Shown piece after piece: positions 1 through 53,921 of a stretch of DNA of 53,921 nt. The stretch is taken from contig LJUR01000003.1 in assembly GCA_001304105.1 (NCBI GenBank), positions 1 to 53,921 on the forward strand. Reading direction: 5' to 3'. A program made the position numbers and the translations under genes. Below the pieces are notes generated by a model. The model did no database searches. It was not told the DNA's origin and saw only the letters and a list, made by a program, of their open reading frames with translations. Each line of letters opens with the position of its first letter. Position 1 is the first letter of the stretch. This DNA comes from Deltaproteobacteria bacterium SM23_61. Its GTDB lineage: Bacteria > Desulfobacterota > SM23-61.

Positions 1-32
1 AACGGGGGCCAGCACCTGAAGTTTTTCATCAT
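1..32 (-). CDS. Start of an unidentified gene running off the left edge
   Basis: A minus-strand reading frame begins here. AGGAGG (35-40) lies 2 bases before an ATG at 32 and 5 bases before a second ATG at 29, which is the better-spaced start. Only about ten codons are visible (M-M-K-N-F-R-C-W-P-P), so the product cannot be named. Confidence 0.5.
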   Translation of the reverse strand, partial: MMKNFRCWPP

Positions 33-96
33 CGCCTCCTTTTTATGAAATTTTGGTGAACGCTGAAATCTCTTCCGCAAAAAAAAGCTTTACTGC

Positions 97-234
97 AGAG
101 AGTGCTGAGCACGCAGAGGTAAAAAAGGATCGAAAGGAAAAGAGGGGTCCATATTGATAAAACGATTTGGGTTTCTTATCTTTACCAGGGGAAAGCTCTG
201 CGGTCTCTGCGTGCTCTGCGGTTGATTTTTTTCT
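97..234. repeat. Two facing copies of the CTCTGCGGT intergenic repeat
   Basis: Bases 98-121 carry 'gagtgctgagcacgcagagg' and bases 195-232 carry the opposite orientation, 'gctctgcggtctctgcgtgc'. They form a loose inverted pair around about 75 bases of non-coding DNA. Related copies occur near 5104-5145, 12990-13015 and 48869-48902. The first copy is followed by 'taaaaaaggatcg', as is the copy at 48899, so the repeat unit extends beyond the CGCAGAG core. Confidence 0.7.
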
Positions 235-274
235 TCATCCCCGGAGGGCACAGAGGTTTTTATCATTTCCTCGA

Positions 275-316
275 GAATAAAAAACCCCATCACTCGGCAT
301 ATGAGTCATGGGGTTG
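275..316 (-). terminator. Rho-independent terminator, leftward
   Basis: AACCCCAT (283-290) pairs with ATGGGGTT (308-315), and ACTC (292-295) pairs with GAGT (303-306), giving a 12-bp stem with one mismatch and a 7-base loop. Read on the minus strand, the stem is followed by a T-rich tract (TTTTTTATT). It would stop leftward transcripts, such as that of the protease gene ending at 621, before the next gene at 32. Confidence 0.65.
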
Positions 317-519
317 GATGAACCAAGGCATTCCTTTTCCTCCCGGGTCCAGGGGGAAGAAATCCTGTAAGCCTTGCACCGATTTTGGAGATTCGAACGG
401 CCCCAATATAGCAAAGTCATGGGGGTGGGGCAAGGGATTTTTGGCGCTTGCCCCCTTTTTGCCAAATAGACGGAAGAGGTATTGAATGACCGGCGCTGCC
501 AGGCCCAGAAGTAAGGCAA

Positions 520-612
520 ATGAAAACCGGAAGTCGTAAGGCGCAAGGCGTGAGGGCGAACATGTTTTTACCGGGTTGCGCTCTCGCGACTTACGACTTG
601 CGATTGCCATTT
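520..612. repeat. Palindromic intergenic element (AAGTCGTAAG type)
   Basis: AAGTCGTAAG (531-540) is exactly inverted as CTTACGACTT (590-599), and the adjacent GCGCAA (541-546) is inverted as TTGCGC (576-581). The result is a long imperfect hairpin just beyond the stop of the M48 protease gene. It lacks a T tract, so it resembles a dispersed palindromic repeat more than a terminator. Confidence 0.6.
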
Positions 613-620
613 CGCGGGGG

Positions 621-1739
621 CTAGCGGGAATTCGGTTTGGGTTTCGCCGGGCAGAAGCCGTGAATGTCTTTCCAGTCGTAATTTGGCAGGAGCGGTGGAG
701 AGGAAGCCGCTGCTCCGGCGGTCAGGGTTTTGAGCTGCTGGATCCGAACTTCCAAGTCGGGATGGGTTGATAGGTAAGCGGGGAGTTTCAGCGATTTTTC
801 ATCGTCTTTCTGAAGGTTTTCAAAAAAAGTGAGGAGGCCTCTGGGGTCGATGCCGGAAGCGATGAGCATCCGGATCCCTTCCCGGTCTGCTTCCTCCTCG
901 CTTTGCCGGCTATACCGCAGCATACCCAGGGCCTGAGCCCCTTCCAGGCCGTAGGACAACCCTTTCGCGTCCCCCACCGCGGCCGCCAGGAGGACTTTCA
1001 TGGACATCTGCTGTATCAGGGCGCGCGTGGCGTGACGCCGGAGGATGTGCTGCATCTCGTGAGCCAGGACCCCGGCCAATTCTTCCGGGGTGCGGGTCTT
1101 TTCCAGAAGGCCCTGAAAGACGACGATCGTTCCCCCCGGGGCGGCCAAGGCGTTGACCGATGGATGGTTCACCACGATCACCCGGAAAGAATAAGGAGCC
1201 TGCGGAACGGTAGAGGCCAGCCGGGCCAGGATTTCTTCCACTCTTTTCCCCCTGGCGGAATCGAGGCATCTCTTTTCTGCGGGAGCAAGGGTACTCACCA
1301 CCGACTGTCCGAGACTTTCTTCCCAGGAGACAGGAATGCGGGGGGCGATGAAAGATGCCAGCGCCGGGATTCCCCAGAGATAGAGGCCCGCCAGGACTCC
1401 TATGGCTCCCAGGGCAGATAGGAGAATCGCTGCAGCCCATTTCTTCCGGCGCGCGGGCGTATGGAATCGTTTTTTCCCGCCCGGCGAGATATCTTTCCAT
1501 TTTCTTAAAAAGGAGGAAGCGGGGACCAGGAGAACTTCCGGGGTCTCCCCTCCCCTCTCCAGCCGGATCTGCTCATCTCCGTAGAAATTCTTGGGCTGCC
1601 GGACCTCCTTCAAAGGCCAGGAGACGGAGTGCCCGTCTTCCAGGATGACCTGCAATTCCTGGGGGGTAAGGCGGACCCTGGCGCGGTGGCGGATCGCCGT
1701 CCGGCCGTCCAGGTAATAGCCCTCAAGGTCGGTGTGCAT
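621..1739 (-). CDS. M48-family membrane-associated zinc metalloprotease
   Basis: The 372-residue protein has the M48 signature HEMQH at residues 227-231 (zinc ligands and catalytic Glu). A downstream SEEEAD motif near 280-285 supplies the third zinc ligand. Residues 1-95 are a hydrophilic N-terminal domain with no family I recognise, followed by a transmembrane helix at about 101-121, so the protease domain probably lies on the far side of the membrane. Such proteins (BepA/LoiP-like in arrangement) degrade or assist envelope proteins; that role is family inference. No good ribosome-binding site precedes the ATG at 1739. It is followed by a palindromic element and a leftward terminator, and preceded by the CGTTACTGGTT repeat that separates it from the DUF898 gene. 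Confidence 0.88.
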   Translation of the reverse strand: MHTDLEGYYLDGRTAIRHRARVRLTPQELQVILEDGHSVSWPLKEVRQPKNFYGDEQIRLERGGETPEVLLVPASSFLRKWKDISPGGKKRFHTPARRKKWAAAILLSALGAIGVLAGLYLWGIPALASFIAPRIPVSWEESLGQSVVSTLAPAEKRCLDSARGKRVEEILARLASTVPQAPYSFRVIVVNHPSVNALAAPGGTIVVFQGLLEKTRTPEELAGVLAHEMQHILRRHATRALIQQMSMKVLLAAAVGDAKGLSYGLEGAQALGMLRYSRQSEEEADREGIRMLIASGIDPRGLLTFFENLQKDDEKSLKLPAYLSTHPDLEVRIQQLKTLTAGAAASSPPLLPNYDWKDIHGFCPAKPKPNSR

Positions 1740-1744
1740 AAATC

Positions 1745-1848
1745 AATTCTGGTTGCTGGTTGCTCGTTGCTGGTTCCTCGTTGATAAAGGCCGTCTGGGG
1801 AATAGACCCCGTAACCAGAAACCAGTAACGAATAACGAGTAACGAATC
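1745..1848. repeat. Inverted CTGGTTGCTCGTTG low-complexity repeat
   Basis: Bases 1748-1782 are built of 'ctggttgctggttgctcgtt' type words. Bases 1810-1848 carry the reverse complement style ('aaccagaaaccagtaacg', 'aataacgagtaacgaatc'). The two arms can pair into a long imperfect hairpin that fills the gap between the DUF898 gene and the M48 gene and reaches the stop of the DUF898 gene at 1847. Confidence 0.7.
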
Positions 1849-2989
1849 AAGCTCCCAGGTCAAACCCGGCATCCATGAGCCCGGCCAGCACATCCCCGGT
1901 AGCGGAGGCGGCCTGGGCCTCCTGTCGGATCAGGGTCGGATCGATCATCCCCTCCAGGGTCAGGTAGGTGAAGACGAACCGAATATTCCGAACCATCACC
2001 CACGACCAGGCCAGCCCCAGGGTAACCACCAGAAGAAGGAGGTTGGTCAGATGCAGGGCCAGCAGCTTTCCGCCGGTAACGGTGGAGTGGAAACGGATGG
2101 CGTCCAAATGGGTATGCCCCCAGAAATACCTCTGTTTCTTGGCCAGGAACCAGAACCAGGAAAGGCCCAGGGTCGGAAGGGTCAGCAGGAGAGCGAGGAG
2201 ATAGGATTTGAACAGGTCCCGGCCTTTTCCGTCAAATTCAAACCGGCGGTTGCCGAAGTAGGAATTTTCCATCATGAATTCCTGCCGCCGCACGGCAAAA
2301 AAGGGATAGTAAAATCCCAGGGAAAGGACCGTTAAAAGGCCTCCCCCCAGGAAGATTTTCATGAAATCCCCGGTCTTTCCCCGAAAAGAAAAACGGATTC
2401 CCCGCCAGGAAGTCCGGCTGAGGCGGTAACGCCGGGCTCCCACCAGGGCTATGGGGATGAAGAGCATCACGATGATATAGGTCAAAACCTGGGAGCCGAT
2501 CTCCAGCATCTCTTTGGGCTCCAGAAAATTGGGCAACATGTTTAAGACTGTGAGGGGAATCCCAAAGACCAGCATGGCCTTGGAGAACCCGGACATCAAT
2601 TCCTTCCCGGTCCCATGGTAAACGAAACAGTCCCCCTCGAGCTCGACCTGGGACCATAGGTAACTTCGAACTTTGGTCTTTCCCCAGAAGGAATAAATTC
2701 CCAGGGTGAAAAGGGTTAGTAAAGTGTTGAGCAGGTAGATCCCGAAAAGGGTCCCCCCGGATCCATGAAAGGAGAGACGGCGGGGCTCTTCCCATCCATC
2801 GTTTTGATTCTCCCGCTGAATCTGCACGGCGACCGGTTCCAAGGGTACGGGTGATACCAAAGCGCCCGGGGCGAAGTTCGACTTTCCATATCCCCCACCC
2901 TTGGAACCATCAAGCGCCCTCCCGCAGGACTGGCATGTATCCCTGGGAAGCTGCATCAAACCGCATTTGGGGCACTTAACGCCATACAT
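1847..2989 (-). CDS. DUF898 (YjgN-like) multi-pass membrane protein with zinc-ribbon N-terminus
   Basis: 380 residues. The N-terminus carries a four-cysteine zinc ribbon (CPKC at 6-9, CQSC at 19-22). After a short linker come about six hydrophobic segments in repeated pairs containing the 'TLGIYSFW'/'TLGLSWFWF' type signature typical of DUF898 (E. coli YjgN) inner-membrane proteins. Motifs such as F-x-Y-x-G-T-G-K-E-L before membrane segments recur as internal repeats. The family's function is unknown. It lies directly upstream of, and in the same direction as, the M48 protease, so the two may be cotranscribed, but a repeat element of about 100 bp lies between them. Confidence 0.85.
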   Translation of the reverse strand: MYGVKCPKCGLMQLPRDTCQSCGRALDGSKGGGYGKSNFAPGALVSPVPLEPVAVQIQRENQNDGWEEPRRLSFHGSGGTLFGIYLLNTLLTLFTLGIYSFWGKTKVRSYLWSQVELEGDCFVYHGTGKELMSGFSKAMLVFGIPLTVLNMLPNFLEPKEMLEIGSQVLTYIIVMLFIPIALVGARRYRLSRTSWRGIRFSFRGKTGDFMKIFLGGGLLTVLSLGFYYPFFAVRRQEFMMENSYFGNRRFEFDGKGRDLFKSYLLALLLTLPTLGLSWFWFLAKKQRYFWGHTHLDAIRFHSTVTGGKLLALHLTNLLLLVVTLGLAWSWVMVRNIRFVFTYLTLEGMIDPTLIRQEAQAASATGDVLAGLMDAGFDLGA

Positions 2990-3163
2990 AGGACTTTTCC
3001 CCCTTGGTTCTGGGTGAACGTATCACCGTAATGATGGTCAGGATTCCGGGGTGAAAATTACCTCTACCCATGTGTCGGTCGTTTTGACCTTAAACTGAAG
3101 CGAAAACATTTGGTTTTCCAGGTTCCCAAAAGCATGAAAAACTCTTCCGCTGGAAATAGAATT

Positions 3164-4072
3164 TCAAAACCCCATATCGCGGATCTGTTGAGGGGTGGGG
3201 ATCCCGCTTCTTCCGCCCATCTTTAGGCTCACCATGGCTGCCGCCCAGGCGGCAAAATCAAAACATTTTTCATATTTCCAGCCCTGGAGCAGGCCATAGA
3301 TGAAGCCGGAATGAAAAACATCCCCGCAGCCGGTCGTGTCCACCGGGTCCACCCGGTAGGCCGGTTTTTCGATCAGGTCGCCTTCGGCCAAGGCGATGTA
3401 TCCCCTGGCCCCCAGGGTCACACCTGCCACCCGGGGCCCGAGATCAGCGATGCGGCAACAGGCCTCCCGGGGGTTCTCTTTCCCCAGGAGGGCGGCGGCA
3501 AAGTTCTCGGAAGCGATGAAATAATCACTCTCCCGGGCCAGGTCGATCAGACCCTCATGGAAAGAATCGGCATCCACCACCACCGGGATCCCCGCCCTTC
3601 TGGCTGTCCTGCAGGCAGCCAGGCTGGCTTCGGCAAAACGTCCGTCGGTATGGAGAATCTTGGCTCTCTCGATCCTGCCGATGTCGATCTCCCCCGTCGC
3701 TAATGGAGGCCCGGTGGGCCTCCGCCAGAAGATCGTCCTTCTTCCGAGGCCCGATTCGGCGGCGATGAAAGCAAACTGGGAATCGGTCCCCCTCCGTACC
3801 CTGACTCCCTGGGTATCGATTCCCTCCGCCTCCAGGGACTCCTTGATCATCCGGCCAAACAGGTCGTCCCCCAGAACCCCGGCGAAGGCACAAGACACCC
3901 CCCAGCGGGCAAGCGCCACCAGGGCGGTGGCCACCGGCCCTCCCCCCTGGATCACCATGTCGGTAAATTCGCACTTGCGGTCCGGCGGGGGGTAGGCCTG
4001 AATCTTCCCGATATAATCCAGCGAGCACTGGCCGATTCCAAAGACCTCGATGGATTTCCTTTTCCTTTTCAT
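3164..4072 (-). CDS. PfkB/ribokinase-family carbohydrate kinase
   Basis: 302 residues, the usual length for the family. The N-terminal glycine motif (VIQGGGPVATALVALARWG) and the C-terminal signature DTTGCGDVFHSGF, with the anion hole and the catalytic Asp in GCGD, identify a PfkB-type ATP-dependent sugar kinase. The substrate cannot be read from sequence; ribose, fructose, adenosine and deoxysugars are all handled by this family. The start ATG at 4072 is followed by a basic N-terminus (MKRKRKS). It stands alone, facing away from the gene at 4293. Confidence 0.88.
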   Translation of the reverse strand: MKRKRKSIEVFGIGQCSLDYIGKIQAYPPPDRKCEFTDMVIQGGGPVATALVALARWGVSCAFAGVLGDDLFGRMIKESLEAEGIDTQGVRVRRGTDSQFAFIAAESGLGRRTIFWRRPTGPPLATGEIDIGRIERAKILHTDGRFAEASLAACRTARRAGIPVVVDADSFHEGLIDLARESDYFIASENFAAALLGKENPREACCRIADLGPRVAGVTLGARGYIALAEGDLIEKPAYRVDPVDTTGCGDVFHSGFIYGLLQGWKYEKCFDFAAWAAAMVSLKMGGRSGIPTPQQIRDMGF

Positions 4073-4292
4073 TTTTTCCCGTCCTGAAGGTTTTGGATGC
4101 GGATCGATGGATCTTTTGGGAGATTACTCCAATTTCTAGCCGGGTTGCAATCCGAATTCTCTCGGCCGGAACCCCATGAGCTAGCCCCTAAATTTTCATA
4201 GCTTTTCTCAGATATGGATTCGTTCCTCAAAAACTGGGGGGCAAGCTCTTTATAAAGATTGACCCGCCCATCTTGGATGCTATAAACTTGAT

Positions 4293-4943
4293 TTGAAGAG
4301 GAACGGATCACGCTTGTTCGGGAGACCTATCTTGGCGCGAAAAGGGTTTCGGCCCCCCCTGGGAAGAAGAACGGATCACTCCTTGTTCCGGAGACCGATC
4401 TTGGGGCGAGAAGGGTTTCGCCTCCCCCTGGGAAAAAAATGGATCTACCTGATTCTGGCCGGATTCCTCTGTCTGGTCCTTTTCCTGGTTTTTGGCCTTC
4501 CCCGTTTGCTCGGTCCCAGCCTCTCCAAATCCCAGCAGGAGTGGCAAGAATTCACCAAGGATGATCCCCACGGCTACCCTCTGGAAGTCGTCAGCCACGG
4601 GTTCCGGATGATTCAGGCCTATCGAAGGGAAGTCCCCCCCTCTTCCGCAGGTCAGTCGAGGAGCATTAACGTGCTGGAATGGGAATGGAAGATTGCGGTG
4701 AAGAACAAATCCTGGCGTGACCTGGAAGTTTATGTCCAATATGCCCTGGTGGACAAAGAACGGCTGATGGTGGACCTGGATTCCACGATCCTGCAGAAAC
4801 CGGCGCCCTCCGGAGAGACCGTCGAGATCACCCATCAGACCGAAATGCTCTATCAAGACCTCCCGCGGGTCGCCACCGGGGTGTGGGAAATTTCCTGGAA
4901 GGAGGGCAAGACCGTGCGGCATAGCCGGAGGAAGGGGTTTTGA
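4293..4943 (+). CDS. Hypothetical single-pass membrane protein with a duplicated 23-residue N-terminus
   Basis: I do not recognise the family. The frame has no in-frame ATG before its hydrophobic segment, so the start is uncertain: TTG at 4293 gives 216 residues, and TTG at 4384 is an alternative. Residues about 3-48 are two copies of a basic 23-residue unit (GRPILARKGFRPPLG, then RRPILGREGFRLPLG). Next comes a transmembrane helix (WIYLILAGFLCLVLFLVFGL) and a soluble domain of about 140 residues with alternating beta-like stretches (VLEWEWKIAVKNKSW). The soluble part probably lies outside the cytoplasm. It is convergent with nothing and divergent from the PfkB kinase gene. Confidence 0.6.
   Translation: MKRNGSRLFGRPILARKGFRPPLGRRTDHSLFRRPILGREGFRLPLGKKWIYLILAGFLCLVLFLVFGLPRLLGPSLSKSQQEWQEFTKDDPHGYPLEVVSHGFRMIQAYRREVPPSSAGQSRSINVLEWEWKIAVKNKSWRDLEVYVQYALVDKERLMVDLDSTILQKPAPSGETVEITHQTEMLYQDLPRVATGVWEISWKEGKTVRHSRRKGF
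4301..4438 (+). repeat. 69-bp tandem duplication within the hypothetical gene
   Basis: Two adjacent copies, 4301-4368 and about 4369-4438, share 'gaacggatcac', 'ggagacc.atcttgg.gcga', 'aagggtttcg' and 'cccctggga'. The period is three times 23 codons, so the frame is kept. The copies differ by scattered substitutions. Confidence 0.75.
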
Positions 4944-4959
4944 TCCCCCTGAATTTCAT

Positions 4960-5146
4960 ATTGGACACGGATGGACACGGATGAACACAGAAGGAAATAA
5001 AATATGCGAATGATGGTTGATAGATTGGATCGCCTATTTTGCAAAGGGTGGCGTTCAATTTCCCAATATTCCACCGTTCCAAAATTCCGTTATTCCAGTC
5101 CGTGGATCCTCTGCGGTCTCCGCGATCTCTGCGGTGAAATTTCTTT
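4960..5146. repeat. Cluster of three low-complexity intergenic repeat types
   Basis: The gap before the EAL-HDOD gene contains 'ggacacggatggacacgg' (about 4962-4997, reverse orientation of the TTTATCCGTGTTCATC type). It also contains an 'attcc' word array (5060-5100: aatattccaccgttcc, aaaattccgttattcc) and a CTCTGCGGT-type copy (5106-5140: 'ctctgcggtctccgcgatct'). Confidence 0.65.
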
Positions 5147-5171
5147 GCGCTGAGAAAAGGGAACAACCCCC

Positions 5172-6395
5172 ATGGAATCCTTCATCGCCCGCCAGCCGAT
5201 CTTCGACGCCCGGAGAAATGTTTACGGGTATGAGCTCTTTTTCCGTTCCGGTCTGGAGAACGTATTCCGCCATTCGGACCCGGATCAGGCCACTTCCAAG
5301 GTGATGGTGGACAGCTTTTTCCTCTTCAACCTGAATGACCTCACCGGCGGCAAGCGGGCTTTTATCAATGTTCCGCGGGAAATTCTCCTGAAGGAATACA
5401 TGTTTTTCCTTCCCCGGGAACAGGTGGTGGTGGAACTGCTGGAAACGGTGGAGCCTGACGCCGAAGTCCTCCAGGCCTGTCAAAAGCTGAAACACGCCGG
5501 CTACCTGATCGCCATGGACGACTTCGTGTATGAACCGCGCTATGAGCCCCTGCTGGAGTTCACGGATTTTGTGAAAGTGGATTTCCTGGCCACGCCGGAG
5601 GAAGCGCGGAAGTCTCTTCTACAGAAGATCTCTCCCCTTAGAGTCCGCCTGGTGGCCGAGAAAGTCGAGACCCTCGAGATGTTCCAGCACGGGATTGAGA
5701 GCGGATACTCTTTCTTCCAGGGCTATTTCTTCAGCAAACCCGCCATCCTCGTGGCCAAGGATATTCCCACCTTCAAGGCCAATTATTTCCAGCTCCTCAA
5801 GGAAATCCACACGGTGGGGACCGACCTGAACAAACTCGATGAAATCATCCGACGGGATGTCGCCCTTACCTACAAGCTTCTCCGTTACATTAATTCCGCC
5901 TTTTTTGGGCTCCCCCACAAGATCAAATCGGTGAAACAGGCGTTGGTCTTATTGGGGGAGAAAACGATCAAAAACTGGATCTCTTTCGTGGCCCTGGCCA
6001 GCATGGCGGTGGACAAGCCGGAGGAACTTCTTGTCCTGACCATTGTCCGGGCCAGGTTCTGCGAGATGCTGGCCCCTTATTTCAACCTTGCCGACCGGAA
6101 AGACGATTCTTTCCTCATGGGCCTTTTTTCTTTGATCGATGCTTTCCTGGACCGGCCTCTCTCCCAGATTCTGGCGGAGATCCCCATCGACGACCCCATC
6201 AAGCTGGCCCTCCTGGGGGAGCCCAGCCGGCTGGGAGAAATTTATAAATACACCCTATCCTACGAAAAGGCCGCCTGGGGGGATCTGCAAAAGCCTATCG
6301 TCACCCCGGATGAGGATATCACCCCCCTTTCTCTCTATCTGGAGGCTTTGAAGTGGGGACAGGCTTTTTATACGGAAACCAAGGGAATGCCCTGA
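5172..6395 (+). CDS. EAL-HDOD signalling protein (YuxH-like)
   Basis: 407 residues. It opens with the hallmark ARQPIFD.R..V.GYELFFRS of the YuxH/CdgJ group. Residues 1-190 form a degenerate EAL domain: the EAL tripeptide is replaced (VELLETV), so cyclic-di-GMP hydrolysis is unlikely. Residues about 200-400 form an HDOD domain (LLRYINSAFFG, then V.QALVLLGEKTIKNWI). Proteins of this architecture act as signalling scaffolds in motility and stress responses. Its own promoter must lie in or before the repeat cluster at 4960-5146. It is followed after 134 bases by an Ig-like protein. Confidence 0.9.
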   Translation: MESFIARQPIFDARRNVYGYELFFRSGLENVFRHSDPDQATSKVMVDSFFLFNLNDLTGGKRAFINVPREILLKEYMFFLPREQVVVELLETVEPDAEVLQACQKLKHAGYLIAMDDFVYEPRYEPLLEFTDFVKVDFLATPEEARKSLLQKISPLRVRLVAEKVETLEMFQHGIESGYSFFQGYFFSKPAILVAKDIPTFKANYFQLLKEIHTVGTDLNKLDEIIRRDVALTYKLLRYINSAFFGLPHKIKSVKQALVLLGEKTIKNWISFVALASMAVDKPEELLVLTIVRARFCEMLAPYFNLADRKDDSFLMGLFSLIDAFLDRPLSQILAEIPIDDPIKLALLGEPSRLGEIYKYTLSYEKAAWGDLQKPIVTPDEDITPLSLYLEALKWGQAFYTETKGMP

Positions 6396-6529
6396 GGAAA
6401 AATCTTTTTCTTTGCATACCCTTTACCCAGGCGTTACAAGAACCTAAGAGCATATGGTAGGGGTCCCGCCATGGCGGAATGGGTGGCCGCAAGAGGCGTG
6501 GCGGTAAAGACGACAGAGGACCATATCAA

Positions 6530-6964
6530 ATGAATAGAAACCGATCCGGCTTGCCGGTCATCCTCCGTTCCTTCGCTTCGCGGGAAATCTGCCCGGGAGA
6601 CACATGGAAGGTCTATATTCACGCCTCCGACCCGGGAGGAGACATGAAAACCATCATTTGCGCGATCAGCCAGCCCGGTCGGGGTTCCTATCCGGTCAGT
6701 TACGTGAGCGTTCCGAAAGGTCAGGGCGGGGAGTTTTCCGGTTTTATCTATTTAAATACCGGCGCAGGGCAGAGTTTACCCTTCATCCATCTAACCCTGC
6801 AGGTGGAGATTCAGGACCGGGCGGGAAACCTGAGCCGCCCGGTTTCCTTTTTACTGGCCTTTAATCCCCGGGCGGAACAGGAGCCCCCTCCTCCCGGCCT
6901 CTTTCAAGAGCAAGAACTCGGTCCCATCATGACTTCTATCGATTTCGGCGTAATCCATCCTTGA
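6530..6964 (+). CDS. Hypothetical Ig-like fold protein
   Basis: 144 residues from ATG 6530, preceded by AGAGGA. An upstream in-frame ATG at 6479 would add a poorly protein-like stretch and is not preferred. The body reads like a beta-sandwich domain (WKVYIHASDPGGDMKTIICAI; LTLQVEIQDRAGNLSRPVSF), resembling Ig-like domains in secreted or surface proteins, but no signal peptide is visible. The C-terminus is rich in proline and glutamine. Function unknown. It lies just upstream of the DUF4405 gene in the same direction (69-base gap). Confidence 0.6.
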   Translation: MNRNRSGLPVILRSFASREICPGDTWKVYIHASDPGGDMKTIICAISQPGRGSYPVSYVSVPKGQGGEFSGFIYLNTGAGQSLPFIHLTLQVEIQDRAGNLSRPVSFLLAFNPRAEQEPPPPGLFQEQELGPIMTSIDFGVIHP

Positions 6965-7033
6965 AGCCGGCGGGGACGAAACTTTTCTCCATTTTTTTCA
7001 TCTTAGTCGACTTTTTATTTTGGGAAAGTCCGA

Positions 7034-7850
7034 ATGGCGGACAGAAAATTCCATACCAAGGGGTTCATATCCCTTTTGACCTTCGGCAGTTTTATCATCA
7101 TGAGCATCACCGGTATCGTACTTTACGCCGCGCCTCGGGGGATGATCGCCTACTGGGTCAACTGGAAATTTGGGGGGTTGGAAAAACCCCAGTGGGAAGC
7201 GATTCACATCATTTCCTGCCTCTTTTTCGTGGTGGTAGGGATCTACCATTTCATCAACAACTGGACTCTCCTGAAGAATTACCTCGCCGGGAAAATCGCC
7301 GGCGGGCGGAAGATGAAAAAAGAGCTGGTCATATCCGCTCTGGTTATCCTGGTGCTCGTGATAGGGCCTCTGTACCGCGTGGCGCCCTTCATCTATCTTC
7401 TGGATTTGAGCGATGTTCTGAAAAAATCATGGATTGTCAGCAAAGAATTTGAGCCTCCCTTCGGCCATGCGGAAGAGGTTTCGCTGAAGGAAAGCCGATC
7501 CGGGGGATTCCCTTCAAAAGATCGCTATAGCCAACCAGACCTCTCCCCTGAATATCTACCAGGCCATCAAGAAATTTGAGATCGCCCCCGCCCCGGACCA
7601 GGCCAAAACAGCGAGGTTTACACCCGATCTGATCGACGAGAAATTCGCCGGGACCGGAGTGGGCCGCAAGACTCTGGCCGAGATGATTCGGGAAACGGGA
7701 GTGGACCCAGCACAGGTCAAAGAAAGATTGGCCAAAAACAGAATCGAGATGAAAGACGGTGAAACTTTCCGTGACGCCGCCGGCAAGCGGAAAGTGACCC
7801 CCATGGAAATCCTGAAGGTCATCCTGGTTGAAAATTACGAATTGAAATAA
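7034..7850 (+). pseudogene. DUF4405 membrane protein disrupted by an internal deletion/frameshift
   Basis: Frame 2 (7034 onward) encodes three hydrophobic helices with histidines in or near the membrane (IHIISCLFFVVVGIYHF), typical of DUF4405 cytochrome-b-like proteins. It then encodes a periplasmic-type tail beginning FGHAEEVSLKE. Near 7488-7515 the coding passes to frame 3, which continues LQKIAIANQTSPLNIYQAIK and then a complete second repeat (TLAEMIRETGVDPAQV... TPMEILKVI) to a stop at 7850. Comparing the first tail repeat with the intact second one shows about 25 residues missing between SLKE and the LQKIA part. An out-of-frame deletion therefore explains the break better than a one-base slip. 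Confidence 0.75.
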
Positions 7851-8094
7851 CCCCGCCCGGGGGTGATTCACGAATTGCCCCTGCCCCTCAAAACGCACCC
7901 TTTGGTGGTGTCCATCTCTGCCTGCTCTGCCGGGTCGGATCAAGAAGAACCGATCGCTATTTCAGGCGAATTGAAATCAAGGACGTGGTTTCCGATAATT
8001 CCCGCTTTTTCCTTTCCTCAAATATCTTTCCGGATTCCAGGTCATTTGGTATATTTGGATGGACGGTGGAACGGCTCCAAAGGAGGCTGCCTGG

Positions 8095-9936
8095 ATGGAT
8101 ACCAATTTTTCTTCCCTCTTTCAACCCTTGACCATCGGCCGGGGGGCGAAAAAATTGACTTTGAAGAACCGAATGGTGATGGCTCCGATGGTAACCTGTC
8201 TGGCCAACAGCAGCGGAGAGGTGACCCCCCGGCGGCTGGGTGTTTTTCATGATCGATTCATCAACCAGCTTGAGATTCTGGCCGTGGCGATCCGGGAAAA
8301 GGGAGCCGCAGCGATCGCCCAAATCAACCAGACGGGCATCCGCGGGAATACGCCCGGCCCCGATGATCTGACCATCGGCCAGATCGGCGAATTGGTCGAG
8401 TGGTTCGGACGGGCGGCGTAGCGGGTCAAGAAGGCGGATTTCAACGGGGTCATGATCCACGGGGCCCACGGGTACTTGATCAGCTCTTTCCTTTCCCCCC
8501 TGACCAACCATCGGGAGGATTCCTTCGGCGGGGGGCGGGAGGACAGAGCCCGCTTCGCCGTGGAGGTGGTGAAATCCGTCCGGAGCGCGGTGGGAGAAGA
8601 TTTCCCCGTATTTTTCCGGCTGAACGGAGAGGATTTTCTTCCCGGGGGGATCACCGTGGAAGACGCTTCGGTCACCGCCCGCCTTCTCCAGGGCGCGGGG
8701 GCCGATGTGATCTCCGTCGGGGGCGGAGTGGGAATCGTGGCCCACGACCTTTCTCTGGGGGACAATAAATCGTACGGCCAGATGATCATGCCCATGTACA
8801 TCCCCCGGGGTTGCCGGGTCGGAATTGCGGAGAAGATAAGAAAAGGGCTGAAGATCCCCGTAAGCGTCGCGGGGAGGATCAATGACCCTTTCCTGGCGCG
8901 GGACGTCATCGCCCAAGGGAAAGCCGACCTGGTGGATCTGGGCCGGCAGATGATCGCCGACCCTTTTTTCCCGCAAAAAATGGCCGACGGTCGAATCGAA
9001 GACATCTGCCGGTGCATCGCCTGCAACTATTGCCACGGGAAACGCATCCGGGCGATCAAACAAATCCGTTGCACGGTGAACCCCCTGGCCGGACGGGAAG
9101 CGGAGTCGAGGGAAGTCAAGCCGGCCCAAATCCCCAAAAAAGTGATGATCATCGGCGGGGGCATCGCCGGCCTGCAGGCGGCCAGGTGGCTGGCGAAGCG
9201 AGGACACCGGGTCTCCCTTTGGGAAAAAGAGAATCAGGTGGGCGGGCAGATCCTGCTGGCCAGCCTTCCCCCCCAGAAAGAAGAGATCCGGAGCCTCCTC
9301 GAGTTTCTGAACCGGCAGATCGAGAAACTGCCCGTCAAGGTCGATCTGGGCTGTGCAGTGTCCCCCGAGACCGTCGAACGGGAACGCCCCGATGTGGTCA
9401 TTATCGCCACCGGAGGAAGGCCGGTTCGTCCGGGCAATATCCCGATGAATAAAAAAATGAAATGCCCTTCCGCCTGGGAGGTGTTATCCGGAAAAGAAAA
9501 ATTTTTGGGTGACAAAACTGTTATTCTGGGGGGAGGCTATGTGGGAGCGGAAGCGGCGGATTTCATATGCACCCAGGCCCTCTCGGAAAAGGTCACCATC
9601 CTGGAAATGAGAGAGGCGGTGGCGCTCGATCTGGAGCCCGCTTCCAGGCAGATGTTGCTGGAAAGGCTAAAGGAGTTTGGGGTCCAGATGATGGTTCATT
9701 TCCGGGTCCGGGAAGTGACCGCCGGAGAGGTTTGGGGAGAAGATACGCGAACCGGGGAAAGGGAAAAAATCGACGCCGATTCCGTGGTGGTAGCCCTGGG
9801 GACGGAATCCGTGGGGTTTCCCATGGACGCGGTCCGGGAAAAGGGAATGAAAGTCCTCTGGATCGGCGATGCCCGTGAGCCCTGGGGAATCGCCGAATCC
9901 ATGAGAGAAGGATTTTTGGCCGGGGTCTCGATCTAG
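8095..9936 (+). pseudogene. OYE-type Fe-S flavin oxidoreductase (2,4-dienoyl-CoA reductase-like) with internal deletions and an amber stop
   Basis: AAAGGAGG precedes ATG 8095. The N-terminal TIM-barrel begins normally (LTLKNRMVMAPMVT), but about 30 residues are missing after TPRRLG, and more after QINQTG, compared with the related intact gene at 46034. An in-frame TAG at 8419-8421 sits just before RVKKADFNGVMIHGAHGYL. The rest is intact: the FMN/active-site region, an Fe-S cysteine cluster (CIACNYCHGK...IRCTVNP), then a C-terminal FAD/NAD(P) domain with two Rossmann motifs (IIGGGIAGLQAA; VILGGGYVGAEAA). Full-length relatives reduce enoyl-CoA or enone substrates using NAD(P)H. A truncated product could start at ATG 8452 but would lack half of the barrel. 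Confidence 0.8.
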
Positions 9937-10027
9937 GTTTTATGCCCCGCGCAACCATGCGCAGTGATGTTTATCGTTCCAAGAAGGCGCGAGGTTGTAG
10001 CGTATGCTCTAAACTCCCTGCTTCCTT

Positions 10028-10076
10028 TTCTTTTCTCTATGCTCTCTGCTCTCTGCTCTATGCTTCTTTTAGTATG
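10028..10076. repeat. GCTCTCTGCTCTCTGC low-complexity repeat
   Basis: A pyrimidine-rich array of the words 'ctctatgctctctgctctct' and 'gctctatgcttc' lies between the reductase gene and the cupin gene and overlaps the 3' end of the cupin gene. The same wording recurs at 19016-19056 inside the pbpC signal peptide and near 49990-50010. Confidence 0.65.
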
Positions 10077-10419
10077 GCTTCTTCTCCGGATAATAATGCG
10101 GACCGTCGTAGATCTCCAGGACCAGGGAATCTTCCAGGGCTACGGAGGGGCCGTGGACGTTGTCCTTGGGGTTGATGTAGAGCATCCCCTCTTTCACCTC
10201 GATTCCGGGGTAGCTGAACCTCCCCTTCAGGACATACATGAACTGGTTGGAGGCATGAAGGTGGGATTCGGGAATCCCGGTTCCTTTTTCGAACCGGCAT
10301 AGGGCGATGGATGCGCCGGTTTGTTCATCCTTGTAAAGATATTTGATTTGGATCCCCGGCAGGGCGATCTTTTCCCATTCCATTCTTTCCGGGTCGACCA
10401 GGATCTCTCTCCTTTCCAT
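10069..10419 (-). CDS. Small cupin-domain protein
   Basis: 116 residues, with GGAGGG six bases before the ATG at 10419. The single beta-barrel has the two cupin motifs: motif 1 around PESHLHASNQFMYVLKG (metal-binding His residues and Glu-like position) and motif 2 around GMLYINPKDNVHGP (last metal His). Such one-domain cupins bind a metal and act as small isomerases, dioxygenases or ligand sensors, and the substrate cannot be inferred. Its 3' end overlaps the GCTCTCTGC repeat. It runs in the same direction as, and just downstream of, the saccharopine-dehydrogenase-like gene (78-base gap), so the two are probably cotranscribed. Confidence 0.8.
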   Translation of the reverse strand: MERREILVDPERMEWEKIALPGIQIKYLYKDEQTGASIALCRFEKGTGIPESHLHASNQFMYVLKGRFSYPGIEVKEGMLYINPKDNVHGPSVALEDSLVLEIYDGPHYYPEKKPY

Positions 10420-10497
10420 TTCTGCCCTCCTTGGGATGCTGTACAGAATTCGGTGCCCGGCAGCGGTTAGAAGGTAGGGAAGAGAAGCCCTGAGGCT

Positions 10498-11619
10498 TCA
10501 ATCCTTTCCCCCGCCCAGTCGATTCCCCTTCTTGAGATTTCTCCCGAGGGGCTTGCCGGCATAGAGGCCGCCGTTGCGGGTCTTGAGGAACTCCGATAAG
10601 GGAATTTCCTCCTGTTTCAGGAATCCCTTGCCGGGCAAGGACCCGCTGCTGACCATTTCCACCACGGCGCAGACCGAGGCGGCGGTCGTCCAGGAAATCG
10701 CACGCCTCCTCCGGCCGGCAATCTCCACCGGGTAGTAGGCCCTGACAAATTCATCGCGGGAGAGAGATCCCCCTTTCCACCCCTCCACGGAAGCGTGAAT
10801 ATAGACCACGTCTTCCGACACCGGCGGTTTGGCGCAGGTCAGGATCTCTCCGGCCAACTTCCGATCTTTGCGCATCAAAAGCTCATGGAAGAAGAAATTC
10901 ATCAGCTTCGCGTGACCGGGGTAGCGGATGGTCTTGTAATCCAGGTTTTCGACCCGCCCCTTGTAGGTCTCGCACATGGTGCCCAGGCCGCCCGAGGTGG
11001 TGAAGGCTTCCAGCTGCACGCCCTCAATCACGATGGTTTCCAGCCACTCCAAAGGCGACACCCACTTGAGTTCCCCGTCTTCGATCACCTGGCAGTCATT
11101 CAGGTATTCGTTGACCACCCCCTCGGGAGACCAGTTGAAGGCATAGCCGAGCAGGCCCGTGGGATTTTGGGGCAGAGCCCCGACGCGCAGCCTGATATTG
11201 CGGATGGCATCGAAGTTCTCCGCCAGCGACGCGCCCACGATGGCAATGAAGCCCGGCGCGAGTCCGCATTGAGTGGCCAGGACCGCTTTGGCCGTAGGAC
11301 TCATCTGGAGGATCGCTTTGGTTGTGCGCACGTCCTCGGTCAGGTCGAAATAATGAATGCCCAGCTCATGGGCGGCGGAGGCTATGCCGGTGTTGAAGTT
11401 ATACGGAAGACAGGATACGACGGCATCATATTCTCTCATCCTTTCCTTCAACTCCCCGGGCTCCTTCAAATCCAGCCTGACCGTGGAAAAAGGCAGACCG
11501 ACCGCTTCCCGGAGATCGGCCCCGGTCACCCGAAAGCCGGTTTCATGAAGCAGGGTGGCAACCAGAAAGCCAACCTTCCCGAGGCCCAAGACAAAGACAG
11601 ACTTGATTCTTGCGCTCAT
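10498..11619 (-). CDS. Saccharopine dehydrogenase-like NAD(P)-dependent oxidoreductase
   Basis: 373 residues from ATG 11619, preceded by GGAGAGGG. The open frame extends further upstream to 11754, but that extension is not protein-like. The N-terminal Rossmann motif (VFVLGLGKVGFLVATLL) and the following pattern (VVSCLPYNFN; YFDLTED; CGLAPGF) match the saccharopine dehydrogenase/lysine-6-dehydrogenase family. The C-terminal half carries the substrate-domain pattern (TSGGLGTMCETY; TIRYPGHAKLM). Members oxidise amino acids with release of ammonia or 2-oxoglutarate, or act in spermidine metabolism, but the exact substrate is not readable. The neighbours are the DUF362 protein upstream and the cupin downstream, all leftward. 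Confidence 0.85.
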   Translation of the reverse strand: MSARIKSVFVLGLGKVGFLVATLLHETGFRVTGADLREAVGLPFSTVRLDLKEPGELKERMREYDAVVSCLPYNFNTGIASAAHELGIHYFDLTEDVRTTKAILQMSPTAKAVLATQCGLAPGFIAIVGASLAENFDAIRNIRLRVGALPQNPTGLLGYAFNWSPEGVVNEYLNDCQVIEDGELKWVSPLEWLETIVIEGVQLEAFTTSGGLGTMCETYKGRVENLDYKTIRYPGHAKLMNFFFHELLMRKDRKLAGEILTCAKPPVSEDVVYIHASVEGWKGGSLSRDEFVRAYYPVEIAGRRRRAISWTTAASVCAVVEMVSSGSLPGKGFLKQEEIPLSEFLKTRNGGLYAGKPLGRNLKKGNRLGGGKD

Positions 11620-11750
11620 GGAAAATCCCTCTCCTTCTCGATGAAGATCGAGATTGCCTTTCCCCCTATGGCCTACTTTATGAGCAAATATTACCGGAAT
11701 TTGCGCGGTTGGCAAGCAAATAAAAAGGCTTTTCCTGCGACCCCATCCTT

Positions 11751-12839
11751 TCAAATTTCAATCAGCTTTCCCCCGGCCGGCAAATCGCTCTCCCGGTAGC
11801 CGAATTCGGTCAGCATCCGGCGGGTGGCTTCCTCATTGATGTCCCAGCCCATCTTCTCCTTGCGGAAACGGGTGGCCAGCATGTAATCCACCACCGGCGA
11901 AAGAACTCCCATGGCCAGGCAATTGGGCTGGGTCCGGGGAAAGCCTCCGGGCCCCCCCTCGCTGGCCCAGAGGGCGTCGACGATGCAGAGCTGCTGGAGG
12001 GGAAAGAGGACCCGCCCGGTCTTGGGGTCCATGGGACCCAGGACCTGGGGGGTCTGGTTGACAGCCAGAAGGTACTCGAGGGCTTCGTCCTGGTGGATGT
12101 ACATGGGGTAAAAAGTCCCCATGTGGTTCTTCATGGTCATGGTGAACCCGCCCAGGGTGTCGCTGTGGCCCTTGCACAGGGCGATGTTGACGAGAATATC
12201 CACCTTCCCTTCGGCCAAATACCGCAGACATTTGGTCGTCCTTCTGCCGTCTCCCCAGGGCGGCGGTACGGGTACCGGAGTGTCGATTCCGCCCCACTTA
12301 TCTTCGATTCGGACCCCTTCCGGCAGGCCGGCGAAGGGCGTGCTCTTGCCCATGGACCCGCCGTGGACCCCGTCAAAGATATGGATGTTCGTCCCCTTCA
12401 CCCCCAAGAGATCGGTAAACGCATGGCAGACCTTGGACATGACCGCGCTGCGGGTGTGCTGGAGGGAGATGTTGTTGGTCTTGATCGCCACCACCGTTTG
12501 GGACCATGACTTTTTGGGCGGTTTGATAAAAATGGCCCGCCAGGCATCTTCCGGGTTCCGCGTCTCCACCAGGCCGCAGGCCAGTTTATCCATGTTCCCC
12601 CAGACCGCGTCTCTGACCACCATCTTTTCCTGGAGCGACCAGGAGCTGACGGGCCGGACCCCATTGATCATATTGGGGTCCGTGATTCCCACGACCCGGA
12701 GGTTGTTCACGTTCGGGTGGACGATCGATTTTCTTTCCCATGCCGCTTTCGCCTTGGGAACGAAGATCATCGGGGAAACGGCCAGGGTAGAGCCTGCGAG
12801 CACGGCCTTCTTCATGAATTGTCTTCGGGAAATGGCCAT
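11751..12839 (-). CDS. Tat-exported DUF362 protein
   Basis: 362 residues. The N-terminus carries a twin-arginine signal (SRRQFMKKAVLAG) followed by a hydrophobic core and a signal-peptidase site near AKA-AWE, so the protein is exported folded, probably with a cofactor. The body matches DUF362 (VVAIKTNNIS; DILVNIALCKGHSDTLGGFT; NHMGTFYP). This family is common in anaerobes and usually linked to Fe-S proteins, though no Fe-S cysteine cluster is obvious here. GAGGAGAAAGG precedes the start. Function unknown. It heads the leftward run of DUF362, saccharopine-dehydrogenase-like and cupin genes. Confidence 0.85.
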   Translation of the reverse strand: MAISRRQFMKKAVLAGSTLAVSPMIFVPKAKAAWERKSIVHPNVNNLRVVGITDPNMINGVRPVSSWSLQEKMVVRDAVWGNMDKLACGLVETRNPEDAWRAIFIKPPKKSWSQTVVAIKTNNISLQHTRSAVMSKVCHAFTDLLGVKGTNIHIFDGVHGGSMGKSTPFAGLPEGVRIEDKWGGIDTPVPVPPPWGDGRRTTKCLRYLAEGKVDILVNIALCKGHSDTLGGFTMTMKNHMGTFYPMYIHQDEALEYLLAVNQTPQVLGPMDPKTGRVLFPLQQLCIVDALWASEGGPGGFPRTQPNCLAMGVLSPVVDYMLATRFRKEKMGWDINEEATRRMLTEFGYRESDLPAGGKLIEI

Positions 12840-12867
12840 TCCTTTCTCCTCTTCCTTTTTATTTCAT

Positions 12868-13017
12868 GTAATTTTATCCGTTTTTATCCGTGTTCATCCG
12901 CGTCCCGATAAAAGCCGTGAAATGTGAGGTGTGAGTTGTGAGTAGAATCTGTGTTTATCTGTGTTTATCTGTGTCCAATATCAGATTCTTCATTCTCTGC
13001 GGAATCTGCGGATAAAC
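12868..13017. repeat. TTTATCCGTGTTCATCCGCG intergenic repeat, copy 1
   Basis: The spacer between the divergent DUF362 and A2M genes begins with 'tttttatccgtgttcatccg'. It continues with a block at 12902-12964 identical base for base to 51727-51789 (63 bases, by eye), a tandem 'gtgtttatct' unit, and a CTCTGCGGA-type stretch at 12990-13015. Confidence 0.8.
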
Positions 13018-13172
13018 ATCTTTATTATTCTACCCTTTCCGGGTTATCGCTCTATGATCTACTTCATCCTCCCCCCTCGCCTCGATGGATTCCCGCTGGA
13101 TCGTCCCGTAGGATTTGGGATATACTAAATTGCCTTTTCCAAGGCCCCCAACCCTTCCCGCAAGGAGAGAGT

Positions 13173-16100
13173 ATGAAGAAGGCATCTCTTGCCCTCCTTT
13201 CCTTTTCCCTTTTCTTCCTCAACCTTAACCTTGACCTCAACCTCGGCCTTCCTCTTTGGGCCCAGGAATCCCCCCGGGTGGAAAAGTTCACTCCCCAGGG
13301 AACGGTGAAGAACATCCGCCAGGTCCGGGTACGGTTTTCAGAGCCCATGGTCCCCTTCGGCGAGGCCCGGGATCTCGCCGAACCTTTCGCCATCTCCTGC
13401 CCCCGGGAGGGCACCCCCCGCTGGGCCGATCCCAGGAACTGGGTCTACGACTTTGAAAAGGACCTGCCCGCCGGGATCCGCTGTGAGTTCACCCTGAAGC
13501 CAGGCTTGAAAACTCTCTCCGGGAAGGAAATCACCGAAGCAAAGACCTTCGCCTTTTCCACCGGCGGGCCCGCAGTGAGGGACTCCATTCCCCATCAGGG
13601 CCACAAAAGCATCGATGAAGAGCAGGTCTTCATCCTCCGCCTCGATGCCGAGCCCGACTTGGAATCGGTCCTGAAGAACGTCTCTTTCTCCGTAGAAGGG
13701 CTGCCGGAGCGGGTGGGGATCTCAGTGGTCGAGGGAAAGGAGAGAAAAAAAATCCTGGAATCCGGGAGGGCCCGGTGGATTTCCCGTAATCTCAAAGAGT
13801 CCGGAGATTTCCTCCTCCTCATCCGGAGCAGGCAGCGTTTCCCCAATAAAGCCAAGGTCAACCTGGTCTGGGGGAAAGGGGTTCAGACCAGGACCGGGGT
13901 GGCCACCGAACGAGACCAGGTGCTGCCCTTCAGGGCCAGGGATGCTTTTTCCGCGGCTTTCCGCTGCCAGCGGGAAAATCCGAGGTCGGCGTGCCTTCCC
14001 ATCACTCCCATGCGCCTTGCCTTTTCCGCGCCCGTTCCCGCGAAATGGGCCCCCCGGATCATCCTGAAGGGGCCCGGAGAAAAGATCTGGAAGCCCCGGT
14101 TGCCGGTGGAAGAAAGGGATTATTTTAACGGAATCACCTTCCCGGGCCCCTTCCCGGAAAACGCCGCCTTCCGCCTCGAGCTGCCCGCCGGTCTCCAGGA
14201 TGAAGTCGGCCGACCCCTGGTCAACGCCGATAAATTCCCCCTTGAGGTGCGAACCGACCGCTATCCTCCCCTGGCGAAGTTCTCTTCTCGCTTCGGCATC
14301 CTCGAGCTGAACGCCGACCCCGCAATACCCGTGACCCTCAGGAACCTGGAACCCCGCGTCAAGGGCCGGATGGTGAAGGTCGATGGAGAACCGGGCATTT
14401 TCGGCAGAGTGCTGGGCAAAATCCTCAGCCTTCCTCCTGATAGGAATGTCGAGGTTCAGGCCTGGCTCAGAAAAGTGGCCGCCGCTTCCCGGGAAAAATC
14501 CCTTCTCAGCGATGAACCCGCGGCCAATCCTTTCCAGATCCCCAAGCCCCAGGGAGGCCGGGCCTTCGAGGTGGTGGGCATTCCCTTGAAGAAGCCCGGA
14601 CTCTACATCGTGGAGCTGGAAAGCACGATCCTGGGAGAGGCCCTGCTCGACCCGCCCCGGCCCATGTACGTCCCCGCGGCGGCCCTGGTGACGAACCTCT
14701 CCGTCCACTTCAAATGGGGCCGGGAATCGTCCCTGGTGTGGGTGACCACCCTGGATAATGGCGAACCGGTAAGAGACGCCCTGGTCACGGTGCGGGACTG
14801 CCAGGAAAAGATCCTCTGGGAAGGGAAGACCGATGCCGAAGGGCTGGCCCGAATTCAGGAGCCCTTGCCTTCCGGGCAGGACCTTACCCGTTGCGAGCAC
14901 TCCGTCGATTCCCACGATTACTCCCAGGCCAGGGCCCTCCACCTCCAAGGGGGCCTCCTGGTCATGGCCCAGACCCGGGGGGACATGGCCTTTGTCCACT
15001 CCAGCTGGAACCAGGGGATCGAACCGTGGAGGTTTCAGCTTCCCTACGAGGATTACCGGGGACCGGTCATGGGCCATACGGTCTTCGACCGCACCCTTCT
15101 CCGCGCCGGGCAGACCGTGCATATGAAGCACATCCTGCGCCAGCGAACCACCCAGGGCTTTTCCCCGGTGGCCGAGGACAAGCGCCCGGACCTGGTCTCC
15201 ATCCAGCACGGGGGAAGCGGGGAAAAGTACGAATTCGCCCTGAAGTGGGACGGCCAGGGAATCGCGGAAACCACCTGGACCATCCCCCGCGACGCCAAGC
15301 TGGGTAACTATTATGTCGTCCTGGTCAAGAAGGAGAGCGGCAAACGCCGGGGAGAATGGCGGAGAACATCGGGGAATTTCCGGGTGGAGGAGTTCCGGGT
15401 TCCCCTCCTTCGGGGAACCATCAAGCCCCCGGCTGAGCCCCTGGTCAATGCGGAAGAGGTTGCCCTGGACCTGAGCGTCCAGTACCTGGCCGGGGGAGGG
15501 GCCGGCCTGCTCCCGGTGAGACTGCGCAGCGAGGTCCGCCCCCGGTCGATCCCGCCTTTCGAGGGGTTTGACCGTTTTGTCTTCGCCAACGGCCCGGTCA
15601 GGGAGGGGCTGGTCCGCAGGGGGGCCGCCTTCGAAGAAGAAGAGGGAGAGGGGGAAGAAGCGGTCGACGGAAGGAAAGGAGCCAAAATTCCTTCCAGGGA
15701 TCTGGTACTGGACCGGGCGGGGTCGGCGCGCACGTCCCTGCAAAAGATTCCTTCCTTTGAAATCCCCATGGAAATTCAAACGGAAATGGAATTCAAGGAC
15801 CCCAACGGAGAAGTCCAGACCGTCTCCACCAGGATCCCCCTGTGGCCGTCCCGCTACCTGATCGGAATCAAACCGGACTCCTGGACCCTATCCAAAGAGG
15901 CTTTCAAGTTCAACGTGGCCGTACTGGACCTCGAGGGAAGGCCGGTGGCCGGCGCCCGGGTGGAAACCGAGATCTTCCAGCGGAGAATCTTCACCCACCG
16001 CAAGCGCATTGCCGGGGGGTTTTACGCTTACGACCACACCGAGGAGACCAAAAAGGTCGCCTCCCTCTGTTCCGGCAAAACGGATTCCAAGGGGCTCCTG

Positions 16101-18890
16101 ATCTGTGAAACCCGCTCCCCCGTGTCCGGGAACCTGATCGTTCAGGCCCAGACCGATGATCCCTCGGGCCGGCGTTCCGCCGCTCACCAGGAAATCTGGG
16201 TCGCGGAGAAGAAAGACTGGTGGTTCGCCGCGGGAGACCACGACCGGATCGACCTCCTCCCCGAGAAGAAGCGTTACGAGCCCGGAGAGACAGCGGTTTT
16301 CCAGGTCCGCATGCCCTTCCGCGAGGCTACCGCCCTGGTTACGGTCGAGCGCGAAGGGGTCATGGAAACATGGGTGCGGAAGATTTCCGGGAAAAAACCG
16401 GTGATCGAAGTCCCGGTCAAAGGAAACTACGCCCCCAATGTATTCGTCTCCGTCCTTCCCGTCCGGGGGCGGGCAGCGGACGTGAAGCCCACGGCCCTGG
16501 TGGACCTGGGGAGGCCCGCCTACAGGCTGGGCATTGCTGAAATCAACGTGGGCTGGAGGGATCACGAGCTGAAAGTGGATGTATCCGCGGACCGGAAGGT
16601 CTACCGCGTGCGGCAGAAAGCCAGGGTCAAGGTGGGGGTCAAAACCTGGGACGGAAAAATCCCGCCCGCCGGGAGCGAAGTGGCGGTGGCGGCCGTGGAC
16701 GAGGGCCTGCTGGAACTCATGCCCAACCGGAGCTGGAAGATCCTTCCAGCCATGATGGGACGGAGAGGCTACGGCGTACGAACGGCTACGGCCCAGGGCC
16801 AGGTCGTCGGCCGGCGGCATTTCGGGCTGAAAGCCCTGCCCCAGGGCGGGGGGGGAGGGAAGCAGATTACCCGCGAGCTCTTCGACACCCTTCTCCTGTG
16901 GAAAGGCCGGCTGCCGCTGGACGCCAACGGCGAAGCCTCCCTGGAAGTCCCCCTCAACGACTCCATCACCAGCTTCCATATTGTGGCCGTAGCCACGGGA
17001 GGCACGGGCCTCTTCGGCACCGGCTCCGCATCCATCCAATCCACCCAGGACTTGATGGTCTTTTCCGGCCTTCCTCCCCTGGTCAGGGAAGGAGACCGCT
17101 TCCAGGCCGAGTTCACCCTGCGCAACGCCGCCAACCGGATTATGGCGGTTGATCTTTCCGCCCGGGTCCAGGCAATCCCGACGCCCTTTAAACCCCTGTC
17201 CGTATCCCTCAAGCCCGGAGAAGCAAAGGAAGTCGGGTGGGAAGCGACCGTTCCCCGGGGAGCGGAAACGCTCCAGTGGGAGTTGGAGGCCCAGGAAAAG
17301 GGCTCCCCGGAAAAGGACCGGCTCAGAATCAGCCAGAAGGTCGTCCCTGCCGTCCCGGTCAGGACTTTTCAGGCCACCATCACCCAGGTGGAAAAGGATT
17401 TCCAGCTTGACCTGGAACGGCCGGCCGGTGCGCTCCCCGGCCGCGGGGGGGTGAAGGTGAATTTCCGCCCCCGCCTGGTCGAGAGCCTGAGCGGGGTGAG
17501 GGAATACATGGGGCGGTACCCTTACGGGTGCCTGGAGCAGAAGATCTCCGTCGCCGTTTCCTTGCGGGACGAAAAGAGGTGGAAAAAACTCATGGCTCAG
17601 ATCCCCTCCTACCAGGACGCGGACGGCCTGGTAAAATATTTCCCCAGGATGAGGCTCGGCAATGAAACCCTCACCTCTTATATTCTGGCCATCGGGCACG
17701 AGGCCGGTTGGTCCATCCCGGAAGAACCCAGGCAGAGGATGGAGGCGGGCCTCCGGAAATTCATAGAAGGAAGGATTATACGCGGCTCCCCCCTGCCCAC
17801 GGTGGACCTCGCCCTGAGAAAACTTGCGGCCATGGAAGCCCTCTCCAGGGGCGGAAAATTCGAAGCCAAGCTGCTGGGCTCCATATCCATCGAGCCCAAT
17901 CTCTGGCCCACCTCCGCGGTCATCGACTGGCTGAACCTCCTCAGGAATTCGCGGGATATTCCCAACCAGGCCGAGCGGATGGAGGAAGGAGAAAATATCC
18001 TCTCTTCCCGGTTGAATTTCCAGGGAACCACGATGGGTTTCTCCACGGAAAAATCCGATTGTCTGTGGTGGCTCATGGTTTCCGGGGACGTGAACGCGGT
18101 GCGGTCGGTTCTAGCTCTGCTGCGTTCCGAGAGATGGAAGGAAGACATGCCCCGCCTGGTGCAGGGTGCCCTGGCCAGGCAGAGGAAGGGGAAATGGGAT
18201 CTCACCCTGGCCAACGCCTGGGGAGTCCTGGCCATGGAGAAATTCTCCCGGGCCTTCGAGGCAGTTGCCGTTTCCGGGACGACCCGGGCAGAATTGTCGG
18301 ACCAATCTCAATCCATCGACTGGAAGGCTTCGCCCGGGGGAAAGATTTCTTCCTTTCCCTGGCCCGAGCCAAAGGGGGACCTGACGATCAATCATCAGGG
18401 GTCCGGAAAGCCGTGGGTGACGGTGCAGAGCCTGGCCGCCATTCCCCTGAAAGAGCCTCTCTCCAGCGGCTATAGAATTCAAAAAACGGTGACTCCTGTC
18501 CAGCGGAAGGATGCGAATCACCGGAGCCGCGGCGACATCCTGCGGGTCCGCCTGGAGATGGAGGCCCAGGCGGACCAGACTTGGGTGGTGGTGAGCGACC
18601 CCATCCCCGCAGGGTCTTCGATCCTGGGAAGCGGCCTGGGAAGGGATTCCCGGCTCCTGACCCGGGAGGAGAAAAAGGAAGGCTGGGTCTGGCCGGCCTA
18701 CGAAGAGAGGTCTTTCGAGGCCTTCCGGGCCTACTACCGCTACGTGCCCAAAGGGAAGTGGACCGTGGAATACACCCTTCGCCTGAATCAGGCCGGGCTT
18801 TTCCAGCTCCCCACTACGCGGGCGGAATCGCTCTACTTCCCCGAAATGTTCGGGGAAATTTCCAATCGGGCTTTCGAGGTCCAGCCGTGA
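13173..18890 (+). CDS. Alpha-2-macroglobulin family protein (YfhM-like) with thioester
   Basis: 1905 residues from ATG 13173, preceded by AAGGAGAG; the open frame extends upstream only through repeat DNA. Residues 1-31 are a signal peptide with a repetitive core (FLNLNLDLNLGLPLWA). MG-type beta domains follow, with the bait/A2M signature region near 1280-1330 (GRLPLDANGEASLEVPLND; GLPPLVREGD). The thioester motif G-C-L-E-Q has Cys1453 and Gln1456, followed by an alpha-alpha toroid. This matches bacterial A2Ms that trap attacking proteases in the periplasm. There is no lipobox, so it is probably soluble or anchored otherwise. The pbpC gene follows 111 bases downstream, the conserved yfhM-pbpC pairing in which PbpC repairs peptidoglycan damage. 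Confidence 0.95.
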   Translation: MKKASLALLSFSLFFLNLNLDLNLGLPLWAQESPRVEKFTPQGTVKNIRQVRVRFSEPMVPFGEARDLAEPFAISCPREGTPRWADPRNWVYDFEKDLPAGIRCEFTLKPGLKTLSGKEITEAKTFAFSTGGPAVRDSIPHQGHKSIDEEQVFILRLDAEPDLESVLKNVSFSVEGLPERVGISVVEGKERKKILESGRARWISRNLKESGDFLLLIRSRQRFPNKAKVNLVWGKGVQTRTGVATERDQVLPFRARDAFSAAFRCQRENPRSACLPITPMRLAFSAPVPAKWAPRIILKGPGEKIWKPRLPVEERDYFNGITFPGPFPENAAFRLELPAGLQDEVGRPLVNADKFPLEVRTDRYPPLAKFSSRFGILELNADPAIPVTLRNLEPRVKGRMVKVDGEPGIFGRVLGKILSLPPDRNVEVQAWLRKVAAASREKSLLSDEPAANPFQIPKPQGGRAFEVVGIPLKKPGLYIVELESTILGEALLDPPRPMYVPAAALVTNLSVHFKWGRESSLVWVTTLDNGEPVRDALVTVRDCQEKILWEGKTDAEGLARIQEPLPSGQDLTRCEHSVDSHDYSQARALHLQGGLLVMAQTRGDMAFVHSSWNQGIEPWRFQLPYEDYRGPVMGHTVFDRTLLRAGQTVHMKHILRQRTTQGFSPVAEDKRPDLVSIQHGGSGEKYEFALKWDGQGIAETTWTIPRDAKLGNYYVVLVKKESGKRRGEWRRTSGNFRVEEFRVPLLRGTIKPPAEPLVNAEEVALDLSVQYLAGGGAGLLPVRLRSEVRPRSIPPFEGFDRFVFANGPVREGLVRRGAAFEEEEGEGEEAVDGRKGAKIPSRDLVLDRAGSARTSLQKIPSFEIPMEIQTEMEFKDPNGEVQTVSTRIPLWPSRYLIGIKPDSWTLSKEAFKFNVAVLDLEGRPVAGARVETEIFQRRIFTHRKRIAGGFYAYDHTEETKKVASLCSGKTDSKGLLICETRSPVSGNLIVQAQTDDPSGRRSAAHQEIWVAEKKDWWFAAGDHDRIDLLPEKKRYEPGETAVFQVRMPFREATALVTVEREGVMETWVRKISGKKPVIEVPVKGNYAPNVFVSVLPVRGRAADVKPTALVDLGRPAYRLGIAEINVGWRDHELKVDVSADRKVYRVRQKARVKVGVKTWDGKIPPAGSEVAVAAVDEGLLELMPNRSWKILPAMMGRRGYGVRTATAQGQVVGRRHFGLKALPQGGGGGKQITRELFDTLLLWKGRLPLDANGEASLEVPLNDSITSFHIVAVATGGTGLFGTGSASIQSTQDLMVFSGLPPLVREGDRFQAEFTLRNAANRIMAVDLSARVQAIPTPFKPLSVSLKPGEAKEVGWEATVPRGAETLQWELEAQEKGSPEKDRLRISQKVVPAVPVRTFQATITQVEKDFQLDLERPAGALPGRGGVKVNFRPRLVESLSGVREYMGRYPYGCLEQKISVAVSLRDEKRWKKLMAQIPSYQDADGLVKYFPRMRLGNETLTSYILAIGHEAGWSIPEEPRQRMEAGLRKFIEGRIIRGSPLPTVDLALRKLAAMEALSRGGKFEAKLLGSISIEPNLWPTSAVIDWLNLLRNSRDIPNQAERMEEGENILSSRLNFQGTTMGFSTEKSDCLWWLMVSGDVNAVRSVLALLRSERWKEDMPRLVQGALARQRKGKWDLTLANAWGVLAMEKFSRAFEAVAVSGTTRAELSDQSQSIDWKASPGGKISSFPWPEPKGDLTINHQGSGKPWVTVQSLAAIPLKEPLSSGYRIQKTVTPVQRKDANHRSRGDILRVRLEMEAQADQTWVVVSDPIPAGSSILGSGLGRDSRLLTREEKKEGWVWPAYEERSFEAFRAYYRYVPKGKWTVEYTLRLNQAGLFQLPTTRAESLYFPEMFGEISNRAFEVQP

Positions 18891-18895
18891 AGATC

Positions 18896-18986
18896 CCCCT
18901 CACCCTACCCTCTCCCGCGAGGGGAGAGGGTAAACCATTGCCAAGGAAAAAATTCCCTCCCCCTTCGACGGGGGAGGGCCAGGGTG
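18896..18986. repeat. Double GC-rich hairpin between the A2M and pbpC genes
   Basis: Hairpin 1 is CCTCTCCC-gcga-GGGGAGAGG (about 18909-18930). Hairpin 2 is CCCTCCCCC-ttcga-CGGGGGAGGG (about 18955-18980). 'CCCTCACCCT...CTCTCCC' is a wording seen in dispersed palindromic elements. No T tract follows either hairpin, so readthrough into pbpC is likely, possibly reduced or with the mRNA stabilised. Confidence 0.6.
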
Positions 18987-19000
18987 GGGGTGAATATAAG

Positions 19001-21064
19001 ATGCCAATTGTTTTTGTATTTGCTCTCTGCTCCCTGCTCCCCGCTCTCTGCTTCTCTCCCGGAAGCGCTTTTGCTCTCCCCTCCTACCCGGAGGTCCGCA
19101 AGGCTTACGTGAAGTCCGATTCCCTTCTCCTCGACCGGCGGGGAGAAGTCATCCATGAGCTTCGGACGGATCTCAAGCGGCGCCGCCTGGAGTGGACGCC
19201 CCTGAAGGATATCTCCCCGGCCTTGAAGGAGGCCGTGGTTGCCGCTGAAGACCGTCGTTTCTACTCCCATTCCGGGATCGACTACCTGGCTCTTGGCTCG
19301 GCTCTACTCCAGCGTCTGACTTCTTCCGGTACGCGGGGGGCGAGCACCCTCTCCATGCAGTTGGCCGCCCTGCTGGACAAGGACCTGAAGCCGGCCAGGG
19401 GAAGGAGATCGATCCGGCAGAAAGGAAAACAGATCCTGGCCGCGTGGGAACTGGAGCGCTCCTGGTCGAAGGAAGAAATTCTCGAAGCCTACCTGAACCT
19501 GATCACCTTCCGGGGAGAGCTCCAGGGAATTTCCGCCGCTTCCCGCGGACTTTTCGCCAAAGCCCCCCACGGCCTGGACCGGTCGGAGTCTCTCCTCCTT
19601 GCCTCCCTGATCCGCTCTCCGGGAGCCTCCTATGAAGACTTGACCAAGAGGGCAAATCTTCTTGCCGGGTCTTTACAGTGGCCGGTGAATCCCGCGGAGA
19701 TCTCCTCCCGGGGGAAGAAGATTTTCATGGGGGCTAACCTCGTTGGTCCGCAAACCGCTCTGGCTCCTCACGTGGCCAGGCACCTGCTGAAGGGTAAGCC
19801 TCCCGGCACATCACTGACCTGCCCCCTGGATGGAGGGGTCCAGCGTTTCGTCCTCGATCGGCTGGCTCACCACCTGATCCCCCTGCGTTCGCAAAACGTA
19901 GTCAATGGCGCCGTCCTGGTGGTGGAAAACAAAACCGGAGAAGTCCGGGCTTACGCGAGTTACAGCGGCGATCCGGCCCTTTTCCGCTTCGTGGACGGGG
20001 TCAAGGCCAAGAGACAGGCGGGGTCCACCCTGAAACCTTTCCTTTACGGCCTCGCCCTGGACCGACGATTGCTGACTCCTGCTTCCCTTCTGGAGGATTC
20101 TCCCCTGGATGTTCCGGTCTTCAGCGGGATCTATCATCCCCGGAACTACGAGAGTCAGTTTCAGGGCCTGGTCCCGGTTCGCATCGCCCTGGCTTCCTCT
20201 TTGAATATCCCCGCGGTGCGGGTCATATCACTGGTGGGGCTGGAAGATTTTTTGAATAAGCTGCGGGCCCTGGGAATCCGGGACCTCAATGAAGAGGGGG
20301 ATTTCTACGGCCCGGCCCTGGCCCTGGGTTCCGCCGACGTGACCCTCCTGGAACTGGTCAACGCTTACCGGACCCTGGCCAATGGCGGGGAATGGAGTGA
20401 ACTTCGCTTCGCGTCCCGCGGAGAAACGAAATCCCCGGGCAAGCGGGTCTTCTCATGCGAGGCTGCTTTCTTGATCTCCCACATTCTTTCCGACCGGGAG
20501 GCCCGTTCCCCGACCTTCGGCCTGGAAAACCCCCTGGCGACCCGCTTCTGGACAGCGGTGAAAACAGGGACCAGCAAGGATATGCGGGACAACTGGTGCG
20601 TCGGGTATTCCCAAAAATACACGGTGGGTGTGTGGGTGGGAAATTTTACCGGCGAACCCATGTGGAACGTGAGCGGGATCAGCGGGGCGGCCCCGGTCTG
20701 GGTCGAAGTGATGAACCACCTCCACCGGGGTGAAGTTCAGACGAAAAGAGAGCCGCCCTCGGATTTGGTCAAGGCCAGGGTCAATTTTCCGGAGGGGAGT
20801 CAGCCCCCCCGCGAAGAATGGTTTATCCGGGGGACGGAACCGGCTTTCCCGGAGTCCCCCGGCGTCTCTCCGCACCAAAAAATCCTTTACCCCACTGCGG
20901 GGGAAGTGATCGCCCTGGACCCGGACATCCCCCGGGAACTGCAGAAAATGTTCTTTGTCTTGCAGACCCCCCAGAAAGGAATGCATTGGGTTCTCAACTT
21001 TGAAAGACGCGGAAGGCCGAATGATCGACTCGGTTCTTTTCGAGGTCAAAGGATCAAACGTTGA
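19001..21064 (+). CDS. pbpC: Penicillin-binding protein 1C (glycosyltransferase/transpeptidase)
   Basis: 687 residues from ATG 19001; the frame is open upstream through the A2M 3' end and the hairpins, but that translation is not protein-like. The N-terminus is a hydrophobic leader. The GT51 glycosyltransferase follows (AAEDRRFYSHSGID with catalytic Glu83; GASTLSMQL at 113-121). The transpeptidase has Ser342 in GSTLKPF, S400-L-N and K521-T-G. A C-terminal BiPBP_C domain closes the protein. PbpC polymerises and crosslinks peptidoglycan and pairs with A2M in Gram-negative envelope defence. The leader is encoded by a GCTCTCTGC repeat array (19016-19056), and the ribosome-binding site is weak. 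Confidence 0.93.
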   Translation: MPIVFVFALCSLLPALCFSPGSAFALPSYPEVRKAYVKSDSLLLDRRGEVIHELRTDLKRRRLEWTPLKDISPALKEAVVAAEDRRFYSHSGIDYLALGSALLQRLTSSGTRGASTLSMQLAALLDKDLKPARGRRSIRQKGKQILAAWELERSWSKEEILEAYLNLITFRGELQGISAASRGLFAKAPHGLDRSESLLLASLIRSPGASYEDLTKRANLLAGSLQWPVNPAEISSRGKKIFMGANLVGPQTALAPHVARHLLKGKPPGTSLTCPLDGGVQRFVLDRLAHHLIPLRSQNVVNGAVLVVENKTGEVRAYASYSGDPALFRFVDGVKAKRQAGSTLKPFLYGLALDRRLLTPASLLEDSPLDVPVFSGIYHPRNYESQFQGLVPVRIALASSLNIPAVRVISLVGLEDFLNKLRALGIRDLNEEGDFYGPALALGSADVTLLELVNAYRTLANGGEWSELRFASRGETKSPGKRVFSCEAAFLISHILSDREARSPTFGLENPLATRFWTAVKTGTSKDMRDNWCVGYSQKYTVGVWVGNFTGEPMWNVSGISGAAPVWVEVMNHLHRGEVQTKREPPSDLVKARVNFPEGSQPPREEWFIRGTEPAFPESPGVSPHQKILYPTAGEVIALDPDIPRELQKMFFVLQTPQKGMHWVLNFERRGRPNDRLGSFRGQRIKR

Positions 21065-21239
21065 AGAATACATTGAAGATCCACACAGCGCAACAGAGAC
21101 GCAACCAAAAGGATAAGCTCCGCCCAAGACCACGCTGTCGCTTCTCCCTCAATCTGTATCGGTAGAAGGCATGCATGGTTCGAATTCCGCTGTCGATGTT
21201 GGAGTTCCGTCGTAATAAACAGCCGCGCCCTCACATACC

Positions 21240-21274
21240 GGAGGTCGATGGTTCAAATCCATTACCCCCTACCA
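21240..21274 (+). pseudogene. tRNA 3' fragment with CCA end
   Basis: GATGG-TTCAAAT-CCATT (21247-21263) is a complete T arm with the TTCRANY loop. It is followed by a seven-base acceptor strand ACCCCCT (21264-21270) and ACCA. No matching 5' acceptor (AGGGGGT), D arm or anticodon arm is found upstream. It is therefore a 3' remnant, as expected at an attachment site of an integrated element, followed by a terminator. Confidence 0.6.
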
Positions 21275-21404
21275 GTGATAACAAAGGGTTGCAGGTTAAT
21301 TCTTGCACCCCTTTTTTTTGATGTCAAAATGGGGGCTACTGGTTTTGGAGGTTGGGGTGGAGAAGGACCAGTGAGATGAGCAGTCGGATCAAGTACTTCC
21401 TGCA
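21264..21404 (+). repeat. Left copy of a ~140-bp direct repeat (with terminator hairpin)
   Basis: It begins CCCCCTACCAGTGA. It contains an imperfect hairpin and T run (about 21283-21322: AAAGGGTTGCA ... TGCACCCCTTTTTTTT), then 'gatgtcaaaatggggg' and 'agtcggatcaagtactt'. The copy at 36098-36238 aligns along its whole length, roughly three quarters identical by eye. Confidence 0.7.
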
Positions 21405-21973
21405 ACTTTCGAGTACTAATTTTGAAAAGTGTTGTAGATTTCTATTGGCAATCGAGGTTTGGATATACTTTTCATTCTTTGAATTTTAGCCAGGTTTAGA
21501 CATTGGCACTTAGGCTACACTTTCCCGATTGATCCAAAGGAGAGTTTTTGATACCTTGGCATTGCAATTGACCTACCCATAAACGAGCAGTACCTGCATC
21601 TGTACTTCTGAAGGCCTTGTGAAATGGGTTTTCCAGAAGTATCCAATATAAAGGCTACAAGGGGATTCAGAGTTTCCCTTTGAGGCCTCTTTCATTCATG
21701 AAATAATCCAATCCATTGGTTTTAGTTGGATGGTGTACGATGTGCCAGTGGCAAGAGAAGGCCGTGGGCAGATTAATTATCGAGACGGAAATTCTGGAAC
21801 GAGGGCTAAGGAGTTTTGCCATTTTTTTGTGGGGCCATCCCCCTGGTATTTGATGATGGTAGCCTTGGCGTCGATCTTTGCAGCTTTTCTTCCCTTTATC
21901 AGGAGCAACATTCCGCGAAGCGATTAGATTGAGAAGGACAGAATCCAACGGAGGTTCGGGCGATCATGAAGGA
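21405..21973. other. About 570 bases without a supportable gene
   Basis: AT-richer DNA between the direct repeat and the URO-D gene. Short frames exist on both strands (65 and 93 codons around 21670-21948), but neither has a convincing ribosome-binding site or recognisable motif. I see no hairpin or repeat of note. Confidence 0.4.
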
Positions 21974-23005
21974 TCAGAGAGCCAAGGGATATTTTCCTAA
22001 GGTGCGAGCCGCCTCGATATAGGCCAAAAAGTTCTTCGGAGGAACACCGGAATGAATTGAATTGCTGGAGGCAATCATGTATCCCCCGTCGGCAGCCCCC
22101 TCCTTCAGGCATCGGCGAACGTCTTCGACCACGGCTTCCGTTGATTCAGAGGTGAGAGCTTCTTTGCAGTTTAAGTTCCCGATCAAACAGATCCGGCGCC
22201 CAAACCGTTTCTTGAATTCGGCGAGGCTCTGTCCGGGCAAAGGTTCAATTGGATGGAGGGCATCGATTCCGGTCTCAAGAAGGGGCTCCACCAATTGGGT
22301 AATCAGACCATCCGTATGCTTCACTACCTTGAGTCCAAGGTTGTGGGCCGTTTCCACGATTTTTTTGAGACCCGGTTGGAAAAAATTTTGCCACATTTGC
22401 GAAGACATCATGGGCCCGGTATTAAAGGCATAGTCATCAGTGGGGCGAATGATGTCCACCCCGATCTGGGCACCCGCACGAATCAACTCGCAGTTGTATT
22501 CCACAACCATATCAATTATTTTCTTGGCAAAAAGGGGATTCATAATAAGATCCATAAGAAAATCGCTCATCCCGCGCAGTTTCCAGGGAATGGCGAAGGA
22601 ATCAGACATCCCGAGAACGACCGGTTTGACCCCTTTAAAGCGCCGGACTGCAGAAGTGAGATTAGCCAATCGATGGGGGGCACGTGGGTCGGGTGGACAA
22701 AACTTTCGCAGGTCTTCTTCGTTTTTCAAAGGTGAGTTTACCGGGGAAGGCATAATGTCGTCACCGAGCATCATTACGATTCCCCATTCGTCCCGGAAGT
22801 ACTTCTTTTGTGGGTCGATGGGTTCATACTGATAGGTTTCGCGATAATAGATGGCATCGAGATTATATTTTTCCACCATGTCTTCAAGGGTTTCTCCCGG
22901 GAGGATCGATTCGATGACTTTGGGAGCCATGGCACATTCAAAAATGGGAACACGGTCCGGCACCCCTAAATTCAAGGCGGTCAATACACGCTCATAGGAA
23001 TTCAT
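21974..23005 (-). CDS. URO-D family (methylcobamide:acceptor methyltransferase-like) protein
   Basis: 343 residues; AAGGAGAA lies seven bases before the ATG at 23005. The opening (NSYERVLTALNLGVPDRVPIFE) and the barrel motifs match the uroporphyrinogen decarboxylase-like superfamily, in the branch that includes MtaA/CmuA-type corrinoid methyltransferases rather than haem HemE. Possible zinc ligands are His in KHTDG and Cys in GNLNCKE. The product would move methyl groups between a corrinoid protein and an acceptor; substrate unknown. It is the left-most gene of the repeat-flanked segment and points outward. A second URO-D gene sits at 33788. Confidence 0.85.
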   Translation of the reverse strand: MNSYERVLTALNLGVPDRVPIFECAMAPKVIESILPGETLEDMVEKYNLDAIYYRETYQYEPIDPQKKYFRDEWGIVMMLGDDIMPSPVNSPLKNEEDLRKFCPPDPRAPHRLANLTSAVRRFKGVKPVVLGMSDSFAIPWKLRGMSDFLMDLIMNPLFAKKIIDMVVEYNCELIRAGAQIGVDIIRPTDDYAFNTGPMMSSQMWQNFFQPGLKKIVETAHNLGLKVVKHTDGLITQLVEPLLETGIDALHPIEPLPGQSLAEFKKRFGRRICLIGNLNCKEALTSESTEAVVEDVRRCLKEGAADGGYMIASSNSIHSGVPPKNFLAYIEAARTLGKYPLAL

Positions 23006-23164
23006 GGCTGGGTTCTCCTTTTCCTTGTTGGCAGGACGGTTTGTCGAAAAGATTATTCGGAGGATCGAGCCCCAAAGCTTTGCCTCAAATGGTCGAATTT
23101 TATGCTATTATAACACAGGATCAAGGAAAGACTTTGTTTCTTGCTACCGCCGATCTCAAAGACT

Positions 23165-24412
23165 ATGGAGCGCTGGCAGAAAGAAAAAAATATAAAAGGG
23201 CTCGCCCAGGAGGCGGCTATTCTGGCGGAGATCGGGCGAATCATAAGCTCGACCCTGAATATCGAGGAGGTCTATGAACGGTTTGCGCGGGAGGTCAAAA
23301 AGCTGATTCCATTCGATCGAATCGCGATTAACCTCATTGATTCAGAAAGGAAAACCATCAGGAGCCCTTATGAGAGCGGGTTAACCATACCCGGGCGCCG
23401 CATTGGTAGCGTCTTTCCTCTGGAGAATTCCTTTAATGAAAAAGTCATGCTGGCTCGCTCCGGGGTGGTTTTCAATCCCCGAAGCGAGAAGGCTTTCGAT
23501 CGCCGCTTTTTCCATCTGAAACCGGTTTTCCAGGCTGGAATCCGGTCCTATATGGGAGCCCCGCTCATTTCGCGGGATCAGGTCATTGGCACCTTGCAGT
23601 TCCGGTCGAAGAAGCCGGGGGTCTACAAGCGGTGGGATATCAAGCGGGCTGAACGGATCGCTCACCAAATCGCCGGGGCCATTGCCAACGCCCAGCTTTT
23701 TCTCAATCTCAAGAAGATGCAAAAGGCGCTGCGGGGCTCCGAGCGCCAACTTCGCTTTCTATCTTCCCACCTGCTGAGTGCGCAGGAGTCTGAAAGGCGA
23801 CGGATCTCCCGGGAGCTTCACGACGACCTGGGTCAGGCTTTGACCCTCCTCAAGTTTCAGTTCGGATTTGTGGAAAAACGACTGCCGGTTGAAATGACTG
23901 CCTTGCGGCAAGAATGCGAACAGGCCCAGAAAAACATCGAGGAGATCATCGAAAACGTTCGTCGTCTTTCCCGGGACTTACGCCCATCGATCCTTGAAGA
24001 TTTCGGCCTTGAGGCCGCTTTGAAGCGTCTCGTACAGGATTTTTCCAAACTCTACCAGCTTCGGGCATCTTTGAGCCTCGAGGCCTTGCACCACTTGACT
24101 TCTCCCCAGAAAGAGGTGATGGTCTACCGGATCCTCCAGGAGGCTTTGACCAATGTCGGGAAGCACGCCCAGGCCACCCAGGTATCGATCCAGGTGAAAA
24201 AGAAGGGGGGCTCCCTCCGCTTTATTGTGGAAGATGATGGGAGAGGATTTTCCCCAAGGAGGAACGGGCAGGATTCGAGTTCGTCGGTGGGCTTAGGATT
24301 TGCCACGATAACCGAACGTACGAGGCTTCTGGGAGGCAAAATCAAGATTCAAAGTGAAGAGGGAAAGGGGACTCGTTTGATCCTGATGGTTCCCATCGAA
24401 AATGAAAGATGA
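23165..24412 (+). CDS. GAF-domain sensor histidine kinase, NarL type (HisKA_3)
   Basis: 415 residues from ATG 23165; a TTG at 23141 is a possible earlier start. A GAF domain spans about 20-170 (IGRIISSTLNIEEVYERF; GAPLISRDQVIGTLQF). The HisKA_3 phosphoacceptor is His219 in RRISRELHDDLGQALT. The ATPase domain has its N box in EALTNVGKHAQ and glycine boxes in DDGRGF and GLGFATITERTRLLGG. It has no membrane helix, so it is a cytoplasmic sensor of an unknown small ligand or redox signal. The stop overlaps the start of the response regulator (ATGA), so the two are translationally coupled. Confidence 0.92.
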   Translation: MERWQKEKNIKGLAQEAAILAEIGRIISSTLNIEEVYERFAREVKKLIPFDRIAINLIDSERKTIRSPYESGLTIPGRRIGSVFPLENSFNEKVMLARSGVVFNPRSEKAFDRRFFHLKPVFQAGIRSYMGAPLISRDQVIGTLQFRSKKPGVYKRWDIKRAERIAHQIAGAIANAQLFLNLKKMQKALRGSERQLRFLSSHLLSAQESERRRISRELHDDLGQALTLLKFQFGFVEKRLPVEMTALRQECEQAQKNIEEIIENVRRLSRDLRPSILEDFGLEAALKRLVQDFSKLYQLRASLSLEALHHLTSPQKEVMVYRILQEALTNVGKHAQATQVSIQVKKKGGSLRFIVEDDGRGFSPRRNGQDSSSSVGLGFATITERTRLLGGKIKIQSEEGKGTRLILMVPIENER

Positions 24413-25062
24413 AAAAGAACCCTCCCTATCGGATTCTTCTGGCGGATGATCATATTTTATTGCGGCAGGGTTTGAAACGAATCCTGGCTGAGACGCCCAA
24501 TCTTCAAGTTGTTGGTGAAGCAGGTGACGGACTCGAGCTTCTCAAAATCCTCAAAAAAGAGACCCCTGACATGGTGATATTGGATATTTCCATGCCCAAT
24601 CTGAGGGGGATCGAAGCAACCCGGGAAATAAAGACGTTTTGGCCTAAGGTGAAAATCCTGATCCTCACCATGCACCGGGACAAGGAATATTTTGAACAGG
24701 CCATGCGCGTTGGAGCCGATGGCTATCTATTAAAGGAGGCTGCGGATAAGGAGCTCTTTCTGGCCATTGAAAAGATCCGTGAGGGGAAAATTTTCATCTC
24801 CCCTTTCTTCTCCTCGGAGATGGCTGCCGACTGGATTCAAATTCAAAGGGGGCGAGGGACCCCTGAGCCAGACCCATTAACCCTTCGGGAAAAGGAAATT
24901 CTTAAATTGGTTGCAGAAGGGAAGACGAATCGAGAGATTGCCAACCTTCTGACAATCAGCGTCCGGACTGTGGAAAACCATCGAGCCAATCTAATGAAGA
25001 AGCTTTCCTTAAAAAAGACCCCCGACCTGGTAAAATACGCCCTCCGACACGGCTACGCCTGA
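24409..25062 (+). CDS. NarL/FixJ-type response regulator
   Basis: 217 residues. The receiver domain has the acidic pair DD at 13-14, the phospho-acceptor Asp59 in MVILDISMP and a conserved Lys in the LLKEAADK region. A LuxR-type HTH follows at about 155-212 (LTLREKEILKLVAEG; TVENHRANLMKKLSL). It starts inside the kinase stop codon. The next genes, 250 bases downstream in the same direction, encode a TPP-dependent dehydrogenase complex, which is the most likely regulatory target. That link is inference. Confidence 0.93.
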   Translation: MKKNPPYRILLADDHILLRQGLKRILAETPNLQVVGEAGDGLELLKILKKETPDMVILDISMPNLRGIEATREIKTFWPKVKILILTMHRDKEYFEQAMRVGADGYLLKEAADKELFLAIEKIREGKIFISPFFSSEMAADWIQIQRGRGTPEPDPLTLREKEILKLVAEGKTNREIANLLTISVRTVENHRANLMKKLSLKKTPDLVKYALRHGYA

Positions 25063-25314
25063 ATTCCCTGACAGGCAATCTTTTCTGCTGAATGAAGAGC
25101 GGAAACATATAATAGGTATTTTTACGCAGCTTTAATTAAGTAGAAACACGGATTGCGTCCTTCCTTCAAAATCGGTAAAGAGAGGGAGAACCATGTGGTT
25201 CAATCCTCTGATCTGTGATTTCCCCATTTTTTGCTGTATGAATAGAAGTCGGTGGAGATCCTTTTCCCCAATAACCATCCTTATGCGACCAACTTTTTCC
25301 CCCGGAGGAAGAAA

Positions 25315-26280
25315 ATGAGCATCAAGAAGGAAACCATGACGGAACTTTTTGAGTTCCTGCTGAAATCGCGGCTTGTAGAGGAAAAATTGCTCGACTTGAA
25401 CAGTCGAGGCGAATTCCTTGGTTTCGTTCATTCTTGTATCGGCCAGGAGGCGATACCGGTGGGGACGACCTATCATCTGAAAAAGGGGGACTATTGGAAT
25501 TGCGCCCGCGGACACATCCAGAGCAACATTGTGCTGGGTATGGACCTGAAGAGAATGTTCGCCGAATTCCAGGGGAAAAAGCCCGGCTTTTGCGGCGGGA
25601 AAGGCGGGAAGGTTCATCTGTGTTGCCCTGAGATCGGCAACATGGGATTCCGGGGGATCCAGGGAGCCTATTTCGGTCTATGCCTTGGAGCCGCCCTCTC
25701 CCAGAAAATGCGTAAAACGGATAACGTGACCCTTTGCTTTTTTGGTGACGGAGCCTCCAGTCAGGGGCTTTTTGCCGAGGCGCTCAACCTTTCGGCCTTG
25801 CACAAACTCCCTCTGATTTTTGTCTGTTCCAACAATCAGTATTCCATGCATACCCATTTTCGCGAAGAAACCGTCACCGAAAACATCGCCGACCGGGGTA
25901 TCCCCTACAAGATTCCTGGGGTGGTCGTGGACGGAAACGACCTTGAAGCCGTTTACCAGGCGGCTGGAGAGGCCATTACCAATGCCCGCGAGGGGAAAGG
26001 CCCCACGATCATCGAAGGCAAGACTTTACGCATGCGGGGGCATCTCGAAGGAGACCAGCAGGTCTACCGGGATTTCCGGGAACTTGAAGAATGGAAGAAA
26101 AAAGATCCCCTGGATCGTTTTACCCGCAGGGTAATCGAAATGCATGTTCTGAATGAAGGAGAGATAAAGGCGACGAGAGAACGGTTCCATAAGGAGATCG
26201 ACGAGGCGGTGGCTTTCGCCAGAGAGGCTCCGGATCCGGCTCCCGAGGACATGCTTCAACACGTCTTCTGTGAAGAATGA
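25315..26280 (+). CDS. TPP-dependent 2-oxo acid/acetoin dehydrogenase E1 alpha subunit
   Basis: 321 residues from ATG 25315, preceded by GGAGGAAG; a longer frame to 25252 lacks a ribosome-binding site. The thiamine-pyrophosphate motif is clear: GDGASSQG ... CSNNQYSMHT. The N-terminal arginine and membrane-free alpha fold (GSFCGGKGGKVHL-like region: FCGGKGGKVHL) match E1 alpha of acetoin (AcoA) and pyruvate (PdhA) complexes. It decarboxylates a 2-oxo acid or cleaves acetoin, then passes the hydroxyethyl group to the lipoyl domain of E2. It is first in an operon with E1 beta and E2. AcoA-like and PdhA-like roles cannot be told apart from sequence alone. Confidence 0.93.
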   Translation: MSIKKETMTELFEFLLKSRLVEEKLLDLNSRGEFLGFVHSCIGQEAIPVGTTYHLKKGDYWNCARGHIQSNIVLGMDLKRMFAEFQGKKPGFCGGKGGKVHLCCPEIGNMGFRGIQGAYFGLCLGAALSQKMRKTDNVTLCFFGDGASSQGLFAEALNLSALHKLPLIFVCSNNQYSMHTHFREETVTENIADRGIPYKIPGVVVDGNDLEAVYQAAGEAITNAREGKGPTIIEGKTLRMRGHLEGDQQVYRDFRELEEWKKKDPLDRFTRRVIEMHVLNEGEIKATRERFHKEIDEAVAFAREAPDPAPEDMLQHVFCEE

Positions 26281-26327
26281 AGCCATTCCATAAATTATGA
26301 TCTTATTTTGCGAAAGCGAGGAAATAT

Positions 26328-27302
26328 ATGCGCAAGATCGGCATGGCGCAAGCGTTGAATGAGGCTCTTTTCCATTGCATGAAGGAAGATGAGCGAGTGT
26401 GTGTTTTGGGAGAGGGTGTGGTCACGGGGACTTTTGGGGTCACCAAGGGGCTGGTGGACACCTTTGGGAAGGAACGCGTGATCAATACTCCGTTAAGCGA
26501 GGCGAGTTTTACGGGGATGGGCGTTGGCGCAGCCGCGACCGGAATGCGCCCCGTTGTTGAAATCATGATGATGGATTTCATTACGGTGGCCATCGACATG
26601 GTAGCCAATCAAGCCGCCAAAATGTCTTACATCAGCGGGGGTCAAACCTGTTGCCCCGTTGTGATTCGCACCGCTGCGGGCGGAGGACGAGGAAAAGGCG
26701 CCGGGGCCCTTCATTCCCAAAATCTATCTGCCTGGTTCATGCATGTTCCAGGGATAAAAGTCGTCGCTCCTTCCACTCCATACGATGCAAAAGGATTGCT
26801 GATTTCTTCCATCCATGATCCAAATCCGGTGCTCTTTGTCGAATTTCGTCTGATGTATGCCGATAAAGGGCCTGTACCCGAGGAGCCCTACGAGATTTCT
26901 CTGGGAGAAGCCGATATTAAGCGCGAAGGAAATGACGTAAGCGTGATAACCTACGGGCGAATGGTTCATGTGGCCTTGGAAGCAGCGGGAAAGCTTGCTT
27001 CGAAAGGGGTTGATCTGGAGGTGATTGATCTTCGAACCCTTGCGCCTCTGGACGAGGAAACGATTGTAGAATCCGTCCGGAAAACAGGTCGTCTGGTTAC
27101 GATCGATGAGTCCTACGAACGGGCCGGTGTCGGAAGCGAAATTACAGCGGTAGTGATGCGAAAACAATCATCCCTCAAAGCGCCGGTTTTAACGATCGCC
27201 TGCCCGAATACCCCCGTACCGGTGAGTCCTGTGCTCGAAAAACTCTACTACCCGAACGGAACGACCGTGGCGGAAAAAATTGAAAGAATGATGATAGATT
27301 GA
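26328..27302 (+). CDS. TPP-dependent dehydrogenase E1 beta subunit
   Basis: 324 residues, with GAGG before the start. It shows the beta-subunit transketolase pyrimidine domain (VCVLGEGVVTGTFGVTKGL; NTPLSEASFTGMGVGAAATG; MVANQAAKMSYISGGQ) and the transketolase C domain (DVSVITYGRMVH; LEVIDLRTLAPLD). The subunit completes the E1 active site and forms an alpha2beta2 tetramer with the upstream gene product. It lies 47 bases after E1 alpha and 10 bases before E2, as in aco and pdh operons. Confidence 0.93.
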   Translation: MRKIGMAQALNEALFHCMKEDERVCVLGEGVVTGTFGVTKGLVDTFGKERVINTPLSEASFTGMGVGAAATGMRPVVEIMMMDFITVAIDMVANQAAKMSYISGGQTCCPVVIRTAAGGGRGKGAGALHSQNLSAWFMHVPGIKVVAPSTPYDAKGLLISSIHDPNPVLFVEFRLMYADKGPVPEEPYEISLGEADIKREGNDVSVITYGRMVHVALEAAGKLASKGVDLEVIDLRTLAPLDEETIVESVRKTGRLVTIDESYERAGVGSEITAVVMRKQSSLKAPVLTIACPNTPVPVSPVLEKLYYPNGTTVAEKIERMMID

Positions 27303-27312
27303 GGAGACCGGC

Positions 27313-28545
27313 ATGGTCCACGAAATCCATATCCCCCAGCTCGGCATGAATATGAAGGAGGCTACCATCGTAGAGTGGCGCGTCAGCGATGGAGCCGAGG
27401 TCGAGAAAGAGAGCATCTTGGTAGATATTGAAACCGATAAGGCGGTTCATGAAATTATGGCCTCCTCCAGGGGCTTTGTAAAGATCCTCCAGCCCAAAGG
27501 AACGATTGTCCCCGTTGGGGGAATCATAGCCGTCATCGGGGATACCCCGGAAGAATGTGAAGCGGCGGCCCTTCATGCCCGATCGAGCGGGAGCGCGGTC
27601 AGGGCTGCAGAGCCATCGCCTCCTAGCCCCTCCAGCATTCCCCAGCCGGGCTTGGCCAAGGGAAAAATTCGAATTTCCGGGATCGCCCGGAAGATCGCCG
27701 AAAAACACGGCGTCGACATCTCCCAGATCCGTCCGTCCGATCCCGGCGGGCAGATCAGCAAAGAGGACGTGGAGCGGTTCATTCGGGAGCGATCCGTGAC
27801 ACAATCAAAACTTCCCGTTGGAGGAATCGCTATCCCGGGGGTGATGATCCGGGAACGGATCCCCTTAACCGGAAAGAAACGGGCTATGGCTGAGCGGCTG
27901 ACCGAAAGCCTCCAGGTGATGGCCCAGATGACCAACTGGGAGGACGTGGACATGAGCCGGATCCTGGAGATCAAGAACTCAGGGATCCTGGAGAAAAAAG
28001 GTTCTCCCTACCTTTTGACACTGAACGATTTTTTCGTGAAGTTAACGGCCCAGGCTATGAAGGAGTATCCCCTCATCAATGCATCCCTGGTGGGGGATGA
28101 GCTCTATGTTTGGGATAACATCAACATCGCCGTTGCTGTGGCCGTCGGGGACGATTTGGTGACTCCGGTGATTCGCAATGTGGACCAGAAACCTATCCAG
28201 CAGGTGAATCAGGAACTGGGGGCCATGGTTGCCAGGGCACGGGACAATCGGTTATCGATCGACGATATTAGCGGCAGCACGATTTCGATCACAAACATCG
28301 GTGCCTTGGGAGCCAATCCGGGCACCCCGATCATTCAGCTTCCCCACGGAGCCATTGTCGGTTTCGGGGCGGTGGCAAAGAAGCCGGTTGTGGTAGAAGA
28401 CCAGATTGTTATTCGGCCCATGTTATTCATGGCTGTAACCGTAGATCATCGTTTCATTACAGGAGCGGTTTCGGCCAAGTTCCGCAAGCGCTTGAAATCG
28501 CTCATTGAGACGGCAGACCAGGAGATATTGGAAAAGACTTCATGA
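27313..28545 (+). CDS. Dihydrolipoamide acyltransferase E2 component
   Basis: 410 residues, with GAGGAG before the start. Domains in order: a lipoyl domain (1-80) with lipoyl Lys43 in ETDKAVHEI; a Pro/Ser-rich linker; a peripheral-subunit-binding domain (about 118-153, ARKIAEKHGVDISQI ... GGQISKEDV); and a catalytic acyltransferase domain. The active-site motif reads D-H-R-F-I-T-G (378-384), so the usual Asp of HxxxDG is Thr383, while the His is kept. It transfers the acyl group from E1 to CoA. No E3 (dihydrolipoamide dehydrogenase) gene is present in the window. Confidence 0.92.
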   Translation: MVHEIHIPQLGMNMKEATIVEWRVSDGAEVEKESILVDIETDKAVHEIMASSRGFVKILQPKGTIVPVGGIIAVIGDTPEECEAAALHARSSGSAVRAAEPSPPSPSSIPQPGLAKGKIRISGIARKIAEKHGVDISQIRPSDPGGQISKEDVERFIRERSVTQSKLPVGGIAIPGVMIRERIPLTGKKRAMAERLTESLQVMAQMTNWEDVDMSRILEIKNSGILEKKGSPYLLTLNDFFVKLTAQAMKEYPLINASLVGDELYVWDNINIAVAVAVGDDLVTPVIRNVDQKPIQQVNQELGAMVARARDNRLSIDDISGSTISITNIGALGANPGTPIIQLPHGAIVGFGAVAKKPVVVEDQIVIRPMLFMAVTVDHRFITGAVSAKFRKRLKSLIETADQEILEKTS

Positions 28546-28725
28546 ATAGCGGCAACGAATGAGGACCGTCGCAGGATTTCCAACGCGAGAAAGGCCCTCG
28601 TTGCACCATGGCTAAAACTGTTCTCTATTTCTGGAGTTGCAAATTTCTTCGTTTCGTGTCCTTGTATTTTTGCCCGTTTCATTTGCTTTATATCAAGAAT
28701 TTTTTTATGAGGAGTTAATCGAACA

Positions 28726-29661
28726 ATGAAGATTCTCGTCACTGGGGCTACAGGATTTATCGGTTCGTACATCGTTCAGCAATTGATCGAAGGCGGCGAA
28801 GAAATTTCCGTGTTCGACATTCAGCCAATCTCCAAGGTCATTGCGGATTTGGGGAAAAAGATCCCATGGCACCAGGGGGATGTGCGTAGCCCGGAGGAGG
28901 TCAAAAAGGTGGTGTCGCAGTTCAAACCACAGGCGATTATCAATATGGCTGGTCTGCTGATGTTTGGTTGCGCGCAGAATCCCCGGCTGGCCGTGGAGGT
29001 CAATGTGTACGGCCTGTCCAATGTTCTTGAGGCAGCCCGGGAGTGCGGGGTTCGGCGGGTGGTGACAGCTTCCAGTGCGGCCGCTTACGGGGGAGGCAAA
29101 CGGGAGCCTAAGGAATCGACGATGATTTCCCCCAAGGTTACCTTGTATGGAGCCACGAAATTTCTAGGTGAGGTTCTATGCCGTCAATACAAGGAAAATT
29201 ATGGCTTGGAGGTTGCCAACCTCCGATATTATGGGGTATATGGACCTGGAGAAGTACGCTCTCCAGGCATGGCAAAGGTGATCAAGGAGATCGAAAGTAT
29301 CATAACGGGGAGAGATGTGGTGATTCCTAATTTACGGCCAACCGATCACACCCATCTTGTTTTCGTGGCTGATGCCGCCCAGGCGACCATCCTGGCGGCG
29401 ACGGTCCCTGGCCCGGTAAGCTTAGTTTATAATGTCGCGGGCGTTCCTGAAGATTACGTGACCTTTGGACAGATCGTGGAGATGATCCAGACGCTGGAGC
29501 CAAAAAGCGGTAGGGTAGTTTTCAAGGGTGAAGGGAAGGAGGACCGTGGCATGGGATGTTTTGATATTTCATTGGCCCGTAAAGAATTGGGTTTTGAACC
29601 AAGGTATAGGATGGAAACAGGTCTGCGGGAAAATATACGTTTTTCCCGGCAGCAGAAATAG
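28726..29661 (+). CDS. NAD-dependent epimerase/dehydratase (extended SDR)
   Basis: 311 residues. It opens with the Rossmann motif TGATGFIGSYIV. The SDR catalytic centre is the Ser in TASSAAAYGGG and the YGATK motif (Tyr and Lys) before FLGEVLCRQY. The size and the YGVYGPGEVRSPGM region fit the extended SDR family of sugar-nucleotide epimerases/dehydratases or related NAD-dependent oxidoreductases; the substrate is not readable. GGAG lies 11 bases before the ATG. A 180-base gap separates it from E2, so it may be a separate transcript. Confidence 0.88.
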   Translation: MKILVTGATGFIGSYIVQQLIEGGEEISVFDIQPISKVIADLGKKIPWHQGDVRSPEEVKKVVSQFKPQAIINMAGLLMFGCAQNPRLAVEVNVYGLSNVLEAARECGVRRVVTASSAAAYGGGKREPKESTMISPKVTLYGATKFLGEVLCRQYKENYGLEVANLRYYGVYGPGEVRSPGMAKVIKEIESIITGRDVVIPNLRPTDHTHLVFVADAAQATILAATVPGPVSLVYNVAGVPEDYVTFGQIVEMIQTLEPKSGRVVFKGEGKEDRGMGCFDISLARKELGFEPRYRMETGLRENIRFSRQQK

Positions 29662-29751
29662 GACCCCATGGGACGAAATGAAAACGGATTCGGGGGCTTA
29701 ACTATAGGCAATTTTCGGATTCTTTGTTTACAAGGTGAAGGAATTTTCCAA

Positions 29752-29776
29752 AAAATGCTTTCTTAGAAAGCATTTT
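29752..29776. terminator. Perfect 11-bp AT-rich hairpin, possible bidirectional terminator
   Basis: AAAATGCTTTC (29752-29762), loop TTA, GAAAGCATTTT (29766-29776). The T run is only four bases and lies inside the stem. It could end the epimerase transcript. Confidence 0.45.
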
Positions 29777-29815
29777 AGCGATTTTCAATGGAAAGGGAGA
29801 AAAAGAGCCTCGGCA

Positions 29816-30085
29816 ATGGACTATCGGGATATTAAAAAGGTCACCTTGATCGGCAGTGGGACCATGGGGGCGGGGATCATCGGCATGTCGGCCCTGCTCA
29901 CGACCACGATGATGCAGATGAAGACGACGATAGAGACAGTCAAGGCGGATGCGGCGGGGGTGAGGACGCTGATCGGCGGAGCCCCCGTGACCGCGGAGTT
30001 CGCCAAGCAGATCGGCGCCGATGGTTACGCCCCGGACGCGGCTTCGGCCGTGGGGAAGCTCAAAGAAATTATTGGTATTTCCTGA
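29816..30085 (+). pseudogene. Chimeric remnant: 3-hydroxyacyl-CoA dehydrogenase start joined to corrinoid-protein end
   Basis: 89 codons from ATG 29816. The first 20 residues (MDYRDIKKVTLIGSGTMGAG) are a textbook 3-hydroxyacyl-CoA dehydrogenase N-terminus with its NAD-binding glycines. From about residue 22 onward (IIGMSALLTTTM, then TLIGGAPVTAEFA and IGADGYAPDA) the sequence is the C-terminus of a B12-binding methyltransferase corrinoid protein (MttC/MtbC type). The corrinoid-binding His region and the rest of the dehydrogenase are absent. The simplest explanation is a deletion that fused two genes in frame. A functional product seems unlikely. The ribosome-binding site is poor. Confidence 0.7.
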
Positions 30086-30264
30086 ACCTGCATGTGCTTG
30101 AAAAATTCGTTTATTTTTTTAAATGGTTACAAAATGTTAAGATAACAAAGGTTGGGCAGCGTTTAACGCATCGTCAAATTCATTATTCGCTTAAAATTCC
30201 CTCTTCCCCTTTTGGAAAAGAGCGGGGATTTCAAGACTTTTCGTTGTCCGCATGAGGCGGGCCA

Positions 30265-30292
30265 CTTTTCCCGCGAATAGTCGCGGGAAAAG
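30265..30292. promoter_or_regulatory. Perfect 12-bp hairpin in the leader of the TAXI gene
   Basis: CTTTTCCCGCGA (30265-30276), loop ATAG, TCGCGGGAAAAG (30281-30292), 28 bases before the TAXI start codon. No T tract follows on the plus strand. It may be an operator, an mRNA structure, or a terminator for leftward transcription. The type is uncertain. Confidence 0.45.
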
Positions 30293-30320
30293 CCTAGAAA
30301 ACTGAAAGGAGGAGGTTGCC

Positions 30321-31535
30321 ATGAAAAGGAAAAAGAAAGGTGTTCTTTTAGGTAATCTAATGGGGGCTATCTGCCTTGCAGTGCTAGTTGCAGTACCGAT
30401 GGTGCTAGATTGTAAGGCACAAGCACAAAAGGCAACACCAATGCCGGGGATCCCTAAAACGATGTTCATAATTTCGGGAGCTCCTACGGGATCTGGGGAA
30501 TATGCAGCAACTTTGGCCATTGCCGAAGCGATGGAAAAATATTTCGGTATACCGGTGAGAACTACAACGCCCGAAGCGGTAAGAGACAGATATTACGAAT
30601 TACGCACCGGGGGTGGCCACATGGTTTATACCGATGCTGCTTCGAACCCAGCTCTTTCTCTCCAAGGAGATGGAGCGTTTGCCGCTGCCGGAGAGGGACC
30701 TCAGCAATTAAGGGCGGCATGGTATAACACGGAGACCGTCTGTACGTGGGTAGTCAGAGGCAATTCGGACATAAAGAGAATCTATGACATCAAAGGACGA
30801 AAAGTGGTCAAGGCAACACATAGCCCACTGGTCCTGGCGGCTTTTGAGGGGCTGTTGGCTTTTACCGGGCTTAGTGAGAAAGATGTTACAGTTGTCCCCG
30901 TTGGCAGCTGGGCAGGCCAAGTAAAGGCTGTAGGCGCCGGAAAGGGTGATATTGGGTATACATCAAATACCACAGCGGCTGCAATTGAGGTGCAGGCTGG
31001 CCCCCGCGGATTGCGCTGGCTATCGATGCCACATAAAGATAAGGAGGCCTGGAAACGGTACCTCAAGGTAGTACCGACTGACTATCCATCAACAATGACC
31101 AGGGGGGTTAAAGAAGCCAGAGGGGTAGAAGGCACGGCAACTGCCCGAGTCATAACGTTCCACGCTGATGCAAGTGAGCAGTTCGTCTATCAGATAACGA
31201 AATTTATGGGTGAGCAATATAATAGCTATAAAGATAAGTACGTGACACTGGCGGACTCTAGCCTGAAAGCGCAACGGAAATGGCTGGATGTTTGCCCTCT
31301 GCCTTATCACCCTGGAGCGATAAGGTATCTCAAAGAAATTGGGGTGTGGACTGCAAAGGACGATGTCTGGAATTCGGAGGTGTTAAAACTGGCAGAGCGA
31401 TATCAGAAGGCATGGAAGCTCGCCATGAAAAAAGCCCAAGAACAGGGAATAACGGTCAGCGTCACCAATCCAAAATGGCTTAGCCTGTGGAGAGAAGTTA
31501 AAGGCCAGATTCCGCCTTTCCAGACGAGGTTATGA
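30321..31535 (+). CDS. TAXI-family TRAP transporter solute-binding protein
   Basis: 404 residues, with AAAGGAGGAGG before the ATG. A cleavable signal peptide (1-36, ending DCKAQAQ-KA) exports it to the periplasm. The fold pattern (MFIISGAPTGSGEYAATLAIAEAM; IYDIKGRKVVKATHSP; GDIGYTSNTTAAAIEV) matches the TAXI (TRAP-associated extracytoplasmic immunogenic) binding proteins. It captures an organic acid or similar substrate for the membrane permease encoded 288 bases downstream. The substrate is unknown. Confidence 0.88.
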   Translation: MKRKKKGVLLGNLMGAICLAVLVAVPMVLDCKAQAQKATPMPGIPKTMFIISGAPTGSGEYAATLAIAEAMEKYFGIPVRTTTPEAVRDRYYELRTGGGHMVYTDAASNPALSLQGDGAFAAAGEGPQQLRAAWYNTETVCTWVVRGNSDIKRIYDIKGRKVVKATHSPLVLAAFEGLLAFTGLSEKDVTVVPVGSWAGQVKAVGAGKGDIGYTSNTTAAAIEVQAGPRGLRWLSMPHKDKEAWKRYLKVVPTDYPSTMTRGVKEARGVEGTATARVITFHADASEQFVYQITKFMGEQYNSYKDKYVTLADSSLKAQRKWLDVCPLPYHPGAIRYLKEIGVWTAKDDVWNSEVLKLAERYQKAWKLAMKKAQEQGITVSVTNPKWLSLWREVKGQIPPFQTRL

Positions 31536-31822
31536 ATCTCTGCATAGCCTGGGTATTTGGGGTAGCAAGCATCTTTGTGGGAATCTGCTGAGGCTTCGAA
31601 GGAGCCCGAAAGACCTTGCTACTCCAAATTACTATTTCCCCCATCACCAACCTGGTAGCAAAAAGAAATAGTCGTTTCTCGATTTCACAAACCATAAGAA
31701 GGGGATCAATCTCAGCTAGGCTAAGGAATCACTCTTATAGGAAGTAGAAGGATTGCGAATAGATTTTCTATAGTCTTGGGCGTGGGGTTTACTGGAACCT
31801 GTACTTTGGAATAGAGGTGAAA

Positions 31823-33727
31823 ATGGATGAATTGACCAGGTATAGAAGGCCGAGCGCGGAGTGGCGGGCGGTATTTATTGCTTGCATAATTGCAGGAATA
31901 GCGAGTACTGTTTATTTCGTCTTCACGCTTACGTTCGCGGGTCCTATGCTCGATATGGCGTCCCGCTATTTGGCCATCGCCTTTTTTCTGCCGCCTGTTT
32001 TTATCTTGTTTCCAGTAAGAGGGAAACGAGGTGGTACCGGGGTCCCATGGTATGATGCCCTGTTGGCATTTTTTGCCTGTGCCATCTGTATTTATTTTTT
32101 TGTGAATAGTTGGGAGATAGTATTTGTGGGCTGGAGCAGGCCGCCTTCCTATCTCCCTCTTGTTCTCGGTGGTTTTTTGTGCGTGTTGGTCTTGGAAGCG
32201 GCAAGAAGGACTGGAGGTCTCCCGTATTTTCTTGTTTGTTTATTGATCGGGCTCTATCCCATAATTGCTGACAAGATGCCAGGGATCTTTTATGGAAAAG
32301 GTTTCTCAGTTTCTAACTTGGTTGGTTCTTATACTTTTACCCCGTGGTATGGCGTAGCCGGCCTGCCAAGCAAGGTAATGGTTGACATCCTGCTAGGGTT
32401 CCTCGTTTTTGCCGGTGCTCTGATAGCCACAGGAGCGGGAAAATTCTTCCTAGACTTCGCCTTTGCCCTTTTTGGGCAACATAGAGGCGGACCGGCGAAG
32501 GTCGCCGTGGTTGGCAGTGCTTTTTTTGGGAGCTTGAGCGGAAGTGCGATAGCAAATGTTGTTGGTACCGGATCGGTTACCATTCCGGCCATGAAGAGGA
32601 TTGGCTTTACCCCCGTGTATGCCGCCGCCATAGAGGCCTGCGCTTCAACGGGGGGCATCCTTATGCCACCTGTAATGGGAGCAGTCGCTTTTGTGATGGC
32701 TGAACTTCTTAGCATCCCTTATGTAACCATCATAGCTGCTGCCGCTATCCCCGCGATTCTGTATTTCGCCTGCCTCCTCATACAGGTTGATGCCTATGCG
32801 GCAAGAACCGGGATGAAGGGTCTCGCGAGAGAGCAAGTGCCTTCCTTAAGGCAGGTCTTGAAAGACGGGTGGCACTTCCTGTTTGCCTTACTTTTCCTTA
32901 TTTGGGGCTTACTGTATATGAGATGGGAGGCGATGACTCCGTATTACACGACTGTCTTGTTGGTCGTGCTTTGCATGTTCAGAAAGGAGACGAGGCTTAG
33001 CCTGAGGAAGTTTATTAACGTGATCGAAGAGGTCGGCAGGCTTGTAACTGAGACAGGAGGGTTGCTTTTCCCGATTGCCTTTGTCATAGGTGGTTTCGCC
33101 TTCCCTGGAACAGCTTTTTCTTTCACCAGTGGTTTAATTTCGCTCGCCGGCGGCAATGGCTTTCTCATCCTTCTCTTTGGGGCGGCAGCTTGTTACATTC
33201 TGGGAACCATGGGCATGATTACTCCTGCTTACATCTTCCTCGCAGTAACGATGGCACCCGCCCCGATAAAGATGGGATTTGATGTTTTGGCAAGCCACCT
33301 GTTCATCCTTTATTATGCCATGCTGGCATGCATAACACCTCCGGTTGCCGTTGCCGCCTTTGTGGCCGCTGGGATAGCTGGTGCTCCTGCAATGAGAACG
33401 GCCCTGCGATCGATGCGGCTCGGCTTTGTTATCTATTTCATACCTTTCTTCTTTGTCTACAATCCAGCACTGGTGTTGCAGGGTTCTCTTCTTGAAATAC
33501 TTCATGTTACTCTCAGTTGCGTCTTAGGATTAATTCTTATTGCCGCGGGTTTTGAAGGTTATCTCCTGGGTGTAGGGAAGCCAACTCCCTGGGCACGGCC
33601 ACTGCTAATCATAGCCGGCTTCCTCTTGGGCTATCCTGAAGGGAAAACGGATGTCTTGGGCATCATCCTGGGCATAATCATTATAGTCATCCTTCTTGTA
33701 GGAAAGAGATTGCAAAAAGGTCAATAA
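31823..33727 (+). CDS. TRAP transporter fused permease (DctQ-DctM, TAXI type)
   Basis: 634 residues from ATG 31823, with GAGGTG five bases upstream; a GTG at 31817 is less likely because it overlaps the ribosome-binding site. About 14-16 hydrophobic helices are visible. The central part carries the DctM-type signatures (GSAFFGSLSGSAIANVVGTGSVTIPAMKR region, shown here only in part as GSLSGSAIANVVGTG; STGGILMPPVMGAVAFVMAE). The N-terminal quarter replaces the separate small subunit, as is usual for TAXI systems. It imports the TAXI-bound substrate with a sodium or proton gradient. Confidence 0.92.
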   Translation: MDELTRYRRPSAEWRAVFIACIIAGIASTVYFVFTLTFAGPMLDMASRYLAIAFFLPPVFILFPVRGKRGGTGVPWYDALLAFFACAICIYFFVNSWEIVFVGWSRPPSYLPLVLGGFLCVLVLEAARRTGGLPYFLVCLLIGLYPIIADKMPGIFYGKGFSVSNLVGSYTFTPWYGVAGLPSKVMVDILLGFLVFAGALIATGAGKFFLDFAFALFGQHRGGPAKVAVVGSAFFGSLSGSAIANVVGTGSVTIPAMKRIGFTPVYAAAIEACASTGGILMPPVMGAVAFVMAELLSIPYVTIIAAAAIPAILYFACLLIQVDAYAARTGMKGLAREQVPSLRQVLKDGWHFLFALLFLIWGLLYMRWEAMTPYYTTVLLVVLCMFRKETRLSLRKFINVIEEVGRLVTETGGLLFPIAFVIGGFAFPGTAFSFTSGLISLAGGNGFLILLFGAAACYILGTMGMITPAYIFLAVTMAPAPIKMGFDVLASHLFILYYAMLACITPPVAVAAFVAAGIAGAPAMRTALRSMRLGFVIYFIPFFFVYNPALVLQGSLLEILHVTLSCVLGLILIAAGFEGYLLGVGKPTPWARPLLIIAGFLLGYPEGKTDVLGIILGIIIIVILLVGKRLQKGQ

Positions 33728-33787
33728 GCTCTAAATTAAGCGGCTAGGGGCGTCCAAAATTTTATCAAATAGAATGAGGAAATTGCT

Positions 33788-34921
33788 GTGCTGCCCAAAA
33801 ACCGAATGATTGCAGCCTTGGAACACACAGAGCCAGATCGCGTTCCTATCGGTGAGCTGGCCGTGGACTGGGACACTACCGATAGGGCGCTGGGGATCGA
33901 GACTTTTTACCGGGGTGGATGGCGGGAATTGACGGCGTTGTGGGAGGGAAGGCGAGACGAAATCGTTGACAGCTGCGTCCGTGACCTGACCGGTCTGGTG
34001 AAAAAGTTCGAGTGGGACTTCGTCGTCGTACCCACAGTTCATCCCAAAAGAGACCACTATCCCAAACCCGAAATGCTGGGCGAGTATTGCTGGCGCGATG
34101 CGAAAGGGCGAGTGTGCCAGTTTTCTCTGGACCTAGGGGGCCATGCTATGGTGACAGAGTACCCCCCCATGACGATCGATGATCTGCCCGATCCCGATAT
34201 GCCCGTCCATCTCGAGAATTCGGAGTTTGAGGCCATATCACGGGTAGTTGAACAACTAGGAAACACTCACTTCGTAGTGGCAAGAGTGCCCGATGGCACG
34301 TTTCCTTGGCGTGATACTGTGGGTATGGCCGACTTTCTCGAGCGGATGCTTACAGAACCGGAGTTCATCCGCAAAGCGATCGCTGGTGGCACCAAGCGGA
34401 CACTCGCTGCGATAAAGGCTGCCGCTTCGCTGAAGGTCGACGCTGTGGTGATAACCGTCGACTATTGTGATAACCGTGGCCCGCTCATGGGTCCTCGCTT
34501 ATTCAGAGAGTTCGTGTTGGCTCCCCTGGCTGAATGTGTCAGAACAGCTCACAACCATGGAATTTACTTCATTAAGCATTCGGATGGTAACCACTGGTCG
34601 ATCCTGGATGACTTCGTAGCTGTCGGGGTTGACGGATGGCAGGGCATTCAGCCCCGGATTGGGATGGATCTTCGGCTGCTGAAAGAGAAATATGCTGGAA
34701 AGCTGGCACTCATCGGCGGCGTTAATTGTGATACCCTTACCATTGGCACGACAGAGGAAGTGGAACAGGAGGTTAGGTATGCCATCCGGCATGCGGCGCC
34801 CGGTGGAGGATACGTTATGTGCTCTGGCAACACTCTGATGCATGGGACGAAGTTCGAGAACTACATGGGGATGCTGGCTGCCACTCGGAAGTATGGCCGA
34901 TACCCTATCGGAGTCTGGTGA
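33788..34921 (+). CDS. URO-D family (corrinoid methyltransferase-like) protein, second copy
   Basis: 377 residues from a GTG at 33788, with GAGGAAA upstream. The pattern (NRMIAALEHTEPDRVPIGE; DGTFPWRDTVGMADFLERM; FIKHSDGNHWSILDDFVA; LIGGVNCDTL) marks it as a URO-D superfamily member with the H ... C spacing (KHSDG, GVNC) seen in MtaA-like methyltransferases. It shares only family-level similarity with the gene at 21974 and is longer. It follows the TRAP permease by 60 bases and is probably cotranscribed, which suggests that the imported compound or its methyl group is its substrate (inference). Confidence 0.85.
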   Translation: MLPKNRMIAALEHTEPDRVPIGELAVDWDTTDRALGIETFYRGGWRELTALWEGRRDEIVDSCVRDLTGLVKKFEWDFVVVPTVHPKRDHYPKPEMLGEYCWRDAKGRVCQFSLDLGGHAMVTEYPPMTIDDLPDPDMPVHLENSEFEAISRVVEQLGNTHFVVARVPDGTFPWRDTVGMADFLERMLTEPEFIRKAIAGGTKRTLAAIKAAASLKVDAVVITVDYCDNRGPLMGPRLFREFVLAPLAECVRTAHNHGIYFIKHSDGNHWSILDDFVAVGVDGWQGIQPRIGMDLRLLKEKYAGKLALIGGVNCDTLTIGTTEEVEQEVRYAIRHAAPGGGYVMCSGNTLMHGTKFENYMGMLAATRKYGRYPIGVW

Positions 34922-35019
34922 AGAACCTGGTGATCAAGTTGGAAACCGCGGGTTGCTGAAAATTTTTTTCAGGTATACGAGGCGCGTTCCTTTAAGGAGC
35001 AGGTTCAAACAGCAACATC

Positions 35020-36100
35020 TAGAAAAGGGGACGTTGTTCATTTGATTCAGAAATTAATTGACAGGAAGAGCAAAGTAGAGTAAAAGCGAAGAATGCCTCG
35101 AAAAGCTCGTTTGGATGCCCCCGGGACCCTGCACCATGTTATGGTGCGGGGAATAGATGGAATAAATATCTTCCGGGATGAGGAGGATCGAAAGGCCTTG
35201 TAGACCGAGTAAGGTCTATGGCTAAGGAGACCGGAACCCGTATTTTGGCCTGGGTTCTGATGGATAATCATGTTCATCTGCTGATTATCAGCGGACCGGC
35301 CGGACTGCCCACCTTTATGCGGCGTTTATTGACCGGTTATGCGATTGGATTCAACCGGAAACATCGAAGGTTCGGACACCTATTTCAGAACCGTTATAAG
35401 TCCATTATTTGTGATCTAGATTCATACCTCCTGGAATTGGTCCGTTATCTTCATCTCAATCCGCTCAGGGGCGGTTTGGTAAAGAATCTTGAAGAGTTAG
35501 AAGATTATCGCTGGTGCGGGCATGGAATCTTAACCGGCAGACAGAAAAATGATTGGCAGGAAAGAGATTTTGTGCTTGGTTTTTTCGGGTTGAAAGGGAG
35601 AAAAGCGGTTAGAGCCTACCGCGAATGGGTGGAGGCCGGAAAGGGTCTTGGTCACAGGCCGGAATTGGTGGGGGGTGGATTGATTCGGAGTATGGGGGGA
35701 TGGTCACAAGTTTTGTCTCTGCGGAAGAAGCGCGAGTCGGACGCTTATGATGAGCGGATCTTAGGAGATGGAGATTTCGTCCAGGCTATTCTTAAGGAAG
35801 CCGATCAAAAGGTGGTCCGGCAAATTCGGGCCCGAAGGGAAGCGGGGTTGTTGGCGAAGATTATTAAAGAAAAATGTCGAGAGGCCGGAGTCAACGAAGT
35901 CGAGTTAAGATCGGGGAGTCGGCAAAGGGCGGTGTCGGAACTACGGAGGAAACTCTGTTTTTATTTTTACCGAGAACTGGGGGTTCCGATGGCTGAGATC
36001 GCTCGTCAAGTCGGAGTTGGGACAACCGGGGTGGCCATGCCTCTGAAAGAAATAAATACGAAAAGATAACTGAATCGAATGAAGAACGTCCCTCTTTCCC
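35020..36100 (+). mobile_element. RAYT (REP-associated tyrosine transposase) element with ~31-bp inverted ends
   Basis: The left end at 35020-35050 (core AAAAGGGGACGTTGTTCA, then GATTCAG) is matched by the reverse complement of 36070-36100 (core AAAGAGGGACGTTCTTCA, then GATTCAG); 25 of 31 positions agree by eye. The element encloses the frameshifted transposase gene and ends exactly where the right-hand copy of the 140-bp direct repeat begins. Confidence 0.7.
35093..36069 (+). pseudogene. REP-associated tyrosine transposase (Y1/HUH type), frameshifted
   Basis: ATG 35093 opens MPRKARLDAPGTLHHVMVRG, the standard RAYT N-terminus. After DRKAL (near 35198) the frame hits TAG and TAA, while the +1-shifted frame continues VDRVRSMAKETGTRILAWVL. 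One missing base around 35196-35202 explains this. The HUH motif (NHVHLLI), the tyrosine helix region (FGHLFQNRYKS) and a C-terminal HTH (MAEIARQVGVGTTGV) are all intact. RAYTs cut and join single-stranded REP hairpins. If the frameshift is real, this copy makes no full protein. Confidence 0.85.
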
Positions 36101-36238
36101 CGCCTACCAGTGAAAAAAAGGGGTTGCAAGTCATGGCTTGCAACCCCTTTTTATTGGTGTCAAAATGGGGTCAGTTGTTTTCTAGGTGGGGGTGGAAAAG
36201 GGCTAGTGAGATGGGTAGTCGGATCAAGTATTTGCTGA
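36098..36238 (+). repeat. Right copy of the ~140-bp direct repeat with a strong terminator
   Basis: It starts CCCGCCTACCAGTGA and ends AGTCGGATCAAGTATTTGCTG. It contains a perfect terminator (about 36112-36153): GGGGTTGCAAG, loop TCATGG, CTTGCAACCCC, then TTTTTATT. The homologous left copy is at 21264-21404. No T arm precedes this copy, because the RAYT element abuts it. Confidence 0.72.
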
Positions 36239-36307
36239 ATTGTTGTTCTTAGCATTTTCCCAAAGAATACAAGATTTCAAACGAAAAGTAGCAAGATTAG
36301 CCAGAAA

Positions 36308-36360
36308 TTGAACGGCAATTTTTGAACGGCAATTTAACGGCATATTTAACGGCAATTTTC
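36308..36360 (+). repeat. Four tandem AACGGCAATTT-type direct repeats
   Basis: AACGGCAATTT, AACGGCAATTT, AACGGCATATTT and AACGGCAATTT follow each other at 12-14-base spacing. They end four bases before a sigma70-like -35 box, a position suited to an activator or repressor operator. Confidence 0.7.
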
Positions 36361-36363
36361 CTC

Positions 36364-36392
36364 TTGACTACCGATGAGGATAAGAGTATACT
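36364..36392 (+). promoter_or_regulatory. Sigma70-like promoter for the GAF histidine kinase gene
   Basis: The -35 is TTGACT (36364-36369) and the -10 is TATACT (36387-36392), separated by exactly 17 bases. It points toward the kinase gene at 36617 and would leave an untranslated leader of about 215 bases. Confidence 0.6.
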
Positions 36393-36616
36393 GCAATTAG
36401 TTTTTTCCCGCCGTAGCAAAGCTAAACTCAAAGCGTAACCTTTGCCCTTCTGGAACAAGTCACAAGAAGGAATTTCCGGAAGGTGACCAAACGGCAAGAA
36501 TGGTTTACCCGATTAGTTTTTCAGTGCCTCAGAATCAATCCGGTATCTGCTAAAATCCCTTTAGGTAGGCTGAGAATTTCGGTGAGCAGCAACGAGCTCT
36601 TTCCTGGAGAATTCTT

Positions 36617-38380
36617 ATGGCGGAAGAGAAATTTTCTTCAAACGCCCAAAAAATATCAACCAGCCGATGGTCAAACGCTGAAGATATCATCAATCCGTTC
36701 GTCAATCGCTTGCTCCGTCAAACCGAAACTGTTCTCGATCCCTCCCGCAGCGAATCCGATATTTTTCAGATTTTAACCAAAAACATCGTAGAATTTTTCG
36801 AAGGAGAGATTGCCAGTATTTGGCTCTTCGAAAATTACTGGCAGCATTTGGCGTCTTTTGTCTGCCAGCAAAGTTTGTTTAATGAGTATATGAGTGTTCC
36901 ACTCTTCGATCCTGTCATTGCCGATGAAATTGTCAGGAGCAGTCAACCATTATCAATCCCTGATATTTGGAAAGAGGAAAGATGGCAAAGTAAGGAACCT
37001 TTTCGGCGGTGCGGAACGAATTCGGTACTGGCGGTTCCCATCGTTTCCCCTCGATTTCCGGTTCAGGATACCGATTTCGGGGGCGTGCTCCAGGTATTCT
37101 TTAAAGAACAGGAGAGGCCTTTCTCCTTATTGGAGATCGAAGCTGCCCATTTTTTTTCGCGCCAGGTAAGCTACGTCCTTGCCCGCAAGAGAATCACGGA
37201 TCTACAAAAAAGTAGTTCCATCAAAGACCGGATTGTTGATCATGTTTTCAGGAGGTTGGCCAAAGGAGAGGGCATCTTCATGCGGGATTTATTTAATTCC
37301 GTGATCCCCGAATTGAGTGAAATCATGAATATCCAGAGGTGCGCCCTCTTTTCCGTCAATCAACCGAAGAAGGAAGTCGTATTGGAAGCCGGATATCCCG
37401 AGAGGGCGCACGGGATCGGCAAGACGCGGTCCATGGAGGAGCCTTATATCCAAGGATTTATTGGTCAGAAAGGCCCCTTTGGTCGATTTGAGCATGAAAG
37501 GATCGATCCCAAGTATATTCTGATAACGGATCCACGAAAGAGCCATCTTATCCCAGGCGATATTAGATATTTTCTTGAAACCCAGAGCATCCACTCCGTC
37601 CTTTATCTTCCTCTAAAGAGGAACGAAGAGGTAGACTATTTTCTTACCTTTGACGCCCAGGGGCGGCATGAGCGCTTTACGGAAGAGGAGATTGAAATTT
37701 TCGTGTTTTTTGGCATGGAACTGATGAAGGGTGTGAGGCTGGAGAGGCTGCATGACATTTTGCACGATTCGAAAAATATCGGCATTTCCCTGACCTATTT
37801 CGCCAGGCGGATTGAAGAGATTCTTAGAAAAGAAGAGTACCTGCAAAATGAAAGACTGAATCATGCGGTGGAGATTATTTTGGAAGAAAGCAACCGTCTC
37901 CAGGGATTGTTTCTTGGTCTTTTTGCTGAAGAAAAAGAGGCGGTTGTCGATGTGACGGAATTGGCTAGCAGGCGGTTTCTTTTTTATCGAGAGACCATGA
38001 AGGAGATGAAGAGGGACAACATTTATTTTATTGAAAAGGAAATGAAGCCCTCATTTTGTGTTCGTTGCGTGCCTGTCCATATCGAACGGGTAATTGACAA
38101 CCTGCTTTCCAATGCAATTGCCGCCATTCCCGATGAAGGTGGGGAAATTTCCATCCGGACGTGGCAACAGGGTTCTTGGGCGGGATTGGAAATCGCCAAT
38201 ACCGGTCGGATATCAAGAGAAGAAATAGATCGATATCTTCGGGGTGAAGAAGGAAAAAGGAAAGGGCGGGGGCTGCATATCTGCGACCAGCTGATAAGAA
38301 ACATGGGAGGGGAAATTGATGTCGAGGTCAAAGATGGCTTTGTAATTTTTCGAATTTTATTGCCGATGAAACAAATGTGA
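36617..38380 (+). CDS. Double-GAF sensor histidine kinase (orphan)
   Basis: 587 residues. Two GAF domains (about 30-185, FFEGEIASIWLFENYWQ; about 210-375, IHSVLYLPLKRNEEVDYFL) precede a dimerisation region with a candidate phosphoacceptor His in ILHDSKNIGISL. A HATPase domain follows (N box NLLSNAIAAIPDEGG; G box GRGLHICDQLIRNMGG). The usual DxGxG box is altered (IANTGRIS). No membrane helix and no receiver domain are present, and no response-regulator gene is adjacent. It sits behind a sigma70-like promoter and four direct repeats. Confidence 0.85.
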   Translation: MAEEKFSSNAQKISTSRWSNAEDIINPFVNRLLRQTETVLDPSRSESDIFQILTKNIVEFFEGEIASIWLFENYWQHLASFVCQQSLFNEYMSVPLFDPVIADEIVRSSQPLSIPDIWKEERWQSKEPFRRCGTNSVLAVPIVSPRFPVQDTDFGGVLQVFFKEQERPFSLLEIEAAHFFSRQVSYVLARKRITDLQKSSSIKDRIVDHVFRRLAKGEGIFMRDLFNSVIPELSEIMNIQRCALFSVNQPKKEVVLEAGYPERAHGIGKTRSMEEPYIQGFIGQKGPFGRFEHERIDPKYILITDPRKSHLIPGDIRYFLETQSIHSVLYLPLKRNEEVDYFLTFDAQGRHERFTEEEIEIFVFFGMELMKGVRLERLHDILHDSKNIGISLTYFARRIEEILRKEEYLQNERLNHAVEIILEESNRLQGLFLGLFAEEKEAVVDVTELASRRFLFYRETMKEMKRDNIYFIEKEMKPSFCVRCVPVHIERVIDNLLSNAIAAIPDEGGEISIRTWQQGSWAGLEIANTGRISREEIDRYLRGEEGKRKGRGLHICDQLIRNMGGEIDVEVKDGFVIFRILLPMKQM

Positions 38381-38589
38381 TGCTCATGAAGAAAGGAATG
38401 AGGGGGTTGACTGTGAGGCTGCTTATTTGACCCCCCAGGTAATCCAATTCTTTTCTGGAGGTTTTTCAATCCGATCTGCCGAAGGGTACATCGGAACTCA
38501 ATTTTCTTAGAAGTGCTTCCTCATCTGCGAGAAGAATGCTTCACTGTCACCTTGAAAGAAACCTTCAGAAACTGGAGAGGAGACATATC

Positions 38590-38882
38590 ATGCCTTTAAA
38601 GCTGGGTAAGCGACCTAAAATAAAAACAAAGAAGGTGAGTTTCGAATTTCTCGCCCCACAGGCTCAGGAAGTGGCGTTGGCAGGAGATTTCAACGATTGG
38701 GATATTAATTCTCTGCCAATGAAAAAACCAGAAAAGGAAATTGGAAAATCCGGGTTGCTCTATCACCCGGAAAACACGAGTATCTTTTTTGGGTGGATGG
38801 CTTCTGGCAGGGGGATCCCAAGGCTGGAGATAGGGTGCCCAATCCCTTTGGGGGCTGGAATTCCGTGAGAATTGTTGGCTGA
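38590..38882 (+). pseudogene. CBM48/AMPK-type glycogen-binding domain protein, frameshifted in an A run
   Basis: GGAGAGGAGA precedes ATG 38590. The first frame gives VSFEFLAPQAQEVALAGDFN and DWDINSLPMKK; the second, from about 38722, gives NWKIRVALSPGKHEYLFWVD and GFWQGDPKAGDRVPNPFGGW before a TGA at 38880. Adding one A to the run at 38719-38724 restores a 97-residue CBM48 domain, which is the full length of the stand-alone family. Such proteins bind alpha-glucans. Either a real one-base loss or a homopolymer sequencing error is possible. Confidence 0.8.
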
Positions 38883-39136
38883 GAGACTCCCCAGGCCAGA
38901 GTTCGGTGCCGAGGGAGAATATATATAGCTGCCATTGAAAAGGTTCTCGTAACATCTCCCGAAAAGACGACCCGAAAAGCATTGTTCCCGGAGGCCGACA
39001 ATTTAGTATCCCACCGGAGAATGCTTAATTTCAAGAAAAAATCAGCAATTGAAATTAATCCTAAAGCTTTGTTGAATAATTTTTTTTGTCGCTCACATAG
39101 ATGGGTTCTCTCGCCCTAAGAAGAGGAGGCACACCA

Positions 39137-39610
39137 ATGCGTAAACGGATCATTCCTCCAGTTAAGCAAGACGCCTCACCTACAGGCGAAAATTGGCTGG
39201 ATCTGGAACGTCTGGCCCAGGCGGAAATTACCTCAGAAGATGCTGCATATCCCATCGAGTCCGCGTTACTTCCCGGTCAAGTCTCGGGGTGGCGTGCCAC
39301 AGAGCCCGGAGAGCAGACGATTCGACTCTTTTTCGCGCATCCGCAGCGGCTCCGCCGGATCTGGCTGCAGTTCGTCGAACCCGTCACTGAGCGTACCCAA
39401 GAGTTCGTCCTGCGCTGGTCTCCGGATGGCGGGCAGTCGTTCCGGGAGATCGTGCGTCAGCAATGGAACTTCAGCCCCCAAGGTGCGACCTGCCAGACGG
39501 AAGACCATCGCGTCGATCTCATGGGGGTCACGGTGCTTGAGTTGAGCATTATTCCGGATATAAGCAGAGGAAATGCGCTTGCTTCCTTGGCGCAGTTGCG
39601 TCTCGCCTAA
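39137..39610 (+). CDS. Discoidin-like (F5/8 type C) carbohydrate-binding domain protein
   Basis: 157 residues from ATG 39137, preceded by AGAGGAGGC; an in-frame ATG at 39101 has no ribosome-binding site. No signal peptide is visible. The core is a jelly-roll pattern (SALLPGQVSGWRATEPGEQTI in part; IRLFFAHPQRLRRIWLQFVE; QEFVLRWSPDGGQSFREIV; LELSIIPDISRG) like discoidin domains that bind sugars or lipids. The family call is moderate and the function unknown. It stands alone between degraded DNA and the CBM48 remnant. Confidence 0.65.
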   Translation: MRKRIIPPVKQDASPTGENWLDLERLAQAEITSEDAAYPIESALLPGQVSGWRATEPGEQTIRLFFAHPQRLRRIWLQFVEPVTERTQEFVLRWSPDGGQSFREIVRQQWNFSPQGATCQTEDHRVDLMGVTVLELSIIPDISRGNALASLAQLRLA

Positions 39611-40237
39611 TCACGCGCACCAGCTGACACGGCACCGAATTCGCATTCGTTGTTATTGCGGGGCTGCACTGCTGCCCCGCGCCACTGAGCTTGACCATTA
39701 TTTACTGTTACTATCAGCAAGTGCGTCATGAATGGGGCGCGCTTTTTTTTGAACGCAGTACTTGCTCGATCTCGACCGGCACGTGATGTGTCCTGTATCG
39801 ATGGAGGGCATCGGACAGAAGGGGGCCGCGAAGCTCTGCCGGGTTCCAACGGCTGGGGTTATCATAAGCAAAGCGGTCCAAAATGTACCGGATTACGGCC
39901 ATCACCGTAAGGTCGGGCTGCCATAGGATGTAGGGTGAGACAACGAATCTATGATGGAAGCCTCTGTATTTATGGAAGACCTCTCTCGGTCGTGTGATGG
40001 CACGGAAGGAACCCGGCTAAAAAGACCATGAGAAAATCGACGGCGGTCCCCCGGAACAGGCTCCTCCCTTTTTGCTAGAGACCCAGATTGACCCTTCGAT
40101 ACCAAAGAACGCTGACGATTTTTCGATCTTGAATGAGGAAATTGAAAGTAATTCCCGAAGCCAGGAAAAACCCATGGTCATCGTCGAACTTTTTCAGGGC
40201 CTCCCGGAAAAGCCGGAGTTTGTTGCCAGAATCCTGG
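39611..40237. other. About 630 bases without a supportable intact gene
   Basis: A GC-rich hairpin (GCGGGGC ... GCCCCGC, about 39658-39680) follows the discoidin-like gene. On the minus strand, 39728-39906 reads like a decayed coding stretch (VIRYILDRFAYDNPSRWNPA, then LLSDALHRYR) without a start or recognised family. The rest shows nothing clear. Confidence 0.35.
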
Positions 40238-40540
40238 TCAACGTCCTTCTTCAGGGCTTTTTTTACTCTCCTCCGCGTGATTTTTCATCTCCCCCTTCAA
40301 AAAATCGACTTCTTTCTTTAGATTCCTTGTCCGGAAGGAAGCACGAATCGCCCTGGGAAGCCACAGGAATAGAATGATGAGCATTCCTATACCAACGGAC
40401 CCAAGGACCGTATAGAGCAGGGAAGTTTCGAAATTCCACAGAAGAAACTTCATCGCGACCGGTGGGGCCGTTGAATTCTGGATCGCAAAGATCGCCGCAC
40501 AAAGGATGATTCCCAAACTCAACCCTTGAAAAATCTGCAT
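40238..40540 (-). CDS. LapA-domain (DUF1049) small membrane protein
   Basis: 100 residues from ATG 40540, with GGGGGGAG upstream. Two transmembrane helices carry the LapA signature (LGIILCAAIFAIQNSTAPPV; LLWNFETSLLYTVLGSVGIG), followed by a basic, helical C-tail (RNLKKEVDFLKGEM). LapA/LapA-like proteins sit with LapB in lipopolysaccharide assembly control in proteobacteria, but this copy stands apart from any LPS gene. It is last of three leftward small genes (41177 to 40238). Confidence 0.82.
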   Translation of the reverse strand: MQIFQGLSLGIILCAAIFAIQNSTAPPVAMKFLLWNFETSLLYTVLGSVGIGMLIILFLWLPRAIRASFRTRNLKKEVDFLKGEMKNHAEESKKSPEEGR

Positions 40541-40604
40541 AAATCTCCCCCCTCGAGAATTTCTCAATTTATAGGCCCCCCCTTTTCATTTTGGCTTCCT
40601 CCTT

Positions 40605-40850
40605 TCAGCGATCCCCTTCTTCTTTCTTAATTGCTTCCCCTTCTTTTATTTTTTCCTCTGGTTTTTCATCCCCCCTAACCTTCTTTTCTACTCGATCCAG
40701 AACATCCGCGGTCTTCTTCCGCAAGGATTCCCCCAAAGAGGAGACGGACTCAATGTCCTTCTTCATCTCCTTCAGCCCCCCAGTTCTTTTCATAGCCCAA
40801 ATAGACAATCCCAAAGCAATGATCGAGATAATCAGAGTTATCCATTCCAT
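40605..40850 (-). CDS. Small membrane-anchored coiled-coil protein
   Basis: 81 residues from ATG 40850, with AAGGAGGTGAGAAGG just before it, an unusually strong ribosome-binding site. One N-terminal transmembrane helix (WITLIISIIALGLSIWAM) is followed by a charged, heptad-like tail (SLGESLRKKTADVLDRVEKK) rich in Lys and Glu. No family recognised. It is probably cotranscribed with the LapA-like gene 64 bases downstream. Confidence 0.65.
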   Translation of the reverse strand: MEWITLIISIIALGLSIWAMKRTGGLKEMKKDIESVSSLGESLRKKTADVLDRVEKKVRGDEKPEEKIKEGEAIKKEEGDR

Positions 40851-40931
40851 CCTTCTCACCTCCTTCTTTTGGATTTTGCGAAAGACCAAAATTTTTGGGG
40901 AGACATCGCCGGATGTTCCCGGCATCATTTC

Positions 40932-41177
40932 TTATGGGTAGTTAAGTATTGATTCAGGGCCTACTCGAGGCGTCGGCCCAGCGCCTGGATATCCCCTTTT
41001 TCGGCATTCCACCCATACAAAAATAGATGCGCCGCAGAAGATCAACACGGATGAGTCCATGGCCACGACCCTCGCCGTCTTGACGGCAATGGAAAGAGCA
41101 AGAGCTAAACCCAAAACCTGATGATCAAAAAGGCCGGCCCTTAAAGGAAAAAATAGCCAAACCGTTTCAGAGACCAT
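40932..41177 (-). CDS. Hypothetical small membrane protein
   Basis: 81 residues; AAAGGAGG lies seven bases before the ATG at 41177. One or two hydrophobic stretches (HQVLGLALALSIAVKTARVV; VLIFCGASIFVWVE) suggest a membrane protein. No family recognised. It precedes the coiled-coil gene by 81 bases in the same direction. Confidence 0.55.
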   Translation of the reverse strand: MVSETVWLFFPLRAGLFDHQVLGLALALSIAVKTARVVAMDSSVLIFCGASIFVWVECRKRGYPGAGPTPRVGPESILNYP

Positions 41178-41458
41178 CGCTTGACCTCCTTTGGAAATGG
41201 AGGGCAGGACAGACCCCTTTCCGGCTTAATTCAGACCTTCTTCGTTTTGGGCGTCTCTTGCTAAACCCTAAGGATCTTCGGGAGCCGAATATAACTGTTA
41301 GGAAATGGGCATGAAAATAATTTTTTTTATTTTACCATGGAATTTGACCTAGAATGCAAGGGGATTTTATAACTAGAACCGGCACTTATTTTTTTCCCTT
41401 CCTAGCGAGCTCCTTCAGGTAGCTTTTGCAACGATTGAGGTCTCCATAGAATACTTTC

Positions 41459-41722
41459 TTGAACCTTGTCCTGTACAGATGCACTTACTGGCCGAATTGG
41501 CTCACCGATGCTTTACTTTACCGTGACCGCGGCCGTTGCGCTCTGTGTCTGCGAGACATTTCCGGCCTCCTTGCGGCGGCCCGAGATCAGCATATAGATC
41601 ACATGGTTCCCCTTTCCCAAGGAGGAACAAATGATGCCATTAATCTCCAATATCTATGTCCTGAATGCAACCTCGGAAAGAGATCCACGTCGGCAAAGTC
41701 GAGGAAAATGAGCTTGTACTAG
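41459..41722 (+). CDS. HNH endonuclease domain, probably an N-terminally truncated copy
   Basis: Up to 87 residues; the only upstream start is a TTG at 41459 just after a TAG, without a ribosome-binding site. The HNH core is complete: CALC ... QHIDHMVPLSQGGTNDAIN ... CPEC, with paired cysteines for a structural zinc and His/Asn/His catalytic positions. It may be a small stand-alone nuclease or the surviving end of a larger mobile-element protein. A short inverted-repeat element starts 39 bases downstream. Confidence 0.65.
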   Translation: MNLVLYRCTYWPNWLTDALLYRDRGRCALCLRDISGLLAAARDQHIDHMVPLSQGGTNDAINLQYLCPECNLGKRSTSAKSRKMSLY

Positions 41723-41760
41723 TGACATGTATGAGAATGCCCTCCAAGAAACGAGTGTAG

Positions 41761-41921
41761 AAAAGACGGGACGTTGGTTCAAAAGCAACTTTTGCCATGG
41801 TTAACTTTAGGAAAAGATGGAATTGGAGCAGCCCGAAAGAGAGGGGTATGACAATTCGGAAAATAATCAAAGGGGACTCGTCGACACTAATAAGTTGTCT
41901 TTGAACCAATGTCCCGCTTTT
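41761..41921. mobile_element. 161-bp inverted-repeat element (MITE/REP-like), copy 1
   Basis: Ends: AAAAGACGGGACGTTGGTTC (41761 onward), with the reverse complement of 41892-41921 reading AAAAGCGGGACATTGGTTCA. Both continue AAA..CAACTT. The interior (GAATTGGAGCAGCC, AATAATCAAAGG) is homologous, in reverse, to the element at 44739-44892. No coding capacity. It abuts the M16 protease fragment. Confidence 0.72.
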
Positions 41922-41935
41922 CACTTCGATGTAGG

Positions 41936-42289
41936 GCAGAGGGGGGCTCTTTACGAGTAAGGTTTGGCTGCGATCCCCAGAATGTGGCCAAAGTCCGGGC
42001 CATCGTCGAGCAAGCTCTGAAGAAGATGCCAACTACCTTGGTGACGCCGGAAGAACTGCGGCAGGCGAAGGCGCTCCTTCTCCGGGAGATGCCGCTTTCC
42101 GAGGCGAGCGTGGACAGTATCGCCGAAGGTCTGATCTACCGGACGGAGCATGAATTGCCTCTCGATGAGCCAACCCGGGCTGCGCACCGGTACCGGGAAC
42201 TCACGGCTGAACAGGCTCAGGCAGCCTTTGCCAGTTCGGTCCGACCAAATGACCTCGTCCAGGTAACGGAGGGGCCGAGCCCAAAATAG
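41936..42289 (+). pseudogene. M16 family zinc protease, C-terminal fragment
   Basis: About 117 codons match the C-terminal end of M16 (insulinase/pitrilysin-like) proteases: FGCDPQNVAKVRAIVEQAL, VTPEELRQAKALLLREMPLS, ASVDSIAEGLIYRTEHELPL. The whole catalytic N-terminal half, including the HxxEH motif, is missing. The fragment begins about 15 bases after the inverted-repeat element, which suggests that insertion or an associated deletion removed the rest. Confidence 0.75.
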
Positions 42290-42780
42290 GAATCCAATCC
42301 GCGGAAAAACCGCCTATAACTGAAAGATAGTTCTGGTCCCCCATTCTCAATGATTCTACCGGAGGCATGGGCTTTCGGCTACCTGGGGCAACAGGCCCTA
42401 GTTCGCTTGAAAATCCGGGGCGGAAAATGTTCTATCCTTTACACAACAAATCTTCGTATTTCCCCAGAACTCGATTTTTGGTTAAAAATACAGGCATGAA
42501 AGAAAAGACTTGGCACCTGAAGGGTTGGATTCTGGGGTCAAGCGGATTAAGGGGAGGAAAGAAATTCAGAAGGGGAAGCGAAGGAGAGAAATGATAAATG
42601 CCAGTTCAAGGTTTTAAAATAAACCCTGGCGAACTGGGCTTGTATAGCAGAAGGTCTTTTGTTATCCTGAGTTTAAGCAACTACTGAGGAGGAGTCTTGG
42701 ATCAACCAGAGACCAAGTCAATTTTCCCAGAAGGAAACTCTCTACCCTAAATTTAGGCAGCTTCCTTTCTAGGAGATCCT
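42290..42780. other. About 490 bases without a supportable gene
   Basis: AT-richer spacer after the M16 fragment. A 7-bp pairing (CCAGTTC ... GAACTGG, about 42602-42638) is the only structure I see. Short frames here lack ribosome-binding sites and motifs. Confidence 0.4.
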
Positions 42781-43284
42781 ATGCAGCTCTTCACGATCGT
42801 TTTGGGTTTAATCTTGCTTGTATTTGGGAGGAGGCTATTTTGGCTTTTTGTTGCGCTCGTGGGTTTCATTCTGGGCATGGAGTTTACCGGGGTTATTCTT
42901 GGTGATCAACCCAAGTGGGTTATGCTCTTTATTGGCCTTGGAACCGGCTTGATTGGAGCGCTGCTGGCTGTTTTCATTGAGCGCCTTGCATTTGCTCTCG
43001 CAGGGTTCTATGCAGGAGCTTACCTTGCTCTGATCGGGGCTCAATCATTTGGTGTCGAAAGCAATACCTTCCTCTTGTGTGCTGTCAGCGGATTCATTGG
43101 GGCTGTTTTTGCAGCTTTAATTATGGACTGGGTCATCATTTTACTCTCTTGCTTGGTTGGGGCCGGAGCGATTGTTGTCTCTTTAGGGTTAGACCAAATG
43201 GCGAGACTTCTAGTCTTCGTTGCATTAGCAGCGGCTGGCGCTGTTTTTCAAGCAAAAGTCATGGCACGATCGAGAAAAGGCTAA
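42781..43284 (+). CDS. DUF4203/TMEM198-like multi-pass membrane protein
   Basis: 167 residues with AGGAG six bases before the ATG. Seven or so short hydrophobic helices with frequent small-residue motifs (GLGTGLIGALLAVFIERLAF; ALAGFYAGAYLALIG; AVSGFIGAVFAALIMDWVI) match the DUF4203/TMEM198 fold. Bacterial members are uncharacterised small membrane proteins. It lies alone, flanked by about 500-600 bases of non-coding DNA on each side. Confidence 0.75.
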   Translation: MQLFTIVLGLILLVFGRRLFWLFVALVGFILGMEFTGVILGDQPKWVMLFIGLGTGLIGALLAVFIERLAFALAGFYAGAYLALIGAQSFGVESNTFLLCAVSGFIGAVFAALIMDWVIILLSCLVGAGAIVVSLGLDQMARLLVFVALAAAGAVFQAKVMARSRKG

Positions 43285-43896
43285 GCTTGTTTGCATATTC
43301 CACCGGATCGAATGGCGGAAGTCTGCGAAAAATATGCATGTATCCCTTCACGCACCTAGACGGATCACCCCTCCTGGTGCAGGTCTCCCATACATCCTGA
43401 GCGTTCATTCAAGAAGCGATCCTCCAAAGGAATGAATGAATTTACTCAGAAATCTTCATCAACCATTTCTTAAAAATATCTGGACATGGGTAAATATGAG
43501 TAGCAAATCCATCGGCAATCGCATATTTCCCCGGTAAAGCAAGCAGTTTCCCTGAATAAAGCTAGTAGACAGATCTTGCCCGATGGTGTAAACTTTTATC
43601 AATCGTAGCAGTTCGAACATGCATTTTATTTCGAAACCTTTGCCGAAGTACAGACAGGGGAACGCCGTACAAAAGAAAATATGTTTTTTAGAGATTTTTA
43701 TACTTTGGTTCCGTTATTGTCATACCGGTAAATAAGGAACCTAACAATTTGGGCTTATAGCTCTGGGGGATTTATTTACGATCAGGAGATGGAGTACAAT
43801 TAGGGGTGGGGGAGCAATCCGCTACCGGCGAGGGCAAATCGCCGGTTTTGCATTGGTGGGCTCCTGATTCTTCCAGCAGTGATATAAATAAGAGAG
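43285..43896. other. About 610 bases without a supportable gene; one hairpin near the end
   Basis: AT-rich spacer. The only structure is an 8-bp perfect hairpin ACCGGCGA-GGGCAAA-TCGCCGGT (43824-43846) followed by TTTG, in the leader of the DUF4239 gene. It may be a weak attenuator or a regulatory stem. Confidence 0.4.
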
Positions 43897-44664
43897 ATGG
43901 AAGCTATGATTTCCCCACTGGCAATCAGCCTAATTGCATTCGCGTGCGTCTTCGGGGGAGGGATACTGGGCTTGGTTCTTCGACCGAAACTGCCGGCGCA
44001 TCATCTGAATGAGGAGTCGAAGGATCTCGTAAAGCTCGGGATGGGGCTGATCGGGACGATGGCAGCGCTGCTCCTTGGCTTGCAAGTGGCCTCGGCAAAG
44101 GGCTCATACGACGCGCAGCGCAATGAAGTGGTCCAGATGTCCGCCAACCTGATCTTGCTCGATCGTACGCCTTCGCATTACGGACCCGAGACCCAGGAAA
44201 CGCGTGATCTGCTGCGCGCGGTTTTTTCCCGTGCCCTCAATCAGCTCTGGCCCTCGAACACATCCAGACCCACAGGGTCGGAACCCATGGGGGCCGGAGG
44301 CGAGGTGCCATACGACAAGGTGCAGAAACTATCCCCACACAGCGATGCGCAACGCTCCATGAAAGCGCAAGCGCTCAACGTCGCGCTGGCCCTGGAACAA
44401 ACAAGATGGTTGCTCTTCGAGCAACGGGGCAGCACGATTTCTATGCCACTGATCGTGGTTGTGGTTTTCTGGCTCACGATCATTTTTGTAAGCTTTGGAG
44501 TCTTGTCCCCGTCCAACGCAACTGTCGTCGTTACCCTGTTCGTTTGTGCGCTATCGGTATCAGGTGCGATATTTTTGATGCTGGAGATGGACCGGCCATT
44601 TAGCGGGCTACTTCAGATCTCCGACGCGCCGCTCCGCAATGCGCTCGCGCATCTCGGCCAGTAG
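43897..44664 (+). CDS. DUF4239 (bestrophin-like) membrane protein
   Basis: 255 residues; ATG 43897 follows GAGAGATGG and an in-frame ATG at 43906 is an alternative. An N-terminal helix (AISLIAFACVFGGGILGLVL), a second helix (LVKLGMGLIGTMAALLLGLQ), a cytoplasmic helical region and two C-terminal helices (LIVVVVFWLTIIFVSFGVL; VVVTLFVCALSVSGAIFLML) match the DUF4239 group distantly related to bestrophin channels. The family is uncharacterised. GC content is higher than in its surroundings. Confidence 0.8.
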   Translation: MEAMISPLAISLIAFACVFGGGILGLVLRPKLPAHHLNEESKDLVKLGMGLIGTMAALLLGLQVASAKGSYDAQRNEVVQMSANLILLDRTPSHYGPETQETRDLLRAVFSRALNQLWPSNTSRPTGSEPMGAGGEVPYDKVQKLSPHSDAQRSMKAQALNVALALEQTRWLLFEQRGSTISMPLIVVVVFWLTIIFVSFGVLSPSNATVVVTLFVCALSVSGAIFLMLEMDRPFSGLLQISDAPLRNALAHLGQ

Positions 44665-44738
44665 AAAGCCTCGCCGGAATTTGTCATTTTTTTTGCAGGA
44701 ATTCCCACGTAGGAGTACATAAATGAAGATGTCAATGG

Positions 44739-44892
44739 AAAAGCGGGACGTAGGTTGAAAGACAACTTTTTAATGCTGAGGAGTGAGTTTCGATTATTTT
44801 GCGAAGTGCCATACTCCTTTTTTCGGCCGCTCCAATTCGCCCCTTCTTCTCGTTGAGCATGGGAAAAGTTGCTTTTGTACCTACGCCCCATC
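44739..44892. mobile_element. ~154-bp inverted-repeat element (MITE/REP-like), copy 2, opposite orientation
   Basis: Left end AAAAGCGGGACGTAGGTTGA (44739 onward); the reverse complement of 44863-44891 reads TGGGGCGTAGGTACAAAAGC, one base shorter. The reverse complement of the interior (GAATTGGAGCGGCCGAAAAA, AAAATAATCGAAA) aligns with the copy at 41761-41921. It ends about 50 bases before the DUF169 gene. Confidence 0.7.
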
Positions 44893-44945
44893 TCCTACGG
44901 GTCCGTACTAAGCTGAAATGGTAAATAGTAAAAAGGAGACAAGAT

Positions 44946-45770
44946 ATGCATAGTAAAATAGCCTCTGCCCTTAATCTGCAACATAATCCTGTGGCAATTA
45001 TTTGGGCAGATGAGAAACCTGGCAGTGCACTCCAATTTAAAGAGGGGAAATGGGGCTGCGTAATGTTTATGTTTGCGAGTGCGGCCAAAGGCAAAACCAC
45101 TGTATTTGATAGGGAGACATACGGTTGTTGGGGTGGAGGCGTCGGGTTAGGGTTTGGAAATCAGTATGTAAAATTCCCCGGCAGCATGGAGTGTTTTTAT
45201 CACTTTCTATCGATAGGAAATGAGCAATGGGAGCAGGGCAAGAAGGTGGGGGACGCCGTGGGTAAGGCCGGGGGCACTGAGATCTTAGACGATTTCATGC
45301 ATGGTGAACGGTATATAAAGATCCCAGAGTTAGTAAAAAAATTCGTGGAACTCTTGCCCATGGTTGATATCCCTGCTCAATACGTTATTTTTAAGCCTTT
45401 GGAAGACGTTGATTTGCGGAAAGAAAAACCTGTTGTGATCGTTTTTCTAGCTGACCCGGACCAACTTTCCGCACTTGTGATTCTAGCGAACTATGGGAGG
45501 GAGGGTAACGAGAACGTCATTATTCCGTATGCCGCTGGGTGTCAGACAATTGGTATCTATCCCTACCAAGAGGCGAAGTCTGAAAAACCAAGAGCGGTAG
45601 TGGGTCTTACGGATATATCGGCAAGGAAGAATGTGAAAAAACAGTTAGGGAAAGATCTGCTGAGCTTCGCGGTTCCTTTTCCTATGTTTCAGGAAATGGA
45701 AGGTAATGTAGAAGGAAGCTTTTTACAGCGGCAAACATGGAAGGCCCTTATGGAACAAGAGAACAAATGA
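44946..45770 (+). CDS. DUF169 family protein
   Basis: 274 residues with AAAGGAG before the ATG. The opening (LNLQHNPVAIIWADEKP) and the cysteine/glycine motif region (KWGCVMFMFASAAKGKTTVF; YGCWGGGVGLGFG) are typical of DUF169, a family widespread in anaerobic bacteria and archaea with no established function. The conserved Cys residues could bind a metal or cofactor (inference). No signal peptide, so it is cytoplasmic. It lies 264 bases upstream of an OYE reductase in the same direction, with no clear operon link. Confidence 0.85.
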   Translation: MHSKIASALNLQHNPVAIIWADEKPGSALQFKEGKWGCVMFMFASAAKGKTTVFDRETYGCWGGGVGLGFGNQYVKFPGSMECFYHFLSIGNEQWEQGKKVGDAVGKAGGTEILDDFMHGERYIKIPELVKKFVELLPMVDIPAQYVIFKPLEDVDLRKEKPVVIVFLADPDQLSALVILANYGREGNENVIIPYAAGCQTIGIYPYQEAKSEKPRAVVGLTDISARKNVKKQLGKDLLSFAVPFPMFQEMEGNVEGSFLQRQTWKALMEQENK

Positions 45771-46033
45771 GTGATATACAACTTCTCTTCTCCGTTTGAT
45801 TCTTACAGGATTTGGCATATTATTCAGAATTCTAAAATCCAATTCCTTCCCCCATGAGGTACTTATCAATATGCAATTTTGCTCGGCTCTTCTCCTTGCT
45901 GATAGAGGCCGAGAATAAAGGTCAAATAACGGCGGGACGATTTAAATATCTTTGTGTTTCAAATGTTGGTCGTTTAAGATCGTCTAGGGTTTGTATTTAG
46001 AATTTTGCCATAGCACGGCACCAAGAGGATGTT

Positions 46034-47176
46034 ATGCGGGGACCCCCGATACTTTTTACCCCCTTCCCTATGAAGGGACTTACCTTAAAAAACCGGATCG
46101 CCATGACTCCCCTTTATTTGGGCTATGCAAATCCAGATGGCACAGTCAATTCCTTGATGCTGGAGCATTACAGGGAGATGGCCGCCTCTGGGGCCGCACT
46201 GATTGTGATGGAACATACAGGGGTTGCCCCATCCGGTTTAGGTTCGCCCTTTATGGTAAGGGCCGACCATGACCGATATGTCCCTGGATTAGCTAAATTG
46301 GCTCAAACCATTCACCAGGAAGGTACGGTGGCCTTTCTTCAGATCAACCATACCGGCAGATATGCCTTTCCGCAGGAAAGACTGGTTCCCTCTCCGGTAA
46401 AGGCCGGTGATGTGGTTCCCAGGGAGATGGCTGCCGAAGAGATAGGCCGGATCGTCGAGGCCTTTGCAGCGGCGGCCGGGCGGGGAAAGGAAGCAGGCTT
46501 TGATGGGGTGGAGATTCACGGTGGCACTGGCTATCTCCTCGTTCAGTTCTTCTCCCCCCGAACCAATCACCGAACGGACGCCTATGGAGGCCCCCTTGAA
46601 AATCGGATGCGCTTCCCCTTGCAAGTGGTGGATGCTGTATTGGCAAAAGTCGGGGCGAATTATCCGGTAGGCTATCGGTTTCTGGCCGATGAGTGGTTGC
46701 CCGATGGACTCCATCCCGAAGAGACAACTGTATTGGCCAGGGAGCTCGAGAGGAGAGGAATAGCCTACCTTTCAGTGATGGCGGGGACCTACGATTCCTT
46801 CCCATTGCCTGAATACATACAAAGAGAAAGAGAAGAGGCTTACATGGCTTCCTTCGCTGGCCTTATCAAGGAGGTCGTTCCCCACACACCGATCATCACA
46901 GCCGGACGTATACAGACTCCGGAGACAGCTAAGCGAATTTTAGAGGAAGGGACGGCAGACTTGATTGGCCTAGCGAGGGTACTATTCGCCGATCCGCTTT
47001 GGCCGAAAAAGGCGGAGGGCAGGTTGAAGAAACCAATAGTAAAGTGTGAACCTTCATGTGCTCTGTGTAGCAAAAGGGTGATGATTGGTAAACCTGCCTT
47101 TTGCTCGCAGTGGGATAAAGATCGCAAGGAGACATTTTTAGCCAAGATCGGAGAGTCACAAGAGAAAGCAAAATAA
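46034..47176 (+). CDS. OYE-family NADH:flavin oxidoreductase with C-terminal cysteine cluster
   Basis: 380 residues. The complete TIM barrel of the old-yellow-enzyme family is present: FMN-site LTLKNRIAMTPLYL, active-site region GVEIHGGTGYL, and FFSPRTNHRTDAYGGPLENR. The tail (KCEPSCALCSKRVMIGKPAFC) carries four cysteines like the 4Fe-4S cluster of 2,4-dienoyl-CoA reductase-type members. It lacks the C-terminal FAD/NAD(P) domain of the damaged relative at 8095. It would reduce activated C=C bonds or accept electrons from another flavoprotein. ATG 46034 is chosen because it supplies the usual N-terminus (ILFTPFPMKGLTLKNR). Confidence 0.88.
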   Translation: MRGPPILFTPFPMKGLTLKNRIAMTPLYLGYANPDGTVNSLMLEHYREMAASGAALIVMEHTGVAPSGLGSPFMVRADHDRYVPGLAKLAQTIHQEGTVAFLQINHTGRYAFPQERLVPSPVKAGDVVPREMAAEEIGRIVEAFAAAAGRGKEAGFDGVEIHGGTGYLLVQFFSPRTNHRTDAYGGPLENRMRFPLQVVDAVLAKVGANYPVGYRFLADEWLPDGLHPEETTVLARELERRGIAYLSVMAGTYDSFPLPEYIQREREEAYMASFAGLIKEVVPHTPIITAGRIQTPETAKRILEEGTADLIGLARVLFADPLWPKKAEGRLKKPIVKCEPSCALCSKRVMIGKPAFCSQWDKDRKETFLAKIGESQEKAK

Positions 47177-47380
47177 CCTGTAAGTATTATAGCGCGTTTG
47201 TATAAGTTCGATTTTTTGACGTTTGGGAGGATAATAGAGAGCCTCCAGAACGGAGATGATGAGTATATCAAAAACGAAAGGATGGACCCCGAAATCCGAT
47301 TGACTTCCAATGTTAGCCGTTTTTTCCGCCGTTTATCATCCCCGGAAGCCACAATCTTCTGATCATCACCGGTGCGGGAA

Positions 47381-47752
47381 GACCATTTTGAAAGCTTTGT
47401 TCAGGTCCACAAGGAGCGGTTCTAAAGGCCGTACGGGTTATGGCAGTCTTACCTCCAGAAGGTCATTTATCGCTACCTGGAATGTGGCGACCTGCACCAC
47501 GGCTTTGCCCGGGTGAAGTGCCGGGATTGCCACCATGAATATGTTCTGGCCTTCTCCTGCATGCGCCGTCATTTCTGTCCCCCCTGCCATCAGAAGCGGG
47601 CGGTGGAATTCGGGGAATGGCTCTGTTCCCAGGTGCTCCGGAAGGTTCCCCTCCGGCATTTCGTCTTCAGCATCCCGAAGATCCTGCGGCGGTATTTTCT
47701 CAGAGCCTGTATAGAGGGGACGTTCGTGCAGAGCGTGCTTGGGCAATTTTGA
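47381..47752 (+). pseudogene. IS91-type transposase remnant
   Basis: In one frame the sequence reads DHFESFVQVHKERF, a TAA (about 47423), then YLQKVIYRYLECGDLHHGFA. After that comes the zinc-ribbon region (VKCRDCHHEYVLAFSC, RRHFCPPCHQKRAVEFGEWL) typical of the IS91 family N-terminus. The catalytic Y2 region and the C-terminus are missing, and the frame is lost after about 47720. A decayed insertion-sequence fragment in front of the Sir2 gene. Confidence 0.75.
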
Positions 47753-48076
47753 GAAGAATCTATGGCGGTTTCATGCCGACTGGATGCTCGCGGTCCGCGC
47801 TGGACCAGGCAGCGGGTCATCAGCAGACCGACCTTCGCAGATAGATGTCTCGCCCTGTGCAACCAATGAAAAGAGTTTAATGGAGTCCAGAACCTTCTCA
47901 CGAATTCCATCATGGGATGAGGAGATAACCGCTCATTCGCTAACTGCAGCGGATGAAAGGAATTTCTACCACCAGTTGAAATTTTTGGCACTTTCCATTA
48001 TCATTCTGTGGTCTCTGTTGTTCTCGCATGGCGCATTTTTGAGGTTAGGAATTATTACTTCAAGGAGTCGATGCTG

Positions 48077-48901
48077 ATGACGGATTTAATCAAACAGGCT
48101 GCAGAGCATCTCATCAAAAGCAAATACGCCATCGCCCTCACGGGTGCGGGAATCTCCACCGAATCGGGAATTCCTGATTTCCGTGGGCCCTCGGGTATCT
48201 GGACCAAGGATCCCGAGGCGGAAAACAGGGCCTACCGGGTCTACGCGCTGTTTCAGAAGGACCCCAAGCGATACTGGATCGACCGGCTGACGATGCCCTC
48301 GCTCCTGGGAAACCTGGATCAATACGCCCCCAACCCCGGGCATCTCGCCCTGGCGGAATTGGAAAAGATGGGCATCCTGAAGTGGGTCATTACCCAGAAT
48401 ATCGACGGCCTGCACCAGAAAGCGGGAAGCCGTAATGTCCTGGACTATCACGGCAACGCCTTCCGACATCGCTGCGTGGCCTGCGGCAGCCGGTTTGAAT
48501 CCAGGGCTTTCGACCTGAAAAAACTGCTGGAGGAGGATCGGCTGCCCCCGCTTTGTTCGGGATGCGGAGGGGTGCTGAAATCCGACGTGGTCCACTTCCA
48601 TGAACCGATCCCCTTCGATGTGGCCGAGCAGAGCCTGGAAGAGGCGAGCCGGTGCGACGTGGCGCTGATCTGCGGGACTTCGGCCGTGGTGTACCCCTTC
48701 GCCCGGCTGCCCCAGGTGGTCAAGCAGAGGCCCCCAGGAGAGGAGAGTATCATCATCGAGGTTAATGCCGAACCCACGCCTTTGACGGAACGGGGAATTT
48801 CAGATTATCTTCTGCGGGGAAAAACAGGGGAGGTGCTTCCTCGAATCGTCGAGGAAATAAAAAAAACTCAACCGCAGAGATCGCAGAGCACGCAGAGGTA
48901 A
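48077..48901 (+). CDS. Sir2-family NAD-dependent protein deacylase (sirtuin)
   Basis: 274 residues. AAGGAG at 48062-48067 suits the ATG at 48077; ATG 48071 is too close. The NAD-binding motif GAGISTESGIPDFRGPSG, TQNIDGLHQKAG and the catalytic His in LDYHGNAFRH are present, with zinc cysteines in CVACGS and CSGCGG. It removes acetyl or other acyl groups from lysines using NAD. The last 11 residues (TQPQRSQSTQR) are encoded by a CTCTGCGGT-type intergenic repeat that supplies the stop codon. It is GC-rich, unlike the preceding 25 kb. Confidence 0.93.
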   Translation: MTDLIKQAAEHLIKSKYAIALTGAGISTESGIPDFRGPSGIWTKDPEAENRAYRVYALFQKDPKRYWIDRLTMPSLLGNLDQYAPNPGHLALAELEKMGILKWVITQNIDGLHQKAGSRNVLDYHGNAFRHRCVACGSRFESRAFDLKKLLEEDRLPPLCSGCGGVLKSDVVHFHEPIPFDVAEQSLEEASRCDVALICGTSAVVYPFARLPQVVKQRPPGEESIIIEVNAEPTPLTERGISDYLLRGKTGEVLPRIVEEIKKTQPQRSQSTQR

Positions 48902-48902
48902 A
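48869..48902. repeat. CTCTGCGGT-type repeat forming the Sir2 C-terminus
   Basis: 'caaccgcagagatcgcagag' followed by 'cacgcagaggtaa' is the reverse complement of the CTCTGCGGT repeat near 195-232. It lies inside the Sir2 reading frame and provides its TAA. It is followed by 'aaaaaggatcgg', as in the copy near 121. Confidence 0.7.
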
Positions 48903-49005
48903 AAAGGATCGGAGGGCGCGGAGGCTATTACAATTTACTAAGGAATGGGGAAAAAGCTCTCCTGAGGGGATACGAATCCATCGTCCACCACCGCCTTTAC
49001 CTTCG

Positions 49006-49200
49006 TTAGGTATGCTCCAGGATCTTCCTCTGGCTGTAAGCCGTCCTTTTCTGGGGATCGGATTCGGAGCCTTTCTTGCTGAACTTGTAATAGATCCAGA
49101 TGAAGTCAGCAAACAGCAGTCCGAAGAGGATCGCCCCGATTATGACCCAGAAAAGGTCGTAATTACCTGGCGAATTCCAGTCGATGACCCGGTATTGCAT
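49006..49200 (-). CDS. Small single-pass membrane protein
   Basis: 64 residues, with TAAGGAGGGAAC directly before ATG 49200. One transmembrane helix (FWVIIGAILFGLLFADFIWI) is followed by a basic tail (YYKFSKKGSESDPQKRTAYS). No family recognised. The strong ribosome-binding site and the clean topology argue that it is real. It is convergent with the Sir2 gene. Confidence 0.65.
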   Translation of the reverse strand: MQYRVIDWNSPGNYDLFWVIIGAILFGLLFADFIWIYYKFSKKGSESDPQKRTAYSQRKILEHT

Positions 49201-50094
49201 GTTCCCTCCTTAATTCTTTAGATGCGGCCCTGAGCGAGGTAATCTGCGATCAACCGTCAATTCGCCGTCTCTAAGCCAATCATCATCCTAACACTATAAT
49301 CTTTAAGCAAAATTTGTACCAAAAAGATTATTACTCATAATATAATAATTTCATTCATCTTTTTATAAGTTATTGAGGGCTTAAAAAAATATATCACTCA
49401 ATATCATTTTAAGGCCGAATTTGGGCAATAAATACATATCTGGCAATCATCAACTAACTATCTGTAATTATTGAAAATAAAATTTTTTCGGCATGTTTAG
49501 TCATTAAATAGATGATAAATGGTTCATTTCGGATAGTCAAAATTTTGTATTTCTTGCAGATCGCCCCATTAAATTGCTTTTTCAGGCTTGATTCTCTATG
49601 ATTTTATGGAATTCATTCCATATTTTTCTGGGCTTATGGTTATAGAATAGTCTTCTTTGCCCGGTCTAAGTTCATTTCGCAAAAAGGCATGTTACCCTTG
49701 GCCATCAAAGGGGGAAACCTTGAAAAAATTCAATCCTGGATCTGGAAAACCCTCCTCGTTGTCCAGGGATCGGAAGAATTCCCTCCCTTGGCGGGCAAAT
49801 TCGGCGGGACAACTCCCCCCTACAAAGGTTTATCCCCGATCTCCGCTTTACCAATCCTCCAAATAATAGCTTTTTGATTATTTGAAGATGTACAGATATG
49901 AGCGACGATTAGACGAATTTGGCCACCCTCGCCCCCTTTCTTTTATAAAAACCTATTTAGATTCAATCCTTATCAAATCATGCCTTTGGCTCTTCTTTTG
50001 CTCTCTGCTTCCATCAGATTTCAATTCCGGTGGAGAGAAATCCAACCCAACGGATTTTTCCCCTTACCACCGTAGGGAGAAGGGAGAAGAAGAG
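49201..50094. other. About 890 bases without a supportable gene, half of it very AT-rich
   Basis: From about 49250 to 49660 the sequence is strikingly AT-rich (for example 'aatataataatttcattc'), unlike the GC-rich DNA on either side. The second half (49660-50090) returns to mixed composition and includes open frames without ribosome-binding sites. A GCTCTCTGC-type stretch lies near 49990-50010. Promoters for the HAF protein gene must lie here, but no convincing -35/-10 pair stands out. Confidence 0.45.
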
Positions 50095-51528
50095 ATGAGA
50101 TTCATGGGCATGAGACAAATAGGCTGGCTCATATTGGCGGCGAGCGCATTTTTCCTCATGGCTGAACCGATGGTTTGGGGGCAGACCATTTCGGTCACTG
50201 ATTTGGGGACCCTGGGCGGAGACTCCAGTCACGCCCTGGGGGTGAATCTCTCGGGACAGATCGTGGGCACCAGCTCGGTTCCCACGGGGACCCATCACGC
50301 TTTTCTCTGGACTCCGGAAGAGGGAATCCAGGACCTTGGAACCCTGGGTGGAGATTTCAGCGAAGCCCTGGCCATCAACAATAGCGGGCAGATCGTGGGA
50401 GGCAGCTCCACGCAGGAGGGTGTCTGGCGCGCTTTCCTATGGAATCCAGGGGGTGGAATAGCGGACTTGGGCACGCTGGGAGGAAGTTCCAGCCAGGCCC
50501 TGCTGATCAACGACCAGGGCCAGGTGGCGGGGACGAGCGCCACCGGCTCCCCGGGGGTAGAACGTCTCTTCTTCTGGACCCCGGAAGGGGGCATGGTGGA
50601 CACGGGGATCCCGGGGGGACTCGACGGCGAAGTTGCCGCCATGAACAACCACGGCCAGGTCGTGGGGTGGAGTCTGAACGACCCATGGGAAATCCGGGCC
50701 TTTCTCTGGTCTCCCGAGAGCAAAAGGTTCGATTTGGGGGATCTGGGTGGAGGTTACAGCTACGCTTTGGCGATCAATGACCTGGGTCAGGTCGTAGGAG
50801 GCAGCGCCACCCCCTCCTGGTTCATTAACGCTTTCTTCTGGTCTCCCGAGAGGGGAATGGTGGACATGGGCACGCTGGGCGGAAAATTCAGCGAGGCCAC
50901 GTCGGTAAACAACCTGAGCCAGGTGGTAGGACGGAGCTACACCGCCTCCAACACCTACCACGCCTTCTTCTGGACCGCAGAGGGGGGGATGGTGGACCTA
51001 GGCACCTTGGGGGGAATTTACAGCGAAGCGTATTCCATCAACGACCGGGGCCAGGTGGTGGGACGGAGCAAGAATGCGTTGGGCGAGTGGCGGGCTTTCC
51101 TCTGGACCGCCAGGGACGGGATGGTCGACCTTGGAACTCTGGGGGGAAATTACAGCTATGCCCTGGCCATCAACAACCGTGGTCACATAATAGGGGAAGG
51201 CAATAATGTAGAGAAGCAAACCCACGCCATCCTCTGGTCGGTTCCTTCCCTCACCCCCGGGGAACAGGTCGGCGCCCTGATCGAAAACCTGACAAGCCTG
51301 ATCGAGACGGGAAAATTGGGAAATGGGAACGGGAAGCCCTGGATCGGCGAACTCCAAGCGGTTCAAAAAATGATCGAGAAGGGGAAGGCCAAGAATGCAT
51401 GCCAGATACTGGAAGCTTTCTGCCATCAAGTTGAACAGCTGATGAAGAACCGCCGGCTTGACGCCCCGAACGGGGAGGCCCTGATCAGCCAGGCCAACGA
51501 TGTAGGTATTTGCCGGCCGGGACCTTAA
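50095..51528 (+). CDS. Secreted HAF-repeat protein with C-terminal FIMAH-like domain
   Basis: 477 residues from ATG 50095, preceded by AGGGAGAAG; the frame is open further upstream without a better start. The signal peptide (about 1-33) ends near VWG-QT. Eight HAF repeats of about 47 residues follow, each with a core like LGTLGGDFSEALAINNSGQI; repeat 4 is the most divergent (TGIPGGLDGEVAAMNNHGQV). The last 90 residues (GALIENLTSLIETGKLG; KAKNACQILEAFCHQVEQLM) resemble the FIMAH domain found at the ends of exported bacterial proteins. Probably an extracellular beta-propeller-like protein of unknown ligand. Confidence 0.85.
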   Translation: MRFMGMRQIGWLILAASAFFLMAEPMVWGQTISVTDLGTLGGDSSHALGVNLSGQIVGTSSVPTGTHHAFLWTPEEGIQDLGTLGGDFSEALAINNSGQIVGGSSTQEGVWRAFLWNPGGGIADLGTLGGSSSQALLINDQGQVAGTSATGSPGVERLFFWTPEGGMVDTGIPGGLDGEVAAMNNHGQVVGWSLNDPWEIRAFLWSPESKRFDLGDLGGGYSYALAINDLGQVVGGSATPSWFINAFFWSPERGMVDMGTLGGKFSEATSVNNLSQVVGRSYTASNTYHAFFWTAEGGMVDLGTLGGIYSEAYSINDRGQVVGRSKNALGEWRAFLWTARDGMVDLGTLGGNYSYALAINNRGHIIGEGNNVEKQTHAILWSVPSLTPGEQVGALIENLTSLIETGKLGNGNGKPWIGELQAVQKMIEKGKAKNACQILEAFCHQVEQLMKNRRLDAPNGEALISQANDVGICRPGP

Positions 51529-51548
51529 TCCCTGAATCCGGCTCCGCG

Positions 51549-51592
51549 AAGATCCCCCTGCCCTCTCCGATGTGGACAGCGGGGGGATTTCT
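51549..51592 (+). terminator. Possible terminator after the HAF gene
   Basis: GATCCCCCTG (about 51550-51559) can pair with CAGCGGGGGGATT (about 51578-51590), with an 18-base loop region. Only a short T run follows, so it is a weak rho-independent terminator at best. Confidence 0.4.
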
Positions 51593-51875
51593 ATCCGTGT
51601 TTATCCCCGTTCATCCGCGTCCCGATAATAGCCATAAAATGTGAGGAGTGAGGGGGGAAGGGGGAAAGACTCCTCTTGTCGTTTTTGCCCTTTGTTTCTT
51701 ATCTGTGTTTATCCGTGTTCATCTGTGTCCCGATAAAAGCCGTGAAATGTGAGGTGTGAGTTGTGAGTAGAATCTGTGTTTATCTGTGTCCTATCAATAA
51801 AGTCGTTTGGTCGTTGACTTTATTTTTGCCCGGTCATAATCCGCTTTGATCTGCGTTCATCCGCGTCCTGTTAGA
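51590..51875. repeat. TTTATCCGTGTTCATCCGCG intergenic repeats, copies 2-4
   Basis: Three nested copies: 51592-51645 (divergent), 51703-51795 (identical over 63 bases to 12902-12964), and 51848-51872 ('tgatctgcgttcatccgcgt'). Together they fill most of the space between the HAF gene and the rhodanese gene. Confidence 0.8.
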
Positions 51876-51987
51876 TCTGAGGAGCTGGAGCCATCCGGAT
51901 TCCCAGGTTGCATTCCCACAAAAAATAAATTAGCCTGAAAGAAGGGAATTTGGGTTGCCGGTAATTCTGCCTTTTTGGAGGTGGGAA

Positions 51988-52410
51988 ATGAATCCCCTCA
52001 GAACCCTTTTGGCATTCTGCTTATGTCTCTTCCTCTCTGGCATGATGACTTCAACAGCCCTGGGGATGGGAAAAGGCGTAGAGCCCCAAAGAATCACCAA
52101 GGACCAACTCTTCGCCATGTTGGGAAACCCACGGGTTGTAATCCTCGATGTACGCGAGGGAGACTCATGGGAAAAGAGCAAGTTCAAGATGAAGGGGGCC
52201 GTGCGGGAGGACCCCGAAAAGGATATCAAGGACTGGGTCGAAAGATATCCGAAAGACAATACCCTGGTTTTCTATTGCTCCTGACCCAACGAAGCGACCA
52301 GTGCCCGGGTGGCACGGAAATTCCTCTCCAGCGGTTATGAGAAAGTCTTCGTCCTCAAGGGCGGCTGGAAGGAATGGAAAAAAATTAAGCTTCCCATGGA
52401 ACCCAAATAG
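51988..52410 (+). CDS. Exported rhodanese-like protein, probable selenoprotein (UGA99 = Sec)
   Basis: ATG 51988 follows GGAGGTGGG. The frame is open to a TGA at 52282-52284 and, in the same frame, continues to a TAG at 52408, giving 140 residues. A signal peptide (1-26, ending STALG) exports it. The rhodanese domain has the fold markers VVILDVREGDSWEKSKF and VFVLKGGWKEW. The active-site loop is LVFYCS-[TGA]-PNEATSARVA, where homologues carry Cys (C-x-C-P-N-E-A-T). A SECIS-like hairpin lies 13 bases past the UGA. Everything downstream of the UGA is conserved rhodanese sequence, which argues against simple decay. The selenocysteine machinery is not in this window. Confidence 0.82.
52298..52317 (+). 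promoter_or_regulatory. Bacterial SECIS-like hairpin
   Basis: CC-A(bulge)-GTGCC (52298-52305), loop CGGGT (52306-52310), GGCAC-GG (52311-52317). The loop starts 21 bases after the UGA, within the usual range for bacterial SECIS elements, and has a G in its second position. Confidence 0.65.
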
Positions 52411-52421
52411 TCTTCGGTTTT

Positions 52422-53645
52422 CTACCCTTTTTCGTTCCCCACGATAATCACGCTGATCGTCGCGGATGGAGGAGTGCCCCCGAGGTTATGGGTTAGCCCC
52501 AGCCGCGGGTTTTTTACCTGCCGGGACGGTTTACCGGCATTTTTCAGCTGGTCGGCCTTCCCCTGGAGCTGCTTATACTCTTCATAGAGCATGCGGATGC
52601 CGCTGGCCCCCAAAGGATGACCGAAGCACTTCAAGCCGCCATCGGTGTTGATGGGCTGCGCACCGTTTATATTAAACCGGCCCGCCTTGACATCCTCGCC
52701 GGCTTTTCCGCGCGGGCTGAACTGCAGGTCCTCCATGACTACCAGCTCGGTGATGGAGAAGCAGTCGTGGACCTCCGCCATGCTGACCTCCTCCCGGGGA
52801 TTTTTGATTCCCGCCTCGGCGTAAGCGGCCAGCCCCGCGCGGTAGGTTTCCTCCACGTGGGCAAAATCATATTTGGGGCTGATCAAACCCTCCCGGGCCA
52901 CGGAAATCTGCAGGGCCTTGACATAGATCGGGTCAGGCCGGAAGTTTTTGGCCATGTCGGCCCGGCAAATGATCGCGGCGGCCGCCCCGTCGCTCACCCC
53001 GCAGCAATCAAAGAGCCCCAGCGGCCAGGCGATGATGGGGGCGTTCAAAACCTGATCCAGGGTGATCTCTCTCTGGAAGTGAGCCTTGGGGTGCAGGGAC
53101 CCGTTATAATGATTTTTTACCTCGATCATCCCGATGATCTTTTTCCCTTCCTCCGCGCTTAAGCCATACTTGTCAAAATATTTGGTGGCCATCATGGCAA
53201 AGCTGCCCGGAGCCGTCCGGCTGTATCCCCTGAAAGTACTCATGCCGTCGGGATATTTTCCGGTGCTGACCTGGGCGGCCGGCAGGCCGCTGTACCCGGA
53301 GTCTTTGAACTTCTCGGCACCGAGGGCCAGGGCGATGTCGTAAATCCCCGCCGCCACCCCGTAGCAGGCGTTGCGGAAGGCGTCGGACCCGGTCGCGCAG
53401 GCGTTCTGCACCCGGGTAATCGGAATGTAACTCAATTTCAAGGGGGCCGCCAGGGCCTGACCCGTCTCCGCGGAAGAGTCCGTGCCGAACCAGGCCGCCT
53501 GGATATCCTTGGGGTCGATCCCGGCGTCTTGATAGGCCTCGTAGGCGGCCTCCACGATCATGTCATCCAAACCCAGGTCCCAATTTTCTCCGAACTTGGT
53601 GCATCCCATACCAATGATCGCCACCCGATCTTTGATGCTTCCCAT
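52422..53645 (-). CDS. Thiolase-family acyl-CoA acetyltransferase (SCPx/BbsB-like)
   Basis: 407 residues, with AAGGAGGG before the ATG. The catalytic Cys83 sits in NACATGSDA, and the C-terminal pattern CFGHPLGASGIRM and VHDCFSITE gives the His and second-Cys-type residues of the non-canonical thiolases. This branch (archaeal/SCPx type) usually works with a small DUF35 partner, here the gene just upstream. It cleaves or condenses a 3-oxoacyl-CoA; the exact substrate (short-chain, HMG-CoA pathway or aromatic acid degradation as in BbsAB) cannot be decided from these two genes. Confidence 0.9.
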   Translation of the reverse strand: MGSIKDRVAIIGMGCTKFGENWDLGLDDMIVEAAYEAYQDAGIDPKDIQAAWFGTDSSAETGQALAAPLKLSYIPITRVQNACATGSDAFRNACYGVAAGIYDIALALGAEKFKDSGYSGLPAAQVSTGKYPDGMSTFRGYSRTAPGSFAMMATKYFDKYGLSAEEGKKIIGMIEVKNHYNGSLHPKAHFQREITLDQVLNAPIIAWPLGLFDCCGVSDGAAAAIICRADMAKNFRPDPIYVKALQISVAREGLISPKYDFAHVEETYRAGLAAYAEAGIKNPREEVSMAEVHDCFSITELVVMEDLQFSPRGKAGEDVKAGRFNINGAQPINTDGGLKCFGHPLGASGIRMLYEEYKQLQGKADQLKNAGKPSRQVKNPRLGLTHNLGGTPPSATISVIIVGNEKG

Positions 53646-53687
53646 TTCTTTCCCTCCTTAGCAATATATCAATATGAAGTTAGACGA

Positions 53688-53921
53688 TTACCCCACCGGG
53701 CGGCATTTCCACCAGTAATTGTGGATGTTGCCCTGTTCCCCGATTTTGCGGAAAGTCATTTCCACCGGGGTCCCAACTTTTACCTCTTCGATGGCCCGGT
53801 CCGTCATGTCACACATGATGCGCCCCCCTTGGGGAAAGTCGACCGCGCAGATGGTGGTGGGCGGGTCAACGCTCGCGGCCAGGTTGTCATGGCTGAAGGT
53901 GAAGACCTTGCCCACTTCCCG
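53688..53921 (-). CDS. DUF35 OB-fold protein, thiolase partner (5' part beyond the window)
   Basis: The visible C-terminal 75 or so residues (TTICAVDFPQGGRIMCDMTD; VKVGTPVEMTFRKIGEQGNI) are the OB-fold half of a DUF35 protein. The N-terminal zinc ribbon lies past the right edge, and the frame remains open (R-E-V-G-K-V). DUF35 proteins bind the paired thiolase and hold CoA in its active site. 42 bases separate it from the thiolase start, so the two form an operon. Confidence 0.85.
   Translation of the reverse strand, partial: REVGKVFTFSHDNLAASVDPPTTICAVDFPQGGRIMCDMTDRAIEEVKVGTPVEMTFRKIGEQGNIHNYWWKCRPVG

Follow-up and report, generated by a model that had tools for sequence, protein, structure and literature searches.

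Rhodaneses with a Cys-x-Sec (CxU) active-site loop have been described previously. NCBIfam lists them under model NF041203 as 'rhodanese-related (seleno)protein', a 2026 review tabulates the CxU rhodanese as 'rhodanese-like domain-containing protein form 3' (PMC13188914), and it also appears as 'COG0607 form 2, CxU' (PMC9312934). The gene described here lies in a window of 53,921 nucleotides, the whole stretch of DNA that was analysed. Its product shares with the NF041203 proteins the CxU loop, one selenocysteine (Sec) and a short, single-domain architecture, and was scored by the model (rhodanese_LYCAU) at 160.1 bits against a cut-off of 115 (E = 1.9e-47). The loop reads FYCSUP instead of LYCAU, and nothing places the protein outside the family. 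We conclude that the gene is a well-supported added member of the catalogued CxU selenoprotein family, a result that is real but ordinary in kind because the family had already been catalogued as such.

Other Sec-containing or structurally related rhodaneses were compared. TsoB (NF045694, rhodanese/DsbD fusion-like, UxxxxU) is likewise a rhodanese with Sec, but the protein described here lacks the DsbD part and has a different Sec spacing; membership of TsoB was rejected, given its single domain and a score of 27.6 bits (cut-off 805). The EanB and GlpE-type rhodaneses have the same fold, and C97 of our protein aligns with Cys412 of EanB; however, EanB carries Thr414 at the position of Sec99, and the GlpE model NF001195 scored our protein at 28.4 bits (cut-off 102). 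The DedA-rhodanese fusions, exemplified by a Burkholderia protein named 'DedA family protein/thiosulfate sulfurtransferase GlpE', contain a related rhodanese domain that has a PxEATS motif and a loop of the CxC or CxU type, but in these the domain is fused to a DedA membrane domain, and the one fusion that was scanned (L036) reached 86.6 bits, below the NF041203 cut-off. Fusions of DedA with a CxU rhodanese domain, having the same SECIS, were observed at loci L036, L061, L131 and L132, and are perhaps a separate selenoprotein subfamily.

The rhodanese gene and its surroundings

A single frame runs on the + strand from the ATG at 51988 to a TAG at 52408-52410, and its sole interruption is the TGA at 52282-52284 (Table 1). 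The Pfam Rhodanese domain (PF00581) was matched over residues 38-132, on both sides of the TGA (E = 7.9e-15; 55.6 bits against a gathering score of 22.2), which bears out the first-pass annotation in its reading of an otherwise open rhodanese frame. The structure model is that of a rhodanese and is confident (pLDDT 90.8), and the closest solved structures retrieved by Foldseek are rhodaneses. Judging from the N-terminal sequence alone, the protein is probably exported.

Table 1. Positions of the features assigned to the rhodanese gene within the window.
Feature	Positions	Strand	Basis
Shine-Dalgarno-like GGAGGTGG	51977..51984	+	3 nt 5' of the ATG; read straight from the sequence
Rhodanese selenoprotein gene (140 aa if UGA = Sec)	51988..52410	+	Read-through translation, Pfam match, NF041203 score above cut-off
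Probable Sec-type signal peptide MNPLRTLLAFCLCLFLSGMMTSTALG	51988..52065	+	N-terminal sequence; predicted helix 3-22
TGC, C97, counterpart of the persulfide-carrying rhodanese Cys (EanB Cys412)	52276..52278	+	Alignment, structure names, invariance (Cys or Sec)
TGA, U99, selenocysteine codon	52282..52284	+	TGA in 79/84 family members; sel machinery in the genome
Bacterial SECIS hairpin CC-(A)-GUGCC / CGGGU / GGCAC-GG	52298..52317	+	Fold, rule compliance, covariation

On either side of the gene lie the genes of a repeat protein and, in convergent orientation, of a thiolase, and none of its neighbours in the window points to a specific substrate or function. A protein of DLGTLGG...A.INN.GQ(V/I)VG repeats (HAF-like), whose N-terminal region includes a stretch resembling a signal peptide, is encoded at 49882-51528, and the non-coding segment 51560-51880, just upstream of the rhodanese gene, contains repeated phrases of the type TTTATCCGTGTTCATCTGTGTCC. 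At four related loci (L014, L019, L066 and L067) a gene encoding a 430-aa membrane protein, absent in the window, lies directly upstream of the rhodanese; a match to amino-acid permeases was obtained for L019 only. This membrane protein is a possible functional partner of the rhodanese in those relatives.

Relatives and the types of active-site loop

Homologues were detected in 29 of 148 related genomes by a read-through search, and scanning the phylum (395 genomes) with NF041203 found 165, with 60 above the cut-off and one internal TGA in most of the strong matches. Removal of duplicates from the fetched loci left 84 distinct loci with comparable loops, 67 of which are CxU, 12 UxU, 4 CxC and 1 CxS. 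The residue at the U99 position is accordingly specified by TGA in 79 of the 84, and is Cys in four and Ser in one. The comparison with CxC and CxU rhodaneses proposed in the first-pass annotation thus upheld its placement of the TGA in the active-site loop, but not its statement that relatives carry Cys there, as only a few CxC relatives exist in the set and nearly all members have TGA. A pattern-based scan reached just two distant Cys relatives because its patterns carried Cys at the Sec position. The two closest relatives, from the same genus and 59-61% identical over the alignment, have CSU loops, and the same-genus genomes G001 and G002 have TGA at this position too. When U was written as C in an alignment of 44 sequences, C97 and residue 99 (each Cys or Sec), E102, G126 and W130 were invariant. 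The genome that holds the window also has a second TGA-bearing copy of the family (L056, G000:C123:6503-6832) with the loop LYCAUEFQEISAW, which is present in G001 as well (L057).

The review entry for the CxU rhodanese family has one Sec (PMC13188914). At the UxU loci (L022, L024, L026, L028, L034, L050, L051, L074, L083, L099, L110 and L126) the loop is Y-U-x-U, encoded by UGA-NNN-UGA, so that the position of the persulfide-carrying Cys is also UGA-encoded and the UGA codons are 3 nt apart; one SECIS is present, its loop 27 and 21 nt from the two UGAs. The distribution of the UxU form (12 of the 84 loci) corresponds to about six state changes on a quick tree. At L021, L050, L051 and L126, the Sec rhodanese domain and a multihaem cytochrome of the c type (PF13447/PF13435) are joined in one protein of ~545 aa, and the cytochrome part shows weak similarity to hydrazine dehydrogenase. 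These fusions suggest electron exchange outside the cytoplasm. We somewhat favor the view that the double-Sec form, in some cases cytochrome-fused, is a rhodanese of diselenide/perselenide type coupled to a chain of electron transfer. Neither the UxU nor the cytochrome-fused form was found in the open-licence papers searched, which is no proof of novelty.

Active site and proposed mechanism

The sequence around Sec is F-Y-C97-S-U99-P-N-E-A-T-S-A-R-V-A, with the codons TGC TCC TGA at 52276-52284. When the protein is aligned with EanB, C97 coincides with Cys412, which is reported to be persulfided (6ktv), and U99 with residue 414, the location of which is given by the T414A entry 6kvy (FYCGAG) and by another EanB chain (FYCGTG). 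Sec is therefore the +2 partner of the catalytic Cys. The first-pass annotation had placed U99 at the active site; U99 is indeed in the loop, but it is C97 with which the persulfide-forming Cys aligns.

The mature protein would thus present a Cys97-Ser-Sec99 pair in its active-site loop. One could envisage that Cys97 takes up sulfane sulfur as a persulfide, as other rhodaneses do, and that the Sec99 selenol then resolves this persulfide to form a Cys-Sec selenenylsulfide, a step that would release sulfide or hand the sulfur on, after which an electron donor in the periplasm would reduce the bridge again. We give this mechanism of Cys97 persulfide and Sec99 resolution about an even chance of being correct. 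On this mechanism the protein would be less a plain sulfurtransferase than a persulfide/thiol redox enzyme of the periplasm, a view supported indirectly by the redox-type CxU/CxC/UxU pair, the likely export and the relatives fused to multihaem cytochromes. The protein could instead be a Sec-containing selenium carrier that delivers perselenide, given that a rhodanese perselenide that might deliver selenium was reported (Ogasawara et al. 2001, as cited in PMC5877670). We consider this role improbable, since the predicted signal peptide puts the protein away from the cytoplasmic SelD and the CxU/UxU/CxC pair and cytochrome fusions are a better fit to a redox function.

Covariation in the SECIS hairpin

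The hairpin downstream of the UGA, with its bulged A, starts 13 nt after the codon and is composed of 5+2 bp and a CGGGU loop that starts 21 nt after it. This structure, which the first-pass annotation had drawn, is the predicted one, with an energy of -8.0 kcal/mol alone and -10.0 kcal/mol for 44 nt. The published limits for a bSECIS are an apical loop of 3-9 nt, an upper stem of 4-16 bp, a G in the first two loop positions, a spacing of 16-37 nt and an MFE of -7.5 or lower (PMC13188914), and the hairpin is within all of them (loop, stem, spacing of 21 nt, energy). As a single sequence, however, it is no more stable than its dinucleotide shuffles (z = 0.18), and an argument against a pseudogene from the hairpin alone, as made originally, is therefore weak. 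For this reason we turned to family-wide synonymous controls, with which the argument gained strength beyond chance. The bSECIS-type rule was satisfied in 75 of the 79 TGA-bearing genes (95%), compared with 41% expected when codons were redrawn synonymously, and the mean hairpin energy across the 79 genes had a z of -1.06 relative to synonymous recoding.

The clearest result was obtained at two positions, 18 and 30 nt downstream of the UGA, where 42 of the 79 genes have T-A, 33 have C-G, 3 have T-G and 1 has C-A. The Fisher p is ~1e-17, a value that overstates the independent events, as the sequences share ancestry and vary in GC content. The compensatory codon pairs in the stem are AGT..GCA in 40 cases and AGC..GCG in 30, with 3 discordant; where Ser is written AGT, Ala is GCA, and where Ser is AGC, Ala is GCG, so the changes are synonymous and leave the protein unaltered. 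Base composition alone would not yield near-perfect pairing at just these positions, and such third-position covariation shows selection on RNA structure. In L126 the Ser is replaced by Ala, yet the stem remains paired (CCGCC/GGCGG). No such hairpin was detected in the Cys/Ser homologues L053, L055 and L122 of the same phylum, and an Rfam scan at the hairpin gave no match besides a chance one on the opposite strand.

Selenocysteine machinery and the reading of the UGA

The genome that holds the window is a draft of 4.24 Mb in 286 contigs, with 88% completeness and 7% contamination. The search for selA, selB, selC and selD that had been suggested found all four, including selB and selC, the absence of which had been named as evidence against Sec. 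SelA scored 635.7 bits (cut-off 268) and SelB 369 bits (cut-off 242), both without an internal TGA; SelD (L064, G000:C181) scored 373.6 bits (cut-off 125) and has an in-frame TGA in GAGUASKL; and a tRNA-Sec with anticodon UCA (TCA in the gene) is present. The best match to FdhA, the formate dehydrogenase alpha subunit (L135, G000:C250), has one in-frame TGA. The sel genes and the rhodanese are very likely in the same cell, which falls short of strict proof because of the incompleteness and contamination of the draft.

In the 41 codons after the TGA, the window and the two same-genus copies differ at codon positions 1/2/3 by 10/2/20 and 8/4/17, with a dN of 0.14-0.15 and a dS of 1.4-2.1, so near saturation that the dN/dS ratio is approximate. 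The excess of third-position differences indicates purifying selection on the part downstream of the TGA, in agreement with the conservation noted there at first reading. It could be argued that the TGA is a pseudogene lesion or a sequencing error in a Cys codon (TGC/TGT), as the assembly is a draft of many contigs and the energy of the hairpin is no better than that of shuffles. We regard this as very unlikely: the presence of the same TGA in 79 of 84 family members across many genomes refutes it for practical purposes, and the selection on the downstream codons, the SECIS covariation and the complete sel machinery also oppose it. Sec insertion is generally inefficient, and some truncated product is therefore to be expected; nevertheless, it is scarcely credible that the UGA serves chiefly to end translation and that the 98-residue product is the working form, as the 41 codons under purifying selection encode conserved parts of the core structure (helix 100-114, strand 120-123, GGW). 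Genome-wide reassignment of UGA, e.g. to Trp or Gly, could account for the in-frame UGA in SelD and FdhA, but it can be dismissed, as these two are commonly Sec proteins, no internal TGA occurs in SelA or SelB, and relatives swap the residue for Cys and not for Trp or Gly.

We conclude that the UGA at 52282-52284 almost certainly codes for selenocysteine, as had been proposed on first reading; the sel genes, the SECIS covariation and the homologues with TGA at the same position all support this. There is very little doubt in our minds that the gene product is a single-domain, exported rhodanese and that the hairpin at 52298-52317 directs SelB and Sec-tRNA to decode this codon, and a Sec-decoded, exported CxU rhodanese is, with high probability, the best explanation overall.

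A standard gene caller would end the gene at residue 98, and reading of the raw sequence recovered a real selenoprotein gene. The covariation provides clean evidence for the SECIS of an uncharacterised family. Finally, relatives of the UxU and cytochrome-fused kinds allow a test of what benefit selenium brings to a rhodanese, namely extracytoplasmic persulfide reduction rather than sulfur transfer.
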